A DNA stretch of 64,000 bases from a virus: positions 62,001 to 126,000 of IMG/VR virus record IMGVR_UViG_3300047157_000105; one strand, 5' to 3'. Below the pieces are notes generated by a model that was given only the letters and a program-made list of their open reading frames with translations, was not told the origin of the DNA and made no database searches. This document shows, piece after piece, positions 1 through 64,000 of the stretch. How positions within the stretch are numbered: position 1 is the first letter of the stretch; every line of letters begins with the position of its first letter. Both the position numbers and the translations under genes were made by a program.

Positions 1-1341
1 AACATCAAAGACGTAGAACTCATCGACCGTATGGAAGACAAGCTCGGTCTTATTAGTCTATGTCTTACCATGGCTTATAAAGGTGGTGTAAACTATGAGC
101 AAGTGCTTGGCACTGTGGCTATATGGGATTCACTGATCTATCGTGACTTACATGCTAAGCGTATAGCTGTACCACAAAACGAAGAGTCATTTAAAGGTGC
201 ATATCCTGGCGGTTATGTAAAAGAACCACATGTTGGTATGCATGATTGGGTATGTTCATTTGACTTAGCTTCTCTATATCCGTCAATCATTATGCAATAC
301 AATATGTCTCCAGAGACTATCCTACTTGATGATGAGCCTGGTGTGAATGTAGAATCAGTCTTAGCTGGTCATATAAAGAATAATACACCAAACACGGCAT
401 TAGCTGTAAACGGTGTTCGTTTCGATACAAAGAAGCTCGGTATTATTCCAGCCATTATCCAAGAGATCTATAATGATCGTCAAACATTTAAACAAGCACA
501 ACTCAAAGCTGAGCAAGAGCTCGAGCTATGTGGTGTAAAGTCAGAGGTCTATGCCTTAGAGAAACGTATTGCTATTGCCAAGAACCAACAAATGGCATTA
601 AAGATCCTACTCAACTCTTTGTATGGTGCAATGGGTAATAAGTGGTTTAGATATTTCGACATGCGTATTGCCGAAGGTATCACACTTACTGGTCAAGCAA
701 CCATTCGTTGGGCAGAGAATAACTTGAATGATTACCTTAACAAAACCTTACAAACTAAAAAAGATTATGTAGTTGCTATTGATACCGACTCTGTCTATGT
801 TTGTCTTGACGAGTTTGTTAAACGTCTTGGTCCAGCCAAGCCGGTAGACTTCCTTGACCAAGTATGTTCAGGTGCATTAGAAGGTGCACTCACTGAATGC
901 TATGATCGTTTATTTAAAACACTAGGCGGTATAGAAAACAAAATGGTTATGGAACGTGAGGTAATTGCTGATCGTGGCATATGGACTGCCAAGAAGAGAT
1001 ACATACTCAATGTGCATGACAATGAAGGTGTTCGTTATGCTCAACCTAAATTAAAGATTATGGGTATCGAGGCAATCAAATCATCTACACCAGCTATATG
1101 TAGACAAGCCCTCAAAGATATCTTTCGCAGGATCATTGAGACTGATCAGGCAACCGTACAATCAGACATAGCAAACTTTAAAGCAGCATTTAAACAAGCG
1201 TCTGCCGAAGAGGTAAGCTTTCCTCGTGGTGTAAACAATCTAAATAAATGGACCGATAGGGAAAACATTTACAAGAAGGGAACACCTATTCATATTCGTG
1301 GTGCAATACTACACAATAATCTTATTACAAAACAAAATTAG
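1..1341 (+). CDS. 43: DNA polymerase gp43 (family B), 5' partial, main fragment
   Basis: T4-type replicative DNA polymerase; the reading frame is open to base 1, so the exonuclease domain lies upstream of the window. Family B motifs are visible in order: motif A (DLASLYPSI), motif B (KILLNSLYG) and motif C (AIDTDSVYV), which together form the palm active site with its metal-binding aspartates. The frame stops at 1341 just after HIRGAILHNNLITKQ, about 80 residues before the expected C-terminus. The missing end is found immediately downstream in the -1 frame (next entry), so the gene is frameshifted in this sequence. Identity is certain; whether the break is biological is not. Confidence 0.95.
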   Translation, partial: NIKDVELIDRMEDKLGLISLCLTMAYKGGVNYEQVLGTVAIWDSLIYRDLHAKRIAVPQNEESFKGAYPGGYVKEPHVGMHDWVCSFDLASLYPSIIMQYNMSPETILLDDEPGVNVESVLAGHIKNNTPNTALAVNGVRFDTKKLGIIPAIIQEIYNDRQTFKQAQLKAEQELELCGVKSEVYALEKRIAIAKNQQMALKILLNSLYGAMGNKWFRYFDMRIAEGITLTGQATIRWAENNLNDYLNKTLQTKKDYVVAIDTDSVYVCLDEFVKRLGPAKPVDFLDQVCSGALEGALTECYDRLFKTLGGIENKMVMEREVIADRGIWTAKKRYILNVHDNEGVRYAQPKLKIMGIEAIKSSTPAICRQALKDIFRRIIETDQATVQSDIANFKAAFKQASAEEVSFPRGVNNLNKWTDRENIYKKGTPIHIRGAILHNNLITKQN

Positions 1342-1586
1342 GTAGAAGTATTCAGAAGATAACTAGTGGTGACAAGGTCAAGTTTACATATCTTGTCAAG
1401 CCGAATCCAATCAAAGAGAATGTGATTGCATTTGTAGATTATCTCCCACGTCAATTTAAACTTGAGAAATATATAGATTATAACCTACAGTTCGAGAAGA
1501 CATTCTTGGGTGCAATCGAACCGGTATTAGAAGCAGTTGGATGGACCAGTGAGCATGAAGTATCATTGGAAGATTTTTTTGTTTAA
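1335..1586 (+). CDS. 43: C-terminal piece of DNA polymerase gp43 in the -1 frame
   Basis: Read in the frame one base behind the main fragment, this stretch gives KLGRSIQKITSGDKVKF and then a PNPIKENVIAF / EKYIDYNLQFEKTF region typical of the T4-like gp43 thumb, ending in SLEDFFV. The end resembles the clamp-binding tail of gp43. No ATG with a ribosome-binding site starts this frame. One extra A in the run CAAAATT (1333-1339) would join both frames perfectly. It is either a single-base sequence error or a real break or recoding event. The local sequence is not a classical slippery heptamer. Confidence 0.8.
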   Translation, partial: KLGRSIQKITSGDKVKFTYLVKPNPIKENVIAFVDYLPRQFKLEKYIDYNLQFEKTFLGAIEPVLEAVGWTSEHEVSLEDFFV

Positions 1587-1587
1587 G

Positions 1588-1620
1588 GTATGTACTTTGA
1601 ACAAAAGTGTGATACAATAT
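1588..1620 (+). promoter_or_regulatory. TATGTAC-class promoter upstream of MazG gene
   Basis: TATGTACTT at 1589-1597, then extended -10 TGA-TACAAT at 1610-1618. One of ten promoters in the window sharing this pair with 24-25 bp between element starts. It would transcribe the MazG-like gene and its followers. Confidence 0.7.
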
Positions 1621-1625
1621 AACAT

Positions 1626-1685
1626 ATGAGTAAATTAGACTACGTAATATTAAAACTCGGAGACTTATGTCAGCAGATTGGGTAA
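1626..1685 (+). CDS. possible 19-residue leader ORF overlapping the MazG start
   Basis: ATG lies about 8 bp after the TACAAT box, so it would be at the 5' end of the transcript. The ORF (MSKLDYVILKLGDLCQQIG) runs through the GGAG ribosome-binding site of the MazG gene and ends 19 bp inside it. It could be a leaderless coupling peptide or chance. There is no other support. Confidence 0.25.
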   Translation: MSKLDYVILKLGDLCQQIG

Positions 1686-2326
1686 ACGATATTAATCGTA
1701 TGCATAACAAATATGGTGTACGTGATTGGATAAATCATGCCACACCATTTCAATTAAAGAAGTTCTTAGAATTTCGTTTAGACTTTATCAAAGAAGAGTA
1801 TGATGAAACACGTGAAGCATTAATTATGGAAGATAGTGAAGAGATCGTAGATGGTCTTATCGACTTATGTGTTGTAGCTATCGGTACATTAGATGCTATG
1901 GGTATTAATGCTCATAAAGCATGGGATGAAGTATATCAAGCAAACATGGCAAAAGAAGTTGGTGTAAAAGAATCACGTCCAAATCCATTAGGTTTACCAG
2001 ATCTAATTAAGCCAGAAGGTTGGACAGCACCTGTACACTTTCCTAATTATGGTATATTAGAATCAGCATGGAGTGATGAAATTACCAAGAGAGCCATGGC
2101 AGCGAATGCTGCAAGAACAGAATTAGTAGGTGAAAATCCAGAGATTAATTCTCAATGGACACCAGATGCAGAAAAGCGTATGGATATTATTGGTCAAAAT
2201 GGTAATGATGGTTTGCATTATACACCTGGACCAGGACCATTAGATGGTACACAAGCAAAGATAGATTGGACTAAAGATTCGGAGTACATAAGATTATATG
2301 GCACAGCAGAAGATCCAAAAGTCTAA
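1667..2326 (+). CDS. MazG-like nucleotide pyrophosphohydrolase (219 aa)
   Basis: The N-terminal ~110 residues carry the all-alpha NTP pyrophosphohydrolase pattern: EEYDET, then EEIVDGLIDLCVVAIGTLDA, matching the ExxE...ExxD metal-binding helices of the MazG/PRA-PH superfamily. The family hydrolyses NTP or dNTP to the monophosphate and PPi. Phage members are thought to adjust nucleotide pools or alarmones. The C-terminal ~100 residues are Pro/Gly-rich and not recognised. ATG follows CGGAGACTT. It is the first full gene after polymerase and sits under a TATGTAC-class promoter. The substrate cannot be told from sequence. Confidence 0.75.
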   Translation: MSADWVNDINRMHNKYGVRDWINHATPFQLKKFLEFRLDFIKEEYDETREALIMEDSEEIVDGLIDLCVVAIGTLDAMGINAHKAWDEVYQANMAKEVGVKESRPNPLGLPDLIKPEGWTAPVHFPNYGILESAWSDEITKRAMAANAARTELVGENPEINSQWTPDAEKRMDIIGQNGNDGLHYTPGPGPLDGTQAKIDWTKDSEYIRLYGTAEDPKV

Positions 2327-2453
2327 TTTTAATTATCGTAGATGGTTGCTTATATACAAAGGCAAAGATCTAGATAAGTTGACAGTTGAAGAGCATACTA
2401 AGTTTAGTAAGCAATTCGCTGCTTGGAAAGTAGGTAACATTGAGAAAGTATGA
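2298..2453 (+). CDS. small basic protein, 51 aa, unknown
   Basis: Short frame starting at an ATG inside the end of the MazG gene and stopping at TGA 2451-2453, overlapping the next start as ATGA. It fills an otherwise empty 120-bp gap and is Lys/Arg-rich with aromatic residues (NYRRWLLIYKGKDLDKLT). The tight overlap at both ends suggests a genuine coupled gene. No family was recognised. Confidence 0.6.
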   Translation: MAQQKIQKSNFNYRRWLLIYKGKDLDKLTVEEHTKFSKQFAAWKVGNIEKV

Positions 2454-3376
2454 ACTATTCCCTTACATTATTTAAAAGTATATTCGATAACAAGACTGAC
2501 AAACGTATGGACTTTACGTCATATGCACAGTTTGAAGGTTTGTTATTTGATCTAGCCCAGCAGAAGCGTGAAGATAAGAAGTCGGCTCCCCTTATATCTC
2601 CTGCAACCTATGTAGAAGGTACGACTCGTGCAAATGATAATGTAATCGGTTGGGCTGGTTGGTGCGCGGTAGATGTAGATGAACATGTATTCGATGGTAG
2701 TCTTGAGCAAGAACTATTAGATCGTTATGGAAAATGGAATCATGTTGTTTACTCTACTGCTTCATCAACTCAAGAGCATCCTAAGTTTAGAATAGTATTT
2801 CCACTATCTGTTGATGTACCTAAAGATAAGATTAAACACTTTTGGTTTGCATTAAATAAAGAGTTAGGTGACATTGGTGATCCTCAAACAAAAGATCTAT
2901 CACGTATGTATTATGTTCCAGGCAAGTATAAAGATGCATACAATTTTATATTTAATAATTTCTGTGGTGTAGATATGGATCCATATGAGATTATGGCAAA
3001 GCATGATTACGTTGAGCGTAGTGGTTCATTATTAGATAATCTACCACCTGAAATACGTAAGGCTATGCTGGCACACCGTAAGAATGAAATGGTAAACACA
3101 AATGTGACATGGAGTAATTACAAAGATTGTCCATTTGTTAATAAGAAGTTAGTGAAAGAGTATAATGAAATCACTGACACAGGCTGGTATACAAAGATGT
3201 ATGCCATCATGGTTTCAATTGCAGGTAATGCGATACGTAACAAATATCCTATTACTGCACAAGAGATCACTACATTATGCAAGGAGATAGACTATGAAAA
3301 CGGCAATTGGTACAAGACAAGACCATTCGACAAGGAGGCAGATCGTGCAATCGAATTTGTTTACAGCAACGGATGA
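2450..3376 (+). CDS. putative primase-polymerase (AEP-like) protein, 308 aa
   Basis: Residues ~70-125 contain WCAVDVDEHV (DxD), then YSTASSTQ and PKFRIVFPLS. This spacing is that of archaeo-eukaryotic primase/PrimPol catalytic cores: paired acidic residues, an S/T-x-S strand, then a basic strand of the form KxRxxxPL. The gene lies between the polymerase/MazG genes and the modification cassette in a replication-type region. No DnaG-type (T4 gp61) primase is seen in this window, though one may lie outside. Start ATG overlaps the preceding stop (ATGA). Priming activity is inferred from motifs only; a non-catalytic replication protein is the alternative. Confidence 0.5.
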   Translation: MNYSLTLFKSIFDNKTDKRMDFTSYAQFEGLLFDLAQQKREDKKSAPLISPATYVEGTTRANDNVIGWAGWCAVDVDEHVFDGSLEQELLDRYGKWNHVVYSTASSTQEHPKFRIVFPLSVDVPKDKIKHFWFALNKELGDIGDPQTKDLSRMYYVPGKYKDAYNFIFNNFCGVDMDPYEIMAKHDYVERSGSLLDNLPPEIRKAMLAHRKNEMVNTNVTWSNYKDCPFVNKKLVKEYNEITDTGWYTKMYAIMVSIAGNAIRNKYPITAQEITTLCKEIDYENGNWYKTRPFDKEADRAIEFVYSNG

Positions 3377-3803
3377 ATGGTTAATTCAATGTTGGAATAA
3401 AAAAGATTTATATAATATTCCAGGAGGACCATTATATGAATTTCCTGAATTTGCTCAAGTGGCAAATCCAGATAATATAGAAGTATTTCCAAGTGACGGA
3501 GTTTGGGAATGGGATACGACTGAAGGTGAAGATCGTAATGATTATGGATATTATTCATCAGATGGCATGTCAATTGAAACTCCAAAAATGTCGAAAGTAA
3601 CAAATGCAAAACTAGGTATAATAACTCATTTTAAACCATGGCACTTTGGTCAAGATGAAGAAAAATGGGTAGAGAAATTTTCAACTTGGGATGTTGAAGC
3701 AGGTGAACAATTTCCATATATAATACTTGGAAAAATTCCAGCATTAGAAGTATTAGAATATTGTAACAAAAATAAAACAAAAAGATATGTACTTCCGCTG
3801 TAA
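3294..3803 (+). CDS. unknown acidic Trp-rich protein, 169 aa
   Basis: Starts at an ATG preceded by AAGGAGATAGACT, one of the clearest Shine-Dalgarno sites in the region, so the 83-bp out-of-frame overlap with the preceding gene appears real. The body is acidic and rich in Trp, Tyr and Pro (WEWDTTEGEDRNDYGYY, KPWHFGQDEEKWVEKFSTWD). I do not recognise a family. Its end contains the TATGTAC element of the next promoter, so the gene closes a transcription unit. Confidence 0.65.
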   Translation: MKTAIGTRQDHSTRRQIVQSNLFTATDEWLIQCWNKKDLYNIPGGPLYEFPEFAQVANPDNIEVFPSDGVWEWDTTEGEDRNDYGYYSSDGMSIETPKMSKVTNAKLGIITHFKPWHFGQDEEKWVEKFSTWDVEAGEQFPYIILGKIPALEVLEYCNKNKTKRYVLPL

Positions 3804-3818
3804 AGTGTGGTATAATAT
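3786..3818 (+). promoter_or_regulatory. TATGTAC-class promoter for the modification cassette
   Basis: TATGTACTT at 3786-3794 (inside the end of the upstream gene) and TGG-TATAAT at 3808-3816. The next ATG is 3843 behind CGAGGAGTAAAC. It would drive the five overlapping genes up to 7697. Confidence 0.75.
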
Positions 3819-3842
3819 ACACATATCAATCGAGGAGTAAAC

Positions 3843-4181
3843 ATGCAAAAAGAATCAATCATAGTTCTGCAAGAATGTGCAGAGCTTCAATCTAAAAAGT
3901 CAGAAGACTATCAAAACCCAAATTCACAAGTAAAACAAGCAATGCATTATCGTCGCGGTGTCGATTCTATTCATGACACTATGCACGGCAAAATGCTTCG
4001 TGCTCAGTCTTTACTTGAATCCGGTCAAGCTAATAACTTTGAATCACTCGAAGACACATACAAAGATCTTATTAACTATGCATCATTTGCTGTAGCTTAT
4101 ATTCGTGGCAAGATGGAAGGTCAAGATCCTTCACTAGATTACTTAAACAATCCTAAATCAAATGTTGATACGTCCGTATAA
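3843..4181 (+). CDS. DUF1599/Nmad1-like protein (nucleotide-modification-associated), 112 aa
   Basis: Pattern KKSEDYQNP, then DTMHGKMLRAQSLLE, then ESLEDTYKDLINYASFA. It matches the DUF1599 layout: a DY near the N-terminus, a KxxR helix, and a D..DL.NYA helix. This family is known as nucleotide modification associated domain 1 and often lies beside phage base-modifying enzymes. It is the first gene of the cassette, and its end overlaps the hydroxymethylase gene by 20 bp. Biochemical role unknown; a small-molecule or nucleotide-binding helper is plausible. Confidence 0.6.
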   Translation: MQKESIIVLQECAELQSKKSEDYQNPNSQVKQAMHYRRGVDSIHDTMHGKMLRAQSLLESGQANNFESLEDTYKDLINYASFAVAYIRGKMEGQDPSLDYLNNPKSNVDTSV

Positions 4182-4851
4182 AGTCACTGACGTTCGTGAC
4201 TACTTCATTGGTGCCAAGCAAGGTGGTGGCTACGGTCAGACTATAGATAAGACTGGTGTAAAGTGTATTGAATTAATCGGTGCATCATTTCTAGCAGATG
4301 AACCTGCAATATTTGGTACACCTAATGATGAATATATTAAAAAAGAAATCGACTGGTATAAATCACAGTCAAGAAACATTAATGACATATATGGAATAGG
4401 TTCTATGCCACCAGCAGCATGGCAATATGCAGCAAACAAAGATGGTATGATTAATTCTAATTATGGTTATCTAATATGGTCAAGTGATAATGGCAATCAA
4501 TATGATAAGTGTTTAGCTGAATTAAAATCTAATCCTAATTCACGTAGAGCTCTTATGATTTATAATAGACCGGAGATATGGGATGAGTATAATCTTGAAG
4601 GTATGTCAGATTTTATATGTACTAATTCAGTAGCTTACTATATTCGTAATGATGAATTACATTGTTCAGTCTCCATGAGATCTAACGATGTCGTATATGG
4701 ATATAAGAATGATTACGCATGGCAACAATATGTACTAAATGAATTAGCTAATGATTTGAATATTGAACCGGGTAATATGATATGGCAAGTACAAAACTTG
4801 CATGTCTATGAAAAACATTTTGATTTAGTTAAACCAAAGAGATATGCCTAA
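4162..4851 (+). CDS. deoxycytidylate hydroxymethylase-like enzyme (thymidylate synthase family), 229 aa
   Basis: Thymidylate-synthase fold. The segment from catalytic Cys153 (DFICTNSVAYYIR) to SMRSNDVVYGYKNDYAWQQY aligns without gaps to E. coli ThyA C146-N177: Cys153 is the nucleophile and Arg173-Ser174 the phosphate site. Asp184 sits where ThyA has Asn177. In this family Asn there selects dUMP, and Asp (as in T4 gp42) selects dCMP. It should therefore add a one-carbon group, probably hydroxymethyl, to C5 of dCMP using methylene-tetrahydrofolate. A dCMP methylase is the alternative. It overlaps both neighbours, so it is co-translated with the cassette. Confidence 0.8.
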   Translation: MLIRPYKVTDVRDYFIGAKQGGGYGQTIDKTGVKCIELIGASFLADEPAIFGTPNDEYIKKEIDWYKSQSRNINDIYGIGSMPPAAWQYAANKDGMINSNYGYLIWSSDNGNQYDKCLAELKSNPNSRRALMIYNRPEIWDEYNLEGMSDFICTNSVAYYIRNDELHCSVSMRSNDVVYGYKNDYAWQQYVLNELANDLNIEPGNMIWQVQNLHVYEKHFDLVKPKRYA

Positions 4852-5881
4852 ACAGTGGTTAAATGAAGAAGCACTTGATGTGCTAGTTAATTATTACTAT
4901 CCTAAAGCTGGATGGTTACAAGACAATGTCAATTGGGGAACACTTGATTACGAGGGTCCAGAAGCAAATGAGATTATTAATGATCCTTTACTCCAGAAGA
5001 TAGACATCTATGATTGTAAACATAGAGCAGCCGCTGGTTTCTCTAATGTATTACAAGACTTACGGTTTGGTTCAAAGACTCCTAAATGGAGATGGCAAAA
5101 CGAAAGACGTAGAGAGATTAATACTTGGAATGATCAAATCACATGGGGAGTATCCACATGGCTTTTTGTTATGATGTGTCACCGTATTACAGGTTCGGGT
5201 GCATCATTTGAGAATGACCACGGATACCGTAACAATATTATACAGTATTGGGGTACACAGTTTGGTAAGGACGGTGTACATCAGATGTGTGAAGATCTGG
5301 TAAAAAGAAAAGAGGAAGGACCAATATTTACTTCTATTGGTAACCAACCACCTGCTCCAAAGAAGGGCACGAGCAATGTAGACTTTATGACAAAAGAACT
5401 ACCACCACTAATTTATAAATTTACCGATTGGTTATTATATGAAAAGATAGACGGTAAAGAAATGAAGACACATAAACAAATTGTTGATTATTTAAATGAA
5501 TATAATAAATCAGCAGGACATAGAAAGTTTAACTTCCAATATGCAGCATTCTCTATGGATTGCTCAGACTATTTTCCTGAAGCAGTAGATAAAGATTCAC
5601 ATACATACTTAGGCAACAACGCTGTTCGTTGTTTAAAGAAGTTATCATCTGGATATAGTCATGATGAGTTCATGAATATATTAAGAGAACGTACAGGCGG
5701 AAGACCAAAAGATCTTGAAGATGTTATGTGTGACTTTGTAAGGTTTGGTCAGAATTATGTACCAAGAGGTAACGGCACATTTGACCATATTCCTAGCACT
5801 ATAACTAATAACAGCGGATGGGTATCTGGTTGGAAGCAAAGACAAGGTACACCACCACAAACTAATACACTACCAATATAA
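4844..5881 (+). CDS. aGPT-Pplase / 5-hmdU DNA kinase-type helical domain protein (tentative), 345 aa
   Basis: Central region WRWQNERRREIN, then HRITGSGASFENDHGYRN. The TGSG-x-x-F/Y ... HGYRN pattern resembles the helical domain that Iyer and colleagues called alpha-glutamyl/putrescinyl-thymine pyrophosphorylase, some members of which were later shown to be 5-hydroxymethyl-dU DNA kinases. Such proteins act on hydroxymethylated bases in DNA. Here it overlaps the dCMP-type hydroxymethylase by 8 bp and is followed at once by a PLP enzyme gene, as in hypermodification clusters. I assign the family from remembered motifs, so this is moderate; the C-terminal ~150 residues are unassigned. Confidence 0.45.
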   Translation: MPKQWLNEEALDVLVNYYYPKAGWLQDNVNWGTLDYEGPEANEIINDPLLQKIDIYDCKHRAAAGFSNVLQDLRFGSKTPKWRWQNERRREINTWNDQITWGVSTWLFVMMCHRITGSGASFENDHGYRNNIIQYWGTQFGKDGVHQMCEDLVKRKEEGPIFTSIGNQPPAPKKGTSNVDFMTKELPPLIYKFTDWLLYEKIDGKEMKTHKQIVDYLNEYNKSAGHRKFNFQYAAFSMDCSDYFPEAVDKDSHTYLGNNAVRCLKKLSSGYSHDEFMNILRERTGGRPKDLEDVMCDFVRFGQNYVPRGNGTFDHIPSTITNNSGWVSGWKQRQGTPPQTNTLPI

Positions 5882-6756
5882 TGCCACACAATAAACATGT
5901 AGAAGATGGGTTCAATATCGATGTCGGTATGATGCAACCTGATGAAGCAAAGAATTATTATTTAGATCTTGCAGGTGATTGGGAAGATCCTAATCCAGCT
6001 CCACGTATTGTTGAGCATGAAGGTATTCGAGTTGTAAGAGATGATGACTTAGTTGGATCGAAGGTCCGAGGTGGTGATTGTTTAATATCAAGTATTAAAG
6101 AAGATACTATTGTGTATGTGCAACCAAGGACTGGTTTAGCTGGTGTAAGTATATTAGATGTAGCAAAGAGACATAATAAAGCTGTAAGATTATTTATGCC
6201 ATCATCTAAAAAGATCTCACATCACCAAGCATGTTGCATAGAACAAGGAGCAGAAGCATCCTTCCATCGTATTGCAGCTATGCCTAATCTAAATAAGATA
6301 GCAAAAGACTGGGCTGATCAGAATCCAAATGCATTCTTTGTGCCATTAGGACTGAAACATAAATTAGTCACCGCTGGAATGGTGAAGGTTGCTAGTAAGA
6401 TTAAAGAGCCTGAACTGGTGTATGTTGCTACTTCGACAGGTGTACTTACAAGATCTCTACAGATTGCTTGGCCTAATGCCGAGTTTGTCTCTGTTGCTGT
6501 AAGTAGAAACATGAAGGCTGGTGAATTAGGTAGAGCAAAGGTTATATCTGAGCCACGGGCTTTCACGGCTCATGAGAGTAAAGAGAACTTACCACCATTT
6601 CCAAACATAGATACTTACGATGGTAAGGTATGGAAATATATTCCTAAACATTCTGGTAAAGATATATTATTTTGGAATGTAGGTAAAGAACCAGAATTAC
6701 ACGATGATACAATATATGAAACTGAAAGCTATAGAGATTGGGATAAGAACTTATGA
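5881..6756 (+). CDS. fold-type II PLP-dependent enzyme (ACC deaminase/cysteine desulfhydrase-like), 291 aa
   Basis: VVRDDDLVGSKVRGG (residues ~51-65) matches the KRDDL..GNK-x-R signature of the ACC deaminase/D-cysteine desulfhydrase branch, with Lys61 as likely Schiff-base lysine. It is followed by a TGLAGVSILDVAKRHN phosphate/helix region, LFMPSSKK and a GAEA strand, as in tryptophan synthase beta-like folds. ATSTGVLTRSL is the probable glycine-rich cofactor loop. The reaction is unknown; in the cassette it could attach or rework an amino-acid-derived group on an activated base. Start and previous stop share a base (TAATG). Confidence 0.6.
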   Translation: MPHNKHVEDGFNIDVGMMQPDEAKNYYLDLAGDWEDPNPAPRIVEHEGIRVVRDDDLVGSKVRGGDCLISSIKEDTIVYVQPRTGLAGVSILDVAKRHNKAVRLFMPSSKKISHHQACCIEQGAEASFHRIAAMPNLNKIAKDWADQNPNAFFVPLGLKHKLVTAGMVKVASKIKEPELVYVATSTGVLTRSLQIAWPNAEFVSVAVSRNMKAGELGRAKVISEPRAFTAHESKENLPPFPNIDTYDGKVWKYIPKHSGKDILFWNVGKEPELHDDTIYETESYRDWDKNL

Positions 6757-7697
6757 TTACAGGAACATTTAATAAAATACCACGTAAGAAGAATAGTCAT
6801 GGATATGGCTGGGCCAGAACATGGGCAGAGAATCTTATGACAACAATTAACCATGAGGGAGATCCTGTTGAGATATTATACTTAGACCATGGCGTAAACT
6901 TTGGCGGTGGTTTAAATCTATTTGGTGGATTCGATGATAAATTAAAACGAAGAGTAGATAATTTTTTATTAGCTGATAAAGTCTATTCACTTGATATGCC
7001 TATGCCAAGGTATGGTGATATGCTAGCCAAGAGAAAAGATGTGACTGACAAAGAATGGTGTGCTCGTGTTCAAGCTAAATGCGATGGTGCACAAACACTA
7101 CTATCTACAGATCTTGACACAACATGGTTAACCATTGGTGATTCTCATACGGCAGCATTTGCTCCACACGATAGCATGGTCATTAAGACAAATGGTCTTA
7201 CACTCAATGGACAAATTCAATCTAACTTCCAATATGTTCGTGACCATATGGCTAAATGCAATAACTTACAAGGTATCACACTCAGCTTTGGCAATATAGA
7301 TGTAAGACATCACTTATGCAGATTAGGTATTGATCCAAGAGATATGTGGATTAAATTAAAAAGGTTTGGTGATAGCTTGCCAATACCAGTAGAATATTCT
7401 GTACCTTGGCCTATAGAGTTTGAAGGTAGAAGATTACCAAAGACTGGTTATTATAAGAACCAACCATTTTGGGGTACACACTTTGAAAGATCACAAATGC
7501 TTGAAAGAATTCTTGAGACCATGGATATGGTGAGCATGAATAAAGTTATGTATCCGGAAGAGTGGTTAAAGCTTGATCCACAAGATTTTGCAAAGAGAAA
7601 AATGGAAGGCACAAGCTCAGTACATATATCACCAGAAGTTTACAGACGAAAAGAATTTGGTGAAGAGTATGTACTTTTAACAGATTTCATGATATAA
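6753..7697 (+). CDS. SGNH-hydrolase-like protein closing the cassette, 314 aa
   Basis: Motifs: LTIGDSHTAAF (block I GDS, residues 129-132), SFGNIDVRHH (GNID at 180-183, like the block III GxND) and a late SSVHIS that could supply the catalytic His. The N-terminal ~120 residues (ILYLDHGVNFGGG, FGGFDD) are a separate unrecognised part. SGNH enzymes cleave esters or transfer acyl groups; here the substrate could be a modified nucleotide or base side chain. ATGA overlap with the PLP gene and a promoter inside its end show it is the last gene of the unit. Confidence 0.5.
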   Translation: MITGTFNKIPRKKNSHGYGWARTWAENLMTTINHEGDPVEILYLDHGVNFGGGLNLFGGFDDKLKRRVDNFLLADKVYSLDMPMPRYGDMLAKRKDVTDKEWCARVQAKCDGAQTLLSTDLDTTWLTIGDSHTAAFAPHDSMVIKTNGLTLNGQIQSNFQYVRDHMAKCNNLQGITLSFGNIDVRHHLCRLGIDPRDMWIKLKRFGDSLPIPVEYSVPWPIEFEGRRLPKTGYYKNQPFWGTHFERSQMLERILETMDMVSMNKVMYPEEWLKLDPQDFAKRKMEGTSSVHISPEVYRRKEFGEEYVLLTDFMI

Positions 7698-7700
7698 TGT
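7668..7700 (+). promoter_or_regulatory. TATGTAC-class promoter for uvsX-41
   Basis: TATGTACTT at 7668-7676 and TGA-TATAAT at 7690-7698. Downstream is a GAGGAGAACT site and uvsX. Confidence 0.75.
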
Positions 7701-7742
7701 ACACATCAAATTAACTATTAGAGGAGAACTATTATCGGTATA

Positions 7743-8786
7743 ATGGATAAATTAGCGAAGAACTCTCGTATCAAAGAGTCTTCCCAACTTGACAAAAGCA
7801 AGTTGTTTAGTAATAAGGACATGGTGACTACACCTGTTCCAATGATTAACGTTGCACTATCAGGTGATCCAGACGGAGGTCTGAGTTCTGGTTTAACAGT
7901 ATTAGCTGGACCATCGAAGCATTTTAAGACTTCTTTTGGCTTGTTAATGGCAGCAGCTTACTTAGATAAGTATGAAGACGCTGTACTGTTGTTTTATGAT
8001 TCAGAGTTTGGTAGCCCGCAACAATATTTTAAGTCGTTCGGTATTGATACTTCCCGCGTACTACATAGTCCCATTACTAATGTAGAAGAGCTGAAGTTTG
8101 ACCTAATTTCTCAGCTCGAGAATATCGAACGCGACGACAAAGTCATTATTATGATTGACTCTGTCGGTAACCTAGCTTCAAAGAAAGAGCTAGAAGATGC
8201 TATGAATGAAAAGTCAGTAGCAGATATGTCGAGAGCAAAAGCTCTCAAAGGTCTATTTAGAATGACAACACCCTACCTAACAATGAGAGATATTCCATTG
8301 ATAGCAATAAACCATACATATCAAGAAATAGGCTTATTTCCGAAGGCGGTCGTATCAGGTGGTACAGGTATTTACTACTCCTCAGATAATATCTGGATCA
8401 TTGGCCGCCAGCAGGAAAAGAAGGGAACAGAAATTACAGGATATAACTTTGTCATTAATGTAGAGAAATCAAGGTTTGTCCGTGAGAAGTCTAAGATTCC
8501 TATTAATGTTACATGGGAAGGTGGTATCGAATCGTATTCAGGTTTATTAGATGTAGCAATAGAAGGTGGATATGTAGTTAAACCATCTAATGGTTGGTAC
8601 TCAAAGGTTGACCGATCTACTGGAGAAGTAGAAGATAAAAAGGTTCGTATTGCACAAACACTTGAAGCAGAGTTTTGGCAAGACATTTTTGCAAAGTCAG
8701 ACTTTAAAGATTATCTTAAAAACAAATATGAAGTTGGTCATGCTGAAATGATTAAACAAGATAACCCTGAGGACTTGGATATTTAA
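7743..8786 (+). CDS. uvsX: UvsX RecA-like recombinase
   Basis: 347 residues. Walker A AGPSKHFKTSF (residues ~55-65) has the T4 UvsX form, and Walker B lies in VIIMIDSVG. The RecA-family core continues through PLIAINHTY (L2 region). It forms filaments on gp32-coated ssDNA and drives strand exchange in recombination-dependent replication. It overlaps gene 41 by one base (TAATG), keeping recombinase and helicase in one unit. An ATG a few codons in cannot be excluded, but the annotated one fits family length. Confidence 0.93.
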   Translation: MDKLAKNSRIKESSQLDKSKLFSNKDMVTTPVPMINVALSGDPDGGLSSGLTVLAGPSKHFKTSFGLLMAAAYLDKYEDAVLLFYDSEFGSPQQYFKSFGIDTSRVLHSPITNVEELKFDLISQLENIERDDKVIIMIDSVGNLASKKELEDAMNEKSVADMSRAKALKGLFRMTTPYLTMRDIPLIAINHTYQEIGLFPKAVVSGGTGIYYSSDNIWIIGRQQEKKGTEITGYNFVINVEKSRFVREKSKIPINVTWEGGIESYSGLLDVAIEGGYVVKPSNGWYSKVDRSTGEVEDKKVRIAQTLEAEFWQDIFAKSDFKDYLKNKYEVGHAEMIKQDNPEDLDI

Positions 8787-10147
8787 TGCAGATCGAAACA
8801 TTAATCTTACGCAACTTAATGCTTAATGAGGATTATACCAGAACGGTTATTCCTCATTTAAAAACTATATACTTTGAAGATCCATATAGATCGGTATTTA
8901 ACGAGATTGTTGGATTTGTCAATAAGTTTAATAAGCTACCAAGTTCTGATGCACTCAGTATAGAACTAAGGAATAATCCTAAGATCACATCAGATTCTCT
9001 TGCACTTATACCTGAATTGAGTAAACAAGAAACAGAACAAACTCAGGAATGGTTAATCGAAAAGACAGAGAAGTGGTGTCAAGACCGAGCAATCTATTTA
9101 GCAATCATGGATTCAATTAATATTATTGAAGGTAAGCATGATACATTAGATAAGAATGCATTGCCATCTGTATTGAGTGAAGCATTAGGTGTTAACTTTG
9201 ATATGAGGGTTGGTCACGATTATGTTGATGACTCTGATGGACGTTTTGATTTCTATCACAGGCAAGAAGAACACCTACCATTTGACTTAGAAAAGTTTAA
9301 CACAATCACCAAAGGTGGTCTCGTCAAGAAATCTCTTAATGTTGCTTTGGCTGGTACAGGTGTAGGTAAGTCTTTATTTATGTGTCATGTTGCCGCTGGT
9401 GCTTTAACACAGATGAAAAATGTGTTATATATAACTATGGAAATGGCAGAAGAAAGAATAGCTGAACGTATTGATGCTAACCTTATGAATGTGCCTATTG
9501 ACCAGTTAGAGAATCTAAGTAAGGATATGTTTGATAAGAAGATGCATAAGCTTACTGACAAAGGTGTTGGTAAACTTATTGTAAAAGAATATCCTACAGG
9601 AGCTGCAAGTTCTATACACTTTAGAGCATTGCTAAAAGAATTACAGATCAAACGTGACTTCACTCCTGATCTTATTTGTATAGACTATCTAAATATATGT
9701 GCCTCATCAAGAATGAAATCTATGGGTGGTGCAATCAATTCATATATTATGGTGAAAGCAATTGCAGAAGAATTGCGTGGTTTGGCAGTAGAGTATAACT
9801 TACCTATTGTCACGGCCACACAAACAACTCGTTCAGGTTTTGCATCATCTGATGTAGGACTAGAAGATACAAGTGAATCATTTGGTTTACCGGCTACGGC
9901 AGATCTTATGTTTGCACTTATATCTACTGAAGAACTTGAAGCTATGAATCAAATCATGGTAAAACAATTAAAGAATAGGTATAATGATCCTACAGGTGGA
10001 AACAAGAAGTTTGTACTTGGTATTGACAGGGCTAAGATGAGACTGTATGATGTAGAGGATACGGCCCAAACTCTAAATGTAAGAGATGAGCCAGTTAAAG
10101 TTGCACCTAGATATGACACAATAGGGGAGGGATTTACAATTGAGTAG
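8786..10147 (+). CDS. 41: gp41 replicative DNA helicase (DnaB family)
   Basis: 453 residues, near the usual length of T4 gp41. Walker A AGTGVGKSLF at residues ~189-198, Walker B LICIDYLNI, and a C-terminal DnaB-type region ending in the NRYNDPTGGNKKFVLGID arginine-rich strand. The N-terminal ~150 residues form the primase/loader interaction domain. It unwinds the lagging-strand template as a hexamer and would work with the gp59-like loader encoded at 31,399. Its end overlaps the deaminase start by 8 bp. Confidence 0.93.
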   Translation: MQIETLILRNLMLNEDYTRTVIPHLKTIYFEDPYRSVFNEIVGFVNKFNKLPSSDALSIELRNNPKITSDSLALIPELSKQETEQTQEWLIEKTEKWCQDRAIYLAIMDSINIIEGKHDTLDKNALPSVLSEALGVNFDMRVGHDYVDDSDGRFDFYHRQEEHLPFDLEKFNTITKGGLVKKSLNVALAGTGVGKSLFMCHVAAGALTQMKNVLYITMEMAEERIAERIDANLMNVPIDQLENLSKDMFDKKMHKLTDKGVGKLIVKEYPTGAASSIHFRALLKELQIKRDFTPDLICIDYLNICASSRMKSMGGAINSYIMVKAIAEELRGLAVEYNLPIVTATQTTRSGFASSDVGLEDTSESFGLPATADLMFALISTEELEAMNQIMVKQLKNRYNDPTGGNKKFVLGIDRAKMRLYDVEDTAQTLNVRDEPVKVAPRYDTIGEGFTIE

Positions 10148-10601
10148 ATTACACGGTAAGGCATGGGGTGATAGATATATCCATTTAGCAAAAGAAATAT
10201 CTACATGGTCGAAGGACCCAAGCACACAAGTTGGTGCTGTAGTGATTGGACAAAATGGTGAAGTATTATCACAAGGATATAATGGTTTCCCAAGAAGTAT
10301 TAAAGATACACCTCAACGATTAAAAGATCGTGAAAAAAAGTACAATTTAGTTGTACATGCAGAGATGAATGCTATATATAATGCTAGTTTAAATGGTGTT
10401 TCTTTAAAAGGATCAACATTATACGTTTATGGTTTGCCTATTTGTAATGAATGTGCTAAAGGTGTTATTCAAGTTGGTATAGACAGAGTTATTGCAACTC
10501 GTCCAGCTGATTACAATAAAGAATGGGACGAATCAATAAAAGATGCCAAAGCTTTATTTAAAGAAGCTGAGGTTGAATATAAAATAGAAGTGGAGAAATA
10601 A
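10140..10601 (+). CDS. cd: deoxycytidylate deaminase
   Basis: Zinc-dependent deaminase signature: VVHAEMNAI (His and catalytic Glu) and GLPICNECAKG (PxxC-x-x-C). 153 residues. It converts dCMP to dUMP, feeding dTTP synthesis. If the window's hydroxymethylase uses dCMP, the two enzymes would compete for one substrate. The start is TTG, supported by a strong GGGGAGGGA upstream and an 8-bp overlap with gene 41. The downstream gene follows almost directly. Confidence 0.9.
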   Translation: MSRLHGKAWGDRYIHLAKEISTWSKDPSTQVGAVVIGQNGEVLSQGYNGFPRSIKDTPQRLKDREKKYNLVVHAEMNAIYNASLNGVSLKGSTLYVYGLPICNECAKGVIQVGIDRVIATRPADYNKEWDESIKDAKALFKEAEVEYKIEVEK

Positions 10602-10733
10602 ATGGGAAAATCAATAATACCTACTGCCAAGAAACGGGTAAAAGGTCAACCAAGGTTTGTCAAGGATATGAGTCATAGTACTTATACAAAGAAAAGACAT
10701 CCTAATTCAAAGAGGGTAAAACAAAATGCTTAA
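10602..10733 (+). CDS. small very basic protein, 43 aa
   Basis: ATG follows GTGGAGAAATA and the frame ends inside the next gene's start (8-bp overlap). The product is strongly basic (TAKKRVKGQPRF, TKKRHPNSKRVK), which would suit nucleic-acid binding. No family recognised; support is the ribosome-binding site and exact packing between neighbours. Confidence 0.6.
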   Translation: MGKSIIPTAKKRVKGQPRFVKDMSHSTYTKKRHPNSKRVKQNA

Positions 10734-11046
10734 AGCTTTATTTAATCAAGGCTATTCGAAAAAGTTCATGGATCGAATAGAATTTAGAAGAAAAGAATAC
10801 TATGAGAAACGTAGGATTCAAACAATCCGTGAAAATGCTATGAAGATGGCACACAATTGGCAACATGAGTATCCTACTGGTACACCATTAGAATATATTC
10901 GTGATGACATTATTGAATGTTGGGAAAGGAATTCAAAGGTTGGTATCTATAAAAACTTAGAAAATAAACAAAACATACCAACACCAAATGTTGTAGATCC
11001 ATTAGATACTATCCCATATAAAATTGAAGGAAAACATGAAAAATAG
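10726..11046 (+). CDS. unknown protein, 106 aa
   Basis: The N-terminal half is highly charged and probably helical (FMDRIEFRRKEYYEKRRIQ), followed by an HNWQHEYPTGTPLEYIRDD stretch. No known family recognised. It ends at the TATGTAC promoter of the following gene, so it is last in the unit that began at uvsX. Confidence 0.65.
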   Translation: MLKALFNQGYSKKFMDRIEFRRKEYYEKRRIQTIRENAMKMAHNWQHEYPTGTPLEYIRDDIIECWERNSKVGIYKNLENKQNIPTPNVVDPLDTIPYKIEGKHEK

Positions 11047-11079
11047 TATGTACAAACCGCTAAAAACATGTTATAATAG
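11047..11079 (+). promoter_or_regulatory. TATGTAC-class promoter
   Basis: TATGTACAA at 11047-11055 and TGT-TATAAT at 11069-11077. The next gene has an AAGGAGTAAT site. Confidence 0.72.
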
Positions 11080-11102
11080 TACTTTAAATGAAGGAGTAAT
11101 AT

Positions 11103-11549
11103 ATGTGGAAATATAAAGTAAAAGGTTTTGTTATTGGTGTTTTAGTAGTTGCTTCTATGCAAGTATTAGCTGCACAGAATATCAGATCAGGTGTAGTCAA
11201 AGATCATTATCATGATGTTGTAGTTATTGAACCGTACTACGTTGAAGTATGTGGTGAACAAACATCTATGGCTGGTGATGTGGCTGTAGGCGCTCTTTGG
11301 GGTGCAATACTTGGTGCAGTTGCAGGAGATGCAATAGATGACAATGGTGGTAGAATACCAGGAGCTGTGATTGGTGGCATGATTGGTGCTAAACATGAAG
11401 AGAATAAAGGTGATGGTACAACAAAAATTGTATGTCAAACTGAACAGCGTAAGACTAAAACTGCTAAAAGAGAGTATTCACACTCAACAATTTATTTTAC
11501 AGTACAAGGTCAGCCATACGAACTAGACTTTATCCGCAACGATCGTTAA
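11103..11549 (+). CDS. secreted/envelope glycine-zipper (2TM-like) protein, 148 aa
   Basis: N-terminal signal peptide: positively charged KYKVKG, hydrophobic VIGVLVVASMQVLA, likely cleavage after AA. The centre (GDVAVGALWGAILGAVAGDA and GAVIGGMIGA) is a double glycine-zipper hairpin as in SlyB/Rick_17kDa-type envelope proteins. A Cys pair (EVCG, KIVCQ) flanks it. It probably inserts in or lines the host envelope; phages rarely need this for virion assembly, so a host-envelope or lysis-related role is possible. It has its own promoter. Confidence 0.65.
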   Translation: MWKYKVKGFVIGVLVVASMQVLAAQNIRSGVVKDHYHDVVVIEPYYVEVCGEQTSMAGDVAVGALWGAILGAVAGDAIDDNGGRIPGAVIGGMIGAKHEENKGDGTTKIVCQTEQRKTKTAKREYSHSTIYFTVQGQPYELDFIRNDR

Positions 11550-11550
11550 T

Positions 11551-11724
11551 ATGTTTAAGACAGGCGATTTAGTAGAAAAAGTAGGTGGTGACTATACATT
11601 TGTAGGTCACGTAGTTGCAGTATTTGAAAAGCTTAGTGGTGCAGTACGATTAGTTGTTGAAGACGATCGTGGTGTACTACATGTCTACAGTGAAAAAATA
11701 TTGAGGCATGTAGATGAAAAATAA
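11551..11724 (+). CDS. small beta-rich protein, 57 aa (KOW/SH3-like)
   Basis: Begins MFKTGDLVEKVGGDYTF and continues FVGHVVAVF, RLVVEDDRGVLHVYSEKIL. The pattern of short strands with a leading GDLV is common in small phage proteins with an SH3-like barrel. Function unknown. It starts right after the upstream stop and overlaps the next start by 11 bp. Confidence 0.6.
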   Translation: MFKTGDLVEKVGGDYTFVGHVVAVFEKLSGAVRLVVEDDRGVLHVYSEKILRHVDEK

Positions 11725-12010
11725 AGAAGTACCATTCAAGAAATGGACATTCGTAGATAAAAATGATTTAGATAATGAACATTGGTATATACGATTAGAA
11801 GGTGGAACATTCCATGATGTTATATATCGCTACATGGAAATTAAATTAAATGAGACAACAAAGTCGATAAACTTTGATTATGAAATAGTTGATTACCCAG
11901 GTGATGATCCTCATGGTGAGACAGAGTTTAATGAAGCGGCAGGCGATATTCTCAAAAGTATATTAGATGATGCAATGGCAAAGCAGGACTATGTACTCGG
12001 TAAAAAGTAA
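11714..12010 (+). CDS. unknown protein, 98 aa
   Basis: Acidic protein with alternating strands (HWYIRLEGGTFHDVIYRYMEIKL, INFDYEIVDYPGDDPHG) and a C-terminal helix (AAGDILKSILDDAMA). The layout resembles small conserved T4-like phage proteins of unknown role. It overlaps the next start by one base (TAATG). Confidence 0.6.
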   Translation: MKNKEVPFKKWTFVDKNDLDNEHWYIRLEGGTFHDVIYRYMEIKLNETTKSINFDYEIVDYPGDDPHGETEFNEAAGDILKSILDDAMAKQDYVLGKK

Positions 12011-12282
12011 TGAATGTAAAAGAAACTCTGACTATATTGTCAGAAGAGTGTGCGGAAGTAATACAAGCTAACTCAAAACTAATTAGATTTGGCCCTTATG
12101 ATGAAGACAATGTGGCTGAATTAGAAAAAGAACTCGGTGATGTAATGGCTATGATATTGATACTTGATTATTATGGTTATGTTTCAACAGAAAATATCAC
12201 AAAGAATGTAGAACCAAAGCTAAAAAAGCTTAAAAAGTACAGCAAAATTAAGAATTTAAATAAGATAATTAAGAATTTATAA
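12010..12282 (+). CDS. second MazG-like pyrophosphohydrolase, 90 aa
   Basis: LSEECAEVIQANSKLIRFG and NVAELEKELGDVMAMILIL form the EExxE...ExxD core of a single-domain MazG-like NTP pyrophosphatase. The remainder is a Lys/Asn-rich tail. It is the second MazG-superfamily gene in the window and unlike the first in length and sequence. It is the last gene before the late-promoter block. Confidence 0.7.
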   Translation: MNVKETLTILSEECAEVIQANSKLIRFGPYDEDNVAELEKELGDVMAMILILDYYGYVSTENITKNVEPKLKKLKKYSKIKNLNKIIKNL

Positions 12283-12286
12283 TTAT

Positions 12287-12294
12287 TATAAATA
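12287..12294 (+). promoter_or_regulatory. T4-type late promoter TATAAATA
   Basis: Exact TATAAATA, 30 bp before the first gene of the putative packaged-protein block. This is the T4 late consensus read by gp55 sigma with the gp33 coactivator; a gp33-like gene is present at 31,172. Confidence 0.75.
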
Positions 12295-12324
12295 CCTTTA
12301 TATCTATATTTTATAAGGGTTTTA

Positions 12325-13011
12325 ATGCAGTCACTCAAAGGTTATCTATCAGAAGGAAGACACGATCCTTCAATATTCAAAGCGGTTTTTATGGCAGGTG
12401 CTCCAGGCGCAGGTAAATCCTTTGTCGCTGAATCTATGGCACTACCCGCCCAATTAGGATATAAAGAAATTAACTCTGATATAGAGTTTACTCGCTATAT
12501 GAAAGATGCAGGATTAGCTGATGAAAATGGTGCAGTTATCCTTGATCCTAAACAAGAATATGAACGTAACGTAATACGTACTGTAGCAAAGAGACATACT
12601 AAAGCCAAACAAGGTCACGCCATGGTAGGTAGATTAGGTCTACTTATTGATGGTACAGGTGCAAATTCTTCTAAAGTATTAACACAAAAGCAAACACTAG
12701 AAGCGCTTGGTTATGAGACATCTATGATATATGTCAAGCTTGGTTTAGAAGGTTCTATTGAATCTGACAGACAGCGGGGTGAAGCAGGTGGAAGATCTAT
12801 CGGACCAGAACTTGTAACCGCCAAATACAATGAATTAGAGAAGAGTTTAAAACCATTGAAGAGATCATTTGGTAAAATGTTTTTCGAGATAGATAATTCA
12901 GTGAGGGAAAAAACACCAGCCCTAATTCGTAAAGTAGAGAATCAAATTAAAAAATGGTCTAAACAATTGCCTAAAAATAAAGCTGCGAAAACATGGATGA
13001 AAAATAACTGA
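12325..13011 (+). CDS. zeta-toxin-like P-loop kinase, putative capsid-packaged protein, 228 aa
   Basis: Begins MQSLKGYLSE|GRHD: a short leader ending LSE before Gly, the gp21 protease cleavage rule, like T4 internal proteins (MKTYQEFIAE|A). Then Walker A AGAPGAGKSF (residues 24-33), INSD (residues 49-52) and LIDGTGANSS. This is the zeta-toxin/small-molecule kinase branch of P-loop enzymes, which phosphorylate sugars, nucleotides or polynucleotide ends. It is the first gene after a late promoter. Packaging is inferred from the leader and context; the substrate is unknown. Confidence 0.7.
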   Translation: MQSLKGYLSEGRHDPSIFKAVFMAGAPGAGKSFVAESMALPAQLGYKEINSDIEFTRYMKDAGLADENGAVILDPKQEYERNVIRTVAKRHTKAKQGHAMVGRLGLLIDGTGANSSKVLTQKQTLEALGYETSMIYVKLGLEGSIESDRQRGEAGGRSIGPELVTAKYNELEKSLKPLKRSFGKMFFEIDNSVREKTPALIRKVENQIKKWSKQLPKNKAAKTWMKNN

Positions 13012-13250
13012 TGAAGACGTTAAAACAAATTAAAGAAGGACCAGGCAGTAAGAGTGAACCATGGGAAAAAGGTTATAAAAGAAGAGTTGTAAAGACCACA
13101 AAGCCTGAGCATACGGAGATGGGGTATAAGTGGAGAATTAAAGGTAAAGATCGTGATGAGATCTCTATTAAACTATATAAGTCTAAACCAGATTTTGCTG
13201 AGTTTAAAAAGCAAATGAGAAGAGTAGCAGGACACGAATTCGGCGGATAA
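13011..13250 (+). CDS. small basic putative packaged protein, 79 aa
   Basis: MKTLKQIKE|GPGS gives the leader plus IKE-Gly cleavage pattern. The mature part is basic (KGYKRRVVKTTKP, KKQMRRVAG). The basic character and leader match T4 internal (IP) proteins that enter the host with DNA. Function unknown. Confidence 0.65.
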   Translation: MKTLKQIKEGPGSKSEPWEKGYKRRVVKTTKPEHTEMGYKWRIKGKDRDEISIKLYKSKPDFAEFKKQMRRVAGHEFGG

Positions 13251-13251
13251 T

Positions 13252-13584
13252 ATGAAAACATTAAAACAAATAGAAGCAATCGATTGTACATGCGAAGAGA
13301 TGTACAAAGAATTAGTAGTTGAAAAGTATGAAGGCAAAACACTAAATGAGCCTATACGTTCACCACAAGGAAGTAAACACAAGTTCCATGTATATGTAAA
13401 GAATGATAAAGGTAATGTTGTAAAGGTTACATTCGGTGATCCTAATTCAGAAATTAAAAGAGATGATCCTGCAAGACGTAAAGCATTTCGTGCACGTCAT
13501 AATTGTGATCAGAAAAAAGATAAAACTAAAGCAGGATATTGGTCATGTTACCAATGGAGAGCTGGTGCAAAGGTAGATAGTTAA
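13252..13584 (+). CDS. conserved phage protein with Cys/His cluster, 110 aa
   Basis: Starts with the same MKTLKQI leader as the preceding gene but lacks a clean cleavage site (EAIDC). The C-terminal ~70 residues are a recurrent phage module: KHKFHVYVKNDKGNVVKVTFGD, ARRKAFRARHNCDQKKDKTKA, GYWSCYQWR. The conserved RHNC and YWSC could bind metal. I know the module from many large phage genomes but not its function. Confidence 0.65.
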   Translation: MKTLKQIEAIDCTCEEMYKELVVEKYEGKTLNEPIRSPQGSKHKFHVYVKNDKGNVVKVTFGDPNSEIKRDDPARRKAFRARHNCDQKKDKTKAGYWSCYQWRAGAKVDS

Positions 13585-14969
13585 TGCTTTCATTTAAAAC
13601 AAAACAACTAGAAGAAAAAGCTCCTCCCGGTATGAAAGCCCTAGTAAAGGGATTTAAAGCCGATGGTATGGATGACGACAAAGCTTTTGCTATTGCTTGG
13701 TCTATATACAATAAGAAGAAAACTGAAGAGAAAACTCCGGCAAAACCACAAGATGATGATTCAGGTTGGGTAGAAGAGTATATTACAGAAGGTACAACAA
13801 CTGCATCTACTTTATTTGAACTTGTTATTATTGCCTGTATCAATGCTCCAACAAACCGTAAACGCTTTGATGCTTATATGGCGCGTGATAGAGGATATCA
13901 AGGGTGGTTGGCTGCAGCGAATAAAGATAAAAAATGGAATACTGACCCTGACCAATTATTTAAATTTGCTACATTATTAAAAAGATCTACGCGAGGTAAA
14001 TCAGCAACTTCTGCTGGTCAAACTTCTCCAGCAACTTCAACAATGTGGAAAGAAGTTACTGGTAAAGGTTCGGATACTTCTAAAGCTGATGTTAACATTG
14101 ATAAGCATCGAGTATCGGTTAAAGGTCCCGCAGCAAGATTAATGTCTGGTGTAAAAGAAGAAAGCTTAGCCACATTATATGCAGCATTTGATACTTTAGG
14201 TGTAGATGATCTCGGATTAGAATTAGAAAAAATAGTAAATAATTTTGTATCACAGGTAAAAACAGTGGGCGCAGATATGAATACGAAGACTATTAAAGAG
14301 CAAGATCCTAAAACGCTATCGGCTGAAAATAGAAAAGCATTTAAGGATTTAGAAAAACAAGTACAAGTTAAAGTACAAGCTGAAACAGCATTTAAAAAAG
14401 CATTTAACAATAAACAATTTGCTGATGCATTTGCTTGGGAAGCTATGAGCGGCGAAAAGAAATTTGATCGTAAAGAAGGATTTTCTGATGCAATGTTAGT
14501 GTGGAATTATGATTTAAGCGGAGTTGTATGGCATCCTAATTTAAGTTTAAATAATAAGTATACTAAAAAAGTTTCAGGTCAAATGAAGTTTTCTGCTAAT
14601 GTTAAATCAGGTTCATATAAAAAAGCCGGTACTAAGTATGGATATTCCATATCACAAACTGTTGGATTAGCTATGAAAACAGCCGAAGACGAATTTGAAG
14701 TAGCTAAGAATGAAAGTATAGAACAAAGAATGAATTTAGAAAATATGTTAACAGAAGGTAGAATAAATGAAGCAAAATTATTAGATATGCTTAAAGGTGT
14801 TTGGGAAAGATTAAAAAATGCTATAAGAACTGCTTGGACAAAATTACTTAATGTTATTTCTAACTTAGTACAACAAATAAAAGATGCTGTTGATGGCGGT
14901 ATAGATAAAATGTTAAACGCATTTGAATTAGAACCAATAATTAGATTTAACGATAATATAAAACTATGA
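13584..14969 (+). CDS. putative packaged/virion protein with internal gp21-type sites, 461 aa
   Basis: N-terminus MLSFKTKQLEEKAPPGM and a FAIAWSIYNKKK helix-loop common in T4-like marine phage structural proteins. Further in are YITE|GTTT, MLTE|GRIN and RINE|AKLL, all fitting the (L/I)xE-(G/A) protease rule. The centre (residues ~80-370) is mixed alpha/beta and unrecognised. The C-terminal ~60 residues are amphipathic helices (LDMLKGVWERLKNAI). A virion component cut during head maturation is the best reading. Confidence 0.55.
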   Translation: MLSFKTKQLEEKAPPGMKALVKGFKADGMDDDKAFAIAWSIYNKKKTEEKTPAKPQDDDSGWVEEYITEGTTTASTLFELVIIACINAPTNRKRFDAYMARDRGYQGWLAAANKDKKWNTDPDQLFKFATLLKRSTRGKSATSAGQTSPATSTMWKEVTGKGSDTSKADVNIDKHRVSVKGPAARLMSGVKEESLATLYAAFDTLGVDDLGLELEKIVNNFVSQVKTVGADMNTKTIKEQDPKTLSAENRKAFKDLEKQVQVKVQAETAFKKAFNNKQFADAFAWEAMSGEKKFDRKEGFSDAMLVWNYDLSGVVWHPNLSLNNKYTKKVSGQMKFSANVKSGSYKKAGTKYGYSISQTVGLAMKTAEDEFEVAKNESIEQRMNLENMLTEGRINEAKLLDMLKGVWERLKNAIRTAWTKLLNVISNLVQQIKDAVDGGIDKMLNAFELEPIIRFNDNIKL

Positions 14970-16195
14970 ATTTAAAGACACACATAGCAGAAGCAAAGAA
15001 TACTCACATGACCCATATCGAGGATATGGTAATTGATGGTGGAGTAGACGGAGCAAGATCAGCTATCTTTGCATTAAGAGATTTAAGAGATATGTTGGCT
15101 GGTCATTCGAATGATACCAAAGCAGTTACAGTCAAATGGGATGGAGCTCCTGCAGTATTTGCTGGTATCGATCCATCTGATGGTAAGTTTTTTGTTGCAA
15201 AGAAAGGAATATTCAATAAGAATCCTAAGGTGTATAAATCAGTAAAGGATGTGAAAGCTGATACCTCTGGTGATCTAGCAAAGAAACTAACAGTAGCATT
15301 TCAAGAATTAAGTAAACTTGGTATAAAGAAAGGAGTCTACCAAGGTGACATTATGTTCACAAAACCAGACTTAAAGAAAACAACAATTGATGGGAAGAAG
15401 TATGTAACCTTCCACCCAAATACTATAGTATATGCAGTACCCGTTGAAGCAGCGCAAGAGATTATGAGAGCAAAGATTGGTGTAGTGTGGCATACTTATT
15501 ACTCAGGCTCAACCTTTGAAACGATGAATGCAAGCTTTGGTGTGACCACTGCAGCGTTTAAAAATGTCCGAACGGTATGGCAGAAGTCCGCCAACCTACC
15601 AGATGTTTCTGGTTTAGCCACATTAACCAAAAAGGATACTGATGAAATTACGAAACACATCTCGAATGCAGGAAAGCTCTTTCAAAAAATCGCTGCCACG
15701 ACGCTTAATGACGTGGCTACAAATAAAGATATTAACCTCTTTATTAATACCTTTCGAAATACGAAGGTTAGATCGCAAGATGAAGTCACGGACTCCGCGG
15801 CCTATGTTGAAGAGCTTATCGCATGGATATCAAATCGTTACGACACCGAAAAAGAAAGGCTTAAAAGCGATGCTGGGAAGGATAGGAAGGAAGAAGCGAA
15901 GCTGGCAGCCTTAGAATTCTTCTCAGATGATAACAGAGATAGCCTTATAAGTATGCTTGATATGCAAAATGAACTAGTAAACGCTAAGATTAAGCTATTA
16001 AAACATCTGGACAGTATGGATAGTATAAATACATTTGTAAAGACTAAAGACGGATTTAGAGTAACAGGCGCCGAAGGATATGTTGCTATAGATCATTTAA
16101 CAAACGGTGCAGTTAAAATTGTAGATAGGATGGAATTTTCCTATAATAACTTTAGCAAAGACATAATCAAGGGATGGGAGTCCGAATCACGATGA
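14966..16195 (+). CDS. ligase-like covalent nucleotidyltransferase, putative packaged protein, 409 aa
   Basis: Leader MNLKTHIAE|AKN fits the packaged-protein cleavage rule. VTVKWDGAPAV contains KxDG (Lys57-Gly60), the adenylation motif I of DNA/RNA ligases. GDIMFTKPD may be motif III/IIIa, TGAEGYVAI motif IV (EGxV), and AVKIVDRM motif V. The family (I believe DUF6267 in marine T4-like phages) has unproven activity, most simply an RNA or DNA ligase. It overlaps neighbours by 4 bp at both ends. If injected with DNA, it could repair nucleic acids at the start of infection. Confidence 0.6.
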   Translation: MNLKTHIAEAKNTHMTHIEDMVIDGGVDGARSAIFALRDLRDMLAGHSNDTKAVTVKWDGAPAVFAGIDPSDGKFFVAKKGIFNKNPKVYKSVKDVKADTSGDLAKKLTVAFQELSKLGIKKGVYQGDIMFTKPDLKKTTIDGKKYVTFHPNTIVYAVPVEAAQEIMRAKIGVVWHTYYSGSTFETMNASFGVTTAAFKNVRTVWQKSANLPDVSGLATLTKKDTDEITKHISNAGKLFQKIAATTLNDVATNKDINLFINTFRNTKVRSQDEVTDSAAYVEELIAWISNRYDTEKERLKSDAGKDRKEEAKLAALEFFSDDNRDSLISMLDMQNELVNAKIKLLKHLDSMDSINTFVKTKDGFRVTGAEGYVAIDHLTNGAVKIVDRMEFSYNNFSKDIIKGWESESR

Positions 16196-16737
16196 AATTA
16201 ATAGACAGATTAGTAAAATCATATACACGTATAGATGAAGCAAGAGTAAAAGATAATCATAGGTGGAATGCCAATGATGAATTAGCTACTATGAATTTCA
16301 TTTATAAAGACTTTAAAAAAGAATTAGGTAGAGATCCAGGTAAACCATACATGGATGATGACGCATTAGTAGTAGGCGATGAGACTGTACTTAATGTTAA
16401 CGACAATACATCAGTCGCTGATATGAAAAAAGCGGTACAAAGCTGGGTTGCAAAAAATGCTAAGCCCGCTGCTGATGAAACTAAAATGGGTAAATTCAAT
16501 GTTAAGTTACCTACTGAATTAGCCGGAGTACTTGGTAATAAAGCATCTAAACTTGAAAATCCACGTGCAATTATTAAAACAGATGCTGGCTCTGCTAAAG
16601 AGATCCAATCAGCTGTTAAAGGCAAAGGTGTAAAGTTTCGTATGATGAAACGTAAAGATCATGTTGCTGTATACCTTGACTTTGATGATGGTAAACTAAT
16701 GCAAGATGCATTAAAGAAAGTAGCAAAGATCAAGTAA
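16192..16737 (+). CDS. putative packaged protein, 181 aa
   Basis: I take the ATG at 16192 (ATGA overlap with the preceding stop, GGAG upstream) instead of one 18 bp earlier. It gives MKLIDRLVKSYTRIDE|AR, an IDE-Ala cleavage leader. The rest is basic with a C-terminal strand-rich part (VKFRMMKRKDHVAVYLDFDDG). No family recognised. Confidence 0.6.
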   Translation: MKLIDRLVKSYTRIDEARVKDNHRWNANDELATMNFIYKDFKKELGRDPGKPYMDDDALVVGDETVLNVNDNTSVADMKKAVQSWVAKNAKPAADETKMGKFNVKLPTELAGVLGNKASKLENPRAIIKTDAGSAKEIQSAVKGKGVKFRMMKRKDHVAVYLDFDDGKLMQDALKKVAKIK

Positions 16738-17561
16738 TGTCACTGCATAGCTTTAAAGAACACTATCTTGAGGAGGCTGCAGCCGAAACTGTAACCTTAA
16801 ATTGGGGACGATTTAATCCTCCAACTATTGGTCATGAAAAACTTTTAGATATATCTATGTCTAAAGGATCTGGTGTACACAGAGTATATGCAACCCAATC
16901 ACAAGATAACAAAAAGAATCCTCTTGAATGGAAAACTAAAATTAAGTATATGCGTAAGGTATTTCCTAAGCATGCAAGACATATACTTATGGATAAGAGA
17001 GCAAAAACAATATTCGATGTTCTGACTATAGCACATGATGACGGCTTTAAGAATGTAGAGTTGTTTGTTGGTCAAGATCGATTAACAGAATTCGAAACAT
17101 TAGTTAACAAATATAATGGTGTAAAGGGTAGGCATGGTTTCTATGACTTTGCATCCATTAAAATACTTAGTGCTGGTGATCGTGATCCAGATGCAGAAGG
17201 CGCAGAAGGTATGTCAGCCTCAAAAATGAGAGCTGCAGCTGCTGAAAATGATCTTATATCATTTACTAAAGGTCTACCACCAAGGTATAGAGATGCCGAA
17301 GCACTTATGACTGATGTGCGTAAAGGCATGGGTTTAAAAGAAGAGAAATCTTTTAGACAAGATGTAAAATTAAAGAAGGCTTCAAATCTTCGTGAGAAGT
17401 TTGTGGCTGGTAAATTATTTAACGTGAAAGATCCTGTGAAAACAAATGATGGCCAAGAAGGTATTATAGATACACTAGGAGCTAATCATGTTAAAGTAAA
17501 GTTGAAAGGAGACGGAAACTTTAAAACTTTCTGGCTTCAAGATATATGTTTAAATAATTAG
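16737..17561 (+). CDS. NMN adenylyltransferase-like nucleotidyltransferase, putative packaged protein, 274 aa
   Basis: Leader MSLHSFKEHYLEE|AAAE, then TVTLNWGRFNPPTIGHEKL (residues 18-36) with the GRFNPxTxGH signature of HIGH-type nucleotidyltransferases such as NadM/NadR, and GMSASKMRAAA matching the second (ISSTxxR-like) motif. The fold transfers AMP to nicotinamide mononucleotide or related acceptors. An extra ~70-residue C-terminal part (FNVKDPVKTNDGQEGIIDTL) looks like a small SH3-type barrel. Inferred to enter the host with the DNA and alter NAD metabolism; the acceptor could differ. Confidence 0.7.
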   Translation: MSLHSFKEHYLEEAAAETVTLNWGRFNPPTIGHEKLLDISMSKGSGVHRVYATQSQDNKKNPLEWKTKIKYMRKVFPKHARHILMDKRAKTIFDVLTIAHDDGFKNVELFVGQDRLTEFETLVNKYNGVKGRHGFYDFASIKILSAGDRDPDAEGAEGMSASKMRAAAAENDLISFTKGLPPRYRDAEALMTDVRKGMGLKEEKSFRQDVKLKKASNLREKFVAGKLFNVKDPVKTNDGQEGIIDTLGANHVKVKLKGDGNFKTFWLQDICLNN

Positions 17562-17572
17562 GAGAATATATT

Positions 17573-17896
17573 ATGTCAAATATGGCAGGTGTAACAAAAG
17601 ATATGTACCCCGAAGGAACTGTAGCAGACTTAGACGGTTTCAAAGGACCACATGGTGAAGTATTACTAGGTGTTGAATTTACTCAAGAAGAAGTAGATTC
17701 ATGGAATGGTACAAGCTCGGACTTACCAGCGACTGGCGCTTCGGCTACCAGTAGCGCTAGTCCAGAAGTATCTAAGGTAACAGCAAAATCCACAAAAGAA
17801 GAGATGGAGATAGCGGGCCGTGAAATAGGTATTGAGCTAGATAGACGTAAGTCTAAAAAGACTCTATGGAGTCAATTAAAGAAGGCAATGAAGTAA
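17573..17896 (+). CDS. unknown protein, 107 aa
   Basis: Three parts: an N-terminal acidic section (DMYPEGTVADLDGFKG), a Ser/Thr/Ala linker (SDLPATGASATSSASPE) and a C-terminal basic helix pair (STKEEMEIAGREIGIELDRRKSKK). The linker and late-gene setting suggest a virion component. Ribosome-binding site AGGAGAATAT. No family identified. Confidence 0.6.
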   Translation: MSNMAGVTKDMYPEGTVADLDGFKGPHGEVLLGVEFTQEEVDSWNGTSSDLPATGASATSSASPEVSKVTAKSTKEEMEIAGREIGIELDRRKSKKTLWSQLKKAMK

Positions 17897-17916
17897 AACC
17901 CTAATAAATATATATT

Positions 17917-18273
17917 ATGGAATTGACTAAGAATAACTTCGAGTTATATGCTGCGAAGCATTATCAAAAAGATAAGTGGTCCACCGACGATGATTTTAAA
18001 GAAGATATCTCTCGGTTTAAGTATATTAACAGATTAGTCAATAGGTATTATCGTGATGATGAATTAAAAGAACGATTAATACTAAACCATATTATTGTTT
18101 TAGGTAATGTGTTAGGACCATCAATCTGTGCAGAGATACTAATGCACAAAACTCATCCGGTCTTACAAAGTATTATTAAAACCTTCTTGGTATATTTAAA
18201 CTATTTGCCAGAAGAAGAGTATGTTGAGATTCCATTAGACTCAACTGTTATAGACGTATTAAGGAAGTTATGA
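17917..18273 (+). CDS. conserved T4-like marine phage protein, 118 aa
   Basis: All-helical protein with FKYINRLVNRYYRDDELKER and LILNHIIVLGNVLG, then IIKTFLVYLNYLPEEEY. This layout is common in T4-like cyanophage and pelagiphage genomes next to the gene that follows here. Function unknown. It overlaps the next start by 4 bp (ATGA). Confidence 0.6.
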   Translation: MELTKNNFELYAAKHYQKDKWSTDDDFKEDISRFKYINRLVNRYYRDDELKERLILNHIIVLGNVLGPSICAEILMHKTHPVLQSIIKTFLVYLNYLPEEEYVEIPLDSTVIDVLRKL

Positions 18274-18800
18274 GTAGATATTTAAAAGAAGGTGCAGTAG
18301 ACTTATTCATGACGTATAAGTTTATTCGCTTGCTTACAACTAAGTGGAATAAAACTGAAGCATTTAAAACTGGTGTCATTGACGACAAGGGTAAGCTATT
18401 AGTTAAAGGTAAAGATCAGACAGAGAAACAAAAGAAATCTTATCAGTTATTCGACAAATTAGTTTTTAATTTAAAAAGAATCTTAGAGAAAGTACCGTTC
18501 GGAAAATCTCAGATTGCTTCTTATGCTGCAGCATTATTTCTACTTAAAGAAAATACTGATATGGCAGAAGAAGATATCCTCAAGGTGCTTGAGGATTTAG
18601 GTCACGATACTTCAATTGATTTAAACGAAGAGTTTAAAGAACTTCATGAGGGCCAATACATACTAAATCATGATCTGCAAGAAAGCAGTAAAGGGACAAT
18701 TGTGAATTTAGATAATATAGAACCAGTTGGGCAATTCGCTGGTGTTCCTATATATAAAACACAAGAAAAAATTTTTATATCTGTAAACAATATATTATAA
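18270..18800 (+). CDS. conserved virion-type protein, 176 aa
   Basis: Begins MSRYLKE|GAVDLFMTYKFIRLL; LKE-Gly also fits the gp21 site, although the leader is only seven residues. Continues FKTGVIDDKGKLLVKG and a helical FDKLVFNLKRILEKVP region, a pattern I associate with structural genes of T4-like marine phages. The C-terminal ~60 residues contain an EPVGQFAGVPIYKT strand motif. It ends the late block before nrdA. Confidence 0.6.
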   Translation: MSRYLKEGAVDLFMTYKFIRLLTTKWNKTEAFKTGVIDDKGKLLVKGKDQTEKQKKSYQLFDKLVFNLKRILEKVPFGKSQIASYAAALFLLKENTDMAEEDILKVLEDLGHDTSIDLNEEFKELHEGQYILNHDLQESSKGTIVNLDNIEPVGQFAGVPIYKTQEKIFISVNNIL

Positions 18801-18801
18801 G

Positions 18802-18833
18802 TATGTACTTTCACACTTAGTGTGATATAATAT
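18802..18833 (+). promoter_or_regulatory. TATGTAC-class promoter for nrdA
   Basis: TATGTACTT at 18802-18810 and TGA-TATAAT at 18823-18831. nrdA begins at 18854 behind TTGGAGTGAC. Confidence 0.75.
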
Positions 18834-18853
18834 ATTTATTTAATTGGAGTGAC

Positions 18854-21160
18854 ATGACGTCTATTAACGTAACCAAGCGCAGTGGTGAAACTGAGCCATT
18901 TAACATTGACAAGATTCACCGAGTGCTTGAATGGGCTTGTCAAGATTTAGTAGGTGTATCAGTCTCTGAAATAGAGATGAGAGCCAATGTCCAAATATAT
19001 GAGAAGATGCGTTCGACATCTATCCATGATCTTCTAATCAAATCAACAGCGGAGCTTATTACTGAAGCTACACCTAACTATCAGACTGTTGCAGCTAGGC
19101 TAATCAATTATAAACTCAAGAAACTTGTCTATGGTGACAAGGACCCATGGGCATTAAAAGATATTATTGACCATAACATTGAGGCTGGAGTCTATGATCC
19201 CGATATATTAAACATGTATTCTGATGCTGAATTAGATTATATTAATGAACACATATTAGATCATTCAAGAGATGATGACTTCACATATGCTGGTATGGAG
19301 CAGATGAGATCGAAGTATCTTGTGCAGAATAGAAGTGATGGTACAATATATGAAACACCTCAGGTGCTTTATATTATGATTGCTATGACATTATTCGGTA
19401 AGTATAATGGTAGACGTATGAAGTTTGTAAGAGAATTTTATAACGCCATATCACAATTTTATATCTCATTACCAACACCTATTATGGCTGGTGTGAGAAC
19501 TCCAACAAGACAATTCTCATCATGTGTTGTATTAGAAACAAATGATTCACTTGACTCTATCAATGCAACATCAACATCAATCGTTAAATACATTTCAAAG
19601 AAAGCTGGATTAGGTATTAATGCTGGTAAGATCAGAGCAGTAGGATCACATATTGGTGATGGTTCAGTTGTTCACACTGGTCTTATACCATTCTTAAAGT
19701 TATTCCAAGCAAGTGTAAAGTCTTGTAGTCAAGGTGGAGTACGTGGTGGAGCAGCAACAGTTTATCTACCGGTGTGGCATTATGAATTCGAAGACTTAGT
19801 TGTCTTAAAGAATAATCGTGGTACGGATGAGACACGTGTACGTAACATGGATTATGCATTCCAATTCAATAAGCTGATGTATGAGAGATTATTAACTGGT
19901 GGGAACATAACTTTCTTCTCTCCTGATGATGTACCTGGATTATATGATGCATTCTTTGAGGATCAAGATTTATTCCAAGAGTTATATGAGAAGTATGAAA
20001 GGTCCCGCAAGATCCGTAAGAAGTCTTTGCCAGCCTTAGAAGTATTCTCTCAGTTCTTGACAGAGCGTAAAGAAACAGGACGAATCTATTTACAAAATGT
20101 AGATCACGCAAATACACATGGTGCATTCATCGAGAAGCAGGCCCCGATACACCAGTCGAATTTGTGTTGTGAAATTAATTTACCAAGTCATGGATTAGAA
20201 TCATACGATGATGCAAACAAAGGTGAGATCAGTTTATGTACTCTATCTGCAATCAATTGGGGATTAATTAATGATCCGAAGGACTTCGAGAAGTATTGTG
20301 ATTTAGCTATACGTTCTCTTGATGCTTTACTTGATTATCAAAACTATCCTATTGTTGCAGCTCAAAGATCTACCATGAATAGACGACCATTAGGTGTAGG
20401 TATTATTAACTTTGCATACTTCTTAGCAAAGAGAGGTTTAAAGTATGATGATGATGCTCTTGAAACAGTTGATGAATATGCAGAAGCATGGTCATACTAT
20501 TTAATTAAAGCGAGTGCTAATCTAGCAAAAGAGAGAGGAACCTGTTATAAAGTGTTAGAAACTAAATATGGGCATGGTATCTTGCCAATAGACACATATA
20601 AAAAAGAGGTTAACGAACTAGTCAAGCACAAAGAAAGAATGCCATGGAAATCTTTACGCGAACAGCTTAAGAAAACTGGTATACGTAACAGTACCATGAT
20701 GGCTATTATGCCAGCTGAAACATCAGCTCAAATCGGTAATGCTACAAATGGTATAGAACCACCTCGTGCACTTGTATCATATAAGCAATCCAAGGACGGA
20801 GTGATGGCACAAGTTGTACCACAAATACATAATCTTAAAAACAAATACGATTTACTATGGGATCAGCAAGGACCCGAAGGTTACTTAAAGATCATGGCAA
20901 TACTTCAGAAGTATGTCGACCAAGGTATATCAGTTAATACAAGTTATAATCCAGCACAGTATGAAGATAATAAAGTACCTATGTCAGAGATGATGAAGGA
21001 TCTTGTTACATTCTACAAATACGGAGGTAAACAATTATATTACTTTAATACAAATGATTTGACAAATGAAGATGAATCTTCTGATGAATTTGATAAATCT
21101 CGTGAAGACTTTGCAACACAAGAAGAGTATGATGACTATTGTGAAAGCTGCGTTTTATAG
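18854..21160 (+). CDS. nrdA: ribonucleotide reductase class Ia, alpha subunit
   Basis: 768 residues, full length for the family. An N-terminal ATP-cone-like part (VTKRSGETEPFNIDKIHRVL) is followed by the barrel with FSSCVVLETNDS, KAGLGINAGKIRAVG and NLCCEINLP carrying active-site cysteines. The mobile C-terminus YCESCVL has the redox CxxC pair. It reduces ribonucleoside diphosphates to dNDPs with NrdB (23,053) and the phage glutaredoxin (24,126). It is split from nrdB by small membrane-protein genes, the tmRNA and a Fe-S carrier gene. Confidence 0.95.
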   Translation: MTSINVTKRSGETEPFNIDKIHRVLEWACQDLVGVSVSEIEMRANVQIYEKMRSTSIHDLLIKSTAELITEATPNYQTVAARLINYKLKKLVYGDKDPWALKDIIDHNIEAGVYDPDILNMYSDAELDYINEHILDHSRDDDFTYAGMEQMRSKYLVQNRSDGTIYETPQVLYIMIAMTLFGKYNGRRMKFVREFYNAISQFYISLPTPIMAGVRTPTRQFSSCVVLETNDSLDSINATSTSIVKYISKKAGLGINAGKIRAVGSHIGDGSVVHTGLIPFLKLFQASVKSCSQGGVRGGAATVYLPVWHYEFEDLVVLKNNRGTDETRVRNMDYAFQFNKLMYERLLTGGNITFFSPDDVPGLYDAFFEDQDLFQELYEKYERSRKIRKKSLPALEVFSQFLTERKETGRIYLQNVDHANTHGAFIEKQAPIHQSNLCCEINLPSHGLESYDDANKGEISLCTLSAINWGLINDPKDFEKYCDLAIRSLDALLDYQNYPIVAAQRSTMNRRPLGVGIINFAYFLAKRGLKYDDDALETVDEYAEAWSYYLIKASANLAKERGTCYKVLETKYGHGILPIDTYKKEVNELVKHKERMPWKSLREQLKKTGIRNSTMMAIMPAETSAQIGNATNGIEPPRALVSYKQSKDGVMAQVVPQIHNLKNKYDLLWDQQGPEGYLKIMAILQKYVDQGISVNTSYNPAQYEDNKVPMSEMMKDLVTFYKYGGKQLYYFNTNDLTNEDESSDEFDKSREDFATQEEYDDYCESCVL

Positions 21161-21227
21161 AAGATTTTTCTACGTATGATACATTCTATAGAAAATTTTT
21201 ATCTTTTTTAAAAATAGTTCCATTTGC

Positions 21228-21260
21228 TATGTACAAAGTATATAAATTATGTTATAATAG
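21228..21260 (+). promoter_or_regulatory. TATGTAC-class promoter
   Basis: TATGTACAA at 21228-21236 and TGT-TATAAT at 21250-21258. Just upstream (21184-21205) the palindrome TTCTATAGAA followed by T-rich sequence could be a weak terminator after nrdA. It drives the small membrane protein genes and probably the tmRNA. Confidence 0.7.
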
Positions 21261-21286
21261 TTCCATGTTATCAAGATTAGGTTTGG

Positions 21287-21294
21287 TATAAATA
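21287..21294 (+). promoter_or_regulatory. late promoter TATAAATA
   Basis: Exact TATAAATA ending 3 bp before the ATG at 21298. The expected start point lies past that ATG, so it would serve the 21,480 gene and tmRNA late in infection and not the first small gene. Confidence 0.5.
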
Positions 21295-21297
21295 ATT

Positions 21298-21441
21298 ATG
21301 GATTTATTAAATTACTTACTATTAGGGGTAGTTCTTACCCTCGGGGCCACAGGATTAATATCCGGGGCTATCTTCCCAATTTTCCTTGAACTGAATGATG
21401 AGCTAAATGAAAAGTTTAAGGACGAGAACCCTTCGAGATAA
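21298..21441 (+). CDS. small membrane protein, 47 aa
   Basis: One membrane segment (YLLLGVVLTLGATGLISGAIF) followed by a charged tail (LNDELNEKFKDENPSR). Complete short frame between a promoter and the next membrane-protein gene. No family; size and topology would suit a holin-type or regulatory peptide. Confidence 0.55.
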   Translation: MDLLNYLLLGVVLTLGATGLISGAIFPIFLELNDELNEKFKDENPSR

Positions 21442-21479
21442 GGCTAAACTACTTTTTATAAAACGACATAGGAGAATAT

Positions 21480-21707
21480 ATGTTAGATAAAATCACAAGC
21501 GGCGTTTCAGCTGCAACAGCGGTGGCAATGTCACTGATCGGTTTGGCAATTATGTTGCAAATCGTATTTGGTGGATCAGTACCTTTCTTAGGCGGTGACG
21601 TCATTGGTACAATTATTGGTATCGTAGCACAGCTAGGAGATGCTGGTTTGGTAGGTTTAATTTCTGCAGCGATTTTGTGGAAGTTACTATCACATGATGA
21701 TGCTTAA
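21480..21707 (+). CDS. small two-segment membrane protein, 75 aa
   Basis: Two hydrophobic, glycine-rich segments (AVAMSLIGLAIMLQIVFGG and IIGIVAQLGDAGLVGLISAAIL) and a short charged end (SHDDA). AGGAGAATAT precedes the ATG. Similar small proteins recur in T4-like marine phages. A holin role is possible by topology but unproven. It is directly followed by the tmRNA gene. Confidence 0.6.
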   Translation: MLDKITSGVSAATAVAMSLIGLAIMLQIVFGGSVPFLGGDVIGTIIGIVAQLGDAGLVGLISAAILWKLLSHDDA

Positions 21708-21721
21708 TAACATTCATTCAA

Positions 21722-21960
21722 TAATGAAGTGAGCTAGATAACGACGTAAAGGTAAAAGTAGGAGCACTTAACACGCGGGTTCAAATCCCGCCTCCTCCAC
21801 CAAATAGATCTAAAATAGATTTATTTAATGGGGGAGATTCGGCATCGATTAGGTAGCAGAGCCGCTTGAGACTCGTCAGTCAACGAAGACTTTAAAATGA
21901 AAAATTAATCGGCAATCAGTCAGATTATTTACTAGCCGCCTAATGGCTAGTTGAGGTTTT
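21722..21960 (+). ncRNA. ssrA: circularly permuted (two-piece) tmRNA
   Basis: Acceptor piece first: T-arm GCGGGTTCAAATCCCGC and CTCCTCC-ACCA ending at 21802. After a 27-base spacer comes the coding piece, starting GGGGGAG at 21830. CTCCTCC (21792-21798) pairs fully with GGGGGAG (21830-21836), with G-U as third pair, the alanine identity element of tmRNA. The tag frame 21911-21943 reads GNQSDYLLAA-stop, the same length as E. coli ANDENYALAA and sharing N2, Y6 and L8-A9-A10, with TTAATC just before the resume codon. The stop codon lies in the loop of hairpin ACTAGCC/GGCTAGT. The 5' edge of the acceptor piece is approximate. Confidence 0.9.
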
Positions 21961-21962
21961 CT

Positions 21963-22006
21963 TCCGGAGTTCCTTATCACCCAATACTCCGGATCTTCTT
22001 TTTTAT
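21963..22006 (+). terminator. intrinsic terminator after tmRNA
   Basis: Stem TCCGGAGT (21963-21970) / ACTCCGGA (21986-21993) with a 15-base loop, followed by a T-rich run to 22005. Confidence 0.7.
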
Positions 22007-22016
22007 ACATACACAT

Positions 22017-22328
22017 ATGATAACCTTAACAGACAACGCCGCTGATAAATTAAAGACTCTGGTTACTGGTAGTAAACAGTTAAGAGTATTAGTTAAAGGT
22101 ACAGGCTGTTCTGGTATGGCATATCATTTAGAGTATAACATAATGCAAACAGATATGGATGACTTGTTTATTGTAAAAGATATTCCTATCGTAATTGATA
22201 AAAAATCACAAGTTTATGTTGAAGGTGCTGAGATAGACCATAAGACAAAAGGATTAAATGAAGGCTTTGAGTTTTCTAATCCTAAGGAAAAAGCAAGGTG
22301 TGGATGTGGTGAATCCTTCACTATGTGA
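22017..22328 (+). CDS. A-type iron-sulfur carrier (IscA/HesB family), 103 aa
   Basis: The start at 22017 gives MITLTDNAADKLKTLV, the usual family N-terminus; an upstream extension would run into the terminator. Conserved cysteines: GTGCSGMAY and the C-terminal ARCGCGESF (CxC). Such proteins carry Fe-S clusters to target apoproteins. A phage copy could support host or phage Fe-S enzymes during infection. It sits between the tmRNA and another promoter. Acquisition from a host is likely but not shown by sequence alone. Confidence 0.88.
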   Translation: MITLTDNAADKLKTLVTGSKQLRVLVKGTGCSGMAYHLEYNIMQTDMDDLFIVKDIPIVIDKKSQVYVEGAEIDHKTKGLNEGFEFSNPKEKARCGCGESFTM

Positions 22329-22360
22329 TATGTACATTTAACTATATTATGATATAATAT
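22329..22360 (+). promoter_or_regulatory. TATGTAC-class promoter
   Basis: TATGTACAT at 22329-22337, overlapping the Fe-S carrier stop, and TGA-TATAAT at 22350-22358. The expected +1 coincides with the ATG at 22365. Confidence 0.72.
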
Positions 22361-22364
22361 ACAT

Positions 22365-22535
22365 ATGAGTATAATGAAAGAACCACTAGGTGATGGTACA
22401 GCAAGAGTCACCAAATTCGAAGACTATCAGAAATATAAATTTGACAATCCAGAAACAATGTGGATTGAGGATTATCCGTCAATTATATTTCCTGACTGCG
22501 TGAGAGATATACATATAACTGAGGATAAAGAATGA
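22365..22535 (+). CDS. small protein, 56 aa, possibly leaderless
   Basis: ATG lies 7 bp after the -10 box, so an mRNA from that promoter would begin at the start codon. Product rich in Asp/Glu and aromatic residues (FEDYQKYKFDNPETMWIEDYP). It overlaps the next gene as ATGA. A second ATG at 22374 also lacks a ribosome-binding site. Unknown family. Confidence 0.55.
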   Translation: MSIMKEPLGDGTARVTKFEDYQKYKFDNPETMWIEDYPSIIFPDCVRDIHITEDKE

Positions 22536-23056
22536 ATATATTTTATTTAGATAAAGATGCAAAGACCAGTGCAGAGATGCACCTTGACAAACACTGTAGT
22601 AAGATGCTTGTGGAATACGCACAGCTTATGTCTACAGCTCACCGTGTTCTTGACGGTACAGAGTATTATGACAAAAATAAAATTGGTTCAAAGATCAAAC
22701 GCTGGCGCCATGAGGAAGATGCACTATATAAAGCATCACATGTTAATCATCCGAGCAATGTGTGGCTTCGACAAAGTATAAATAATTACGCATTCCTCTA
22801 TGAGATGTGGTGCCATCTACACGATGAATTTGTTATACGCTATGGCAAAGATCATATGTCATTCGTAAAACTCAAAGAAGTACTAAAGAGCCCACCACGT
22901 AATTGTGGTGATAGTCCATTTACACAACCGACACAAGCCATGCCTGACGATGTCAAGCATAGTGATAGCATTACTGCCTATAGAAATTACTATAAGAAGT
23001 ATAAGCAACATATCGCAGCATGGAAGACGGTTACACCCAGCTGGTATACTGTATGA
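22532..23056 (+). CDS. conserved phage protein, 174 aa
   Basis: Starts MNIFYLDKDAKTSAEMHLDKHCSKMLVEYAQLMSTAHR-like: a layout (IFxLD, DKHxxKM, AQxxSTAHR) repeated in many T4-like phages. Later come NHPSNVWLRQSINNYAFL and RYGKDH. Conserved His and Asp suggest metal binding or catalysis, but I know no proven function. It overlaps nrdB by 4 bp and shares its promoter. Confidence 0.65.
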   Translation: MNIFYLDKDAKTSAEMHLDKHCSKMLVEYAQLMSTAHRVLDGTEYYDKNKIGSKIKRWRHEEDALYKASHVNHPSNVWLRQSINNYAFLYEMWCHLHDEFVIRYGKDHMSFVKLKEVLKSPPRNCGDSPFTQPTQAMPDDVKHSDSITAYRNYYKKYKQHIAAWKTVTPSWYTV

Positions 23057-24129
23057 AAAAAAGCGTATTTAAAATAAACACAAAAGGACATCTAGATAAA
23101 AATTTATTCTTTGATGAAGGTGTCGACATTGCAAGATATGACGTAGTCAAATACTCGTCTTTGCAAAAGCTATATGAAAAGATGTTATCGTTTTACTGGA
23201 CCCCTGATGAGATCGATGTCACAAAAGACAAGATTGACTTTGGTAAGTTAACAAAGAATGAGCAACATATATTTACATCCAATCTCAAAAGACAAATCTT
23301 ATTAGACTCAGTACAGGGCAGATCACCTGACTTGGCTTTATTGCCACTTGCAAGTAATCCTGAACTTGAGTTACTCATTGAGACATGGGCATTCTTTGAG
23401 ACTATTCACTCGAGATCGTATACTCACGTGATCAGAAACGTGTATCCTAATCCGTCAAAGGTCTTTGATGAGATTACTTCGATACCAGCAATCTCCGAGT
23501 GTGGTAATGCAATCTCAGAACATTATGACAACCTGATCAATTATAAGGGCCCTCACGGTAGCTATACGCATAAAAAACTGTTATATCTCTGTTTAGTAAG
23601 TATATACATATTAGAAGGAATAAGGTTTTATGTGAGCTTTGCATGTTCATGGGCATTCGCAGAACTTAAGCAAATGGAAGGTAATGCAAAGATTATTAAG
23701 TTAATTGCAAGAGATGAGAACTTACATCTTGCAGCATCGCTAAATATTATACGAACTCTTATCAAAGAAGATGAGGATTATGTAAAGATTAAAGATGAAA
23801 CACATAATGAAGTTATGGCTTTATTTGAAGATGCATTAGTACAAGAAGAAGATTGGTGTGATTACCTATTTGGTAATGGTTCAATGATTGGACTGAATGC
23901 AGGTTTGTTAAAAGAATATGTACGTTGGATTGGTGCAAAGAGAATTAAGAGTCTTAGTTATACCGTTCCATTTTCTGTACATCAGCATAACCCACTACCA
24001 TGGACAGAGAAGTGGATAAGTGGCGGAGCAGTACAAGTTGCTCCACAAGAAACAGAAATAACGTCTTATGTACTCGGTGGAGTTACACATGACGTTGATA
24101 CTAAATCATTCGAGGGATTAAGTTTATGA
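23053..24129 (+). CDS. nrdB: ribonucleotide reductase class Ia, beta subunit
   Basis: I choose ATG 23053 (ATGA overlap with the upstream stop) over one 33 bp earlier, giving MKKSVFKINTKG and 358 residues. Di-iron ligands: WAFFETIHSRSYTHV (ExxH) and ARDENLHLAAS (ExxH), plus the earlier acidic ligand near WTPDEIDV. It makes the tyrosyl radical used by NrdA. Next in line are glutaredoxin and a zinc ribbon, all with 4-bp overlaps. Confidence 0.93.
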   Translation: MKKSVFKINTKGHLDKNLFFDEGVDIARYDVVKYSSLQKLYEKMLSFYWTPDEIDVTKDKIDFGKLTKNEQHIFTSNLKRQILLDSVQGRSPDLALLPLASNPELELLIETWAFFETIHSRSYTHVIRNVYPNPSKVFDEITSIPAISECGNAISEHYDNLINYKGPHGSYTHKKLLYLCLVSIYILEGIRFYVSFACSWAFAELKQMEGNAKIIKLIARDENLHLAASLNIIRTLIKEDEDYVKIKDETHNEVMALFEDALVQEEDWCDYLFGNGSMIGLNAGLLKEYVRWIGAKRIKSLSYTVPFSVHQHNPLPWTEKWISGGAVQVAPQETEITSYVLGGVTHDVDTKSFEGLSL

Positions 24130-24371
24130 GTACAGCAGTAGTATGGAGTAAAGACAATTGTGTATATTGCACAAAAGCAAAAGACTTTTTAAAGAAAAGA
24201 GATATTAACATAGAAGAGAGAAACGTTCAGTCAGGAGATTGGACAATGACTCAATTGCATGAAGCGGTTCCGAATGCAAGACAATTTCCACAGATCTTTA
24301 TTGATGGCAAATATGTTGGTGGTTATGATAAGATGATGGCACATGTTCAAATGGGAGAATTAAGTTTATGA
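24126..24371 (+). CDS. glutaredoxin, 81 aa
   Basis: VVWSKDNCVYCTKAKDFL has the CxxC redox site; ARQFPQIFIDG contains the cis-Pro TxPxxF/I-like loop; YVGGYDKMM is the GG motif of glutaredoxins. It is the likely electron donor to the phage ribonucleotide reductase, as its place right after nrdB (ATGA overlap) suggests. Confidence 0.9.
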   Translation: MSTAVVWSKDNCVYCTKAKDFLKKRDINIEERNVQSGDWTMTQLHEAVPNARQFPQIFIDGKYVGGYDKMMAHVQMGELSL

Positions 24372-24562
24372 TATGTCATGAATGTAATAGTCCAGAGTTT
24401 GATGTTACAGTTAAAGAAGAGTTAGGCTACGATAATAATCCAATTGATCTTGGGTTAGAAGTAACTAATTGTCCTTTTTGTGGTGCTAATTTAGAATGGG
24501 CAGAGAGAGGTGGATTTGATGCAGAAGAATACGATCACGATGAAAACAGACTGGACCTATAA
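24368..24562 (+). CDS. zinc-ribbon protein, 64 aa
   Basis: MICHECNSPEF and NCPFCGANLEW form a two-CxxC zinc ribbon; the tail is acidic. Function unknown. It overlaps glutaredoxin by 4 bp. Confidence 0.65.
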   Translation: MICHECNSPEFDVTVKEELGYDNNPIDLGLEVTNCPFCGANLEWAERGGFDAEEYDHDENRLDL

Positions 24563-24980
24563 TGGACAGAGATTTACGCCTACTGATGTTGGCGATTATT
24601 ACGGGTTTGTTTATAGGATTACTAATCTCACTAATGGCATGGACTATATTGGGAGAAAGTATTTTAAAACTATAAGAAAGCTCAAGCCGCTTGCGGGGTT
24701 TAAGAGAAAACGTAAGGTCACAAAAGAAACAGATTGGCAAGAGTATTGGGGTTCAAGTAATAGACTCAATGAAGATATAGAGAAGTTAGGTAAAGAAAAC
24801 TTTAAACGTGAGATCATTTGTTTGTGTAAGACTCGAGGTGACACAAACTATATGGAAGCAAAGATACAATTCGATGAGAATGTATTATTGAATGAGAACA
24901 ATTATAACGGTATTATAGCGGTAAAGATAGGAGTAGGTTCAGTTAAAAATTTAGCTGAAGAGTATGTACATCCGCAGTAA
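24540..24980 (+). CDS. GIY-YIG-type endonuclease-like protein, 146 aa
   Basis: GFVYRITNLTNGMDYIGRKYF matches the GIY-YIG core (GFVY ... YIG-R-K), and YMEAKIQFDEN carries the downstream catalytic-type Glu. I use ATG 24540 (MKTDWTYNG) because homologous phage proteins as I know them begin that way; an ATG 30 bp earlier is possible. No homing context (intron or split gene) is seen around it. It may be a free-standing nuclease of the Seg type or a conserved phage nuclease. Confidence 0.65.
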   Translation: MKTDWTYNGQRFTPTDVGDYYGFVYRITNLTNGMDYIGRKYFKTIRKLKPLAGFKRKRKVTKETDWQEYWGSSNRLNEDIEKLGKENFKREIICLCKTRGDTNYMEAKIQFDENVLLNENNYNGIIAVKIGVGSVKNLAEEYVHPQ

Positions 24981-24995
24981 AACATGTTATAATAT
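24963..24995 (+). promoter_or_regulatory. TATGTAC-class promoter for rnh
   Basis: TATGTACAT at 24963-24971 (inside the end of the nuclease gene) and TGT-TATAAT at 24985-24993. Confidence 0.73.
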
Positions 24996-25022
24996 ACTTT
25001 AAATAATGAATATAGGTAAATT

Positions 25023-25880
25023 ATGGTACTAGTAGATTTTAATGGTTTGGCAATCGGGTCCATCATGGGTCAATTATCACGTGGTGAGGAGCTTAGCGAA
25101 AACTTAGTTAAGCATATTATTATTAATAACCTAAGGATATATCGTAACAAATATAAAGAGGCAGACTACGGTAAGATGGTTATCGCATGTGATAGTTACT
25201 CTTGGCGTAAAGATGTATTCCCAGAGTATAAGGCTGCACGTAAAGCTAATCGTGAATCAGATAAACATGATTGGCCAATGATCTTCGACTTAATAGAAGA
25301 TACTCTAAATGATTTACGTGAGAACTTTCCATACGCTGTTATTAAGATCGATAGTGCAGAGGCTGATGATATTATTGGTGCATTGACTGTACACAAGTCC
25401 ACACCTCTTATTGGTGAGGATGTAGTTATTATATCTGCTGACAAAGACTTTATTCAATTACAGCAATACGGTCATGTCATACAATGGTCACCTATGTTTA
25501 ATAAAATGATTAAAGAAGATAATCCACGTAGATATTTGTTCGAACATTTACTCAAGGGCGATGCGGGTGATGGTGTTCCTAATGCCAATTCTCATGATAA
25601 TGTATTTACTACAGGTTCAAGACAAACACCTATGACACAAAAAGCTATAGAGAAATATTGGGATAATCGTGATGATCTAGAAATGATTATGAAGCCTAAT
25701 GTCTTCCGTAACTTTATGCGTAATGTACAAATGATTGACTTGACTAATACTCCAGATGGTATTCGTGAAGCAGCTATAAATACATACGAGAATTACAAAT
25801 ATCCACCACGTTCTAATATACTAACATACTTAATAGAACACCGTATGAAAATGTTAATTGACAATGCAGCAGAGTTTTGA
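25023..25880 (+). CDS. rnh: T4-type RNase H (5'-3' exonuclease, FEN family)
   Basis: 285 residues. Acidic clusters of the FEN fold: VLVDFNGL, ACDSYSWRKDVFPEYKAARK (metal plus helical arch), SAEADDIIGAL, ISADKDFIQLQ and KGDAGDGVPN. It removes RNA primers and flaps on the lagging strand and in T4 works with gp32. It is followed immediately by a coupled small gene (TTGA overlap). Confidence 0.9.
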   Translation: MVLVDFNGLAIGSIMGQLSRGEELSENLVKHIIINNLRIYRNKYKEADYGKMVIACDSYSWRKDVFPEYKAARKANRESDKHDWPMIFDLIEDTLNDLRENFPYAVIKIDSAEADDIIGALTVHKSTPLIGEDVVIISADKDFIQLQQYGHVIQWSPMFNKMIKEDNPRRYLFEHLLKGDAGDGVPNANSHDNVFTTGSRQTPMTQKAIEKYWDNRDDLEMIMKPNVFRNFMRNVQMIDLTNTPDGIREAAINTYENYKYPPRSNILTYLIEHRMKMLIDNAAEF

Positions 25881-26020
25881 GCGAAGACGAACTAAGACAA
25901 TTCATGGAGTATTTCAAAGATGAACTACCTGATCCAGAGCATTATCCGATAAAGGTAATGTGGTTATATAGGTGGTGGAAAAGTATTACATTAAGGAATA
26001 GAGAAGATGCCGACGTATGA
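25877..26020 (+). CDS. small protein with TTG start, 47 aa
   Basis: TTG overlaps the rnh stop (TTGA); an internal ATG at 25904 is an alternative giving 38 residues. The sequence LRQFMEYFKDELPDPEHYP followed by a Trp-rich helix resembles small proteins seen beside rnh in T4-like marine phages. It ends inside the next gene. Function unknown. Confidence 0.5.
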   Translation: MSEDELRQFMEYFKDELPDPEHYPIKVMWLYRWWKSITLRNREDADV

Positions 26021-26252
26021 TTTTAAAAGTAATAAGACTGGTAAAGAGTGGGAAGACACAATGTCTTACAAAGATCTAGATGCTTATTACAAAAAACATG
26101 ACTGCCAACAAGTAATCAATAAACAACCTCAAGTAGTCTCAGGTGTTAAATCTTTATGGTCACAAACAGATGACGGATTTAAAGATCGCATGAGTGAGAT
26201 TCAAAAGGTGGCAGGTAAACAAGGAATGAAACAAACTGACTACGATAGATAA
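26007..26252 (+). CDS. conserved small phage protein, 81 aa
   Basis: MPTYDFKSNKTGKEWEDTMSYKDLDAYYKKH resembles FmdB-type zinc ribbons in layout but lacks the CxxC pairs; only one Cys is present (HDCQQ). A short C-terminal SVKSLWSQ-like linker and helix follow. It is common in T4-like phages; function unknown. TAATG overlap with the exonuclease gene. Confidence 0.6.
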   Translation: MPTYDFKSNKTGKEWEDTMSYKDLDAYYKKHDCQQVINKQPQVVSGVKSLWSQTDDGFKDRMSEIQKVAGKQGMKQTDYDR

Positions 26253-26899
26253 TGTTTAAACATGAACCCATTGATTTAGGTTATAATGACCTAACTACTA
26301 CAAACAAAGGTGGTAGAAAATATCAAACACCGAATGGTGATTACCCTTCTATAACAACTGTACTTGGTAACCTAAGTAAGAAAGCTATTATGGAATGGAG
26401 AGATCGTGTAGGTCATGATGTAGCAAATCAAATATCTAGACAAGCTGCCGGTAGAGGTACAGCAGTTCACCAAGTCTGTGAAGATTATGTGAACAATAAA
26501 CCTGATTATGACAAAGACTTGATGCCTAATATCTTGCATGACTTCAAGAGAATTAAAAATATACTAGACACAAGAATAGGCACAGTATATGGACAGGAGT
26601 TACCATTGTATTCTGATCACTTAGGAGTTGCAGGTCGAGTTGACTGTGTTGCAGAGTTTGATGGTAAACCGTCTATTATAGACTATAAGACAAGTAGAAA
26701 GACAAAGAAAAAGGAATGGATCCATTCTTATTTCATGCAAGAATGCTTTTATGCTATTGCATGGGAAGAGAGAACTGGTATTCCTATCACACAATTAGTA
26801 ACAATTATCTCTGTGGATGACGCAGAACCGCAAGTATTCATTGAACATCGTGACAACTGGGATAAGGAACTCGTGCAGGTCATACACCAGTATACTTAA
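26252..26899 (+). CDS. PD-(D/E)XK (RecB/Cas4-like) exonuclease, 215 aa
   Basis: YPSITTVLG, then GRGTAVHQVCEDYV (RecB-type GxxxxHxxxE), GVAGRVDCVAEFDG (Asp) and SIIDYKTS (D-x-K), then QECFYAIAW (QxxxY). All RecB-family nuclease motifs are present, so an active ssDNA or dsDNA exonuclease is expected. Its role may be recombination or host DNA breakdown. It follows rnh in the same unit. Confidence 0.85.
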   Translation: MFKHEPIDLGYNDLTTTNKGGRKYQTPNGDYPSITTVLGNLSKKAIMEWRDRVGHDVANQISRQAAGRGTAVHQVCEDYVNNKPDYDKDLMPNILHDFKRIKNILDTRIGTVYGQELPLYSDHLGVAGRVDCVAEFDGKPSIIDYKTSRKTKKKEWIHSYFMQECFYAIAWEERTGIPITQLVTIISVDDAEPQVFIEHRDNWDKELVQVIHQYT

Positions 26900-26937
26900 A
26901 CTGGCACACCAACTCGCCGCATCTGGACCAGTAAATA

Positions 26938-26970
26938 GTTACACAAGCACTCGTTTTTATGATATAATAT
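26938..26970 (+). promoter_or_regulatory. GTTACACAAGC-class promoter
   Basis: GTTACACAAGC at 26938-26948 at the place normally held by TATGTAC, with TGA-TATAAT at 26960-26968. The same 11-mer recurs at 27257. Confidence 0.6.
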
Positions 26971-26997
26971 AACTATATTAAACAATAAGGACAGACA

Positions 26998-27228
26998 ATG
27001 AAAGTAGGAAATAGATTAAAACCAGGTAACAGAAATCAAAGAATACAAGACAGACACGCACGTCTTGTTGCTCAAGTTAATCAACTTCAAGATGACAATG
27101 CTCGTCTTCAAAAACAAGTTGATTCTAACAAAGCAGCTTTTGATTGGGCAAGATGTCAAGCTCATATCAATAGGCTTATTGCAGATCGTAATCAGCTTAG
27201 AGCACAACTTGCTGCTCTTACTTCATAA
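26998..27228 (+). CDS. coiled-coil protein, 76 aa
   Basis: A basic N-terminus (KVGNRLKPGNRNQRIQDRHAR) leads into heptads rich in Gln/Leu/Val (VAQVNQLQDDNARLQKQVD, INRLIADRNQLRAQLAAL), a clear coiled coil. It has its own promoter and AAGGACAGACA site. It may oligomerise and bind nucleic acid; no family assigned. Confidence 0.6.
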   Translation: MKVGNRLKPGNRNQRIQDRHARLVAQVNQLQDDNARLQKQVDSNKAAFDWARCQAHINRLIADRNQLRAQLAALTS

Positions 27229-27256
27229 ATAAGCACACTATTTCTGTGACTATAAA

Positions 27257-27289
27257 GTTACACAAGCGATCAAAACTGTGATATAATAT
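27257..27289 (+). promoter_or_regulatory. GTTACACAAGC-class promoter
   Basis: GTTACACAAGC at 27257-27267 and TGA-TATAAT at 27279-27287; same spacing as the copy at 26938. Confidence 0.6.
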
Positions 27290-27317
27290 TACTATATTAA
27301 ATAAAAAAGGAATTAAA

Positions 27318-27578
27318 ATGGATATAATGAAAATACTTGAAAAATACGAATCACCTGAGAACGAAGCTTCTTTTTACAAAGGCATTCCAATAAAATACCT
27401 TAAAGATGTTCAAAAATCTTTATTGTTTTGGGATAGCTTAGATGGTGTAAAAACTTTTAGATATCAGTTTAGAGGTAAGTCTAAACCTGGTTTTAAAAGA
27501 CCACAAGCATGGTGCCCTAAAGCTCATGCAGAAACATTTGCTGTTTACGAAAAAGGAGTTAACACATGGCTAGTATAA
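27318..27578 (+). CDS. unknown protein, 86 aa
   Basis: ATG follows AAAAAAGGAATTAAA. KYLKDVQKSLLFWDSLDGV then a basic aromatic segment (FRYQFRGKSKPGFKRPQAW). No family recognised. It overlaps the next start by 13 bp. Confidence 0.6.
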   Translation: MDIMKILEKYESPENEASFYKGIPIKYLKDVQKSLLFWDSLDGVKTFRYQFRGKSKPGFKRPQAWCPKAHAETFAVYEKGVNTWLV

Positions 27579-27739
27579 AAAGATCAAAAGAAGTGCAAGA
27601 CTTTATTGATGCTAACCCTGATAAGTTCAGGGTTGTATCACCTGAGGAGACTGCCAAGACTTTGCAAAAGCAAAGTGGCGGTTATTTCAAAGGTCAATCA
27701 GTGATGGGTCCATCTAAAAAGAAAGGCAAATCATCGTGA
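27566..27739 (+). CDS. small basic protein, 57 aa
   Basis: AAAAAGGAG precedes the ATG by 9 bp. Product MASIKRSKEVQDFIDANPDK and a Lys-rich end (GPSKKKGKSS). It fills the gap to the next coupled gene. Unknown. Confidence 0.55.
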   Translation: MASIKRSKEVQDFIDANPDKFRVVSPEETAKTLQKQSGGYFKGQSVMGPSKKKGKSS

Positions 27740-27798
27740 AGAATTTCATTATTATAATGTTAGTTATTATCAATTTTATTATTTGGAGTCAAGTATAA
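27736..27798 (+). CDS. possible 20-residue membrane peptide
   Basis: GTG start overlapping the upstream TGA (GTGA) and TAATG overlap downstream. KNFIIIMLVIINFIIW is a complete membrane segment. The coupling on both sides supports it, but it is very short. Confidence 0.35.
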   Translation: MKNFIIIMLVIINFIIWSQV

Positions 27799-28037
27799 TG
27801 TGGATTAAAGAATCAAAGCGTAAGACAATTGACACACTCGAAGGTATTCGTTTAAGATCAGCCAGACTATGGTTAGACAAAGATGGATTCCATCCTTTTT
27901 TAGATCAAGATGATCTTACTAAACCTGACTTACAGAAATCCATGGGCTGTAAGTATGATGAATTACCTAAGGAAGCTTGGGATACTATGGACAGATATGA
28001 TGAAGCATTAGCTAAAGGGAGTATATATGCCACGTGA
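27798..28037 (+). CDS. unknown protein, 79 aa
   Basis: I use ATG 27798 (TAATG overlap) and not the TTG 15 bp upstream. RLRSARLWLDKDGFHPFLDQ and a charged helix with KYDELPKEAWDTMDRYDEA. No family. It overlaps the phosphatase gene by 11 bp. Confidence 0.55.
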   Translation: MWIKESKRKTIDTLEGIRLRSARLWLDKDGFHPFLDQDDLTKPDLQKSMGCKYDELPKEAWDTMDRYDEALAKGSIYAT

Positions 28038-28620
28038 GATAAAAGATAAAGTAATATTAACTGACTGCGATGGAGTTCTCCTCGATTGGGAATTTCATTT
28101 TTATCGTTGGTTAGAAAAGACTGAAGGTCTACATAGACTTGGTGATGAATATAATGTTGCCAAAGCGGTTGGAGTTGCACAGAAAACTGGTGCAAGGTAT
28201 GTCAACTTGTTCAACAGATCAGAAGAAATGAAGAAGCTATCACCATTACGTGATGCGATTAAATATGTCCGCAAGCTGCATGAAGAGCATGGATATATTT
28301 TCCATGTCATTACTTCACAAACTAATTGCAAGCTTGCACAAGAATATCGTAAAGAGAACTTGCGCAATGTATTTGGTGATGTGTTCGAAGGGTTTACTAT
28401 TCTCAATACTGGTCAAGACAAAGATGAAGTCTTAGTCAATGATTGGGGTGGATCAGAATGTTGGTGGATAGAAGATAAAGGCGCGAACATTAAAATGGGT
28501 AATGATGCTAGTTTAAGGAGTATCATTATCGATCATGCATGGAATAGAGATTGTGAATATGACTGTTATCGTGCAAGAAATTGGAAAGATGTTTATAATA
28601 TAATTGAGGGAATAGTATAA
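28027..28620 (+). CDS. HAD-family phosphatase / 5'-nucleotidase-like, 197 aa
   Basis: Motif I VILTDCDGVLLDW (DxDG) and motif II VITSQ, with a helical cap between (residues ~25-85). WWIEDKGANI and SIIIDHAWNRDC lie where HAD motif III/IV acidic residues belong. Such phage enzymes often dephosphorylate deoxynucleotides; specificity is not visible. Coupled to both neighbours. Confidence 0.7.
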   Translation: MPREIKDKVILTDCDGVLLDWEFHFYRWLEKTEGLHRLGDEYNVAKAVGVAQKTGARYVNLFNRSEEMKKLSPLRDAIKYVRKLHEEHGYIFHVITSQTNCKLAQEYRKENLRNVFGDVFEGFTILNTGQDKDEVLVNDWGGSECWWIEDKGANIKMGNDASLRSIIIDHAWNRDCEYDCYRARNWKDVYNIIEGIV

Positions 28621-28835
28621 TGATAGTAACAGCTGAAAATAGAGAACAACACTTTAGATCAAAGAACCAATTTTATGTTGCTGGTTGGGTAGCGAATGAA
28701 CAATGTGAACTACCACAATCTTTACCAGAATCTTGTAGAGATAATCCAGTTATTGCCAAGCAGTATGAAGATTACATTGCTGGCTATGGAGATTGCGTTG
28801 CGAATATCGAATGTTTGAGTGCTGAGATTGTATAA
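28620..28835 (+). CDS. unknown protein, 71 aa
   Basis: TAATG overlap with the phosphatase gene. Contains YVAGWVANEQCELP and three further Cys residues (ESCRD, GDCVA, IECLS), so metal binding is possible. Its stop codon lies within the next TATAAATA. Confidence 0.5.
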   Translation: MIVTAENREQHFRSKNQFYVAGWVANEQCELPQSLPESCRDNPVIAKQYEDYIAGYGDCVANIECLSAEIV

Positions 28836-28838
28836 ATA
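28831..28838 (+). promoter_or_regulatory. late promoter TATAAATA
   Basis: Exact consensus 25 bp before the 28,864 ATG; it also includes the stop of the upstream gene. Confidence 0.65.
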
Positions 28839-28863
28839 ACCCTATATCACACAGGATAATTTA

Positions 28864-29034
28864 ATGTCGACGACAGAGAAGTTACAAGCGCTTGAAGATC
28901 ATGTTAAGCGTATGGGTATGATGGGGCAGTGGTATCAAAGATATGACATATCTGAGTCTGCTGAAAAATCAAAGAAGATTATTAGAGAATTAAAAAGTGA
29001 ATTGGACCCACCATGTGGTATGAGTAGAAAATAG
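28864..29034 (+). CDS. small helical protein, 56 aa
   Basis: MSTTEKLQALEDHVKRMGMMGQ and KSKKIIRELKSELD form two amphipathic helices. AGGATAATTT lies upstream. It is placed behind a late promoter with the small metallopeptidase gene. Unknown. Confidence 0.55.
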   Translation: MSTTEKLQALEDHVKRMGMMGQWYQRYDISESAEKSKKIIRELKSELDPPCGMSRK

Positions 29035-29048
29035 AATGGGAGGTAACC

Positions 29049-29357
29049 ATGGCGTTACTCGAAGATATAGTTGATTTTTGTAAGAAGGAATTGAGTATTC
29101 CTCAAGAGATTTTAGTATCTGTTGAGGTTGAAGATATATCAGAAGATAATGTTAAAGGTTGGACCACTGATTCTGCAGAAGATGATGAGTATGATATTGA
29201 GATTGATACAGGTCTTAGTTTCAAAGAGACTATCTTAACCTTGTGCCACGAGATGGTACATGTCCAACAACTACACGAACGTCGTGAGCTTGATGAAAAT
29301 GAAGCTTACGAAAAAGAGAGTGTATTATATAAAAAGTATATAAATAACACTCAGTAG
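29049..29357 (+). CDS. small zinc metallopeptidase-like protein, 102 aa
   Basis: LTLCHEMVHVQQLHER contains HExxH (His-Glu zinc site) with a later Glu (ELDENEAYEKE) that can be the third ligand, as in minigluzincin or SprT-type zincins. The N-terminal half is acidic (EVEDISEDNVKGW). No signal peptide, so it would act in the cytoplasm or be packaged. GGGAGGTAACC gives a strong ribosome-binding site. The substrate is unknown. Confidence 0.65.
   Translation: MALLEDIVDFCKKELSIPQEILVSVEVEDISEDNVKGWTTDSAEDDEYDIEIDTGLSFKETILTLCHEMVHVQQLHERRELDENEAYEKESVLYKKYINNTQ
29339..29346 (+). promoter_or_regulatory. late promoter TATAAATA
   Basis: Exact consensus at the end of the metallopeptidase gene, 63 bp before the porin-like gene. 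Confidence 0.65.
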
Positions 29358-29409
29358 CTAATCCCTACTCAAAAAAGGATATTTTTGTTTAAATAAAAAG
29401 GAAAGTAAT

Positions 29410-30168
29410 ATGTTTAAAAAACTACTAGTCGCGACGGCGGCAATGGCAGTATCCGCAACTTCGCTTGCAGGTATTAGTCTTTCGGGTTTGTATGAGGGTA
29501 CACTAGATTCACACGGTACATACTCTCAAGACATTCATACTACAATGAAGGGAACTGCAGGTGCGTCAAGCGTAACCGTTGTTCTTGATAAAGATTTCAG
29601 CGTAGATGATATGTATGTAGAGAGCACAGCTGGTGTTCTTACTCTAAAAATTGGTGACTGGTCAGGAGATGATCCTGATGTAACAAAGATTGGTGTAACA
29701 ACTACTCTTGGTGCATACACAGTTGGCCTTAGCCAAGTAAGTGGTGGTTCTACTGAGATTGACGCAAGTGGAACAATTGGTGGTATCGCAGTTGCAGTAA
29801 CTAATGTTGCAAGTGAAGAAAGAGAAACTACCGCATCAATTACATCTGCTGGTGTATCAGCTAAAGTTGTACACAATAAAGTCACAGCAGGACACAATTC
29901 AGAAATTACGGTTGGTACAACTGTAATGGGATTAGGTCTTGAAGCAGTTATGGATAGAAATGCTGGAGCAACGAATGACAATGAATTTTCAGTCTCTCGT
30001 GCTGTTGGTACTCTAGGTACTGTTAAAGGTATTTGGAATAAAACAGATGCAGCAACTCCTGTTACTACAAAGACTGTCGAGTTAACTCGTGGTATTTGGA
30101 CAGGTTCTTGGGCACAAGTTGATAGCGCAGACGCTACAGTTAAGCTTGAGGCAAAACTATCGTTCTAA
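29410..30168 (+). CDS. secreted outer-membrane porin-like beta-barrel protein, 252 aa
   Basis: Clear Sec signal peptide MFKKLLVATAAMAVSATSLA with AxA-type cleavage, then strands alternating polar and hydrophobic residues (VTVVLDKDFSVDDMYVES, AYTVGLSQVSGG, VSAKVVHNKVTAGHNSEI) and a terminal LEAKLSF with C-terminal Phe, the usual BAM recognition end of Gram-negative barrels. Gram-negative porins begin similarly. Late promoter upstream and terminator downstream make it a single-gene late unit. It could remodel the host surface (superinfection exclusion or nutrient entry). Host-derived origin is inferred. Confidence 0.7.
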   Translation: MFKKLLVATAAMAVSATSLAGISLSGLYEGTLDSHGTYSQDIHTTMKGTAGASSVTVVLDKDFSVDDMYVESTAGVLTLKIGDWSGDDPDVTKIGVTTTLGAYTVGLSQVSGGSTEIDASGTIGGIAVAVTNVASEERETTASITSAGVSAKVVHNKVTAGHNSEITVGTTVMGLGLEAVMDRNAGATNDNEFSVSRAVGTLGTVKGIWNKTDAATPVTTKTVELTRGIWTGSWAQVDSADATVKLEAKLSF

Positions 30169-30194
30169 CTTAGGTATGGTACTCTAAGTAACTT

Positions 30195-30220
30195 GGGGGA
30201 CTTTCCTTATTAGGTCCCCC
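30195..30220 (+). terminator. hairpin terminator after porin-like gene
   Basis: GGGGGAC (30195-30201) and GTCCCCC (30214-30220) around a 12-base loop, followed by ATCCTTTAAAT; the U-run is weak. Confidence 0.6.
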
Positions 30221-30243
30221 ATCCTTTAAATAATGGAGACGTC

Positions 30244-30477
30244 ATGGAATATAATAATACAAAACTAATGAGCGAACACTATAAAGATGATGGTAGTGTT
30301 GCAAAGATTTATCAAGTAGTAACAGGAATGGATGGAGAACATTCGTTCTTTTCAATAACATACAAAGATCCAGCCGGTAATCGTATTATGCAAGAAGATT
30401 TTCCGTATAAAGCTTTAGGCTATGTGGAAGATGCTGCAGAGAACTGGACTAAGGGTATCAAATTATTAAAGGGTTAA
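30244..30477 (+). CDS. conserved small phage protein, 77 aa
   Basis: MEYNNTKLMSEHYKDDGSVAK leads into a strand-rich centre (HSFFSITYKDPAGNRIMQEDF) and a C-terminal helix ending WTKGIKLLKG. TGGAGACGTC ribosome-binding site. Function unknown; it sits at the start of the gp33-59-32 region. Confidence 0.6.
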   Translation: MEYNNTKLMSEHYKDDGSVAKIYQVVTGMDGEHSFFSITYKDPAGNRIMQEDFPYKALGYVEDAAENWTKGIKLLKG

Positions 30478-30479
30478 AT

Positions 30480-30725
30480 ATGGCAGATTTCGATTTTGGT
30501 TTTACTCTTGTAGATGAAGATGAATTAGAAGTTGCACAACAAGCAGTAACAGCAACGGCTTCAGCAGATAACACACAAGACAAACTAGACAAACTATATA
30601 ATGCTATCGGACCATTACTCAATAACTTAAAGGCTAATCCTGAGAAGGAATATATTAAATGGCCTAATCGTGTTGAGAAGGTAGAGGCATTTGAAACACA
30701 CATACAAAAAATTTACAAAGGTTAG
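30480..30725 (+). CDS. conserved small phage protein, 81 aa
   Basis: MADFDFGFTLVDEDELEV and LDKLYNAIGPLLNNLKANPEKEYI then KWPNRVEKVEAFETHI. The combination (FDFGF, PLLxNLKxNPEKxYIxWPNR) is widely shared among T4-like marine phages. Role unknown. It ends at the TATGTAC promoter. Confidence 0.65.
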   Translation: MADFDFGFTLVDEDELEVAQQAVTATASADNTQDKLDKLYNAIGPLLNNLKANPEKEYIKWPNRVEKVEAFETHIQKIYKG

Positions 30726-30758
30726 TATGTACTTTACACACTATCTATGTTATAATAT
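30726..30758 (+). promoter_or_regulatory. TATGTAC-class promoter for the gp33-gp59 unit
   Basis: TATGTACTT at 30726-30734 and TGT-TATAAT at 30748-30756. Confidence 0.75.
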
Positions 30759-30788
30759 ATCTAACACACACTAAATAGGATTTACATT

Positions 30789-31175
30789 ATGGCAAAACGT
30801 AAGATGAGTGAAGAGCAAAGAGCAGCCGCAGCGGCTAATCTAGCAAAGGCAAGAGCAGCAAAGAAACCTGCTGCATATAAAAGTATTGCAGCTAATGTTG
30901 TTGCACTAGATGATGACCACGGTTTATCTCTAGTTAACGTAAAGAGATATATCAAAGCAACCACAGAAAAAATGGCAGCATTAAGACGTGGTATCCAAAC
31001 TGGTGAGAGAGGTGCAATTGCTAAGTATGAATCGGCAAGAGTATACAAAAACCATTGTCAAACATATTTAAGAGAAGGTGTATGGTCTCTTGATTTCTAT
31101 GGTGAAGATGAAGAGAAGCCTATTTATTGGGCTACACTTGTTCCAGCTTATGACAAAGATGGGAATCAAAAATGA
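30789..31175 (+). CDS. conserved phage protein, 128 aa
   Basis: Ala/Arg/Lys-rich N-terminus (MSEEQRAAAAANLAKARAAKKP) probably binding nucleic acid, then a VKRYIKATTEKMAALRRGIQ helix and an aromatic acidic end (SLDFYGEDEEKPIYWA). It stands where T4 has small transcription or replication genes next to gene 33. Function unknown. ATGA overlap with gene 33. Confidence 0.6.
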   Translation: MAKRKMSEEQRAAAAANLAKARAAKKPAAYKSIAANVVALDDDHGLSLVNVKRYIKATTEKMAALRRGIQTGERGAIAKYESARVYKNHCQTYLREGVWSLDFYGEDEEKPIYWATLVPAYDKDGNQK

Positions 31176-31402
31176 GTGAGGATCTAAATAAGAAAGCATT
31201 CTCAGGTTTAGTTGAAACATATGTGCGTACTCACAGAGGCTGTCAATACATGGATGCTGTCATAACAGTATGTGAGGACAACGAGATCGATCTTAGGGAC
31301 AGTAAAAAACTGATCTCAAAGGAAATAGTTGACCACATTGAGTATGAAGCAAAGAAACTTAATCTACTGCAAGGTGGACATTCAGCAATGTTGCCTATAT
31401 GA
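31172..31402 (+). CDS. 33: gp33-like late transcription coactivator, 76 aa
   Basis: YMDAVITVCEDNEIDLRDSK then KLISKEIVDHIEYEAKKLNLL resembles the C-terminal half of T4 gp33 (YLEATTAFLEENSI ... IEKIQSEA). gp33 links the gp55 sigma/RNA polymerase complex to the sliding clamp on TATAAATA promoters, many of which are found here. Gene order 33-59-32 agrees with T4 synteny. The short length means part of the T4 N-terminus is absent, as usual in marine relatives. Confidence 0.65.
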   Translation: MSEDLNKKAFSGLVETYVRTHRGCQYMDAVITVCEDNEIDLRDSKKLISKEIVDHIEYEAKKLNLLQGGHSAMLPI

Positions 31403-31977
31403 GAATGACAGGATATGAGGCCTTCACATTACATAACGCAATTAACCTCCACTTTAATGGATCTTACGATTGCTTTAAGTATAATTTTAAAACTAACGTA
31501 ACTGAAAAGACGTATTGGAAAAGGCCAGATAAATTTCAGTTAACAAAGATTGGTAAAAGGTTTAAGAGTAAAGATGATATTATTATGTACTTTGCTGCAC
31601 ATCAAGTAGCAGGTAATAAGTATAGTGGTGATATGATCAGAGACGAAGAGACTTATACCAAGTTCCTAAAAGTTATAGATAGTATGTCTTATGTATTTAG
31701 GAATGAGCTAGAACAGATTTCAGATGTAAAGTTTGATGATCTCTTGGAGATAGAAGAAACATATCCAAGAATTGTCCAGCTTCATCTCGAAGGCACGGTT
31801 TCATTAGAGACTGTGTGTATCATAAACCGCTTGACTGGGTTTATTGATAGGGCAAACAAACAGATCACAGAAACTATTCTATGGCCTGATTTGTTTAATA
31901 AGATATCAAAGTATCAATCTTTCTTAAAGTTTGATGACAATAAGTTTAAAAAGATTATTGTTGATATCTTTAAATAA
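31399..31977 (+). CDS. 59: gp59 helicase loader
   Basis: 192 residues. MTGYEAFTLHNAINLHFNGSYDCFKYN matches the gp59 start (an HMG-like N-terminal domain with HFxGxYDxxKY), and the rest is all helical with a conserved VCIINRL segment. It brings gp41 helicase onto gp32-coated forks. It overlaps gene 33 by 4 bp and precedes gene 32, as in T4. Confidence 0.8.
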   Translation: MRMTGYEAFTLHNAINLHFNGSYDCFKYNFKTNVTEKTYWKRPDKFQLTKIGKRFKSKDDIIMYFAAHQVAGNKYSGDMIRDEETYTKFLKVIDSMSYVFRNELEQISDVKFDDLLEIEETYPRIVQLHLEGTVSLETVCIINRLTGFIDRANKQITETILWPDLFNKISKYQSFLKFDDNKFKKIIVDIFK

Positions 31978-31978
31978 G

Positions 31979-32010
31979 TATGTACTTTTAGCAAAAGTAT
32001 GTTATAATAT
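31979..32010 (+). promoter_or_regulatory. TATGTAC-class promoter for gene 32
   Basis: TATGTACTT at 31979-31987 and TGT-TATAAT at 32000-32008; AAAGGAGATG precedes the gp32 ATG. Confidence 0.75.
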
Positions 32011-32052
32011 ACAATGATACAAATTTATACTAATAATTAAAGGAGATGTACA

Positions 32053-32940
32053 ATGAGTTTTGCAGACTTAAAGGCGAAAGCTAATGACATGAGCGCATTA
32101 GTTGGTGCGGCCGGAACAGGCACCACAGAGAAGAAATCATATGGCGACGATCGTATGTGGAAACCCACGGTAGATAAAGCAGGTAACGGTTATGCTGTTA
32201 TTCGTTTCTTACCGACTGTTGAAGGTGATGACTTACCTTGGGCAAAGTATTGGGACCACTTCTTTCAAGGACCGACTGGACAATGGTATGTTGAGAAATC
32301 ACTTACTACTATTCAGAAGGACGATCCAGTATCTGAAATGAATTCTAAACTTTGGAATACAGGTATTGAAGCTGACAAAGATTTAGCACGTAAGCGTAAG
32401 CGTAGATTACATTATGTGTCAAACATCTATGTGGTTTCGGATCCTGAGAATCCTGAAAACGAAGGTAAAGTATTTCTATATACTTACGGTGCTAAGATCT
32501 TTGAGAAGATTATGGATAGCATGCAACCTAAGTTTCAAGATGAAACACCAGTTAACCCATTTGATATGTGGAAAGGTGCTAACTTTAAAATGAAGATCGC
32601 TAATGTTGCTGGTTACAGGAACTATGACAGATCTGAATTTGCTCCTGCTGAAGCCTTGAATGCCGATGATTCTGTGCTCGAAGGTATCTACAACAAGCAG
32701 TATGCACTAAGTGAGTTTACTGATCCATCATCATTTAAATCTTACAGTGAACTTAATCTTAAGTTGACACGTGTGTTAGGTGAGGAAGTAAAGATGGCAG
32801 CACCAGAAGATGATGCTCCATTTAATGATGCACCTGCAATGTCTGATCCTGTTGCAACAGCCGCTGATCCAGTAGCCAGAGCTGATTCGGACAATGATGA
32901 TACTATGAGTTATTTTGCTAAACTAGCAGCTGAAGCTTAA
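32053..32940 (+). CDS. 32: gp32 single-stranded DNA-binding protein
   Basis: 295 residues. N-terminal SFADLKAKA cooperativity part, OB-fold with GNGYAVIRFLPT, LPWAKYWDHFFQGPTGQWYVEKS and RRLHYVSNIYVVSDPENPE, and an acidic C-terminal tail (APEDDAPFNDAPA ... DNDDTMSYFAKL) that binds partner proteins. The zinc-binding His/Cys set of T4 gp32 is missing: there is no Cys in the protein. It coats ssDNA during replication and recombination. Own promoter and strong terminator. Confidence 0.93.
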   Translation: MSFADLKAKANDMSALVGAAGTGTTEKKSYGDDRMWKPTVDKAGNGYAVIRFLPTVEGDDLPWAKYWDHFFQGPTGQWYVEKSLTTIQKDDPVSEMNSKLWNTGIEADKDLARKRKRRLHYVSNIYVVSDPENPENEGKVFLYTYGAKIFEKIMDSMQPKFQDETPVNPFDMWKGANFKMKIANVAGYRNYDRSEFAPAEALNADDSVLEGIYNKQYALSEFTDPSSFKSYSELNLKLTRVLGEEVKMAAPEDDAPFNDAPAMSDPVATAADPVARADSDNDDTMSYFAKLAAEA

Positions 32941-32959
32941 GAGTTAATCAGTTATTGAG

Positions 32960-32983
32960 AAGGGGACGAAAGTCCCCTTTTTT
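32960..32983 (+). terminator. intrinsic terminator after gene 32
   Basis: AAGGGGAC-GAAA-GTCCCCTT stem-loop (32960-32979) with a GNRA-type tetraloop, followed by T run to 32983. It sits between the convergent gene 32 and the minus-strand tail block. Confidence 0.9.
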
Positions 32984-32991
32984 AGTAGCTA

Positions 32992-34752
32992 CTATGGGTA
33001 CGCGAGCATATCACTGGTAACGCCTTCAAAAACAGAGCGCAGCTGATAACCATGAACATGCGTGTGATTATTTGTAATCATATCTCCACTATTTCCAGTA
33101 ATAATTGTTGTAGGTCCTCTTGTACCTCCAGATCCAAGAGATTGTAGTCTTTCCTTTTCTTCTACTTTTAAATTAGAAAATAAATCACCATCTCTATCTC
33201 TAGATAATATGTCATTTACTCCGGCAGAATTAAGAATACCAGCAAGCTCATCTACATTCCATCCTAAAAACCCTAACTGCTTTATTAGTTTATCTCTTTG
33301 ACTAGCAGTTTTTGCTTTCATTAATTCTTTAATTTTTGCAATAGCTTTATTTTTTCTATCAGCACTAGAAAAAGCTCCATTGTTCCTATCAGGTGCTAAT
33401 AGTCTAGCAAGTTCATCATTACTATTTGGACCAATTAAATCTGTAGTGTCTGCAGCCACATCATTTATCATTGTGTCTAGAGCTGCTTCAGCTTCTTCTT
33501 CATTTTGTGCATACGACTTCATAGCCCAACTACCTAATTCCCATGCAACCCATGCTCCAAATCCCCAAGGACCCATAAATCTTAATAGGCCTCTTCCAGT
33601 TAAAGATAAACCTCTTTTAAATCCTGGATTAGAATATAATCTTCCGCGTAAACTATTTTTAGGTGCATTTTTATATGTTGTTCTTAATTTATCTCCTACT
33701 TGTTTAGCCACATTTTGAACGATTGTGGCTCTCGATAATAAGGATGCAGTACCTGCCATTATAAACATGTTATCTATACTTTTAGAAAATGCACCTTGTC
33801 CTGGTAAATCAGGTAAATCTTCAGGCGGTAAGACATCACTAGTTAACTCTACATCATTCATCTCTTCGCCGTCATCAGAATTTGCTATACCTAAGAACGA
33901 ACCTGCTAATAGAGTTGCTAAAACAAGCGGCCATCTTCTTGGATTACCTAACATTCCTAGCATTTTCTTTGATAATCTATAGCCTTTAAATATTTTTAAT
34001 CCAAGCTTTTTAAAGCGTTGACTCATTACTCTTTTAAAACCTCTTTTCGTACCAAACCCAAACCATTTTTTCATTCCAGCAAGTAAACCAACTCCACCAG
34101 CGCCAGCTGCCCCACCAAGAGCATTAGCCAAGACAGATTCACTAAATCCTATTCCTCCAATATCACTTAGATCAGGTAATGCCATAGTTTGACCAATCCC
34201 TCTTGCTCCTGGTCCACCTAATTTTATTGCTTCTCTTCTTGCTTCTTCTTGTAATCTAAGTTGAGTATTAAATCTTTTTGTTTCTTCTCCGTATTGAGTA
34301 GTATGTATTCCAGCTATTTGAGATAATATATCTCCAATACCTAATAGTAAATGTTTTACATCAATATGAGCATCTGCAAAAGTACCTACATCTAATAATT
34401 TGTTTCCGATAAATTCTTGTTTTTCTTCATCCCAAGTAGAAACTATACTTGAGTTGATAGATTTTAGTAATCTATTTCTTTCAGTATTCTTTTTGCCTTC
34501 AGCAGTCTTTGTTATATTTGTATCAACGAATGTTTTTGCTTGACCTGCAATAAATCTACGACGAAAGTCCTCGCTCGAAGATACAATTGATTCTTGTTGT
34601 ACTTCTTGTGTTTCACCTTGTAATGCAATTTGTTCAGCACGTTTGGCTTCTTCTGATTCTCTTAATCTATCACGTACACTACTAGCATTCAGCTTTCGTA
34701 ACTGACCAACGACCTCTTGGAGTAACATCACATTTTGTTCTTTCTTAGCCAT
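32992..34752 (-). CDS. tape-measure / gp29-like tail hub protein, 586 aa
   Basis: Length close to T4 gp29 (590 aa) and position after a gp26-type gene with frameshift ORF, the usual place of a tape measure. The N-terminal ~130 residues are charged coiled coil (LLQEVVGQLRKL, SVRDRLRESEEAKRAEQI). The middle has several hydrophobic Gly-rich stretches (ALGGAAGAGGVGLLAG, VLATLLAGSFLGIA, MGPWGFGAWVAWELG), common in tape-measure proteins. It ends with an HTHVHG-containing tail. Sequence identity to gp29 cannot be confirmed by eye. Confidence 0.55.
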   Translation of the reverse strand: MAKKEQNVMLLQEVVGQLRKLNASSVRDRLRESEEAKRAEQIALQGETQEVQQESIVSSSEDFRRRFIAGQAKTFVDTNITKTAEGKKNTERNRLLKSINSSIVSTWDEEKQEFIGNKLLDVGTFADAHIDVKHLLLGIGDILSQIAGIHTTQYGEETKRFNTQLRLQEEARREAIKLGGPGARGIGQTMALPDLSDIGGIGFSESVLANALGGAAGAGGVGLLAGMKKWFGFGTKRGFKRVMSQRFKKLGLKIFKGYRLSKKMLGMLGNPRRWPLVLATLLAGSFLGIANSDDGEEMNDVELTSDVLPPEDLPDLPGQGAFSKSIDNMFIMAGTASLLSRATIVQNVAKQVGDKLRTTYKNAPKNSLRGRLYSNPGFKRGLSLTGRGLLRFMGPWGFGAWVAWELGSWAMKSYAQNEEEAEAALDTMINDVAADTTDLIGPNSNDELARLLAPDRNNGAFSSADRKNKAIAKIKELMKAKTASQRDKLIKQLGFLGWNVDELAGILNSAGVNDILSRDRDGDLFSNLKVEEKERLQSLGSGGTRGPTTIITGNSGDMITNNHTHVHGYQLRSVFEGVTSDMLAYP

Positions 34753-34930
34753 TTTGTTTTTTTATCCTTTCGTTTTGTTCTTTAACATGTTCCTGTAAAA
34801 GGGTTAAATAAATCTCCCTTTCCCATGGAATCATGTTATCTAGCTCTTCTAACCCAAAATTATGCTGATGCATTAAAGCAAAATTTAGTTTATAATAACT
34901 TATAACGCTACTATGAGAAAGGGTTATTGA
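34745..34930 (-). CDS. frameshift extension of gp26-like protein (61 codons plus stop, -1 frame)
   Basis: The gp26-like frame ends GAT TTT TTT CAA TAA. The seven T's (34936-34930 on the minus strand) form the slippery heptamer T-TTT-TTT, and a -1 slip there reads on as SITLSHSSVISYYKLNFALM, then LEELDNMIPWEREIYLTLLQ, stopping 8 bp inside the tape-measure gene. The frame has no well-placed start of its own. This is the arrangement of tail-assembly chaperone pairs: major product plus frameshifted longer product just before the tape measure. Predicted fusion ~295 residues. Confidence 0.7.
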   Translation of the reverse strand, partial: SITLSHSSVISYYKLNFALMHQHNFGLEELDNMIPWEREIYLTLLQEHVKEQNERIKKQNG

Positions 34931-35631
34931 AAAAAATCAGATAACCCGTTTAACTCTATACTATTACTTTCACCACATTTCTTACAATCAAAATTTAAAT
35001 CATAACTTAGATAAGGGGCTTTTGCCATCACATCAACTACTTGATTAAATTGTTCATTACTTAAACTTTCAACAAATTCTTTTACTTCTTTCTTAGGCAC
35101 ATCAGCAGTAACATATATTTCTTCACCGCTATATATTGTACCAATTGTAGATGCCATCATATTAATAATTGTTTCAGTCTCACTGGCTTCGTCTACTAAA
35201 TCAATGTGTCTATGTTTCATGGTAGGCCATTGCAATTCAACACTTATATCATCTGTTAATTTAATCATTGTATCTGTTTGATCTTTAAGATTCTTAACAG
35301 TAACCTCATCTAAATCAAGTTTTACTTCATTTGTTTCTTCACAACTTGCACAGTTGGGAGATAACTTAATACCTTCACCTACTGACTTTGCACGTAAAGT
35401 CACAAACATAAATTCAACATCAAAATTTGTTAGTGTATTAATATCAAGAGGTGATTCTATGCACTCCTCAATAATATTCATAACAGCATTCTCAATCTGT
35501 TTTTCATCTTGAGATTCCATTGCGATTAACAATAGTTTCTCTTCTTTGACCACGTATGGTCTATATGTAATACTTTTGCCTGTTGAAGGCACAATCATAT
35601 CATACTTTGGTGTTACCATTTTTGGTAGCAT
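34924..35631 (-). CDS. 26: gp26-like baseplate hub / tail assembly chaperone protein, 235 aa
   Basis: PKYDMIVPSTGKSITYRPYVVKEEKLLLIA matches the start of the T4 gp26 family, followed by FDVEFMFVTLRAKSVGEGI and two CxxC pairs (NCASCEE, DCKKCGE) that may bind zinc. GGAG stands 9 bp before ATG. In T4, gp26 takes part in hub assembly without being a main structural part. Here its last codons hold the slippery site that leads to the extension above. Confidence 0.75.
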   Translation of the reverse strand: MLPKMVTPKYDMIVPSTGKSITYRPYVVKEEKLLLIAMESQDEKQIENAVMNIIEECIESPLDINTLTNFDVEFMFVTLRAKSVGEGIKLSPNCASCEETNEVKLDLDEVTVKNLKDQTDTMIKLTDDISVELQWPTMKHRHIDLVDEASETETIINMMASTIGTIYSGEEIYVTADVPKKEVKEFVESLSNEQFNQVVDVMAKAPYLSYDLNFDCKKCGESNSIELNGLSDFFQ

Positions 35632-35655
35632 ATCAATTTACTCCATTATTAAAAT

Positions 35656-36276
35656 TTAACTATGTGGTCCTCTTAAAGGAGGAAGCCACGAATCTGACGA
35701 ACTTCTTTTATTCTCACGATCTTTGGTTGTTTTCCAATTATCATATTCCCATGTTACTGTTACTTCTATGATTCCATCAGCACCTTCACCTAATTCAACC
35801 TGACTTACTTGTATTGGGTAAGCATTTACTAAAGTGACTGAATATCCTACTGAATCTTCTTTGTCTCCTTGCAAAGCTGCTATAACTACATCCGCAACAT
35901 AATCTTTTTTATAGTGAGTTTTATAATGATTACCAGTGCTATTTACAATCATCTCTTGCCATAGATCAAAATATTTTTTCATATAATAATCACCGGTTAA
36001 TAAGAAGCTCATTGTGACTTCATCAGTAGCCATTGAATACGGCTTTTTTGCAAGGTGATGATTATGTGTGGCTTCAGTAGTAGATATACGTTTACCTGGT
36101 AGTACCGCAGCTGTACATAATATCCATGTATCGCGACCGTCTGTTACCCAATTATTATCACTCCCTTGGCTATTTCTAAGTGTAGGATGACTGAAATGAA
36201 CACCGTATCTATTGCCGCGTGCTATATTTTTACGTTTAGATAATAATGCTTTCATGTTATCTATTGGATTTGGCAT
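35656..36276 (-). CDS. tail-tube-like baseplate protein (gp54/gp19-type), 206 aa
   Basis: I use ATG at 36276 (AAGGAGA nine bases upstream, TAATG overlap), shorter than the longest frame. ILCTAAVLPGKRISTTEATHNHH, then MSFLLTGDYYMKKYFDLWQE and VTLVNAYPIQVSQVELGEG and ITVTWEYDNW form the T4 tail-tube (gp19) fold pattern. By its place beside gp26 and the tape measure it is probably the tube initiator or a minor tube-like protein; the main tube gene would lie elsewhere. Confidence 0.65.
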   Translation of the reverse strand: MPNPIDNMKALLSKRKNIARGNRYGVHFSHPTLRNSQGSDNNWVTDGRDTWILCTAAVLPGKRISTTEATHNHHLAKKPYSMATDEVTMSFLLTGDYYMKKYFDLWQEMIVNSTGNHYKTHYKKDYVADVVIAALQGDKEDSVGYSVTLVNAYPIQVSQVELGEGADGIIEVTVTWEYDNWKTTKDRENKRSSSDSWLPPLRGPHS

Positions 36277-36860
36277 TAGTATTGTCTCCTTGAATCTGAC
36301 CAAACTGTGCCAACACTGGCTTTCTTAAAGTTTGCTGTTTGTAAAAATATTGCTATATTCCATTCTGCAGCATTTACCTTCATTATGTTTGATGTTACAT
36401 TTGCTGACAAGTAATGTTTAAAGCATGGCTTAAAATATTTATAGCTTCTTGTTGCCATTAATAGATTATACGTTATCTTAAATCTTGTAGTCTTATCAAA
36501 CTTTTGATTAGAAGCTGTATCGTTTAATTTATCTAAGAAGATTGCACGAACTTTAGGTGGTAGATAATGTAAGTTAATACCATAGAATCCGTCTTTTGCA
36601 GGACCAACAACAATCGTTAATGGAAAAGCATCATAGTAAGGCAGGGTCTTTTTAAGCTTTGGATTATATGTATACATCACCATATCACCAGGTGAGGCAC
36701 CAGATTGCTTACGTAATCTATCATCTCCTAACATTTTACCTGCGCCTATCTTACCAAGCTTTGAAACATTCGATGCAAACCAATCATTTGCTTCTTTACT
36801 ACGAGCCTTTAATCCTTTACGGAATGCTTCGCCTTCTAACTTATCGAATAAACTAGCCAC
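36276..36860 (-). CDS. conserved T4-like virion protein, 194 aa
   Basis: GDMVMYTYNPKLKKTLPYYD, AFPLTIVVGPAKDGFYGINL, HYLPPKVRAIFLD, YKYFKPCFKHYL and a final VWSDSRR make a conserved pattern in T4-like phages. Position next to gene 4 recalls the DNA end protector gene 2, a name sometimes given to this family, but I cannot verify it. It overlaps both neighbours and is part of the minus-strand late unit. Confidence 0.55.
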   Translation of the reverse strand: MASLFDKLEGEAFRKGLKARSKEANDWFASNVSKLGKIGAGKMLGDDRLRKQSGASPGDMVMYTYNPKLKKTLPYYDAFPLTIVVGPAKDGFYGINLHYLPPKVRAIFLDKLNDTASNQKFDKTTRFKITYNLLMATRSYKYFKPCFKHYLSANVTSNIMKVNAAEWNIAIFLQTANFKKASVGTVWSDSRRQY

Positions 36861-37083
36861 TAAATGTCTCCATTAATTGAGGTCCAAATACCACCATAAT
36901 ATATGCAATGATCGTCATAGCAGCTATACCGCCTAATAAGAACTTTATTTTAAAATCATCCACCATCATTTTAAATCCTATTATTTCATTCCCTAATATT
37001 CTTAGAGATAATTCTAGCTTGCCTTCGCTTTGATCTTCTTCTTTCATAACTATATTTATACTCTTTTCTTCAGTGATTTCCAT
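36853..37083 (-). CDS. small single-pass membrane protein, 76 aa
   Basis: A charged N-terminal part (EITEEKSINIVMKEEDQSEGK), a probable helix and one membrane segment FLLGGIAAMTIIAYIMVVFG near the end. It overlaps gene 4 by 28 bp and the following gene by 8 bp. Unknown. Confidence 0.6.
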   Translation of the reverse strand: MEITEEKSINIVMKEEDQSEGKLELSLRILGNEIIGFKMMVDDFKIKFLLGGIAAMTIIAYIMVVFGPQLMETFSG

Positions 37084-37553
37084 ATTCTTTTGCCAGTCTT
37101 TGTTTTGCTGGCTTTGAATCTCATTGTCATAGTTTTAATACCCATTGCTTCAAGTTCTTTTTCTGTCCATATCTGAAACTCATAACCACGTTCATCACAA
37201 AACTTTTGTGCATACTTCCACTTCGAAGTATTCTTCATATAGGTTAAAGCCTCATTAAGTTTTTTACGTTTAGGTGGTTGTGTTTGAGATGATGGTTTAA
37301 TTTCAACTAAGAGGGTACGACCACTTGTAGTTCGTATAGTGAGGTCAACAAAGTATCTATGAGGTTTATTATCGGTTGCGCATATATAACCTATAACAGT
37401 TTCTTCAGAGTTCCACCATTTAACCCATGATGCATCATCTAAATGTCTAAACGCATTGCGTTCCCATAATGATCTGTAATGTATTTTATTGGGATCACCT
37501 TTATACTTATGAAGGTTCTTAGGTTTCCATGATCCAGAATATGTTTTTTTCAT
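37056..37553 (-). CDS. 4: gp4 head completion protein (TnsA-like nuclease fold)
   Basis: YSGSWKPKNLHKYKGDPNKIHYRSLWERNAF and KWWNSEETVIGYI match T4 gp4 (gene 50/65). HRYFVDLTI and LLVEIKPSSQTQPPKR give the D...ExK site of TnsA-type nucleases. It finishes DNA-filled heads before tail joining and may trim DNA. 165 residues. Its start codon coincides with the expected transcription start of the TATAAATA at 37,566-37,559. Confidence 0.88.
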   Translation of the reverse strand: MKKTYSGSWKPKNLHKYKGDPNKIHYRSLWERNAFRHLDDASWVKWWNSEETVIGYICATDNKPHRYFVDLTIRTTSGRTLLVEIKPSSQTQPPKRKKLNEALTYMKNTSKWKYAQKFCDERGYEFQIWTEKELEAMGIKTMTMRFKASKTKTGKRIWKSLKKRV

Positions 37554-37558
37554 ACAAC

Positions 37559-37566
37559 TATTTATA
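37559..37566 (-). promoter_or_regulatory. late promoter TATAAATA (minus strand)
   Basis: Exact consensus on the minus strand, 5 bp before the gene 4 ATG. It drives the leftward tail block. Confidence 0.7.
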
Positions 37567-37574
37567 CAAACCCG

Positions 37575-37582
37575 TATAAATA
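37575..37582 (+). promoter_or_regulatory. late promoter TATAAATA (plus strand)
   Basis: Exact consensus 26 bp before gene 48. It lies back to back with the minus-strand copy only 8 bp away. Confidence 0.75.
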
Positions 37583-37608
37583 ACTATATAACAACCAAAG
37601 GACCAATT

Positions 37609-38841
37609 ATGGCTTTAAGCAATTTTTTTAATGGCGCTGGTACAGTATCACCGGCATTTTCTAGGAAACTAGATGGTGCAATGGATCCATCACACGTTTT
37701 TAAACATAATCAATTTAGAAGAACAAGAACTAAACCATTTGATTTAAAATATCCTCATACTGTTGGAGATGCTCCTTCAAGCTTATCAGTAGATTATAAT
37801 ACTAATTTATCAAGTGAATTTGCAACAACAAGAGCTTCTGAAGGTATAGACAAGGAAGCAATTGAACCATTTGTCTTTTTTGAATTTATGGAAATAATAC
37901 CTAAATTAAAAGAAGAGAAAAATGAAAGGCGAAGACAGTATAAACAAGCATTAAAGCCTGGTATATTAGAAGGTAAAAAAGCCGCAGAAGTACCAGGAGC
38001 ACTTGCTAGTGCACTTAAAAATAATATAGAATATTCACTAGTTGGAAATATAAATGATATAGAAGAAAATGAAGAGGCGATTGCTAAAAGCGGAGAAGTA
38101 ATAACTAAAGGAATAACCGAAGCAAAAGAAAGCGGATTACTTAAACCGGCATTAAGACAATATAAAGGTTCTATAGCAATGTATATGCCTACTGATATTC
38201 AAATAAATGATTCTATAGCATATAATGAAAACACTCGAAAAACATTTGGAGTTATACAAGGCTTAGCCGAAGGCGATGTGGATGCTGAAAACGTAGGTGT
38301 AAAACTGGCCGCACAGGCAGGAACAATTGGACTTGGTAGATTTTTAGGATACCTAGGTGGAAAAATGAGTATTGGTGGTGATTCAGCCTCTAATTTAGGT
38401 ACTTTATTAGGTGCTGCTGGTGTTGGTACTGTAATGGATGAATATCAAAGATCTACTGGTAAGGCATCTAATCCTCATGATTATATGGCATATCAAAATA
38501 CTGCTTTAAGAAGTTTTACATATACATTTACATTTTTACCAGATAGCAAAGAAGAATCAGTAGATGTGGCAGAGATCATTAAACAATTTAGACATGCTGC
38601 TCACGCTGAGAGACTTGATGCTGTTGCATTAACTGTACCAGAACATGTTATTATATCGCATCACGGAGCAGGAGATATGATTCAGTTACCTCCTGTAGTA
38701 ATTGAATCTGTTAATGTAGCTTATAACCCTAATAATTCTTCATTCTTTATAGAAGGTGGACATCCGGTTGAAGTTGGATTAAGTGTAACATTTAAAGAAA
38801 TTGTTCCGCTTTATAAACAAGATGTTGAAGGAGGTATGTAA
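37609..38841 (+). CDS. 48: gp48-like baseplate tail-tube cap protein, 410 aa
   Basis: The C-terminal ~130 residues have the tube-fold pattern: ALRSFTYTFTFLPDSKEESV, IIKQFRHAAHAE, QLPPVVIESVNVAYNPNNSSFF and VGLSVTFKEIVPL. The N-terminal part is polar with a charged helical insert (EEKNERRRQYKQALK) and a Gly-rich middle (GTIGLGRFLGYLGGKM). T4 gp48 and gp54 cap the tail tube on the baseplate. First gene after the rightward late promoter and TAATG-coupled to gene 53. Confidence 0.65.
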   Translation: MALSNFFNGAGTVSPAFSRKLDGAMDPSHVFKHNQFRRTRTKPFDLKYPHTVGDAPSSLSVDYNTNLSSEFATTRASEGIDKEAIEPFVFFEFMEIIPKLKEEKNERRRQYKQALKPGILEGKKAAEVPGALASALKNNIEYSLVGNINDIEENEEAIAKSGEVITKGITEAKESGLLKPALRQYKGSIAMYMPTDIQINDSIAYNENTRKTFGVIQGLAEGDVDAENVGVKLAAQAGTIGLGRFLGYLGGKMSIGGDSASNLGTLLGAAGVGTVMDEYQRSTGKASNPHDYMAYQNTALRSFTYTFTFLPDSKEESVDVAEIIKQFRHAAHAERLDAVALTVPEHVIISHHGAGDMIQLPPVVIESVNVAYNPNNSSFFIEGGHPVEVGLSVTFKEIVPLYKQDVEGGM

Positions 38842-39545
38842 TGTATTTCTCAAATATACAAGATGTAGGAATTGATGTAGATGGATCTGGTAATATAGAT
38901 GCATTAAAAAATTTGACTGCACGAGCAAAAATAAGTGAAGAACTATTAAATAGCGGAGGTTTTTATGAAACAGTTACAGTTGAAGAAGGTGAAAGACCAG
39001 ATCATTTAAGTAAACGATTATACAATGTTGAAACATATCATTGGACTTTCTTATTACTTAATCCTCAAATAAAAAATATATGGGATGATTGGCCAATGGG
39101 GTCATCACAGTTAATAGAATATTGTACAAATAAATATCAATACTTGGCTGCTGATACAGATGATGATCTTAATAATAAATTTATACTTGGTGAAACAGTA
39201 CAAGGTAGTGTATCTGGTGCTTTAGGGAAAATTAAAGAAATACATGTTAATTTAGGTTATGTCACAATTGATTTAACCTCTGGCACATTTTCTGAAACCG
39301 GTGAAACTATTAATGGTATTAATTCTCAAGATTCTGTCACGTGTAATTTTATTAAGTCGCAGGCTTATGCACCGCATCATCATAGAAACACTGCTGGAGT
39401 TAGAGTAAAACGTAGTTCTACAACAGTGCCTTATACATTAATCGATTATGAGACAGCTATTATGGATCAAAATAGACAAATTAAAGCTATTAGACCTGAA
39501 CATATAAACACTGTAGCAAATGCGTTTATAGCAACAATGTCATAA
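38841..39545 (+). CDS. 53: gp53-like baseplate wedge protein, 234 aa
   Basis: RPDHLSKRLYNVETYHWTFLLLNPQIKNIWDDWP corresponds to the T4 gp53 segment (RPEELANAIYGNPQLYWVLLMCN), a LysM-like fold in wedge proteins. The middle holds an inserted beta domain (GETVQGSVSGALGKIKEIHV). The end (DQNRQIKAIRPEHI) matches the gp53 C-terminal helix. It is a part of the wedge arms. Confidence 0.75.
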   Translation: MYFSNIQDVGIDVDGSGNIDALKNLTARAKISEELLNSGGFYETVTVEEGERPDHLSKRLYNVETYHWTFLLLNPQIKNIWDDWPMGSSQLIEYCTNKYQYLAADTDDDLNNKFILGETVQGSVSGALGKIKEIHVNLGYVTIDLTSGTFSETGETINGINSQDSVTCNFIKSQAYAPHHHRNTAGVRVKRSSTTVPYTLIDYETAIMDQNRQIKAIRPEHINTVANAFIATMS

Positions 39546-39549
39546 CATT

Positions 39550-40758
39550 ATGTTATTAGATTCATTTAAAGTAACTGCGGCTACTACTAACATTACCGAT
39601 ATGGTAATGGGAATGACATTCTTTGAAAGTATTAATGGCCTATTAAAAGGCAATATTCAAATGCTTGATGGTGCCAACTTTTTTGATGTAGTAATTGGTG
39701 AACAAGATAAATTATGTCCAGTTGAAATTGAATTTAAATATTTAGCTAATAAACCTGTTATTCTTCGATTTATGATTGATGGTGTTAATCAGATGAAAAT
39801 ATTTAAATCTGAAAAGTCATACGTAATGCATTTAATTAGTTTTGAAGAATTTAATTTAAAATTAAATGATATTAATGATGTTTATAATGGAACTGCTGAA
39901 GAAGTTGTTGCAGGGATTTATACTCAGAGCATGGGAGAAAACAATGTATTACAGATTAATACATTATCAACAACAAATGGAAAATATGTTGTTCCAAATA
40001 TACCTGCGATAGAAGCAATAGCTAATGTAACATATGCGGCAGTTGATGCAAATTATACTGGATTTTATTTTTATCAAAGGTTATATGATGAAGGAAAATG
40101 CAGATTTGGATCTCTCCATTCGATGTCAATAGATTTTCATAAAAGAGATGATGGTAAAGTTATGAAAATATCAAACGCCGATATTAGCTTAAAAGAATTA
40201 AATGATAATGATATAATGTCAGAAGGTTCAGCAAGTATATTTGAATTAGAAGAATATAGAATGCATCATAGTGATAAACTTGCTAGAGGAGAATACGGTC
40301 ATAAAATTCATCATATAGAATTAGATAAAACTAATTTAAAAAAGAATGAACCAATAATTAAAAATCAAACTCAAGTTGAAACGACAAGATATAAAATATC
40401 TGAATTTATATATGGTAGACCAATTACTATACCGCCTGGCCCGCATTCTGATGAAGAACCAGAAACTTATGAACAAAAATCTTTATTTCACGATGTTAAT
40501 TCTCCTAATACCCAAGCAGCAGTAAATTTAAAAAAGAGAATATATAATAATACACTTAATGTTAGTGGTATGGTTCCAGCTGCATATATGGGAGTTGGCC
40601 AATCGGTAGAAGTAGAATTAGGAAGAGCTTCACCTGAAGAAAATATTTCGGGAGGAACATATATTATAGCAGATATAAATCATATATTTAAAATTACAGA
40701 TAGCGGTGCTGGAATGGATTATGTTCAAAATGTTAAACTATTAAGAGAGTATGCATAA
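39550..40758 (+). CDS. 27: gp27-like baseplate hub protein, 402 aa
   Basis: Length close to T4 gp27 (391). The start (LLDSFKVTAATTNITDMV ... GLLKGNIQMLDG) and the ordered beta domains followed by GMVPAAYMGVGQSVEVELG and GGTYIIADINHIF suit the two tube-like domains of gp27-type hubs. It is directly followed by the spike gene, as expected for partners gp27 and gp5. Confidence 0.7.
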   Translation: MLLDSFKVTAATTNITDMVMGMTFFESINGLLKGNIQMLDGANFFDVVIGEQDKLCPVEIEFKYLANKPVILRFMIDGVNQMKIFKSEKSYVMHLISFEEFNLKLNDINDVYNGTAEEVVAGIYTQSMGENNVLQINTLSTTNGKYVVPNIPAIEAIANVTYAAVDANYTGFYFYQRLYDEGKCRFGSLHSMSIDFHKRDDGKVMKISNADISLKELNDNDIMSEGSASIFELEEYRMHHSDKLARGEYGHKIHHIELDKTNLKKNEPIIKNQTQVETTRYKISEFIYGRPITIPPGPHSDEEPETYEQKSLFHDVNSPNTQAAVNLKKRIYNNTLNVSGMVPAAYMGVGQSVEVELGRASPEENISGGTYIIADINHIFKITDSGAGMDYVQNVKLLREYA

Positions 40759-41906
40759 TGTATAAGTTTGGTGAAGTAAAAGATATTAATGATCCAGAAA
40801 AACTCGGAAGAGTAAAGGTAAGTGTATATGGCATGCATGATAATATACCAGTTAAAGAACTTGGATGGTCACAGGTTGTTATGCCCGCTAATACACCGGC
40901 AACACTTGGTCAAGGTCATTCGGTTAATTTAAAAGAAGAAGTATTATGGAAAACAGGGGATCTTCTACCTGAGCCAATACAGAGCCCAGCATTTAGAGCA
41001 GTAACTTCAGGACCGGCGGGGCAATCGGTAGAAGAAGCTTTAGAAGTTAAAACAATTACAGATGTTGCACCTGATTATGGATTTTATACAGGATCAGATG
41101 TTCCAAAAACAGGTGATATAAGAGAGCAAGGCAGTTTAGTTTGTGGCATATTTTTAGATCCAGCTAAGCAAGAATTTTTAGTTGTAGGAAGTTTACCTAC
41201 AAGAACTGCTGGAGTAAAAGATAATAATTTAAGAGTAAGGGGTGAGAATGACCCGCATGCAAATGAAGAAAAAGGTGTCTATGAACCAGTAAGCCCGTAC
41301 GATCCAACATATCCATATAATCATGTGTATGAAACAGAGAGTGGACATGTTAAAGAATATGATGATACACCTGGAATTGAACGTATAAAAGAAAGACACA
41401 TGAGTGGTACTCAATACGAGATAGGTCCAAATGGTGCAAAGGTAGAAAGAATCGTAAATGATAATTATCAGTTAGTAGCAGGTCATGATACACTTGAAGT
41501 AAAAGGTAGTGTAAAGATTATTGTAAGTGGTGATTGCAAGTTATCAGTAGCAAAAGATCTTACAGCAAATGTAGGTGGCAATATAGAGGCTAATGTAACG
41601 GGTAATGCACTAGCAACAATTGGCGGTACAACTACTGTGTTGAATACCGGTGATATGAATTTAACTGTGAGCGGAAAGGACTCAGCTAATCTAACAATAA
41701 AATCTCAGTACTCAACTACTGAGGCTGCTGGCTCAACGACTATGCATAAGGGTGAAATTAAATTAGATGGTAATGTTACTGTGACTGGTACAAGTAAGTT
41801 AATCGGTGAAACAAGAATAGCTGACGATACTATCACACTTGATAACCATACACACGGTTCTAATAATGTAAATCAAGCAAATACTGCAGGACCTAACACT
41901 AACTAG
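40758..41906 (+). CDS. 5: gp5-like baseplate spike (OB-fold plus beta-helix, no lysozyme domain), 382 aa
   Basis: MYKFGEVKDINDPEKLGRVKV is the OB-fold start of gp5/VgrG-like spikes; GSLVCGIFLDPAKQEFLVVGSLP closes it. From ~residue 235 short repeats (VKIIVSGDCKLSVAKDL, TANVGGNIEANVTGNA) suggest a triple beta-helix needle. It ends with DNHTHGS, an HxH pair like the iron-binding tip motif of other phage spikes. The lysozyme domain of T4 gp5 is absent, so wall digestion must come from another protein. Confidence 0.8.
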   Translation: MYKFGEVKDINDPEKLGRVKVSVYGMHDNIPVKELGWSQVVMPANTPATLGQGHSVNLKEEVLWKTGDLLPEPIQSPAFRAVTSGPAGQSVEEALEVKTITDVAPDYGFYTGSDVPKTGDIREQGSLVCGIFLDPAKQEFLVVGSLPTRTAGVKDNNLRVRGENDPHANEEKGVYEPVSPYDPTYPYNHVYETESGHVKEYDDTPGIERIKERHMSGTQYEIGPNGAKVERIVNDNYQLVAGHDTLEVKGSVKIIVSGDCKLSVAKDLTANVGGNIEANVTGNALATIGGTTTVLNTGDMNLTVSGKDSANLTIKSQYSTTEAAGSTTMHKGEIKLDGNVTVTGTSKLIGETRIADDTITLDNHTHGSNNVNQANTAGPNTN

Positions 41907-41914
41907 TATAAATA
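41907..41914 (+). promoter_or_regulatory. late promoter TATAAATA
   Basis: Exact consensus 6 bp before the gene 25 ATG, so the transcript would start at or one base before the start codon. Confidence 0.65.
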
Positions 41915-41920
41915 AGATAT

Positions 41921-42319
41921 ATGGCACAGATAGCAATACCAGCAACGTACAAAGATTTAGATTTTTCTTTTAAGCAAAATCCTAATACCAATGACGTTGG
42001 AATAAAAAAGAATAATGCAGCAGTAATCCAAAGCTGTCTTAATATACTTCGTACAAATCACGGCGAAAGACCATTTGATTATAATTTCGGTGCAAACTTA
42101 AGAGCATATCTCTTTGAGAATATGAATAATGTTACAGCTGCAAATATGGCAACAAATATACAGGTTGCTTTAAAAAACTATGAGCCACGAATAGAAGTAC
42201 TTAACGTAAATGTCAGAGCGCAAGCCGCTGAGAATGATGTATTTATAACAGTAACCGGTAGAGTAAAATCAAGCAATGATATAGTTGATATCGCTACCAC
42301 ATTAGAGAGATTACGATAA
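41921..42319 (+). CDS. 25: gp25 baseplate wedge protein
   Basis: 132 residues, as in T4. IQSCLNILRTNHGERPFDYNFGANLRAYLFE has the gp25 signature (T..GERP....FG..L...lFE), and YEPRIEVLNVNV closes the domain. It is a sheath initiator and wedge component. TAATG overlap with gene 6. Confidence 0.92.
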   Translation: MAQIAIPATYKDLDFSFKQNPNTNDVGIKKNNAAVIQSCLNILRTNHGERPFDYNFGANLRAYLFENMNNVTAANMATNIQVALKNYEPRIEVLNVNVRAQAAENDVFITVTGRVKSSNDIVDIATTLERLR

Positions 42320-43659
42320 TGGCAATCGAAAGAAGAATTAATGCAAGTGAATTAGATTTTAATCAGATAAAAACAAATCTAATTAATTATATGAAGGCAA
42401 CTGATACAACCTTCAATGACTACAACTATGATGGCTCTGCGATGTCAACCATTATTGATGTGTTAGCATATGTAACTCATATTAACTCAATGAATGCAAA
42501 TTTTGCTTTGAACGAAACATTCCTTGATACTGCTCAGCTACGAACTTCTATTGTATCTCATGCTAAGCTATTAGGATATACACCTAAATCGATTGCGCCC
42601 TCTATTGCTTATGTTAATGTAAGAATGAATTATGATACAACTGCTACACCATTATGGAATCATGATGGAACTAATACTCCATTACCATTAACTATGACAA
42701 GGGGCACAGCATTTAAAACAACTATTGATGGTGTTGATTATCCAATGTTTGCTTCAGATACAAGTACGATTTCATTTAACAGTGGTTGGAACTTTTCGAA
42801 TATAGCTATCGAGCAAGGTACACTTACATCAGTATCATACACATATCAAAACAATGCATTTGAACAGTATATATTACCACAAGCAAATGTAAATACGAGT
42901 TCAATTAAAGTTACTGTTACCGATTCAGGATCTACTAATGCTGCAAAGGTATATTCACTTAATACTAATATGGTAAACTTAGATGGTACGAGTGAAGTAT
43001 ATTTCTTAGAAGAAACTCGTGACGGCTTTTATGAGGTTAAATTCGGTGATAATATTCTTGGTAAGAGACCAGGTAATGGTAACACTATTAAAATAGAGTA
43101 TTCTTACATCGCGTCAGGTACAAATGTAAATGGTGCTACAGTATTTGAAATGACTGGTTCACTCAATGGTAACACAGATGAAACAATTACACTTGTAACA
43201 AAAGCGGTAGGTGGTTCACCAAGAGAAACAAAAGAAGCAATCAAGTTTAATGCTCCTTTATCATTTGTATCTCAAAATAGAGCGGTTACGCCTGATGATT
43301 ACAAGTCAATTATTCAAAACGAATTTGGAGATGTAGATGCGGTATCTGTATGGGGCGGAGAATCTCATGATGTTCCTGATTATGGTAAAGTGTATGTGAG
43401 TATTAAACCAAAATCAGCAGATACATTAACTGAGGTGCAGAAAGAAACAATTAAAACACAAATACTCAAACCTAAAAACGTCGTAAGTATTACCCCGGTT
43501 CTCATTGATCCCGAGTATACATATATTGACTTAGAAGTTTTCTTTAAATTTAATCCTAACAAAGCTACAGTAACTGCATCAGGGTTGGCAACATCTATAA
43601 GGAACACATTAGTGACAACACAACACAGACGTATTAAAAACATTTGGTGGTGTATTTAG
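42319..43659 (+). CDS. 6: gp6 baseplate wedge, N-terminal piece (frameshifted)
   Basis: NYMKATDTTFNDYNYDGSAMSTIIDVLAYVTHINSM and ALNETFLDTAQLRTSIVSHAKLLGYTPKS are hallmark gp6 segments, and FNAPLSFVSQNRAVTPDDYKSI the central one. After about 440 residues the frame breaks at the repetitive ACAACACAACACAGAC (43,615-43,630) and ends in unrelated residues. The true continuation is in the +1 frame. With the two following pieces the total is near the T4 gp6 length (660 aa). Confidence 0.85.
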   Translation: MAIERRINASELDFNQIKTNLINYMKATDTTFNDYNYDGSAMSTIIDVLAYVTHINSMNANFALNETFLDTAQLRTSIVSHAKLLGYTPKSIAPSIAYVNVRMNYDTTATPLWNHDGTNTPLPLTMTRGTAFKTTIDGVDYPMFASDTSTISFNSGWNFSNIAIEQGTLTSVSYTYQNNAFEQYILPQANVNTSSIKVTVTDSGSTNAAKVYSLNTNMVNLDGTSEVYFLEETRDGFYEVKFGDNILGKRPGNGNTIKIEYSYIASGTNVNGATVFEMTGSLNGNTDETITLVTKAVGGSPRETKEAIKFNAPLSFVSQNRAVTPDDYKSIIQNEFGDVDAVSVWGGESHDVPDYGKVYVSIKPKSADTLTEVQKETIKTQILKPKNVVSITPVLIDPEYTYIDLEVFFKFNPNKATVTASGLATSIRNTLVTTQHRRIKNIWWCI

Positions 43660-43936
43660 ATTATCAAATGTAGCTAAAAAGATTGATGATACTAATGTTG
43701 CCATTATATCTAATGTTACACGCGTAAAGATGACGAAGAAAGTCACGCCTACACTTGGTACTGCTAAATCATATTCTTTAAAGTTTAATCAACCATTAAC
43801 TGATTTAGATGGTACTTCTTCAGCTCTTGGTTCTTATGTAACATCAAATACATTTACATTTAATGGTACAGCTCAAGCAAAGCTAAAAGACTACTATGAT
43901 ACAGATTCTGGATACACGCATCATTCAAGTAGTTGA
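43622..43936 (+). CDS. 6: gp6 middle piece in +1 frame
   Basis: From 43,622 the +1 frame gives NTDVLKTFGGVFRLSNVAKK, IDDTNVAIISNVTRVKMTKK and SYSLKFNQPLTD, the expected gp6 continuation. It breaks again near 43,908-43,930 and ends at 43,936. An ATG at 43,730 exists but is internal to the domain. Treat as part of one damaged or mis-sequenced gene. Confidence 0.75.
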   Translation, partial: NTDVLKTFGGVFRLSNVAKKIDDTNVAIISNVTRVKMTKKVTPTLGTAKSYSLKFNQPLTDLDGTSSALGSYVTSNTFTFNGTAQAKLKDYYDTDSGYTHHSSS

Positions 43937-44204
43937 CTCAGGTGGTTTAATATTAGATACAAACGCTGGTACGATAAATGAAACTACTGGGGTAGTTACA
44001 CTTACCTCATTTAATCCAACTGCATTACCTACAGGGCAAACTACTATCGATGTCACGGTTAAACCAGCGAGTACTGATGTATCGCCTGCAAGAAACGTGT
44101 TATTAGATATACAGACTTCAAGTGCTGCTATTTCAGGTGAGATAGATACAATGGCTACTGGCGGTACAACTGCTGGTATTGATTATAATACAACGAGCGC
44201 ATAA
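43896..44204 (+). CDS. 6: gp6 C-terminal piece in +2 frame
   Basis: Third reading frame of the same gene: RIIQVVDSGGLILDTNAGTI, NETTGVVTLTSFNPTAL and a gp6-type end, stopping at TAATG with the next gene. The useful homology begins about 43,915; the ATG at 43,896 precedes it by chance. Both breaks are +1, as if one base were extra at each. Confidence 0.7.
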   Translation: MIQILDTRIIQVVDSGGLILDTNAGTINETTGVVTLTSFNPTALPTGQTTIDVTVKPASTDVSPARNVLLDIQTSSAAISGEIDTMATGGTTAGIDYNTTSA

Positions 44205-45379
44205 TGTCAAATAGTCTTGGAAAATATAATATATCATCTTACATAGATGAACTAGTACCTGATCATGTAGAATCTTCATATCCTGACCTAGTTAATTTTC
44301 TTAAGACATATGCATTATATTTAGAGCGTTCAAATGATTCTGGATTCTATCTTAATGCATTAGATATTCAAAGAGATATCGATCACGTAGAAGAGAATCT
44401 ACTTACTGAGTTGCAGAATGAAATCGGTGTTGCTGTACCAAGAGACTTCGCTACAGATCCAAGGATGTTTTATAAGCGTTTAGTTGAATTCTATAAGTCA
44501 CGTGGTACACCTGAATCTATTACAGCATTCTTTAGAATGATATATGATGATGAGGTAGAAACATATTTTCCATATGTAGATGTATTAAATCCTTCAGATG
44601 GAGATTGGACAGATCAAGCGGCGGCAGTTCAAGCTGATAGAACAGCATTTACTCCAATAAACACATTTACAATATCAGGTACACCAACTGAAGTAACTGG
44701 AAATAATGATGCAGGTAACCCGGCATTATTTGATGATGATATTGTGTTTGTTAATAACGATTATAAAACTCCAGGCACAGATTATACCGAATCAGTTTAT
44801 TCTGATTCTACTACTAAATATAAATTAACATTTGCAAGTGCATTATCAAATGGTGATGTTGTAAGAACATATGCAAAGGGTTTATTTACATCAGCTAATG
44901 GATTCTTATCAGATAAAAAGTTTATTCAAGATTCTTATTATTATCAAAAGTTTTCATATGTATTAAGAACTGGTGCAAACGTAGCAGACTGGAGTAACGC
45001 ATTTACACGATTAGTACACCCAGCAGGATTTAAGTTCTTTGGTGAGATTGCAATATTTATTCAGTTACTTACATCGGGAAATAACCAAACACAATTTGGT
45101 AATCAACTACCAGCTGGTGAAATTAGCTTTAACATCGGTGCATTCCAAGTTGGACCAGCACAATTTAATACACATATATTAGAGAAATCATATACTCACT
45201 TTGCTAACGGAAGTTCTGAGCTGAGTAAGATAGGTATGCAAAACCATTGGGATAATATGAAGTTTAGATATTTAGGTCCAAACTCAGATTTCGCTCATTG
45301 GACACTGCAAGATAGTATAAATAACAATATAAGTACACAATTCGGAATGGGTGGAGCTAGTTCACTCGTTATTTCATAA
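44204..45379 (+). CDS. baseplate wedge/structural protein (gp7-like region), 391 aa
   Basis: KYNISSYIDELVPDHVESSYPDLVNFLKTYALYLE, then FYKRLVEFYKSRGTPESITAFFRMIYDDEVETY and a late FIQDSYYYQKFSYVLRTG and RLVHPAGFKFF. This combination is constant in T4-like marine phages, just after gene 6 and before gene 8, where T4 has gene 7. It is much shorter than T4 gp7 (1032 aa), so it is at most an equivalent of part of it. Confidence 0.7.
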   Translation: MSNSLGKYNISSYIDELVPDHVESSYPDLVNFLKTYALYLERSNDSGFYLNALDIQRDIDHVEENLLTELQNEIGVAVPRDFATDPRMFYKRLVEFYKSRGTPESITAFFRMIYDDEVETYFPYVDVLNPSDGDWTDQAAAVQADRTAFTPINTFTISGTPTEVTGNNDAGNPALFDDDIVFVNNDYKTPGTDYTESVYSDSTTKYKLTFASALSNGDVVRTYAKGLFTSANGFLSDKKFIQDSYYYQKFSYVLRTGANVADWSNAFTRLVHPAGFKFFGEIAIFIQLLTSGNNQTQFGNQLPAGEISFNIGAFQVGPAQFNTHILEKSYTHFANGSSELSKIGMQNHWDNMKFRYLGPNSDFAHWTLQDSINNNISTQFGMGGASSLVIS

Positions 45380-45394
45380 AACTAAGGAAAAGAC

Positions 45395-46921
45395 ATGGCA
45401 GCAATAATCACAAGTAAATTCAGACTGGATACAACTAATAAGTTCGTTAATAGTCTAAGTGATAATCAATTCTACATGGCCCTGGGACGGCCAAACGCAT
45501 GGGCAGATGATACTGTTCCAGATACCCCATATGAAAATGACTATGCATCACACACTTTATGGGAAAACATGTTCGCCATGAAGAGAGTTGATGCTGCAGA
45601 CATTATTCATTGTTCACCAAGAAACTTATGGGTTTCTGGTACAACATATGCAGAATATGATGATCAAGATACAAACATAGAGAGCAAAGTATATTTTGTT
45701 ATTTCAGCAAATAATAATGTATACATGTGCTTGAAAGCAGGAGCAGGAGCTTCTACTACTAACCCGGATACTACAGGTGTTCAAACATCGGGTGTTATTA
45801 ATCATAGTGGATCAGATGGTTATATATGGAAATACATGTATACAGTCCCAACAGCTGATGTAACTAAATTCTTAACAACATCATTTATACCAGTAAGACA
45901 TATTAAAGAAGCACCAGCAGGTGGATCTGATACTGCATTAACTAATCAATGGGCAGTACAAGGTAATGCTGTTGATGGTGCAATCTATAATATGAAGATT
46001 ACAAATGCAGGAACTGGATATACATCAGCTCCTACAATAACAATCTCAGGTAATGGATCAAGTGCTACAGCGACAGCTACAGTATCTGGTGGTGCTATCA
46101 CAGGTATTACAATGACTAATGTTGGTTCAGGATATCGTCATGCAACAGTTACAGTAACTGGTGGTTCAGGTTCAAATGGTGCAATCAGACCAGTTATTGG
46201 ACCAGTTGGCGGATTTGGAGCAGATCCTACAAATGATTTAAGAGCACATTATGTAACAATCAACACTGTATTTACTGGTGATGAGTCTGGTGCAATTCCT
46301 GATTCAAATGACTTTAGACAAATAGCAGTTGTTAAAAACCCTATTGAGAAAGCAAATGAGAGTGCAACAGTCTCAGCTACTGGCTCAATGGTTGTAGGTA
46401 ATTTTTATAAGATCTTAACAATAGGAAATACTACCGATTCTAATTGGGCAGCTGCAGGTTCAACAAGCGGCAATCCAGTTGTTGGTGAAATATTTAAGGC
46501 TATTGCCACAACGATAACAGGTTCAAGTACAGGTACTATTGCACAAGTTGCAGAAGCAAGTGCATACAATACATGTAAGAGTGTTACAATCCCAGCTGGA
46601 TTAGCATCTACATATGTTGCTGACTTTGCATTTGAAGGTCATACTGGTGGTACAGTTGGTGCTAAAGGTATCGTTGTAGAATACAATAACACAAACGGTG
46701 TATTACATTATATACAAAACGAAACTACTGGGTTCGGTACATTTACTACTTCACATTTGACAAGAGCAACTGGTTCATCAACTGCTGGTAATCAAATCTC
46801 AGCGGTAGGTGCACCTCTCATTAATCATCATCAAGGTGATGTGATGTTTGTAGAGAATAGAACAGCTACAACAAGATCCGCAGGACAAGTAGAAACAGTA
46901 AGATTAGTAATCGCATTTTAA
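45395..46921 (+). CDS. 8: gp8-like baseplate wedge protein, 508 aa
   Basis: TSKFRLDTTNKFVNSLSDNQFYMALGRPNAW and YASHTLWENMFAMKRVDAADI, then SDGYIWKYMYTVP match gp8. It is ~170 residues longer than T4 gp8 owing to an inserted Gly/Thr/Ser-rich domain (residues ~200-390; AGTGYTSAPTITISGNGSSA), an Ig-like surface module by composition. Two gp8 copies per wedge link gp10 and gp7 in T4. Confidence 0.8.
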   Translation: MAAIITSKFRLDTTNKFVNSLSDNQFYMALGRPNAWADDTVPDTPYENDYASHTLWENMFAMKRVDAADIIHCSPRNLWVSGTTYAEYDDQDTNIESKVYFVISANNNVYMCLKAGAGASTTNPDTTGVQTSGVINHSGSDGYIWKYMYTVPTADVTKFLTTSFIPVRHIKEAPAGGSDTALTNQWAVQGNAVDGAIYNMKITNAGTGYTSAPTITISGNGSSATATATVSGGAITGITMTNVGSGYRHATVTVTGGSGSNGAIRPVIGPVGGFGADPTNDLRAHYVTINTVFTGDESGAIPDSNDFRQIAVVKNPIEKANESATVSATGSMVVGNFYKILTIGNTTDSNWAAAGSTSGNPVVGEIFKAIATTITGSSTGTIAQVAEASAYNTCKSVTIPAGLASTYVADFAFEGHTGGTVGAKGIVVEYNNTNGVLHYIQNETTGFGTFTTSHLTRATGSSTAGNQISAVGAPLINHHQGDVMFVENRTATTRSAGQVETVRLVIAF

Positions 46922-46934
46922 ATAGGATAGAAAC

Positions 46935-49900
46935 ATGGCAATTTCATTTAACGTAGAACCATATTGGGACGACTTTGAGTCGGTTGCATCGGGCAACACA
47001 CTCAGCCCTAAAGAACAATATCAAAGGATATTATTTAGACCCGGTAAGGCGGTACAAGCACGAGAGTTAACTCAACTGCAAACATCTTTACAACATCAGA
47101 TCTCTTCTACAGGAGATCATTTATTTAAGGATGGTTCTGTTGTTGTACCAGGAGCGGTGCATCTACATAATAAGATTGACTATGTAAGACTATCAGCATG
47201 TAACACAAGTGCAGTTGCAGATATTATTGGTACTGAATACACTGATAGCTCAACTGTTGCTCGTGTTGTCCATGCTACATTAGCAAGCGGTGATGATTCT
47301 ATTACGTTATTTGTACAATATATTTCAGGTTCGGTGTTTGCCGCAGGTGCTTCATTAACAGCAAGTGGAAGTAAGACAGCTACAGTTGCAAGTTCTAATG
47401 ATGCGAATGGTAAAACACCAGTTGGATTTGGTTCAATTGTTTCTATCGAAGACGGTATCTATTATATTAAGAGACACTTTGTTACAGTTAAAGCAAATAC
47501 AATTGTTCTAAACAAATACTCTCCTGATGTGTCATTTGATATAGGTTTACTTGTCACTGAATCCCTTGTCAGTTCGGGTACCGATACGTCTCTTAACGAT
47601 AATGCTACTGGCACTCCTAATGAGTCTGCTCCAGGTGCACATCGTTATTCTATTACAGCAGCATTATCTTCTCAAGCAGTCAATGCAAACTCAGGTAACT
47701 TTGTTCTTATTGCTAGATTAGAATCTGGTGTTATTACAAAGAATGCGAGAACAGCTGATTATAACGTGCTCGAAGATGAATTAGCACGTAGAACATTTGA
47801 TGAATCAGGTAACTACTATGTTAATCCATTTAAAGCTACTGTTAAAACACATCAAGCCTCAAGTCCTGATGCTACAAAGCTAACTACAGTTGTTGAGCCT
47901 TCGAAAGCGTATGTGAGGGGTTACGAGATTGAGACATTATCAAATACAAATGTACATTTTGATAGAGCAAGAACGTCTGAAGTAGTTGACGATAAGCTTA
48001 TAGAGATAACTCATAATAACTTTATTGAAGTCACAGCCATGACTGGAGTTCCTGATATTACCACATTTGGTAAGATATCAATTGAGAATTCTAGTGGTGT
48101 AGAGATTGGTACATGTAGAGCTCGTTCAATTGAAAGAGTAAGTGGTAATGGTGCAACATCTGCATCAAGATATAGAATACATATATTCGATTTTACTGGT
48201 ACAATGACAGCTGCAACTCAGCTAGATGACAAAGAAGGCACCGCGGCAGGTACAGCCTTTGCCGCAACAATCGCAGATGGTGGCTTAGCCACCGCATATA
48301 ACATCGGCCCTGACAGTTTAGTATATGAGTTACCATATAAAAGAATTAAAACATTAGATGGAGAAGTTGATGAATCTGCTGCAGATGATTTTGACTTTAG
48401 CTATAGTGTTAATCGTATAGTTGGTAGTGCAACAGTATCAGGTACTGGTACAGCTACATTTACTGCTTTATCATCTGGAGAACAATTTGGTTCGAAGTCA
48501 GCTAACACAAACTGGATTCTGATTAACGATACAAATGATGGAGATGGTGGTGAAGAAGTATTATCAGCTGATATTACTATTAATAACAGTGCAAACCCAC
48601 CAAGTGTTGTGATTTCTAACTTACCAACCACTGGAGATTTAGGTGGTGGTGGTAGTGATGGTGCTGTAGGAGATACAGTAAGACTTGTTGCTCCAATGGT
48701 ACGTACATTAGGTCAAAAGACAAAAACACTGAGTTCAAACACTGCTGTAAACTTTAATGCTGGTACAGACTTTACTGGTACTGGTCAAGCTCTTGGTCAT
48801 GCAGATGTACATGAATTAGTTTCAGTTGTTGAGACTTCTGGTTCTGCTAACGTTACAACACATTTCGAATTAGATAATGGTCAAAGAGATGATTACTATG
48901 ATGTTGGTCGTATTAAGTTAAAGACTACATCAAACTATACAGCGGCCGTAGCACTTACTGTAACATATAAGTATTTCTCACATTCAACAGGAGACTTCTT
49001 CTCAGTTGATTCATATACTGGCCAAATTGATTACACAGCTATACCTAAATTAGGTGATATAGAATTAAGATCAGCAATTGATTTTAGACCAAGAGTTGGT
49101 AATGCGGGTGGTAACTTTACAGGAACAGGTGCTACAGTAGCAGTTGCCCCAGTAAGGTTCTCTCAGTTCTCAACAAATATTCAATACTATCTACCAAGAA
49201 TAGATAAGATTTATCTTGACTCAAAAGGTGTATTTGGTGTTTCGCCAGGTGTTCCAGCAGTTTATCCTTCTCCACCGTCTATTCCTACAGATGCAATGCA
49301 TTTATACACGTTGAAGATTCCTGCATATACTACAGGCCCCGATGAAGTTACTCTTGACTTTGTAGATAATCGTCGTTATACGATGCGTGATATTGGTCGT
49401 ATTGATAAGAGAATAACTCAGATCGAATACTATTCAGTGCTATCATTCCTCGAAGCTGAAGCACAGAACAAACAAATTATAGATGGAGCTTCAAGCTTAC
49501 AAAGATTTAAATCAGGTTATTTAGTAGATGCATTCTCAAATACAAGAATGTCTAACTCTTCATCACCTGAATATCGTGCTTCAATTGATTTAAGAAATCG
49601 TGTGCTAAGGCCGGGATTTGCCTCTGGTAATGCTCCATTAACATATGTTTCTAGCGCATCAGGTACAACAAAGACTGGAGACTTAGTTACATTACCATAT
49701 ACCCATTCAGCAATGATAACACAAGGCCAGTATTCTGGTCAAATCAATGTTAATCCATATGATGTATTTAACTGGACTGGTTCAATGACACTTACACCAT
49801 CATCAGATGAGTGGAGAGATATTGATCGTAGACCTGAAGTTGTCATTAATAATGATGGTGAATTTGATGCGATGATGAATGCTTTAGAACCTCAAGTAGG

Positions 49901-51977
49901 TACTGTATGGGGTGATTGGTCAACTAACTGGACTGGAACAGAATGGGAAGCTCATGGAAGACGGAGAGAATTATTTAATACTGGTACATCAACACGAGTA
50001 GGTGTACAGCAAACAATTGAAATTCAAACATCAAGATTTAGTGTTGGTGATCGTATAGTTGAGGTTAACTTTATACCATTTATGAGAACAAGATTAGTTG
50101 CCTTCTCTGCAACTCGTATGAAACCAGGTGTTCAGGTATATGCATTCTTTGATGGTGTGTCTGTAGCAGATTACGTTAAATCAGGAAGTCATTCATTCAC
50201 GCCTTTAGTTGGTGTTAATAGTGTAGTTGCTCACCCAGGTACAGCATCTACCCTCACAACTGATGCAAACGGTGCAGTGTCTGGTACATTCCTTATACCA
50301 AATAACTCTTCACTTAATTTTGCTACAGGTGATAAAGAATTTAAACTTACTCAATCATCTACAAATGATGACGAGACAACTACTACATCTGCTATGGCAA
50401 TGTATAGAGCTACTGGATTACTTGAAACAAGAGAGAATGTTATTGTTTCAACACGTACTCCTGTTATTTCAAGGACAAGTGTTAATGAATCAGTAGATGC
50501 AAGAGCATCAACTGGTAGAGTCCGATGGGTTGATCCATTAGCACAATCAATATTACTTGATAAAGCTGCATTCGTTACTAAGATTGATTTAATATTTACT
50601 GCGAAAGATAGTGCTATACCTGTAACGGTAGATATACGTGAAATGGTGAATGGATTCCCAACGCAAAACATTATTCCATTCTCTGAAGTAACTCTTAATC
50701 CTGGTTCGGTAAACATTGATGGTACAGTATCTACATTTACATTCCCATCACCAGTATATCTACAAGATGGTGTTGAGTATGCAATTGTTATTATGGCTAA
50801 CTCTAATAAGTACTTAGTACGTTATGCTGAGATTGGTAAGGAAGATCAAAATGGTAATAGAATATCACAACAGCCATATGCTGGTGTATTATTTAAGTCT
50901 GCTAATGCTTCAACATGGAGTCCAGATCAAAATAAAGACTTAACGTTTACATTACATCGTGCAAACTTTGATATTTCTACTACTCGTACAGCAGTATTAA
51001 GAAATGCTGAGTTACCTTCAAGAGCGTTAGTTGCAGATCCATTAACTACTGTGGCAAACACTGCCTCACAAGATAACATTATTACCGTAGCTCATCGTGA
51101 CCATGGTCATTCAGCTGGTGATTCAGTTACTCTTGCAGGTTTTGCTGCAACGAATGGTTATACTGCAGCTGAGTTAAATAAAGCACACACAATTACTGCA
51201 ATTGCAAGAGATAGTTATACGATTACAGTTGCTGCAGCTAATCACGCAAATGCAATTACTGCTGGTAATGGTGGTGGTTCAGCATGTCAAGCAACAGAAG
51301 GTTTAGAATGGAATACAGCTCGACCAATGTTACAACAAGTTGTATTACCTAATACAGCACAAACTTGGACAATTAAAGATACCGCTGTAGGTAATGGTAC
51401 ATCCATTGGTACAACTGCTGCCGCTGTTGTTGCGAATGAAGATTATACTCCATTGTCACCTAAGGTTATTAAACCAGGTTCAACACATACTGCTGAATTA
51501 AGCGGGGTGTTTAGTTCTGCTAATGCTTACTTATCACCAGTACTTGATTTAGAGAGATCTTCTATCATTACTATTGGTAATCGTATTGATAATAGTACCG
51601 CAGTTGCTGAGACTGATCCAAGTAAAGGATCTAACTTAGCAAAGTATGTAACGAAGACAGTTGAATTAAACGATACCTCGGATGGTTTAAAGATCTATTT
51701 AGATATTAATAGACCTAACGGATCATTTGTTGATGTATACTATAAGCTTGGTAATACGGCAGGAACATTTAATGCTGAGTCATGGGTAGCAGCTACACCA
51801 ACAGGTAATAATGGTGCAGTAGCATTCTCTGATGGAGCTACATATAACGAAACAGAATATAACATTACTCCAGCAAATACATTTACTATATTTGCTGTGA
51901 AGATTGTAATGAGATCTGGAAGTACAAGTACTGTTCCGATGTGTCAAGATCTTCGAGCTATAGCATTGAGAGCATAA
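46935..51977 (+). CDS. large virion structural protein with DUF4815-type N-terminus, 1680 aa
   Basis: NVEPYWDDFESVASGNTLSPKEQYQRILFRPG-like start and GKAVQARELTQLQTSLQHQI, HLFKDGSVVVPGAVHL are the DUF4815 signature. Later domains: IGTEYTDSSTVARVVHAT-type strands, a central PRIDKIYLDSKGVFGVSPG region and a C-terminal beta part with HAITAGNGGGSACQATEG. These proteins sit after gp8 in T4-like marine phages and likely form the baseplate periphery or fibre attachment, in place of T4 gp9-gp10. It is the largest gene in the window. Confidence 0.7.
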   Translation: MAISFNVEPYWDDFESVASGNTLSPKEQYQRILFRPGKAVQARELTQLQTSLQHQISSTGDHLFKDGSVVVPGAVHLHNKIDYVRLSACNTSAVADIIGTEYTDSSTVARVVHATLASGDDSITLFVQYISGSVFAAGASLTASGSKTATVASSNDANGKTPVGFGSIVSIEDGIYYIKRHFVTVKANTIVLNKYSPDVSFDIGLLVTESLVSSGTDTSLNDNATGTPNESAPGAHRYSITAALSSQAVNANSGNFVLIARLESGVITKNARTADYNVLEDELARRTFDESGNYYVNPFKATVKTHQASSPDATKLTTVVEPSKAYVRGYEIETLSNTNVHFDRARTSEVVDDKLIEITHNNFIEVTAMTGVPDITTFGKISIENSSGVEIGTCRARSIERVSGNGATSASRYRIHIFDFTGTMTAATQLDDKEGTAAGTAFAATIADGGLATAYNIGPDSLVYELPYKRIKTLDGEVDESAADDFDFSYSVNRIVGSATVSGTGTATFTALSSGEQFGSKSANTNWILINDTNDGDGGEEVLSADITINNSANPPSVVISNLPTTGDLGGGGSDGAVGDTVRLVAPMVRTLGQKTKTLSSNTAVNFNAGTDFTGTGQALGHADVHELVSVVETSGSANVTTHFELDNGQRDDYYDVGRIKLKTTSNYTAAVALTVTYKYFSHSTGDFFSVDSYTGQIDYTAIPKLGDIELRSAIDFRPRVGNAGGNFTGTGATVAVAPVRFSQFSTNIQYYLPRIDKIYLDSKGVFGVSPGVPAVYPSPPSIPTDAMHLYTLKIPAYTTGPDEVTLDFVDNRRYTMRDIGRIDKRITQIEYYSVLSFLEAEAQNKQIIDGASSLQRFKSGYLVDAFSNTRMSNSSSPEYRASIDLRNRVLRPGFASGNAPLTYVSSASGTTKTGDLVTLPYTHSAMITQGQYSGQINVNPYDVFNWTGSMTLTPSSDEWRDIDRRPEVVINNDGEFDAMMNALEPQVGTVWGDWSTNWTGTEWEAHGRRRELFNTGTSTRVGVQQTIEIQTSRFSVGDRIVEVNFIPFMRTRLVAFSATRMKPGVQVYAFFDGVSVADYVKSGSHSFTPLVGVNSVVAHPGTASTLTTDANGAVSGTFLIPNNSSLNFATGDKEFKLTQSSTNDDETTTTSAMAMYRATGLLETRENVIVSTRTPVISRTSVNESVDARASTGRVRWVDPLAQSILLDKAAFVTKIDLIFTAKDSAIPVTVDIREMVNGFPTQNIIPFSEVTLNPGSVNIDGTVSTFTFPSPVYLQDGVEYAIVIMANSNKYLVRYAEIGKEDQNGNRISQQPYAGVLFKSANASTWSPDQNKDLTFTLHRANFDISTTRTAVLRNAELPSRALVADPLTTVANTASQDNIITVAHRDHGHSAGDSVTLAGFAATNGYTAAELNKAHTITAIARDSYTITVAAANHANAITAGNGGGSACQATEGLEWNTARPMLQQVVLPNTAQTWTIKDTAVGNGTSIGTTAAAVVANEDYTPLSPKVIKPGSTHTAELSGVFSSANAYLSPVLDLERSSIITIGNRIDNSTAVAETDPSKGSNLAKYVTKTVELNDTSDGLKIYLDINRPNGSFVDVYYKLGNTAGTFNAESWVAATPTGNNGAVAFSDGATYNETEYNITPANTFTIFAVKIVMRSGSTSTVPMCQDLRAIALRA

Positions 51978-52171
51978 TGAAAGTACCTATTCAAGGACAT
52001 CCTGGTATGGTAAGAGACACAAGCTCAGGCGCTATTATAAATATGAATAGTGATGGTGCACTTCATTCGGCGAATAGGGCAAGATTAATAAAGGACGCAG
52101 AGAGATTGAACAAAGTAGAACAAGATGTATCAGAAATTAAAATGATGCTCAAACAATTAATAGAGAGATAA
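51977..52171 (+). CDS. small conserved structural-region protein, 64 aa
   Basis: I use ATG 51977 (TAATG overlap), 36 bp inside the longest frame: MKVPIQGHPGMVRDTSSGAI. The C-terminal half is a coiled coil (RLIKDAERLNKVEQDVSEIKMML). Short proteins of this layout accompany neck or fibre genes in related phages. Unknown role. Confidence 0.65.
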   Translation: MKVPIQGHPGMVRDTSSGAIINMNSDGALHSANRARLIKDAERLNKVEQDVSEIKMMLKQLIER

Positions 52172-52172
52172 T

Positions 52173-53372
52173 ATGGCAAATACAGTTAACGTAACAACAG
52201 CAAATACCTTCGAGCAATGGAGAGTTAAAACTAATGAGCTTGGTACTGGTATTGGTGATCTAGATAAAGTAACTAATAGCGATATTGGTGCCACAACTAT
52301 TGTAGGTGCTCTTGAGGCTCACCAAGGTATTGTTGCTGGTAGTGTAACAGTTGCAGGATCTACCATGACAGGTAACTTAGTCTTTAATGATAACGCGAAG
52401 GTTATACTTGGTACATCATCTGATGGCTTAGAGATATATCATGATGGTTCACATTCATATATAGCAGACACAGGTACAGGTGATCTTAAATTTACAGCAC
52501 CTACAGCTTATTTTTCTGCTAATGTCGATGTTGACGGTATATTAGAAGCTGATGCAATTACAGTTAACGGTGTTACTCTTGCTGAAACAATATCAGATAC
52601 GGTTGGAGGAATGGTTGGTGGTAATACTGAAACAGGTATTGCAGTAACATATGAAGATAGTGATAATACATTAGATTTTGTATTAGCAGCAGCTCAAACA
52701 ACGGTAACATCTCTTAAAAATGCTGCCTTAGTTATTGGTAGAGATGCTGATAACGATATAGATTTTTCTACTGATAATAATATTATATTCAGAACTGGTG
52801 GTGCAGACCAAGTAAAATTAGAAGATGGTATATTACGACCTGTAACAGATAGTGATGTTGATTTAGGTGCAACAGGTGCAAGATTTAGAGATGCTTTTGT
52901 AGATAGTATTACTGTGACAGGTGAAGTTGACGCAGCTTCATTAGATATTAGTGGTAATGCTGATATTGATGGTACGTTAGAGGCTGATGCTATTACAGTT
53001 GGCGGTGTAACATTAGCAACAACTATTGCAACAACTGTTGGTGCTATGGTTGGAAGCAATACTGAATCTGGTATTAATGTAACATATGAAGCAAGTGATA
53101 ATACACTTGACTTTGATGTTAACGACCCAGTTATTACATTAACAGGAGCTGTAACAGGTTCTGCTACAATGACAAACTTAGGTTCAGTAAGTATAGCTAC
53201 GACAGTTGCTTCATCTAGTGTTACTACTGATGATATAGCAGATAATGCAGTCACACAAGCAAAGATGGCTGATGATTCAGTTGGATCTTCAGAGATGAAA
53301 TCATTATCAACATTGTTAATAATTAATTCAGCTGGTGCAACTGTAAAGACATTACATGGCGCAGGTGCTTAA
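52173..53372 (+). CDS. tail-fibre-like protein with duplicated module, 399 aa
   Basis: Starts MANTVNVTTANTFEQWRVKTNELGTGIGDL, a common fibre N-terminus in marine T4-like phages. It holds an EIYHDGSHSYIADTGTGDL module also present in two other genes here, and two ~49-residue near-copies of DGxLEADAITVxGVTLAxTI. The C-terminus has SSVTTDDIADNAVTQAKMAD repeats as in trimeric fibres. Probably part of the distal or connecting tail fibre. Confidence 0.7.
   Translation: MANTVNVTTANTFEQWRVKTNELGTGIGDLDKVTNSDIGATTIVGALEAHQGIVAGSVTVAGSTMTGNLVFNDNAKVILGTSSDGLEIYHDGSHSYIADTGTGDLKFTAPTAYFSANVDVDGILEADAITVNGVTLAETISDTVGGMVGGNTETGIAVTYEDSDNTLDFVLAAAQTTVTSLKNAALVIGRDADNDIDFSTDNNIIFRTGGADQVKLEDGILRPVTDSDVDLGATGARFRDAFVDSITVTGEVDAASLDISGNADIDGTLEADAITVGGVTLATTIATTVGAMVGSNTESGINVTYEASDNTLDFDVNDPVITLTGAVTGSATMTNLGSVSIATTVASSSVTTDDIADNAVTQAKMADDSVGSSEMKSLSTLLIINSAGATVKTLHGAGA
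52533..52679 (+). repeat. fibre module repeat, copy 1 (49 codons)
   Basis: Encodes DGILEADAITVNGVTLAETI onward to YEDSDNTLDF. About 39 of 49 residues are the same in copy 2 at 52,968. Spacing between copies is 435 bp in frame. Confidence 0.8.
52968..53114 (+). repeat. fibre module repeat, copy 2 (49 codons)
   Basis: Encodes DGTLEADAITVGGVTLATTI onward to YEASDNTLDF; partner of the copy at 52,533. It shows internal duplication within the fibre gene. Confidence 0.8.
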
Positions 53373-53383
53373 AACAAGAATTT

Positions 53384-53391
53384 TATAAATA
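53384..53391 (+). promoter_or_regulatory. late promoter TATAAATA
   Basis: Exact consensus 15 bp before the 53,407 ATG; GAGGAAA follows. Confidence 0.65.
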
Positions 53392-53406
53392 TAGGTATAG
53401 AGGAAA

Positions 53407-53745
53407 ATGGCAGTATATTCAGACTTAAGTATAGATCAAGGTTCAGACTTTTCAGCTGAGATAATTGTAGAAGATTCTACAGGAACAGTTGGAAATTTAT
53501 CTGGATACACTGTTGCTGGGCAAATGAGAAAAACTTATACGTCCACAACAGCCACAAACTTTACTGCTGTGGTATCGAGTGCTACAAATGGGGTAGTCAC
53601 GATATCACTAGGGAATTCGGTCACAAATTCATTGAAGGCTGGAAGGTATGTATATGATGTAGAGATAACCAAAACAAGTACTGGTGAGAAAACCAGAGTT
53701 GTTGAAGGTCAAGTAACAATTAACCCGGGAGTAACACAAATATAA
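53407..53745 (+). CDS. BppU-like N-terminal-fold structural protein, 112 aa
   Basis: YSDLSIDQGSDFSAEIIVEDSTG, then GYTVAGQMRKTYTSTTATNF and GRYVYDVEITKTSTGEKTRVVEGQVTI. This strand order is that of small phage beta-sandwich proteins related to the N-terminal part of baseplate upper proteins. It probably links fibres or decorates the baseplate. TAATG overlap with the next gene. Confidence 0.6.
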   Translation: MAVYSDLSIDQGSDFSAEIIVEDSTGTVGNLSGYTVAGQMRKTYTSTTATNFTAVVSSATNGVVTISLGNSVTNSLKAGRYVYDVEITKTSTGEKTRVVEGQVTINPGVTQI

Positions 53746-53987
53746 TGGCATTACAAGGAAAGATCACAGCAAATAGAGGATATCAGAGTGGTGGATCATC
53801 ACAAAAGGTAATTGTAGCCAGAAATATGTCACTTACTGCAGGGCAGTCATTATCAGCTTTAACGGATGTAGATACAACTTCTAGAGGTGATGGTTCGATG
53901 ATTATATGGGATGCAAGTTCTTCCACTTTTAAAGTGCAAGGACAAATAGAAAACACAAATTTAAAAATAGTAGGCGGGAGTTTTTAA
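53745..53987 (+). CDS. small structural-region protein, 80 aa
   Basis: ALQGKITANRGYQSGGSSQKVIVARNMSL then SLSALTDVDTTSRGDGSMIIWDASSSTFK, a VxxGDGxxLxWD-type pattern seen in fibre proteins. Probably a fibre-associated piece. No enzyme motif. Confidence 0.55.
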   Translation: MALQGKITANRGYQSGGSSQKVIVARNMSLTAGQSLSALTDVDTTSRGDGSMIIWDASSSTFKVQGQIENTNLKIVGGSF

Positions 53988-54036
53988 CAAATGAATTTTA
54001 ACGCGCGCGCACAACACAAATTAATTAGGAGATAGT

Positions 54037-55749
54037 ATGTCAGGTACAGTAATTATTACTAAATATAGTACGAGCACCGGATCGCCGGCGTCTGATGCGT
54101 TAGCGGTAGGTGAACAGGCCTATTCATTTAATTCGGATAAGCTTTTTATAGGTGAAACAGTTGGTGGTGCTGTTGTAGCAAGAACGATTGGTGGTCAGCA
54201 TTTCACCGATATGATGGACCATACTGCAGGAACGCTAACCGCGTCATCTGCAATTATAGTAGACGCGAATTCAAAGATTGATGTATTAAATGTTGATAAC
54301 TTAACATTAAACGGCAATGCCATTACATCAACAAATACAAACGGTGATATTACAATCACACCAAACGGATCTGGTAAGGTTATCCTTGATGGTTTATCAC
54401 ATCCAACAGCGGATGGTTCTGCCAACCAATTCTTACAAACAGACGGTTCAGGTAACTTATCATTTGCCACGGTTGTAAGTTCATTTAATATTGCTGCTGA
54501 CTCTGGTTCAGCGGATACAGTAAATACTGGTGAGACATTAACATATACTGGTGGTGAAGGTATTGATACAGCGGTATCAAATAATACTATCACAATTTCT
54601 GGTGAGGATGCAAGTACAACTAATAAGGGTGTTGCTTCATTTGCTACTGCTGACTTTGCGGTATCATCTGGTGCAGTAACAATTAAAGCGTTAGGTGTAT
54701 CGAATGCACAACTTGCTGGATCAATTGCAAACGCTAAACTAGTAAATGATGGTATAACAATCGGTTCGACTGATACATCTCTTGGTGGTACAATTACTGC
54801 ACTTCCTGGATTAACACAAGTTGTAGTTGATGATTTAACAATTGATGGTAGTGTTGTTTCAACAACTGCTGGTAATACAAACATATCACTCACTCCTCAC
54901 GGAACAGGAACAGTAACGGTACCTTCTGGTTACCAAGGTCGCTCTGGATTTACTGCAGACTCACTTACTAATAAAGCATATGTTGATAGTGTTGCAAACG
55001 GATTAGATGTTAAAGCTTCAGTTCGTGTTGCTACAACCGCTAACCTAACTGCTACATATTCAAATGGTGCTGGTACACTAACTAACTCAGGATCACAAGC
55101 TGCTATCGCAATTGATGGTGTTACTCTTGTTGCAAATGATAGAGTTCTTGTTAAAAACCAGTCAACTGCTGCTCAAAACGGTTTCTATAAGGTAACAACT
55201 GTTGGTTCTGGTTCAGCGAACTGGGTACTTACAAGAACACCGGATGCTGATGCTGCTTCTGAATTAACTGCAGGTGCATTTACATTTGCTGAAGAGGGTA
55301 CAGCCAACGGTGACAATGGTTATGTTCTAAGTACAAATGGTGCGGTTACTCTTGGTACAACTGCTATTACATTCGAACAATTCTCTGGTGCTGGTCAAAT
55401 CACTGCTGGAAATGGTTTAACGAAGAGTGGTAATACAATTGATGCGGTAGGTACAGCAAATCGTATTGCTGTTGCTGCTGATACAATCGATATTGCATCA
55501 ACTTACGTTGGTCAAACATCACTTACTACATTAGGTACAATCGCTACTGGTACATGGGCAGCAACTGATGTTGCGGTGGCTCATGGTGGTACAGGTTTAA
55601 GTTCATTCACTGGTAAGGGTGTTATGATTGCAAATGATGCTGGTACAGCGATGTCATTTGTTACTGGTAGTTCACAATATCACGTGCTTGGGTTCAACTC
55701 ATCGGGTGTTCCTACAGCAACTACTACTATCGACGGCGGTACGTTCTAA
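54037..55749 (+). CDS. tail-fibre protein, 570 aa
   Basis: Begins MSGTVIITKYSTSTGSPASDALAVGEQAYSF, the fibre start also seen at 55,860 (AQGELALNTADQ). Contains DGVTLVANDRVLVKNQSTAAQNGFY, LTRTPDADAASELTAGAFTF and VAVAHGGTGLSSFTGKGVMI, standard modules of phage fibre shafts. It is followed by a strong terminator, so it ends a late unit. Likely host-range determinant by context. Confidence 0.7.
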   Translation: MSGTVIITKYSTSTGSPASDALAVGEQAYSFNSDKLFIGETVGGAVVARTIGGQHFTDMMDHTAGTLTASSAIIVDANSKIDVLNVDNLTLNGNAITSTNTNGDITITPNGSGKVILDGLSHPTADGSANQFLQTDGSGNLSFATVVSSFNIAADSGSADTVNTGETLTYTGGEGIDTAVSNNTITISGEDASTTNKGVASFATADFAVSSGAVTIKALGVSNAQLAGSIANAKLVNDGITIGSTDTSLGGTITALPGLTQVVVDDLTIDGSVVSTTAGNTNISLTPHGTGTVTVPSGYQGRSGFTADSLTNKAYVDSVANGLDVKASVRVATTANLTATYSNGAGTLTNSGSQAAIAIDGVTLVANDRVLVKNQSTAAQNGFYKVTTVGSGSANWVLTRTPDADAASELTAGAFTFAEEGTANGDNGYVLSTNGAVTLGTTAITFEQFSGAGQITAGNGLTKSGNTIDAVGTANRIAVAADTIDIASTYVGQTSLTTLGTIATGTWAATDVAVAHGGTGLSSFTGKGVMIANDAGTAMSFVTGSSQYHVLGFNSSGVPTATTTIDGGTF

Positions 55750-55769
55750 AATTTCTACAAATACAACTA

Positions 55770-55794
55770 AACCCCCTTCATTGGGGGTTTTTTT
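55770..55794 (+). terminator. intrinsic terminator after fibre gene
   Basis: AACCCCC-TTCATT-GGGGGTT stem with a 6-base loop and T run to 55,794. Confidence 0.9.
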
Positions 55795-55797
55795 ACG

Positions 55798-55805
55798 TAT
55801 AAATA
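55798..55805 (+). promoter_or_regulatory. late promoter TATAAATA
   Basis: Exact consensus only 3 bp after the terminator T-run; it restarts late transcription for the next fibre genes. Confidence 0.7.
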
Positions 55806-55859
55806 AACATAAGATGGTGAGTATATACTCGCTATGAAAAATTATAGGATACCATAAAT

Positions 55860-56972
55860 ATGGCTGGAACAGTAGTAAAAATCAAGCAATCGGCGGTTGC
55901 GGGAAGACTCCCTACGCACAACACCGGAAATGCAACTGACATTGCTCAAGGCGAATTAGCCTTAAACACCGCAGATCAAATACTATATTCGAAAGATGGA
56001 TCAGGTACTATCTTTCAAATTGGTGGTTCATCAGGTGGAGCAGCGGGTGCTAATGAGATAATCACTACAGATTTCACCGCCACAAACGCACAAACTACAT
56101 TCTCGGTATCATATAATTCAATTAACGATCATGTTAACGTATATTATAATGGTGTAAAACTATCTCCAGATGAATATACGGCAACAAGCGGAAACTCAGT
56201 TGTATTAGATGTTGGTGCTGTTACAGGTTCTACCATATCAATTGAGGTTATTAAAGCTTTATCACTTGCTAGTGGTTCAGATATTACTGACCACGAATTC
56301 ACTGCCACGGCCAGCCAAACTACATTTACTATTTCAGGTGGTTATAATGCATCAAATAGTATACTTGATGTGTATGTTAACGGTGTTAAAATACCTGCCG
56401 CAGATTATACAGCTAATAACGGAACAACGGTTGTATTAGGTACTGCCGCAGCGGTAAATGATCAGGTAACAGTAAAAGTTATTAAAGTTGCCGTTGTTAC
56501 AGATACAGTAAGTCAATCTTCAGAAACTGGTTCTGCTATTATGCCATCAGGCACAACAGCACAAAGAGATTCATCTCCATCAGCTGGTTATTTAAGATGG
56601 AATACAACGATTGGTCAATTAGAAGTATATAGCGGATCATCATGGGCTGACGTCAATCAAATGACAGATGGTGAGATTAAGGCTGCATACGAAAACAACT
56701 CGAATACAAATGCATACACAGATGCAGAGAAAACAAAACTATCAGGAATAGAGACAAGCGCTGATGTAACAGATGCAACTAATGTTGCTGCAGCTGGTGC
56801 GGTTATGGAAGCTGATGCAACAACCGCTGCGATGAGTTTTGTCGTTGATGAAGATAATATGGCAAGTAACTCAGCAACTAAACTAGCAACACAGCAAAGC
56901 ATTAAGGCATATGTTGATGCACAAATTCAAACGGTACCAGATGCAGTTGCGATGTCAATTGCGCTAGGATAA
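55860..56972 (+). CDS. tail-fibre / adhesin-like protein, 370 aa
   Basis: VVKIKQSAVAGRLPTHNTGNATDIAQGELALNTAD-type N-terminus shared by marine phage fibres. Two similar beta modules: TATNAQTTFSVSYNSINDHV / NVYYNGVKL and TATASQTTFTISGGYNASNS / LDVYVNGVKI. Then DAEKTKLSGIETSADVTDAT, a common collar. Probable fibre part; receptor unknown. Confidence 0.65.
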   Translation: MAGTVVKIKQSAVAGRLPTHNTGNATDIAQGELALNTADQILYSKDGSGTIFQIGGSSGGAAGANEIITTDFTATNAQTTFSVSYNSINDHVNVYYNGVKLSPDEYTATSGNSVVLDVGAVTGSTISIEVIKALSLASGSDITDHEFTATASQTTFTISGGYNASNSILDVYVNGVKIPAADYTANNGTTVVLGTAAAVNDQVTVKVIKVAVVTDTVSQSSETGSAIMPSGTTAQRDSSPSAGYLRWNTTIGQLEVYSGSSWADVNQMTDGEIKAAYENNSNTNAYTDAEKTKLSGIETSADVTDATNVAAAGAVMEADATTAAMSFVVDEDNMASNSATKLATQQSIKAYVDAQIQTVPDAVAMSIALG

Positions 56973-56980
56973 TATAAATA
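56973..56980 (+). promoter_or_regulatory. late promoter TATAAATA
   Basis: Exact consensus directly after the upstream stop and 9 bp before the next ATG; the leader would be about 4 bases. Confidence 0.6.
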
Positions 56981-56989
56981 GGATAAGAT

Positions 56990-57340
56990 ATGGCAAATAC
57001 ATTTAAATTAAAGACAAAATCAGGAGTGAATGGAGCTGCACTTAGTACTGTTTATACGGTACCAAGTTCTACTACTTCGGTTATTATCGGATTAACAATA
57101 TCAAACATTAAAGGACAGTCAATTACAACTGATGCTCAAATTGTAACTGCCTCATCAAGTGGTGAGAATGCTGATGATGTTTATATTATAAAAGATGCTC
57201 CATTACCGGCAGGGTCATCATTAGAAGTAATGTCAGGTAATAAGATTATTTTGCAAACAGGTGATGTCGTAAAAGCTGGTGGATCTAATTCATCAGGAGC
57301 AGATGCAGATGTAATACTTAGTATAATGGAGATAACATAA
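56990..57340 (+). CDS. small beta-sandwich structural protein, 116 aa
   Basis: KLKTKSGVNGAALSTVYTVPSSTTSVIIGLTI, then DDVYIIKDAPLPAGSSLEVMSG and NKIILQTGDVVKAGG. This pattern is common next to phage fibre genes and resembles small capsid or baseplate decoration folds. Function not known. Confidence 0.6.
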   Translation: MANTFKLKTKSGVNGAALSTVYTVPSSTTSVIIGLTISNIKGQSITTDAQIVTASSSGENADDVYIIKDAPLPAGSSLEVMSGNKIILQTGDVVKAGGSNSSGADADVILSIMEIT

Positions 57341-57341
57341 T

Positions 57342-57821
57342 ATGGCGTATTTAGGTCGTTCACCTTCTAATGTACCAATAACTTCGAGTGATATACCAGA
57401 TAATTCTATCACCGCAGCAAAGATCCTTGATGGCGTAATCACACCACAAGATCTATCGACTGGAGCTGTAACTACAGCGAAGTTAGCAGCGGACGCTGTT
57501 GATGGTACAAAGATTGCAGATAATGCAATTGGTATTGAACATATAGAACCAAATTCTGTTGGTGTCTCTGAGTTAAATCTAAGTGACGGTACAGCAAATC
57601 AGTATTTAAAAACTGATGGTGCTGGTAATATATCATTTGCATCTATATCAAGTGGTGCAACAGGTGGTGGTACTGATGCTGTATTTGTTCAGAATTCACA
57701 AGCTGTTACTACAGACTATACAGTACCAAGTGGTAAGAGTGCTTCTTCTACTGGTCCAATAACATTAAATGCAGGTGTTGATATTACATTATCTGCAGGT
57801 TCAAGGTGGGTAATCCTATGA
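57342..57821 (+). CDS. fibre-associated protein, 159 aa
   Basis: AYLGRSPSNVPITSSDIPDNSIT start, then repeated short units (AGAVTTAKLAADAVDGTKIAD-like; ITAAKILDGVI). It ends with a SASSTGPITLNAGVDITLSA-GSRWVI module that recurs at the end of the 62,770 gene. ATGA overlap with the next gene. Confidence 0.6.
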   Translation: MAYLGRSPSNVPITSSDIPDNSITAAKILDGVITPQDLSTGAVTTAKLAADAVDGTKIADNAIGIEHIEPNSVGVSELNLSDGTANQYLKTDGAGNISFASISSGATGGGTDAVFVQNSQAVTTDYTVPSGKSASSTGPITLNAGVDITLSAGSRWVIL

Positions 57822-58537
57822 GTACATTAAAATTAAGCGGTGTAACAAGTGGTTCAAGTATAATTAAAGCTCCTGACTCAGGATCTACTGGTGTTACATT
57901 TACATTACCAGCAAGTGCAGGAACATTAGCAAAGACTACAGATATAACAGGTGGGGCAAATGGTGTTGATTTTAACGATAATGTTAAGGCTAGATTTGGT
58001 ACTGGTAACGACTTAGAAATATATCACGATGGTTCTAATAGTTATATTGATGATACAGGAACTGGCGATTTAAGAATTAAAGGTGCTAATGATTTATTAA
58101 TACAATCGTCAACAGGCGAAAATATGATTAAGTGTGTTAAAGATGCACAAGTAAATCTATACTACGACAATGTAAAAAAATTTAATACAACTGCTACTGG
58201 TATTACTATTGCTGGTGATGTGGATGGTGCTGATAATTTGGTTGAGCAGGTGGCTTCAGGTTCTACGGCAGCATTATCACACGATGGTACAGCATCAGCT
58301 ACTGTATATACAGTCACAGGCACACATAGTACATATTTAGTTACTGCATCAGCAAATAGTTCTATAACTAATGTAGTTGCGCTTGTTAGTATAGGAACTT
58401 CTACAAGCACTATGAGAATTACTAATTTAAGTGGTTCTTACAACACAACGGTAACAGGCTCAGGCTCTAATATTCAAGTAACGTGTGGATTTGGTTCAAG
58501 CCTTGTTTACCAATATAGAGTAATTCAATTAAGATAG
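57818..58537 (+). CDS. fibre protein with shared N-terminal module, 239 aa
   Basis: I use ATG 57818 (ATGA overlap). MSTLKLSGVTSGSSIIKAPD and TGVTFTLPASAGTLAK form the module also at 60,289 and 63,710. LEIYHDGSNSYIDDTGTGDL repeats the unit of the 52,173 gene. The C-terminal ~90 residues are a separate beta domain (YTVTGTHSTYLVTASANSSI). Likely a short fibre or trimer arm. Confidence 0.65.
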   Translation: MSTLKLSGVTSGSSIIKAPDSGSTGVTFTLPASAGTLAKTTDITGGANGVDFNDNVKARFGTGNDLEIYHDGSNSYIDDTGTGDLRIKGANDLLIQSSTGENMIKCVKDAQVNLYYDNVKKFNTTATGITIAGDVDGADNLVEQVASGSTAALSHDGTASATVYTVTGTHSTYLVTASANSSITNVVALVSIGTSTSTMRITNLSGSYNTTVTGSGSNIQVTCGFGSSLVYQYRVIQLR

Positions 58538-58549
58538 GAAATTATTATT

Positions 58550-58828
58550 ATGACTACAAAAATTTATCCATTAAACGATACAGAATATCAAAGTATAACA
58601 GAATCTGAAAATGGAAACACGTACGAAGTTGTCACTGCTATTCCTGAAGGGGCTACTGTTTTTAGTAGTCTTGCAGATTACACAGCAAAAACTCAATATT
58701 CAAGATTACGCAAAGCTAAATACGATCTACTTAATCAAGATGAGATGCGGTACGATGATTTAGTAAATGGGACAACAACGTGGAAAGATGCTATCGCATC
58801 AATTAAAAATGAGTTTCCAAAACCATAG
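58550..58828 (+). CDS. small protein resembling tail-fibre assembly / XkdW-type C-terminus, 92 aa
   Basis: KIYPLNDTEYQSITESENGN and a C-terminal YSRLRKAKYDLLNQDEMRYD ... TWKDAIASIKNEFPKP. The latter recalls the LRxxRxxLLxxxDW ... WxxYRxxLRxIP ending of fibre assembly chaperones, though altered. Placed between fibre genes, a chaperone role fits. Moderate at best. Confidence 0.5.
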   Translation: MTTKIYPLNDTEYQSITESENGNTYEVVTAIPEGATVFSSLADYTAKTQYSRLRKAKYDLLNQDEMRYDDLVNGTTTWKDAIASIKNEFPKP

Positions 58829-58837
58829 GAGTAATAA

Positions 58838-60277
58838 ATGGCAATAGTATTTGATTCAGACGCAGGCACAATAACAGGAATATCAGTTGGTGGTTTACCT
58901 GATGGAGTAGTAGATGCTGGAACACTAGCTACTGACTCAGTAACCGCAGCTAAGATTGCAGCGAATGCTGTAGTAACTGGGAAGATTGCAGATGATGCAG
59001 TAGATTTTGTAACAATAAGAAATGATATAGCAAGCTTAGCATTGCATTCAGCAGTAGCAGATAACAAAGCTGCTTACAATCTTCCTAACTCTTTTATAGA
59101 TCAATTTGAAAATGATACGGGGCTTGCTACACAAACAGATGTCAATAGAAATGCTAGTGAATATGTAATTCCAGTAGCAACTTCAGCAGCAGCAGCTTTT
59201 ACAAGTGATTCAAATACTTTAGCATTATTGCATTTTGATGGAGGTAATAATTCAACAACAATTACAGATAGTTCTTCACACAGTAGAACTATAACTAGAA
59301 CTGTAACTGAAGGAGCTCGCCCAAAACTAGATACAGGTGAAAAGAAATTTGGAACAGCTGCTTGTCAATTTGGTTCTGTAACAGCTACTTATGGTACACA
59401 CGGAAATGCTTTATCAATGGGAGATAGTTCTCATTGGAATTTTAGTACTAACGAATTTACATTTGAAACTTGGATATACCCTTATTCAGGTCAACTCACT
59501 GCTGCTGCCAATGATTGGCCGATGGAATTAGGAGGACAAGCTACTTCAAATACTTCAGATAGTAGTGGAGGAATGCATTGGACTGTATTGCAGAATGGCA
59601 AAGTACAATTTAACTGTTATAGGAGAAATGGTTCTAGTAGTGGAGATGATTTTACATTTACTAGCTCAGGCTCTATTTCTGAAGGTGAATGGTCTCATGT
59701 TGCAATTACAAGAGATGGTAATGTATTAAGACATTATATAAATGGTGTAGCAAGTGGTTCACATACACTATCTACTGTTTCGGGAGGATATCACCTTCAT
59801 GTTACTGATTTTGGTGGTGATTTTTGGATAAGTAGAAGAGCTTATAATAGTAATTATGGTTATATTGGTGGGCTGCTTGATGAATATAGACTATCAAATA
59901 CTTGTCGTTATCCGAACGGAACAACTTTTACTCCAAACACAACACAAACAATAGGTGCAACTGGAACATTAATATCAACAGTACAAACTGCTAGTTCTGC
60001 TCAAACAAAAGTAAGTGGAGTTATTCTTTATAAAAATAATGCAGGCACAGCAACACTAGGAACAGATTTAAAAGTTTATTTTACTTGTAATAATGGGACT
60101 AATTGGACTGAAAGTACACCAGTAGCATCTGGAACATTTAGTACTGGAATCTTAATGGCAAAATGTCCTGAGGTAACTTGTACAAGTGGAACTGATGTTA
60201 GGTATAAAGTTGTATGGGCAAATCAATCAGCAGGTTCTAAAGAAACACAACTTCATGGCATAGCAATGAATTATTAA
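58838..60277 (+). CDS. fibre/adhesin with LamG-like (concanavalin-type) domain, 479 aa
   Basis: Residues ~125-370 form a LamG-type jelly roll: LALLHFDGGNNSTTITDSSS, FSTNEFTFETWIYPYSG, GEWSHVAITRDGNVLRHYIN and GYIGGLLDEYRLSNTCRY. Such domains bind sugars, so this is a candidate receptor-binding or surface-glycan protein. The N-terminal part has VTAAKIAANAVVTGKIADDA fibre repeats. The C-terminal ~90 residues are another beta domain with GTDVRYKVVWANQS. Confidence 0.7.
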   Translation: MAIVFDSDAGTITGISVGGLPDGVVDAGTLATDSVTAAKIAANAVVTGKIADDAVDFVTIRNDIASLALHSAVADNKAAYNLPNSFIDQFENDTGLATQTDVNRNASEYVIPVATSAAAAFTSDSNTLALLHFDGGNNSTTITDSSSHSRTITRTVTEGARPKLDTGEKKFGTAACQFGSVTATYGTHGNALSMGDSSHWNFSTNEFTFETWIYPYSGQLTAAANDWPMELGGQATSNTSDSSGGMHWTVLQNGKVQFNCYRRNGSSSGDDFTFTSSGSISEGEWSHVAITRDGNVLRHYINGVASGSHTLSTVSGGYHLHVTDFGGDFWISRRAYNSNYGYIGGLLDEYRLSNTCRYPNGTTFTPNTTQTIGATGTLISTVQTASSAQTKVSGVILYKNNAGTATLGTDLKVYFTCNNGTNWTESTPVASGTFSTGILMAKCPEVTCTSGTDVRYKVVWANQSAGSKETQLHGIAMNY

Positions 60278-60288
60278 AGGAGTTATAG

Positions 60289-61068
60289 ATGAGTGATATA
60301 AAAATACAACCGAGTGCAACAGGATCAGCAACAGTAACACTAACTGCACCTGCTACAGGTACAGCACGTACTGTTACATTACCTGATGGAACAGGTAGTC
60401 TTATTGCTGATAACGGTAGCGGTAGCGTAGGTATAGGCACAAGCAGCCCAGCTAGACCATTAGAAGTTAAAGACAGCTCTGACCAGGCCAATATAAGATT
60501 ACAAGGATCTGTAGGATACTGTGATTTAAGTGGTAATGGCGGCAATGGCTCAGATTTTGTAGTTCTTACAGAAGGAACAGAAAAATTTAGAGTTAAAGAA
60601 TCAGGTGGAGTTAGAGCAACTGATGGAATATTATTTGGCACAGACACAGCAGCAGCCAATGCTTTAGACGATTATGAGGAAGGCACTTGGACTCCTGTAC
60701 TTACTGATTTAACTAATAACGCAACTATGCATTCTCTTAATGCTGGTGTTTATACAAAGATTGGGCGAGTAGTTCATTGTACAGCAAATGTTAGAACTAC
60801 AAGTTTAGGTTCTGTTTCAGGAAACTTATATCTTTCAGGATTTCCATTTTCCACACCAAATACAAATGGTAATCACGGAGCTGGTTCAGTAGCAAATGCA
60901 GAAAATATGTCTATAACTGCTGGTCACGCTATAACTTTATATTATGGTAAAAATAGTAATAGTGCTCGTTTTGATATTTATGACCACTCTGGGGGAGTTA
61001 CTGTATTGCAAGCTAGTGAATGGACATCTGATGGTCAAGCAACAATTCAGGTTACATATTCAACTTAA
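60289..61068 (+). CDS. fibre protein, 259 aa
   Basis: MSDIKIQPSATGSATVTLTA and TARTVTLPDGTGSLIAD carry the shared N-terminal module. Next is GSVGIGTSSPARPLEVKDSS, then DYEEGTWTPVLTDLTNNATM, a known receptor-side module start (EGTWTP). The remaining ~130 residues (IGRVVHCTANVRTTSLGSVS) look like a compact beta head. Candidate distal fibre or receptor binder. Confidence 0.65.
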   Translation: MSDIKIQPSATGSATVTLTAPATGTARTVTLPDGTGSLIADNGSGSVGIGTSSPARPLEVKDSSDQANIRLQGSVGYCDLSGNGGNGSDFVVLTEGTEKFRVKESGGVRATDGILFGTDTAAANALDDYEEGTWTPVLTDLTNNATMHSLNAGVYTKIGRVVHCTANVRTTSLGSVSGNLYLSGFPFSTPNTNGNHGAGSVANAENMSITAGHAITLYYGKNSNSARFDIYDHSGGVTVLQASEWTSDGQATIQVTYST

Positions 61069-61089
61069 TTATTAATAACAGGATAACAT

Positions 61090-62760
61090 ATGAGTAACAC
61101 AAGAAATTTAGCAGACTTATTAGATAGTGGTGGTGACATTAAGTCATCAGCTTTAGATAATGTACCAGCTACAGATATATCAGGTAAGTTAAATTTAACT
61201 GGTGGTACACTAACTGGTACACTCACCATGGAATCTACAGATGCAGGAAATTCAGCTGCACCTGAACTAATACTATATAGAAATAGTGCAAGCCCTGCTA
61301 ATGGAGATTACTTAGGGCAAGTTCAGTTTAAAGGTGAAAACGCTAATGGTGCACAAGAGATATATGCTAAGGTTACTGGTAAAATTTCAGATCCAACACA
61401 TAACTCAGAAGATGGTTTAATTGAAACTGCAATTAAAGGTGATGGTTCTTTCACAATTGTTAGTAGACAAAAATCAGATGAATTACAACTTTTAAATGGT
61501 GTTAACTTAAATGTAGATGGTAATATTGTTGTAGGTGGTACGGTTGATGGAGTAGATATACAAACTCTAAATACTACTGCGGGTGCAGCTCTACCTAAAG
61601 CTGGTGGCACTATGACAAACAACTTAACTCTAGCAGATAGTGTCAGGTTAAATGTTGGAACTAGTGCTGACTTAAAAATACATCACACAAGTGGTAATAG
61701 TTTTATTGAAGATTCTGGTACAGGTCAATTATTTATAAAAGCATCAGCAATTGATTTTCAAAATGCTGGTGGTACTGAAAGTCTGGCTCAAATGGTAGTA
61801 GATGGTGCAGTAAATTTATTTTACAATGGCACTAAGAAACTTGAAACAACTTCTGCTGGAATTACTGCACAAGGTAGATTAGAAATACAAACACCAAATG
61901 ATGGTAATACACATTTAGTACAAAGAATGGGTAGTACAGCTGGTTCTTATGGATATGTAGATCTTGAATTAGTCAGTCCAAACAGCACAGCTGCCGGTTT
62001 ACCAAGATTAGATTTGCAAATTGGAAATACCACAGTTGCTTCTTTTTTAAGAGGTGGTGGTATGACGGTAACAGGCACTACCAGAATGAATGGTCCAGGA
62101 CAAACTGGTGGACCAGCTTCATCAGGCACAACGCAAGTAAACACAGTTGCAGAGTTTTCAGGTGCTGGAAATGGAAGGCTTTATATTGGTACTGATACTT
62201 CTAGTAATCGTATGTGGTTTCAGAACTCTAATCCGGGTTCTTTAGATATTGGTTATGATATACATTTTCAACCAAATGGTGGATTTGTTAAAATTGCAAA
62301 CTTTTCTGCAACAGGTGCTTCAGCTGGTGCTGATTTTAATAGTGAAGGAAAACTTACTATAAGTGCTAATACATCTAGCTCAAAAAATCTAATTGGTTTT
62401 TATAATACTAATGTAAATGTTGGTAATATTATAGCTTCGGGTAGTTCTACTTCTTATAGCACTTCTTCAGACTATAGACTTAAAGAGAATGTTGAAGATA
62501 TGGCAAATGCTACAACAAGACTTAAACAATTAAAACCAAAAAGATTTAATTTTATAGCTGACGATACTAATACATTAGTAGATGGTTTTATAGCACACGA
62601 AGTATCAACCATTGTACCTGAAGCTATTAGTGGTACTAAAGATGAAGTTGATGATGATGGAAATGCTATACATCAAGGCATAGACCAAGCAAAACTTGTA
62701 CCTTTATTAGTTAAAACAATTCAAGAGCTTGAAGCAAGAATAACAACATTGGAAGCATAG
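61090..62760 (+). CDS. tail fibre with C-terminal S74 self-cleaving chaperone, 556 aa
   Basis: The C-terminal ~110 residues are the intramolecular chaperone of endosialidase type: TSSDYRLKENVEDMANATTR with the catalytic-type Ser (SDYRLKEN), LKPKRFNFIADDT, GFIAHEVSTIVPEAI and a final coiled coil (IQELEARITTLEA). In this family the domain trimerises the fibre and then cuts itself off. Upstream: LKIHHTSGNSFIEDSGTGQL, a repeat of the 52,173 and 57,818 module. Very probably a trimeric fibre. Confidence 0.85.
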   Translation: MSNTRNLADLLDSGGDIKSSALDNVPATDISGKLNLTGGTLTGTLTMESTDAGNSAAPELILYRNSASPANGDYLGQVQFKGENANGAQEIYAKVTGKISDPTHNSEDGLIETAIKGDGSFTIVSRQKSDELQLLNGVNLNVDGNIVVGGTVDGVDIQTLNTTAGAALPKAGGTMTNNLTLADSVRLNVGTSADLKIHHTSGNSFIEDSGTGQLFIKASAIDFQNAGGTESLAQMVVDGAVNLFYNGTKKLETTSAGITAQGRLEIQTPNDGNTHLVQRMGSTAGSYGYVDLELVSPNSTAAGLPRLDLQIGNTTVASFLRGGGMTVTGTTRMNGPGQTGGPASSGTTQVNTVAEFSGAGNGRLYIGTDTSSNRMWFQNSNPGSLDIGYDIHFQPNGGFVKIANFSATGASAGADFNSEGKLTISANTSSSKNLIGFYNTNVNVGNIIASGSSTSYSTSSDYRLKENVEDMANATTRLKQLKPKRFNFIADDTNTLVDGFIAHEVSTIVPEAISGTKDEVDDDGNAIHQGIDQAKLVPLLVKTIQELEARITTLEA

Positions 62761-62769
62761 GAGATATAA

Positions 62770-63702
62770 ATGGGTAAGGCAAGAAATTTATCGGTATTAT
62801 TAGCAGCAGACGGGCAAGTCGAAGATGCTAAACTTGACGGACTGACATCTAGTAAATTATCTGGAGCTTTACCTGCAATCTCAGGTGCGAGTCTAACTAA
62901 CTTACCTATTGTTTCAGCATTATCTGCAGGAACTGGTATAAGCATAAGTGGTGGCGGTGAGATCTCAGTAAGTTCAGTGGCATTAACTACTGTACAGACT
63001 GCATCAAGCCAAAGTGCTCATCTTGCTCTAACAACACAAGAGGGTGACATTGTTGTAAGATCAGATGAGAATAAGTCGTATGTACGTAATAGTGGAACTG
63101 CTGGTACAATGGCAGACTTCACTTTACTTGCCACTCCGACAGATGCTGTACTCAGTGTAAATGGCAACACAGGAGCAATCACAGCAGCTCAAATCGCGAC
63201 AGCGGTTGAGGCAGCAACTGATTCTAATACATTTACCGATGCAGATCATAGTAAATTAAATGCTATTGCTGCAAGTGCAAATAACTATGTGCATCCTAAC
63301 CATAGTGGTGAGGTTACATCTACAGCGGATGGAGCAACAGTTATTGCAGACAATGTAGTAGATGAAGCGAATTTAAAAATATCAAATTCACCAACAAATG
63401 GATATGTGTTAACCGCCCAATCAGGAAATACAGGTGGTTTAACATGGGCGCAAGTAGATGCTTTACCATCACAGTCAAGTAATAGTGGTAAATTTTTAAC
63501 AACAAATGGTACAGCGGCAAGCTGGGCAGTATTAGATACAGATGCTAACTCAACATCAAAGGGGTTATACGAACACGCAAATACAATTAGTGCAAACTAT
63601 GCTATAACATCCGGCAACAATGCATTAACCGCTGGACCGATTAGTATAAATAGTGGTATAACAGTTACTATTCCAAGTGGAAGTACATGGGTAATATCAT
63701 AG
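62770..63702 (+). CDS. tail-fibre protein, 310 aa
   Basis: Starts GKARNLSVLLAADGQVEDAK, similar to the neighbour at 61,090 (NTRNLADLLDSGGDIKSSA). DAVLSVNGNTGAITAAQIAT and SANNYVHPNHSGEVTSTADG are common fibre modules. The end TAGPISINSGITVTIPSGST-WVIS matches the end of the 57,342 product. Confidence 0.65.
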   Translation: MGKARNLSVLLAADGQVEDAKLDGLTSSKLSGALPAISGASLTNLPIVSALSAGTGISISGGGEISVSSVALTTVQTASSQSAHLALTTQEGDIVVRSDENKSYVRNSGTAGTMADFTLLATPTDAVLSVNGNTGAITAAQIATAVEAATDSNTFTDADHSKLNAIAASANNYVHPNHSGEVTSTADGATVIADNVVDEANLKISNSPTNGYVLTAQSGNTGGLTWAQVDALPSQSSNSGKFLTTNGTAASWAVLDTDANSTSKGLYEHANTISANYAITSGNNALTAGPISINSGITVTIPSGSTWVIS

Positions 63703-63709
63703 GAGATAC

Positions 63710-64000
63710 ATGAGTAAAATAAAATTAACAGGACATGCATCGGGATCAGGAGTTTTAACAATTGCTGCACCCAATACTGACTCTGATAGAACGATAACAT
63801 TACCTGATGTTACAGGTACTCTACTCGATAGTGGTAGTGACTTGCCTGCAGCTAACTTAACAGGTACAGTTGCTGATGCACGTATTAGTGCATTAACAGC
63901 AAGTAAATTGACAGGTGCTTTACCGGCAATTAGTGGTGCTAATTTAACAGGTCTTCCTAATTCATTTTCTGGATTAACAGATACAACAGTGTCTACAAAT
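63710..64000 (+). CDS. fibre protein, 3' partial
   Basis: AGGAGATAC precedes the ATG. MSKIKLTGHASGSGVLTIAA, DSDRTITLPDVTGTLLDSGS repeats the N-terminal module of the 57,818 and 60,289 genes, followed by ASKLTGALPAISGANLTGLP. The frame is open to the window edge, so the fibre array continues beyond. Confidence 0.7.
   Translation, partial: MSKIKLTGHASGSGVLTIAAPNTDSDRTITLPDVTGTLLDSGSDLPAANLTGTVADARISALTASKLTGALPAISGANLTGLPNSFSGLTDTTVSTN

What the first reader, a model, noticed from the sequence alone, without database searches (positions are those of the whole stretch)
3843..7697. Five-gene cassette that looks like a new cytosine hypermodification pathway
One promoter is followed by five genes overlapping by 1-20 bp: DUF1599/Nmad1-like, thymidylate-synthase-family hydroxymethylase, a protein with a TGSG...HGYRN helical domain like aGPT-Pplase/hmdU DNA kinase, a fold-type II PLP enzyme and an SGNH-like protein. 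Known hypermodification clusters start with a dUMP hydroxymethylase and make altered thymines; here the hydroxymethylase has the residue expected for dCMP. The set could convert 5-hydroxymethylcytosine in DNA to an activated base and then to an amino-acid- or acyl-linked product. I know of no described pathway with this gene set; the chemistry is inference.
Basis: partly seen in the sequence, partly recalled or inferred. Interest (0 to 1): 0.88.

Follow-up and report, generated by a model that had tools for sequence, protein, structure and literature searches.

The report
Phage cytosine hypermodification gene cassette
A T4-like marine phage carries, in the slot where T4 keeps its DNA-sugar-adding enzyme, a conserved set of genes that probably makes hydroxymethylcytosine in its DNA and then attaches an unknown small molecule; close relatives swap in inositol-making genes, which points to a widespread, unstudied way of disguising viral DNA.

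Summary
The five overlapping genes are real (overlaps 20, 8, 1 and 4 bp) and lie between two matching -10-like elements. Gene 2 is a clear homologue of T4 gp42 dCMP hydroxymethylase and carries the cytosine-specific Asp (54/54 relatives). Gene 3 has no sequence-detectable family, but its confident AlphaFold model matches amino acid:DNA transferase / 5-hmdU-kinase-helical (aGPT-Pplase) proteins. Gene 4 is a fold-type II PLP enzyme with the Schiff-base Lys kept. Gene 5 has an SGNH fold. In 29 of 29 non-identical gene-3 loci with adequate flanks, genes 2, 4 and 5 are all present, in two gene orders, before uvsX, the slot of T4-type glucosyltransferases. In sister loci the gene-5 partner is a genuine PF18723 protein, and the PLP gene is replaced by inositol-1-phosphate synthase plus a HAD-like protein (36/36 and 35/36; PLP 0/36). 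Hydroxymethylases found near them keep Asp. In the cultured Aeromonas phage 44RR, gene 5 is fused to a PF18723-like domain; that phage has gp42 but no known glucosyltransferase. Best reading: a modular 5-hydroxymethylcytosine hypermodification system, gene 5 plus gene 3 as core, PLP or inositol genes as donor/tailoring modules. The final base and each reaction are inferred. No cultured phage has gene 3.

The parts
3811..3824 (+). -10-like element TATAATATACACAT before the cassette
   Evidence: One of only two zero-mismatch matches to TATAATRTACACAT in the window; no -35 found
3843..4181 (+). g1: DUF1599/Nmad1 (MazG-like nucleotide-modification-associated domain), 112 aa
   Evidence: PF07659 3.6e-7; phrog_18404 hydrolase shared with the MazG gene at 1667; loosely linked (16/40)
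4162..4851 (+). g2: T4 gp42-type dCMP hydroxymethylase, 229 aa; Asp184 = cytosine-specificity residue
   Evidence: 1b49 1.8e-73; Asp invariant 54/54; canonical TSs in related genomes have Asn
4844..5881 (+). g3: amino acid:DNA transferase / HMUDK_hel (aGPT-Pplase) fold protein, 345 aa; likely base-modifying transferase
   Evidence: AlphaFold pLDDT 87, pTM 0.87; Foldseek viral hits with names at ranks 2-9 are AADT / aGPT-Pplase1 / HMUDK_hel apart from uncharacterised ones; no Pfam/PHROG match
5881..6756 (+). g4: fold-type II PLP enzyme, 291 aa; Schiff-base Lys61 in RDDxxxGxKxR
   Evidence: phrog_7093 8.4e-36; R53, D55, G59, K61 invariant in diverse homologues; relatives hit PF00291
6753..7697 (+). 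g5: SGNH-fold protein, 314 aa, GDSH + GxIDxRxH + C-terminal His; constant partner of g3/HMUDK_hel
   Evidence: AlphaFold pLDDT 88; high-probability PDB hits are SGNH/GDSL esterases and acyltransferases; motifs invariant out to Aeromonas phages; PF00657 weak in 4 of 21 relatives
7693..7706 (+). second -10-like element, before uvsX, marking the 3' end of the cassette
   Evidence: TATAATGTACACAT, zero mismatches
1667..2326 (+). context: MazG/PRA-PH nucleotide pyrophosphohydrolase (possible dCTP-removal role, inferred)
   Evidence: PF01503 6.1e-10; PF01503 co-occurs with TS-family genes on modified-cytosine contigs in MetaGPA (PMC8670742)
7743..8786 (+). context: uvsX recombinase; marks the T4-type 42-[modification genes]-uvsX-41 slot
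   Evidence: phrog_97 6.5e-88; same slot holds glucosyltransferases in Karamvirus RZH
8786..10147 (+). context: gp41-type replicative helicase
   Evidence: phrog_19 4.2e-121
10140..10601 (+). context: dCMP deaminase, often inside the cassette in relatives
   Evidence: PF00383 1.7e-19; within 5 kb in 27/40 g3 loci

Best explanation
This is a cytosine-hypermodification cassette of a T4-like phage. Step 1 (strongly supported by homology): g2 converts dCMP to 5-hydroxymethyl-dCMP, which is polymerised into DNA; the MazG and DUF1599 proteins plausibly keep plain dCTP low (inferred). Step 2 (inferred from fold, fusion and obligate pairing): on DNA, the SGNH-fold g5 acts on the 5-hydroxymethyl group, most likely as the acyl/ester-type activating or condensing enzyme standing where thymine pathways use a 5-hmdU DNA kinase. 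Step 3 (inferred from fold): g3, with the amino acid:DNA transferase/HMUDK_hel fold, joins a small nucleophile to the activated CH2 of cytosine. Step 4 (inferred): the fold-type II PLP enzyme g4 either makes the amino-acid nucleophile or tailors it after attachment, so the expected base is an amino-acid-derived 5-substituted-methylcytosine. Sister phages keep g5 with a PF18723 transferase and swap the PLP gene for inositol-1-phosphate synthase plus a HAD-like protein, which suggests inositol as their nucleophile. Function: resistance of virion DNA to host nucleases (inferred by analogy with T4). My estimates: hmC made 0.9; further DNA modification by this set 0.8; g5+g3 as the transfer pair 0.65; amino-acid-derived product 0.45; g5 as activator 0.35.
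For: g2 is gp42-type with the cytosine Asp, invariant. Obligate linkage: 29/29 g3 loci carry g2, g4 and g5, in two gene orders. The slot is the one that holds glucosyltransferases in Karamvirus RZH. g3 model: an amino acid:DNA transferase domain protein is hit at E=1.2e-14, TM 0.81; the named hits at ranks 4-9 are AADT, aGPT-Pplase1 or 5-hmdU DNA kinase helical proteins; in PDB only HhH-GPD glycosylases and DUF2419 appear, weakly. In L183 and L200 the partner of g5 is PF18723 above cut-off, and in 44RR a PF18723-like domain (below cut-off) is fused to g5. PF18723-type loci: g5 36/36, Ino1 36/36, HAD-like 35/36, PLP 0/36, Ino1 by PF01658. Hydroxymethylases near the inositol type all have Asp, canonical TSs have Asn. 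5-HMUDK phosphorylates hmU but not hmC (PMC6457204), consistent with another activator; no hmdU-kinase-like P-loop gene is in the cassette. Purifying selection, dN/dS about 0.1.
Against: No biochemistry exists for g3, g4 or g5. g3 is not linked to PF18723 or AADT by any sequence or profile method, only by fold. g5 lacks the block III Asn and the usual block V Asp of SGNH enzymes. The genome is a 140.5-kb IMG/VR record, probably incomplete, so a kinase elsewhere cannot be excluded. No cultured phage carries g3 or Z. g4 relatives also occur with DNA methylases, so g4 may not act on free amino acids. In the inositol type only 13 of 36 loci have the hydroxymethylase within 5 kb, and two of the large records searched showed none.
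Confidence: 0.72

Rival explanations
1. g5 is itself the hmC-conjugating enzyme (a divergent T4-glucosyltransferase-like or acyltransferase enzyme putting a sugar, acyl or inositol group directly on the hydroxyl), and g3 and g4 tailor the added group afterwards.
For: g5 lies in the stretch that holds beta-glucosyltransferase genes in T4-type phages. The N-terminal ~110 residues of a diverse g5 alignment match T4-type BGT weakly in hhalign (63%, E=7e-5; the valid control profiles <=8.5%, reversed BGT 0.3%), sharing an N-[LF]-[FY]-G-G motif. Two g5 proteins hit PF09198 at about 12-13 bits. In phage 25 g5 sits by a UDP-Galp mutase and a gene that looks like a glycosyltransferase, without a g3.
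Against: The match drops to 16% without the two closest sequences and is far below Pfam's cut-off of 27 bits. The residue aligned with the Asp at position 100 of T4 BGT is not conserved in g5. Fold search gives SGNH, not GT-B, at the top.
Confidence: 0.2
2. The set works on free nucleotides or another cell component (RNA, surface glycan) rather than on DNA; g2 only makes hmC and the neighbours are unrelated metabolic genes.
For: Several relatives carry sugar-nucleotide and KdsA-like genes, judged by sequence, in the same region; SGNH and PLP folds are generic.
Against: Obligate pairing with an Asp-type hydroxymethylase in 29/29 loci, the fold of known base-modification enzymes, two gene orders with the same content and the glucosyltransferase slot.
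Confidence: 0.12
3. The cassette is a variant of the thymine pathway (dUMP hydroxymethylase, 5-hmdU kinase, amino acid transferase, PLP tailoring) and modifies thymine.
For: Same fold family for g3 and a PLP enzyme, as reported for thymine-hypermodifying phages (background knowledge; PF18723 found in M6, Vi01 and PhiW-14).
Against: g2 is gp42-like with the cytosine Asp; no 5-hmdU-kinase-like gene is in the cassette.
Confidence: 0.05

Closest known systems
T4-type hmC glucosylation (gp42 with alpha-/beta-glucosyltransferase)
   Same: gp42-type dCMP hydroxymethylase; modification genes in the 42-uvsX-41 stretch
   Different: No BGT in the 140.5-kb record (RZH positive control); AGT search had no positive control. 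The slot holds g3, g4 and g5 instead
Thymidine hypermodification of phages PhiW-14, SP10, M6, ViI (5-hmdU DNA kinase, amino acid:DNA transferase / aGPT-Pplase, PLP tailoring; background knowledge)
   Same: Hydroxymethylase first, then a transferase of the AADT/HMUDK_hel fold, plus a PLP enzyme
   Different: Hydroxymethylase is dCMP-type; no kinase in the cassette; g3 not recognisable by sequence; SGNH-fold g5 is added; PLP enzyme is fold type II
5hmC carbamoyltransferase (MetaGPA, PMC8670742)
   Same: Asp-type TS, MazG (PF01503) and dCMP deaminase linked to a cytosine decoration gene
   Different: No carbamoyltransferase in this record
CmoA/CmoX/CmoY 5-carboxymethylcytosine-glycine (PMC12783734)
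   Same: Phage cytosine given an amino-acid-bearing 5-substituent
   Different: That route starts from a C5-methyltransferase with Cx-SAM and an amide ligase; neither is in this cassette
Aeromonas phage 44RR2.8t ORF233c (uncharacterised)
   Same: g5 domain fused to an HMUDK_hel-like domain in a gp42 phage
   Different: No g3 or g4; a sodium:solute symporter gene lies directly upstream

Membership tests
T4 gp42 dCMP hydroxymethylase | Best homology to solved dCMP hydroxymethylase | tested here: met
   1b49 E=1.8e-73, next TS 3.3e-14
T4 gp42 dCMP hydroxymethylase | Asp at the pyrimidine-recognition position (Asn in thymidylate synthase) | tested here: met
   Asp184 invariant 54/54; canonical TSs L340 and L329 have Asn
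T4 gp42 dCMP hydroxymethylase | Enzyme activity on dCMP | not testable with these tools
   needs assay
AADT / HMUDK_hel (PF18723, aGPT-Pplase) superfamily, for g3 | Same fold | tested here: met
   Foldseek BFVD: AADT protein E=1.2e-14, TM 0.81; weaker (TM 0.42-0.52) AADT, aGPT-Pplase1 and HMUDK_hel hits
AADT / HMUDK_hel (PF18723, aGPT-Pplase) superfamily, for g3 | PF18723 match or profile-profile match | tested here: not met
   no Pfam match in 28 members; hhalign <2%; g3 profile finds nothing in M6, Vi01, PhiW-14
AADT / HMUDK_hel (PF18723), for the g5 partner in sister loci | PF18723 over curated cut-off | tested here: met
   36-45 bits versus 25 in the four proteins scanned; the 44RR fusion itself is below cut-off
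Fold-type II PLP enzymes, for g4 | Family profile match | tested here: met
   phrog_7093 8.4e-36; PF00291 absent in the window protein, weak in relatives L184 and L212, above cut-off in the Erythrobacter phage relative
Fold-type II PLP enzymes, for g4 | Schiff-base lysine | tested here: met
   K61 invariant in 13 diverse homologues
SGNH hydrolase/acyltransferase, for g5 | Fold and GDS nucleophile motif | tested here: met
   PDB SGNH hits up to prob 1.0 though E > 0.001 and TM only about 0.35-0.38; GDSH invariant
SGNH hydrolase/acyltransferase, for g5 | Block III Asn and block V Asp-x-x-His | tested here: not met
   GxID and SxxH-type instead; the His is kept
Thymidine hypermodification pathway | dUMP-type hydroxymethylase (Asn) and 5-hmdU DNA kinase | tested here: not met
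   Asp-type g2; no such P-loop gene in the cassette, and only unrelated-looking P-loop proteins in the 140.5-kb record
T4 glucosylation | Beta-glucosyltransferase gene | tested here: not met
   PF09198 absent in G000, 203 bits in RZH control
T4 glucosylation | Alpha-glucosyltransferase gene | tested here: inconclusive
   PF11440 nothing found anywhere, no positive control

The most novel reading that the evidence does not exclude
A modular family of 5hmC-DNA hypermodification systems in uncultured T4-like phages, with an SGNH-fold enzyme (g5) plus an AADT/HMUDK_hel-fold transferase as the constant core in place of a kinase-plus-transferase, and interchangeable donor modules: a PLP enzyme giving an amino-acid-derived cytosine, or inositol-1-phosphate synthase plus a HAD-like phosphatase giving inositol-decorated cytosine. 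The same core, as a fusion, would be the missing hmC modification of Aeromonas phages 44RR and 31.
Probability: 0.45. Interest if true: 0.92.

Novelty: new variant of a known kind. Interest (0 to 1): 0.83.

Why it matters
Known phage routes that add amino-acid-like groups through a hydroxymethyl base run through thymine and a 5-hmdU kinase that does not act on hmC (PMC6457204). This set suggests a parallel route on cytosine with different activation chemistry, found in hundreds of environmental phage contigs but, for gene 3, in no cultured phage. The inositol variant would be a DNA base decoration for which I found no description in the library. It also makes an old question testable: Petrov et al. 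2010 (PMC2993671) noted that Aeromonas phages 44RR, 31 and 25 have gene 42 but no glucosyltransferase, and that it was not known whether phages of this sort modify hmC in another way. Here 44RR ORF233c is identified as the candidate. New base-modifying enzymes are also useful tools for DNA labelling and sequencing.

Tried and rejected
Virion or structural role for genes 3 and 5: rejected by fold searches. Thymine pathway: rejected by the hydroxymethylase residue. Sequence proof that g3 is PF18723: tried with single sequences, 28 members, small and large profiles and a g3 profile against reference phages; all failed. g3 in cultured phages: none for three g3 subfamilies or gene Z. hmdU-like kinase in the 140.5-kb record: only terminase-, helicase-, clamp-loader-, recombination- and Zeta-toxin-like P-loop proteins, judged by sequence. 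g5 as a T4 BGT relative: only a weak lead, kept as a rival. 44RR-type symporter in other phages: absent in those tested. The alpha-glucosyltransferase search had no positive control, so its negative is not used. Solved-structure searches with g3, g4 and g5 profiles gave nothing useful. Papers on inositol in phage DNA: none found in the library; subscription journals and preprints are mostly not held, and 'Pathways of thymidine hypermodification' could not be opened. Some hhalign control rows for g4big failed on input and are not used.
Full report
OBSERVATION. The five ORFs are present at the stated coordinates and overlap by 20, 8, 1 and 4 bp. A -10-like element, TATAATRTACACAT, stands before the first gene (3811) and before uvsX (7693), and nowhere else without mismatch in the window. 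I found no matching -35, so 'promoter' is a plausible reading, not a demonstrated one. The window is part of a 140.5-kb IMG/VR virus record.

GENE 2. It is a T4 gp42-type enzyme: solved T4 dCMP hydroxymethylase is the best relative by a wide margin, and the Asp that distinguishes dCMP from dUMP enzymes is invariant in 54 relatives. MetaGPA independently tied this Asp, MazG (PF01503) and dCMP deaminase to cytosine-modified environmental phage DNA (PMC8670742); the window has all three.

GENE 3. No Pfam, NCBIfam or PHROG match for the window protein and no match in cultured phages, but 132 IMG/VR stretches encode relatives. An alignment of 48 sequences in three subfamilies gave a confident model (pLDDT 87, pTM 0.87). 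Fold search in viral predictions hit two uncharacterised homologues and an 'amino acid:DNA transferase domain' protein at E about 1e-14, then (TM 0.42-0.52) further AADT, aGPT-Pplase1 and 5-hmdU DNA kinase helical-domain proteins; an endonuclease III follows and the rest is noise. PDB gave only weak HhH-GPD glycosylase and DUF2419 similarity. Sequence methods do not connect g3 to PF18723, so membership is claimed at fold level only.

GENE 4. A fold-type II PLP enzyme by PHROG, with Arg53, Asp55, Gly59 and the Schiff-base Lys61 invariant among diverse relatives, including ones in Erythrobacter and Microcystis phages where the domain is fused to, or annotated as, a DNA methylase.

GENE 5. Model pLDDT 88; the high-probability PDB matches are SGNH/GDSL esterases and acyltransferases, at modest TM-score. 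GDSH, GxIDxRxH, PxExxxR-type and C-terminal His motifs are kept out to Aeromonas phages. Four relatives weakly match PF00657. Classical block III Asn and block V Asp are absent, so simple esterase chemistry should not be assumed. A weak N-terminal similarity to T4 BGT exists and is kept as a rival.

NEIGHBOURHOOD. Among 29 non-identical gene-3 loci with at least 4 kb on each side, all have genes 2, 4 and 5. The order is 2-3-4-5 in the window clade and 2-(dCMP deaminase)-5-4-3 in others, generally just before uvsX and gp41. In Karamvirus RZH the same stretch, DNA polymerase-42-X-uvsX-41, holds two glucosyltransferases. No BGT or carbamoyltransferase family gene was found in this record. Some gene-3 phages lack gene 4 but keep 2, 5 and 3 (L185, L189, L191, L203, L204), so gene 4 is accessory. 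Some add gene Z, about 320 aa, a probable distant relative of gene 3 (hhalign 69-93% in the better comparisons).

THE WIDER SYSTEM. In L183 and L200 the gene next to g5 is a PF18723 protein over Pfam's cut-off. Scanning with that protein gave 36 non-identical loci with flanks: g5 in 36, inositol-1-phosphate synthase in 36, a small HAD-like protein in 35, PLP gene in none; conversely gene-3 loci have no inositol synthase (PF01658 confirmed; the HAD assignment rests on its FDIDGV-type motif and had no Pfam match). The hydroxymethylase genes found near these cassettes or elsewhere in the same records all have the cytosine Asp, whereas canonical thymidylate synthases in two of the genomes have Asn; in two large records no hydroxymethylase was found. 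In cultured Aeromonas phages such as 44RR and 31, g5 is fused to the HMUDK_hel-like protein (19 records), with a sodium:solute symporter gene directly upstream in 44RR. Phage 25 carries g5 beside a UDP-galactopyranose mutase and a gene that looks like a glycosyltransferase.

MECHANISM. Shown by homology: hmC synthesis. Inferred: DNA-level attachment of a small molecule by the g5 plus transferase pair, with the exchangeable module (PLP enzyme, or inositol synthase plus HAD-like protein, or perhaps a transporter) supplying or tailoring the group. An hmC route needs an activator other than 5-HMUDK, which does not act on hmC (PMC6457204); g5 is the obvious candidate because it is the constant partner and no such kinase is in the cassette, but this step is the least certain.

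NOVELTY. Phage DNA hypermodification and hmC decoration are known kinds; this gene set, its modular donors and the implied inositol- or amino-acid-decorated cytosine were not found described in the literature available here. I therefore call it a new variant of a known kind. Limits: metagenomic contigs, no experiments, counts taken from the best 80 hits per scan, and an incomplete literature library.

Noticed in passing
L248-L327 (for example L258:5244-10495, L296:3529-8047, L325:2454-8497): Inositol-type sister cassettes: g5, inositol-1-phosphate synthase, HAD-like protein and PF18723 transferase, sometimes with an FkbM methyltransferase or a C5-cytosine methylase nearby; deserves its own study.
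   Followed up: partly
L001:4399-8379 (Aeromonas phage 44RR): Sodium:solute symporter gene directly upstream of a g5-HMUDK_hel fusion in a gp42 phage without known glucosyltransferase; might import the DNA decoration.
   Followed up: partly
L002:3767-7038 (Aeromonas phage 25): g5 homologue beside UDP-galactopyranose mutase and a gene that looks like a glycosyltransferase: possible galactofuranosyl decoration of hmC.
   Followed up: no
L022:11035-11991, L025:10087-11040, L060:7202-8188, L171:6177-7133: Gene Z, about 320 aa, between g3 and g4 or before g5; no Pfam match, weakly g3-like by profile; probably a second transferase.
   Followed up: partly
L003:6900-9238 and L004:7992-8702: PLP domain related to g4 fused to an N6/N4 DNA methylase in Erythrobacter phage R6L, and beside two ParB-like genes in a Microcystis phage: another DNA-linked use of this PLP family.
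   Followed up: no
L060:6751-7215: Uracil-DNA-glycosylase-superfamily gene (PF03167, just below cut-off) inside a cassette, between g2 and Z.
   Followed up: no
window 21710-22034: ARAGORN reports a tmRNA gene, flagged tmRNA*, with tag GNQSDYLLAA in this phage window.
   Followed up: no
L223:11653-14215 (outside the window, genome 11.6-14.2 kb): Cluster of class IV aminotransferase, IMPDH-like and AMP-binding genes in the same virus record; possible further small-molecule pathway.
   Followed up: no
window 6753-7100 and relatives L254, L258: N-terminal part of g5 shares an N-[LF]-[FY]-G-G motif and weak profile similarity with T4 beta-glucosyltransferase.
   Followed up: partly

What the first reader, a model, noticed from the sequence alone, without database searches (positions are those of the whole stretch)
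12325..18800. Block of enzymes with gp21-cleavable leaders: likely injected with the genome
Behind a TATAAATA promoter, most products start with a short leader ending in the prohead protease rule (L/I)xE before G/A: MQSLKGYLSE-G, MKTLKQIKE-G, MNLKTHIAE-A, KSYTRIDE-A, EHYLEE-A, MSRYLKE-G. This matches the T4 capsid-targeting leader (MKTYQEFIAE-A). Payloads include a zeta-like kinase, a KxDG ligase-like enzyme and an NMN-adenylyltransferase-like enzyme, so this phage may deliver nucleic-acid repair and NAD-related enzymes at time zero.
Basis: partly seen in the sequence, partly recalled or inferred. Interest (0 to 1): 0.82.

Follow-up and report, generated by a model that had tools for sequence, protein, structure and literature searches.

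The report
Phage enzymes tagged for capsid loading
A marine T4-like phage carries a block of enzymes (a zeta-like kinase, an RNA-ligase-like enzyme, a nucleotidyltransferase and others), each with a short removable N-terminal tag of the kind that sends T4 proteins into the virus head, so they are probably injected with the DNA; in related phages the tagged enzymes are the ones found in purified virus particles.

Summary
The block is real. Five of the six quoted leaders are conserved; MSRYLKE-G is not, so the block runs 12325-17561. The phage encodes gp20, gp21 (S77 protease), gp22 and gp23 outside the window. Across ~160 related loci the leaders vary freely but keep the residues that define the T4 capsid-targeting sequence: an aromatic or leucine at 4, Y/F/H at 7, I/L/V at 8, E at 10. 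Payload families are sometimes fused; the cleavage motif then stays at the internal junction (22 of 28 junctions, 2.1 expected). The best support comes from published virion proteomes of relatives. In S-CREM2, 7 of 192 scanned ORFs carry the leader pattern; five are mass-spectrometry-confirmed virion proteins, including the SAM hydrolase, the kinase and the cytidylyltransferase. The virion-detected cytidylyl/NMNAT-like enzymes of S-SM1, S-SZBM1 and S-SCSM1 also carry it. Papers reporting these enzymes left packaging versus contamination open. DUF6267 is most likely an RNA-ligase-like nucleotidyltransferase. Best reading: T4-type capsid targeting and gp21 cleavage of an enzyme cargo that is then injected. 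Packaging is well supported by relatives; cleavage and injection in this phage are inferred; substrates are unknown. New variant of a known kind.

The parts
12287..12294 (+). TATAAATA, T4 late-promoter-like octamer, 30 bp before the first gene of the block
   Evidence: 20 in window vs 11.3 expected, so only suggestive
12325..13011 (+). zeta-toxin/polynucleotide-kinase-like P-loop kinase (GAPGAGKS), 228 aa; leader MQSLKGYLSE, cut predicted between nt 12354/12355
   Evidence: Pfam Zeta_toxin 8e-13; leader site in 29/39 distinct relatives; site kept at the internal junction in 8/8 fused homologues
13011..13250 (+). 79-aa protein of unknown function; leader MKTLKQIKE, cut predicted between nt 13037/13038
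   Evidence: 7/8 distinct relatives keep a site; fused copies keep a site at the junction in 4/5
13252..13584 (+). 110-aa protein, phrog_7595; N-terminus MKTLKQIEA lacks a canonical site; conserved cut predicted at LVVE-K (residue 24, nt 13323/13324)
13584..14969 (+). 461-aa multi-part protein: leader MLSFKTKQLEE, second site YITE-G (residue 69), conserved core with (P)KTD...S(L/V)K (weak nuclease hint), sites near residues 391/396, C-terminal helical segment
   Evidence: alignments A2, A4; model pLDDT 60; coordinates
14966..16195 (+). DUF6267, RNA-ligase-like covalent nucleotidyltransferase (KWDG 57-60, EGYV 370-373, K384), 409 aa; leader MNLKTHIAE, cut predicted between nt 14992/14993
   Evidence: Pfam DUF6267 2e-98, domain begins at residue 12; model pLDDT 84 with residues 1-14 disordered; best structural matches are RNA ligases
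16192..16737 (+). 181-aa protein of unknown function; leader MKLIDRLVKSYTRIDE, cut predicted between nt 16239/16240
   Evidence: 9/9 distinct relatives keep a leader site; a relative with an inserted domain has a site at both ends
16737..17561 (+). cytidylyltransferase/NMNAT-like nucleotidyltransferase (GRFNPPTIGH, SASKMR), 274 aa; leader MSLHSFKEHYLEE, cut predicted between nt 16775/16776
   Evidence: PHROG 395, 1.4e-63; leader in 35/43 distinct relatives; leader-bearing relatives found in virions of four cyanophages

Best explanation
The genes at 12325-17561 encode cargo proteins of the phage head. Each is made with a short N-terminal tag equivalent to the T4 capsid-targeting sequence. The tag brings the protein into the prohead core during assembly; the phage's gp21 protease then cuts after (L/I/V)xE, removing the tag (and separating fused domains where present); DNA is packaged around the freed enzymes, and they leave with the DNA at infection. 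The cargo includes a P-loop kinase, an RNA-ligase-like enzyme, a nucleotidyltransferase and small proteins, most plausibly used for immediate repair or modification of nucleic acids or nucleotides in the newly infected cell. Shown here: conserved leaders with the T4 CTS residues, gp21 and core genes in the same genome, sites kept at fusion junctions, and co-occurrence of leader and virion presence in relatives. Inferred: cleavage and packaging in this phage, injection, and all enzyme substrates.
For: gp21 S77 protease at record position 38519 (E 1e-42), with Portal_T4, Gp23 and gp22-like scaffold genes. Block enriched for N-terminal sites, 6/10 vs 9/188, P 1e-5. Forty distinct 10-residue leaders: position 4 F/L/Y/I in all (F in 34), position 7 Y/F/H in 35, position 8 I/L/V/M in all, E at 10; positions 4 and 7 were not used in the selection and stand at 0.30 and 0.13 in controls. 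These are the positions assigned to targeting (4, 7) and processing (8, 10) in T4 (PMC9026906). Close DUF6267 orthologues vary at the x of (I)xE but not at I, E or the following A. Fusions: a site within 2 residues of the homologous boundary in 22/28 vs 2.1 expected; without the kinase family 14/20, P 2e-12. S-CREM2: pattern in 7/192 ORFs, 5 of them MS-detected (5/25 non-core virion proteins vs 2/151 undetected, P 7e-4): SAM hydrolase MKDFDSFLEE, kinase MKRFDAFLTE, gp13 MKDLHSFLTE, gp136 MQTFSMFFSE, cytidylyltransferase MKNFSSFLTE. Virion-detected relatives of the window nucleotidyltransferase also carry it in S-SM1 MKKFSAFLNE, S-SZBM1 MRFRQFIIE and S-SCSM1 MKSFLQFLKE. In S-SZBM1 the neighbouring leaderless DUF6267 protein is not in the virion table.
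Against: No proteome exists for this phage. Many cyanophage DUF6267 orthologues have no leader, so packaging is not essential to that enzyme everywhere. Several S-SCSM1 virion proteins of the syntenic block lack a CTS-like start, so leaders are not the only route. Three window leaders (w13011, w13252, w13584) fit the T4 spacing poorly; a tight pattern matches only two block genes. Virion enzymes in CsCl-purified stocks could be contaminants, as the original authors say, although contamination would not explain the leader bias. In the kinase family the E-G could partly be a residue of the domain itself.
Confidence: 0.87

Rival explanations
1. The leaders are true capsid-targeting tags, but the proteins act inside the prohead (core filling, scaffold or DNA packaging) and are not injected as working enzymes.
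For: T4 IPIII has a head-assembly role (PMC9026906). Injection was not tested here.
Against: Intact catalytic motifs of three enzyme families would be unnecessary for a structural filler. T4 Alt and internal proteins are ejected.
Confidence: 0.2
2. The enzymes are ordinary cytoplasmic early or middle enzymes, and the (L/I)xE-A/G starts are chance or reflect an acidic N-terminal helix.
For: Cyanophage DUF6267 orthologues lack the leader. Loose sites occur at many other N-termini.
Against: Enrichment in the block, T4-like residues at 4 and 7 that were not selected for, sites kept at internal fusion junctions and the link between leader and virion presence in S-CREM2.
Confidence: 0.05
3. The leaders are cut by, or addressed to, something other than the gp21/core system, for example a host protease or another compartment.
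For: No direct cleavage data in this lineage.
Against: The same motif occurs in this phage's gp22 and gp23, gp21 is present, and the leader positions match T4 CTS determinants.
Confidence: 0.04

Closest known systems
T4 internal proteins IPI/IPII/IPIII and Alt with the capsid-targeting sequence
   Same: Short N-terminal propeptide, aromatic/hydrophobic residues at 4 and 7, (I/L)xE cut by gp21, many unrelated payloads with one kind of leader.
   Different: The T4 cargoes are small basic proteins and one ADP-ribosyltransferase. Here the cargo is a kinase, a ligase-like enzyme, a nucleotidyltransferase and others, encoded as one block near the DnaB-like helicase gene, with fused multi-domain versions in relatives.
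Virion-associated enzymes of cyanophages (S-CREM2, S-SCSM1, S-SZBM1, S-SM1)
   Same: Cytidylyl/NMNAT-like enzyme in the virion; authors suggest it may enter the host (PMC10665884, PMC9602691, PMC9146016, PMC3037559).
   Different: The S-CREM2 and S-SCSM1 papers leave packaging versus contamination open, and the main-text passages read here do not mention a leader or mechanism. The leader offers both and extends the idea to the window's kinase, ligase-like and nuclease-like proteins.
Agrobacterium phage Atu_ph07 gp053-gp063
   Same: Eleven tandem genes, each starting with a short leader such as M(K/R)WxQLxE; gp053 holds a relative of the window kinase behind an internal VTE-G site. They lie inside CDS 31-76, where 29 virion proteins were detected (PMC6102473).
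   Different: A jumbo phage; most of these genes belong to a paralogous family with a YRGM motif that looks ADP-ribosyltransferase-like by eye only (no Pfam match). Which individual proteins were detected is in a supplement I could not read.
Polyvalent proteins (Iyer et al. 2017, PMC5512222)
   Same: Multi-domain effector proteins transferred with the invading DNA.
   Different: Here each enzyme mostly has its own gene and its own removable leader, and where domains are fused, protease sites lie between them.
T4 RNA ligase 2 and Naegleria RNA ligase
   Same: DUF6267 has KxDG, EGxV and a downstream lysine, and its model aligns best with RNA ligases (Z 7.2 and 8.5).
   Different: About 10-13% identity, a helical insertion (residues ~222-350), and no demonstrated ligase activity.

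Membership tests
T4-type CTS-bearing internal head proteins | N-terminal propeptide of about 10 residues ending in (L/I)xE before a small residue | tested here: met
   weaker for w13252 and w13584
T4-type CTS-bearing internal head proteins | Hydrophobic/aromatic residues at positions 4 and 7 (targeting) and I/L at 8, E at 10 (processing) | tested here: met
   Met across 40 distinct leaders (criterion from PMC9026906). In the window, exact for MQSLKGYLSE and, one residue shorter, for MNLKTHIAE; other leaders deviate in spacing
T4-type CTS-bearing internal head proteins | Phage encodes a gp21-type prohead protease and a gp22 core protein | tested here: met
T4-type CTS-bearing internal head proteins | Protein present in the mature virion | tested here: inconclusive
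   No data for this phage; leader-bearing relatives are in virions of S-CREM2, S-SM1, S-SZBM1 and S-SCSM1
T4-type CTS-bearing internal head proteins | Leader removed after the glutamate in the virion | not testable with these tools
   Needs N-terminal peptides
T4-type CTS-bearing internal head proteins | Ejected into the host with the DNA | not testable with these tools
   Needs an infection experiment
T4-type CTS-bearing internal head proteins | Late expression | tested here: inconclusive
   One TATAAATA 30 bp before the block; the octamer is only mildly enriched
ATP-dependent RNA/DNA ligase superfamily (DUF6267 protein) | Motif I KxDG, motif IV EGxV, motif V lysine | tested here: met
   K57, D59, G60, E370, G371, V373, K384 invariant in 22 sequences
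ATP-dependent RNA/DNA ligase superfamily (DUF6267 protein) | Nucleotidyltransferase fold | tested here: inconclusive
   Nearly all of the best 50 VIA-align rows are ligases, top Z 8.5, rmsd 3.7, 188 aligned, but Foldseek alone gave no significant match
Zeta toxin / polynucleotide kinase | P-loop kinase domain | tested here: met
   Zeta_toxin 48.7 bits over cut-off 22.3, AAA_33 over cut-off
Zeta toxin / polynucleotide kinase | Substrate (UDP-sugar or nucleic-acid 5' end) | not testable with these tools
   PHROG polynucleotide kinase match is weak (2.5e-6)
NMN adenylyltransferase | NMNAT substrate specificity | tested here: inconclusive
   CTP_transf_like below cut-off (19.4 vs 21), NMNAT PHROG 0.0012, cytidyltransferase PHROG 1.4e-63
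PD-(D/E)XK nuclease (w13584 core) | Nuclease fold and catalytic triad | tested here: inconclusive
   (P)KTD...S(L/V)K motif conserved but the model is weak and no fold match was found

The most novel reading that the evidence does not exclude
The T4 capsid-targeting leader is a general address-and-release code used by T4-superfamily phages, from marine Kyanoviridae to jumbo phages, to inject modular arsenals of enzymes made as single proteins or cleavable polyproteins. In this phage the arsenal would be an RNA-end repair kit (kinase plus RNA ligase) with a nucleotide/NAD enzyme, present before any phage gene is expressed, to pre-empt RNA-cutting or NAD-depleting host defences.
Probability: 0.35. 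Interest if true: 0.87.

Novelty: new variant of a known kind. Interest (0 to 1): 0.72.

Why it matters
Several groups have found enzymes (cytidylyl/NMNAT-like transferases, kinases, a SAM hydrolase, even a Cas9) in cyanophage virions and could not say whether they were packaged or contaminants. A ten-residue leader that can be read from sequence offers an answer, predicts the cargo of very abundant uncultured marine phages, and suggests that nucleic-acid repair and nucleotide enzymes act from the first moment of infection. It also gives a simple test: look for peptides that begin right after the predicted cut, including in already published mass-spectrometry data.

Tried and rejected
MSRYLKE-G (w18270) as a leader: rejected, 4 of 15 relatives. 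w17573 and w17917 as cargo: no leader in relatives. Sequence-only search for solved relatives of DUF6267, the nucleotidyltransferase and the kinase: nothing useful. Foldseek alone for DUF6267: no significant match. Nuclease assignment for w13584: only a motif; model pLDDT 60 and no fold match. DNA-level relatives of the block in named phages: none beyond the ribonucleotide reductase gene. Leader sites at C-terminal nucleotidyltransferase fusions (S-PM2 type, DLP6, S-SM1 second domain): not kept (0-1 of 4). Supplementary tables with individual Atu_ph07 and S-SM1 proteins could not be read; the S-SM1 claim rests on the paper's main text. Literature searches for an earlier description of these leaders in cyanophages or of DUF6267 in virions found none in the held library.

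Full report
What is there. The window is positions 62001-126000 of a 140,543-bp virus record of a T4-like myovirus. The flagged block lies downstream of a DnaB-like helicase gene (8786-10147). Of its ten genes, seven belong to families with a capsid-type leader or site: a zeta-like kinase (12325), a 79-aa protein (13011), a 110-aa protein (13252), a 461-aa protein (13584), DUF6267 (14966), a 181-aa protein (start better at 16192) and a cytidylyl/NMNAT-like nucleotidyltransferase (16737). The last three genes (17573, 17917, 18270) do not have conserved leaders, so MSRYLKE-G is a chance match.

The protease and the core exist. Outside the window the record encodes a T4-type portal (Portal_T4, 6e-169), an S77 prohead protease (2e-41), a gp22-like scaffold (4e-50) and gp23 (6e-127) in T4 order. 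gp22 and gp23 carry the same (L/I/V)xE motif at several points. Three further leader-like genes lie next to structural genes at record positions 25032-27749 (MKTLKQIRE-A, MKSFKMFE-S, MKSFKAFE-N); one of them is a DUF5824 protein, a domain that PHROG 3041 shows fused to the nucleotidyltransferase.

More than chance. In the block 6 of 10 genes have an N-terminal site before A/G/S; in the rest of the record 9 of 188 do (P 1e-5), and two of those nine are the extra leader genes just named. From about 160 IMG/VR loci I collected distinct N-termini for each family. Leaders change a great deal between relatives, yet in 40 distinct 10-residue leaders position 4 is always F, L, Y or I, position 7 is Y, F or H in 35, position 8 is I, L, V or M, and position 10 is E. 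Only positions 8 and 10 were used to select them. In T4, residues 4 and 7 direct targeting and residues 8 and 10 processing (PMC9026906). Among close DUF6267 orthologues the residue that is free in the rule (x of IxE) varies while I, E and the next A do not. The Pfam DUF6267 domain begins at residue 12, just after the leader, and the first 14 residues of the predicted structure are disordered.

Fusions. In several relatives the payloads are joined to each other or to other domains. If the site were only an N-terminal accident it should vanish inside a fusion. It does not: in eight fused kinase proteins the boundary reads TLDE-G, WLNE-G, SVEE-G, LLTE-G, GIDE-G, QVDE-G, ELTE-G and EVTE-G. Over all families 22 of 28 junctions keep a site within two residues, against 2.1 expected from the same proteins; without the kinase family it is 14 of 20 (P 2e-12). 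The C-terminal nucleotidyltransferase fusions are the exception. Such fused proteins would be cut into separate enzymes inside the prohead.

The strongest evidence comes from published proteomes of relatives. In S-CREM2 (PMC10665884, Table 3) the authors detected 52 virion proteins, including a SAM hydrolase, an APH-like kinase, a cytidylyltransferase and a Cas9, and could not exclude contamination. I scanned 192 of its ORFs (from the stretches fetched; about 20 at the end of the genome, two very long ones and a few tiny ones were left out) with the leader pattern. The pattern was the one used earlier on S-SM1 with one letter added that none of the hits uses. It matches seven ORFs, five of them virion-detected: the SAM hydrolase, the kinase, the cytidylyltransferase, gp13 and gp136; 5 of 25 non-core virion proteins against 2 of 151 undetected ORFs (P 7e-4). 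The Cas9 carries RFASFMAE-A at residues 18-25. In S-SM1 the virion-detected citidylyltransferase (PMC3037559) begins MKKFSAFLNE-A, and apart from it only short or unannotated reading frames match the pattern in that genome. The virion-detected enzymes of S-SZBM1 (MRFRQFIIE-A) and S-SCSM1 (MKSFLQFLKE-A) fit as well. In S-SZBM1 the adjacent leaderless DUF6267 protein is absent from the virion table. Leaders are not the only route: other S-SCSM1 virion proteins lack them. In jumbo phage Atu_ph07 eleven tandem genes (gp053-gp063) have leaders and lie in a cluster rich in detected virion proteins.

What the cargo may do. DUF6267 keeps the nucleotidyltransferase motifs KWDG, EGYV and a downstream lysine. 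Its model (pLDDT 84) matches RNA ligases best: Naegleria RNA ligase Z 8.5, fungal Trl1 7.8, T4 RNA ligase 2 7.2, then DNA ligases. Z near 8 is not decisive alone, but nearly all of the 50 listed rows are ligases. With a kinase related to zeta toxins and polynucleotide kinases, an RNA-end repair role is plausible; T4 makes such a pair after infection to undo host RNA cutting (own knowledge). The nucleotidyltransferase has the family motifs but an unknown substrate, so NAD synthesis is one option. The 461-aa protein has a nuclease-like motif only.

Mechanism and confidence. I conclude that these are capsid-targeted, gp21-processed cargo proteins (0.87). Injection is inferred from T4 Alt and internal proteins. 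Enzyme roles are hypotheses. The idea of capsid-targeting leaders is known from T4, and virion enzymes are known from cyanophages; the link between the two, the enzyme set, the cleavable fusions and the predictive value of the leader appear new within the papers I could search.

Noticed in passing
window 21710-22034: A permuted (two-piece) tmRNA gene, tag GNQSDYLLAA (ARAGORN; Rfam tmRNA_permuted 68.5 bits), just before an iron-sulphur biosynthesis gene at 22017. Phage tmRNAs are described for Melnitz-like phages (PMC9004378).
   Followed up: partly
G000:18678-22448 (outside the window; L185): A curli cluster: CsgF, a CsgG reading frame split in two overlapping frames, a FecR-like gene, and a 369-aa secreted protein rich in curlin-like repeats by eye (no Pfam match). 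Pelagimyophages are said to lack CsgA/CsgB (PMC7029224), so this protein deserves a look.
   Followed up: partly
L179:7704-13331 (S-CREM2 gp12-gp15): A virion-detected phage Cas9 (gp12) with an internal capsid-targeting-like motif RFASFMAE-A, beside three other virion-detected proteins with leader-like starts (gp13, gp14, gp15): possibly an injected Cas9.
   Followed up: no
L174:24485-35593 (Atu_ph07 gp053-gp063): Eleven tandem genes with short leaders such as M(K/R)WxQLxE; most share a YRGM motif, possibly ADP-ribosyltransferase-like; gp066 starts MNTVTLLE-KLDGS, a KxDG ligase-like start.
   Followed up: partly
G000:25032-27749: Three more leader-like genes beside structural genes: a 660-aa protein with repeated internal sites, a DUF5824 protein with a second site VYE-A before its domain, and a 97-aa protein.
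   Followed up: partly
L009:12994-13506 and L010:14296-14886: In Melnitz and HTVC008M the same neighbourhood holds a HAD-type phosphatase with a leader-like start, which could supply a 3'-phosphatase partner for the kinase and ligase.
   Followed up: no
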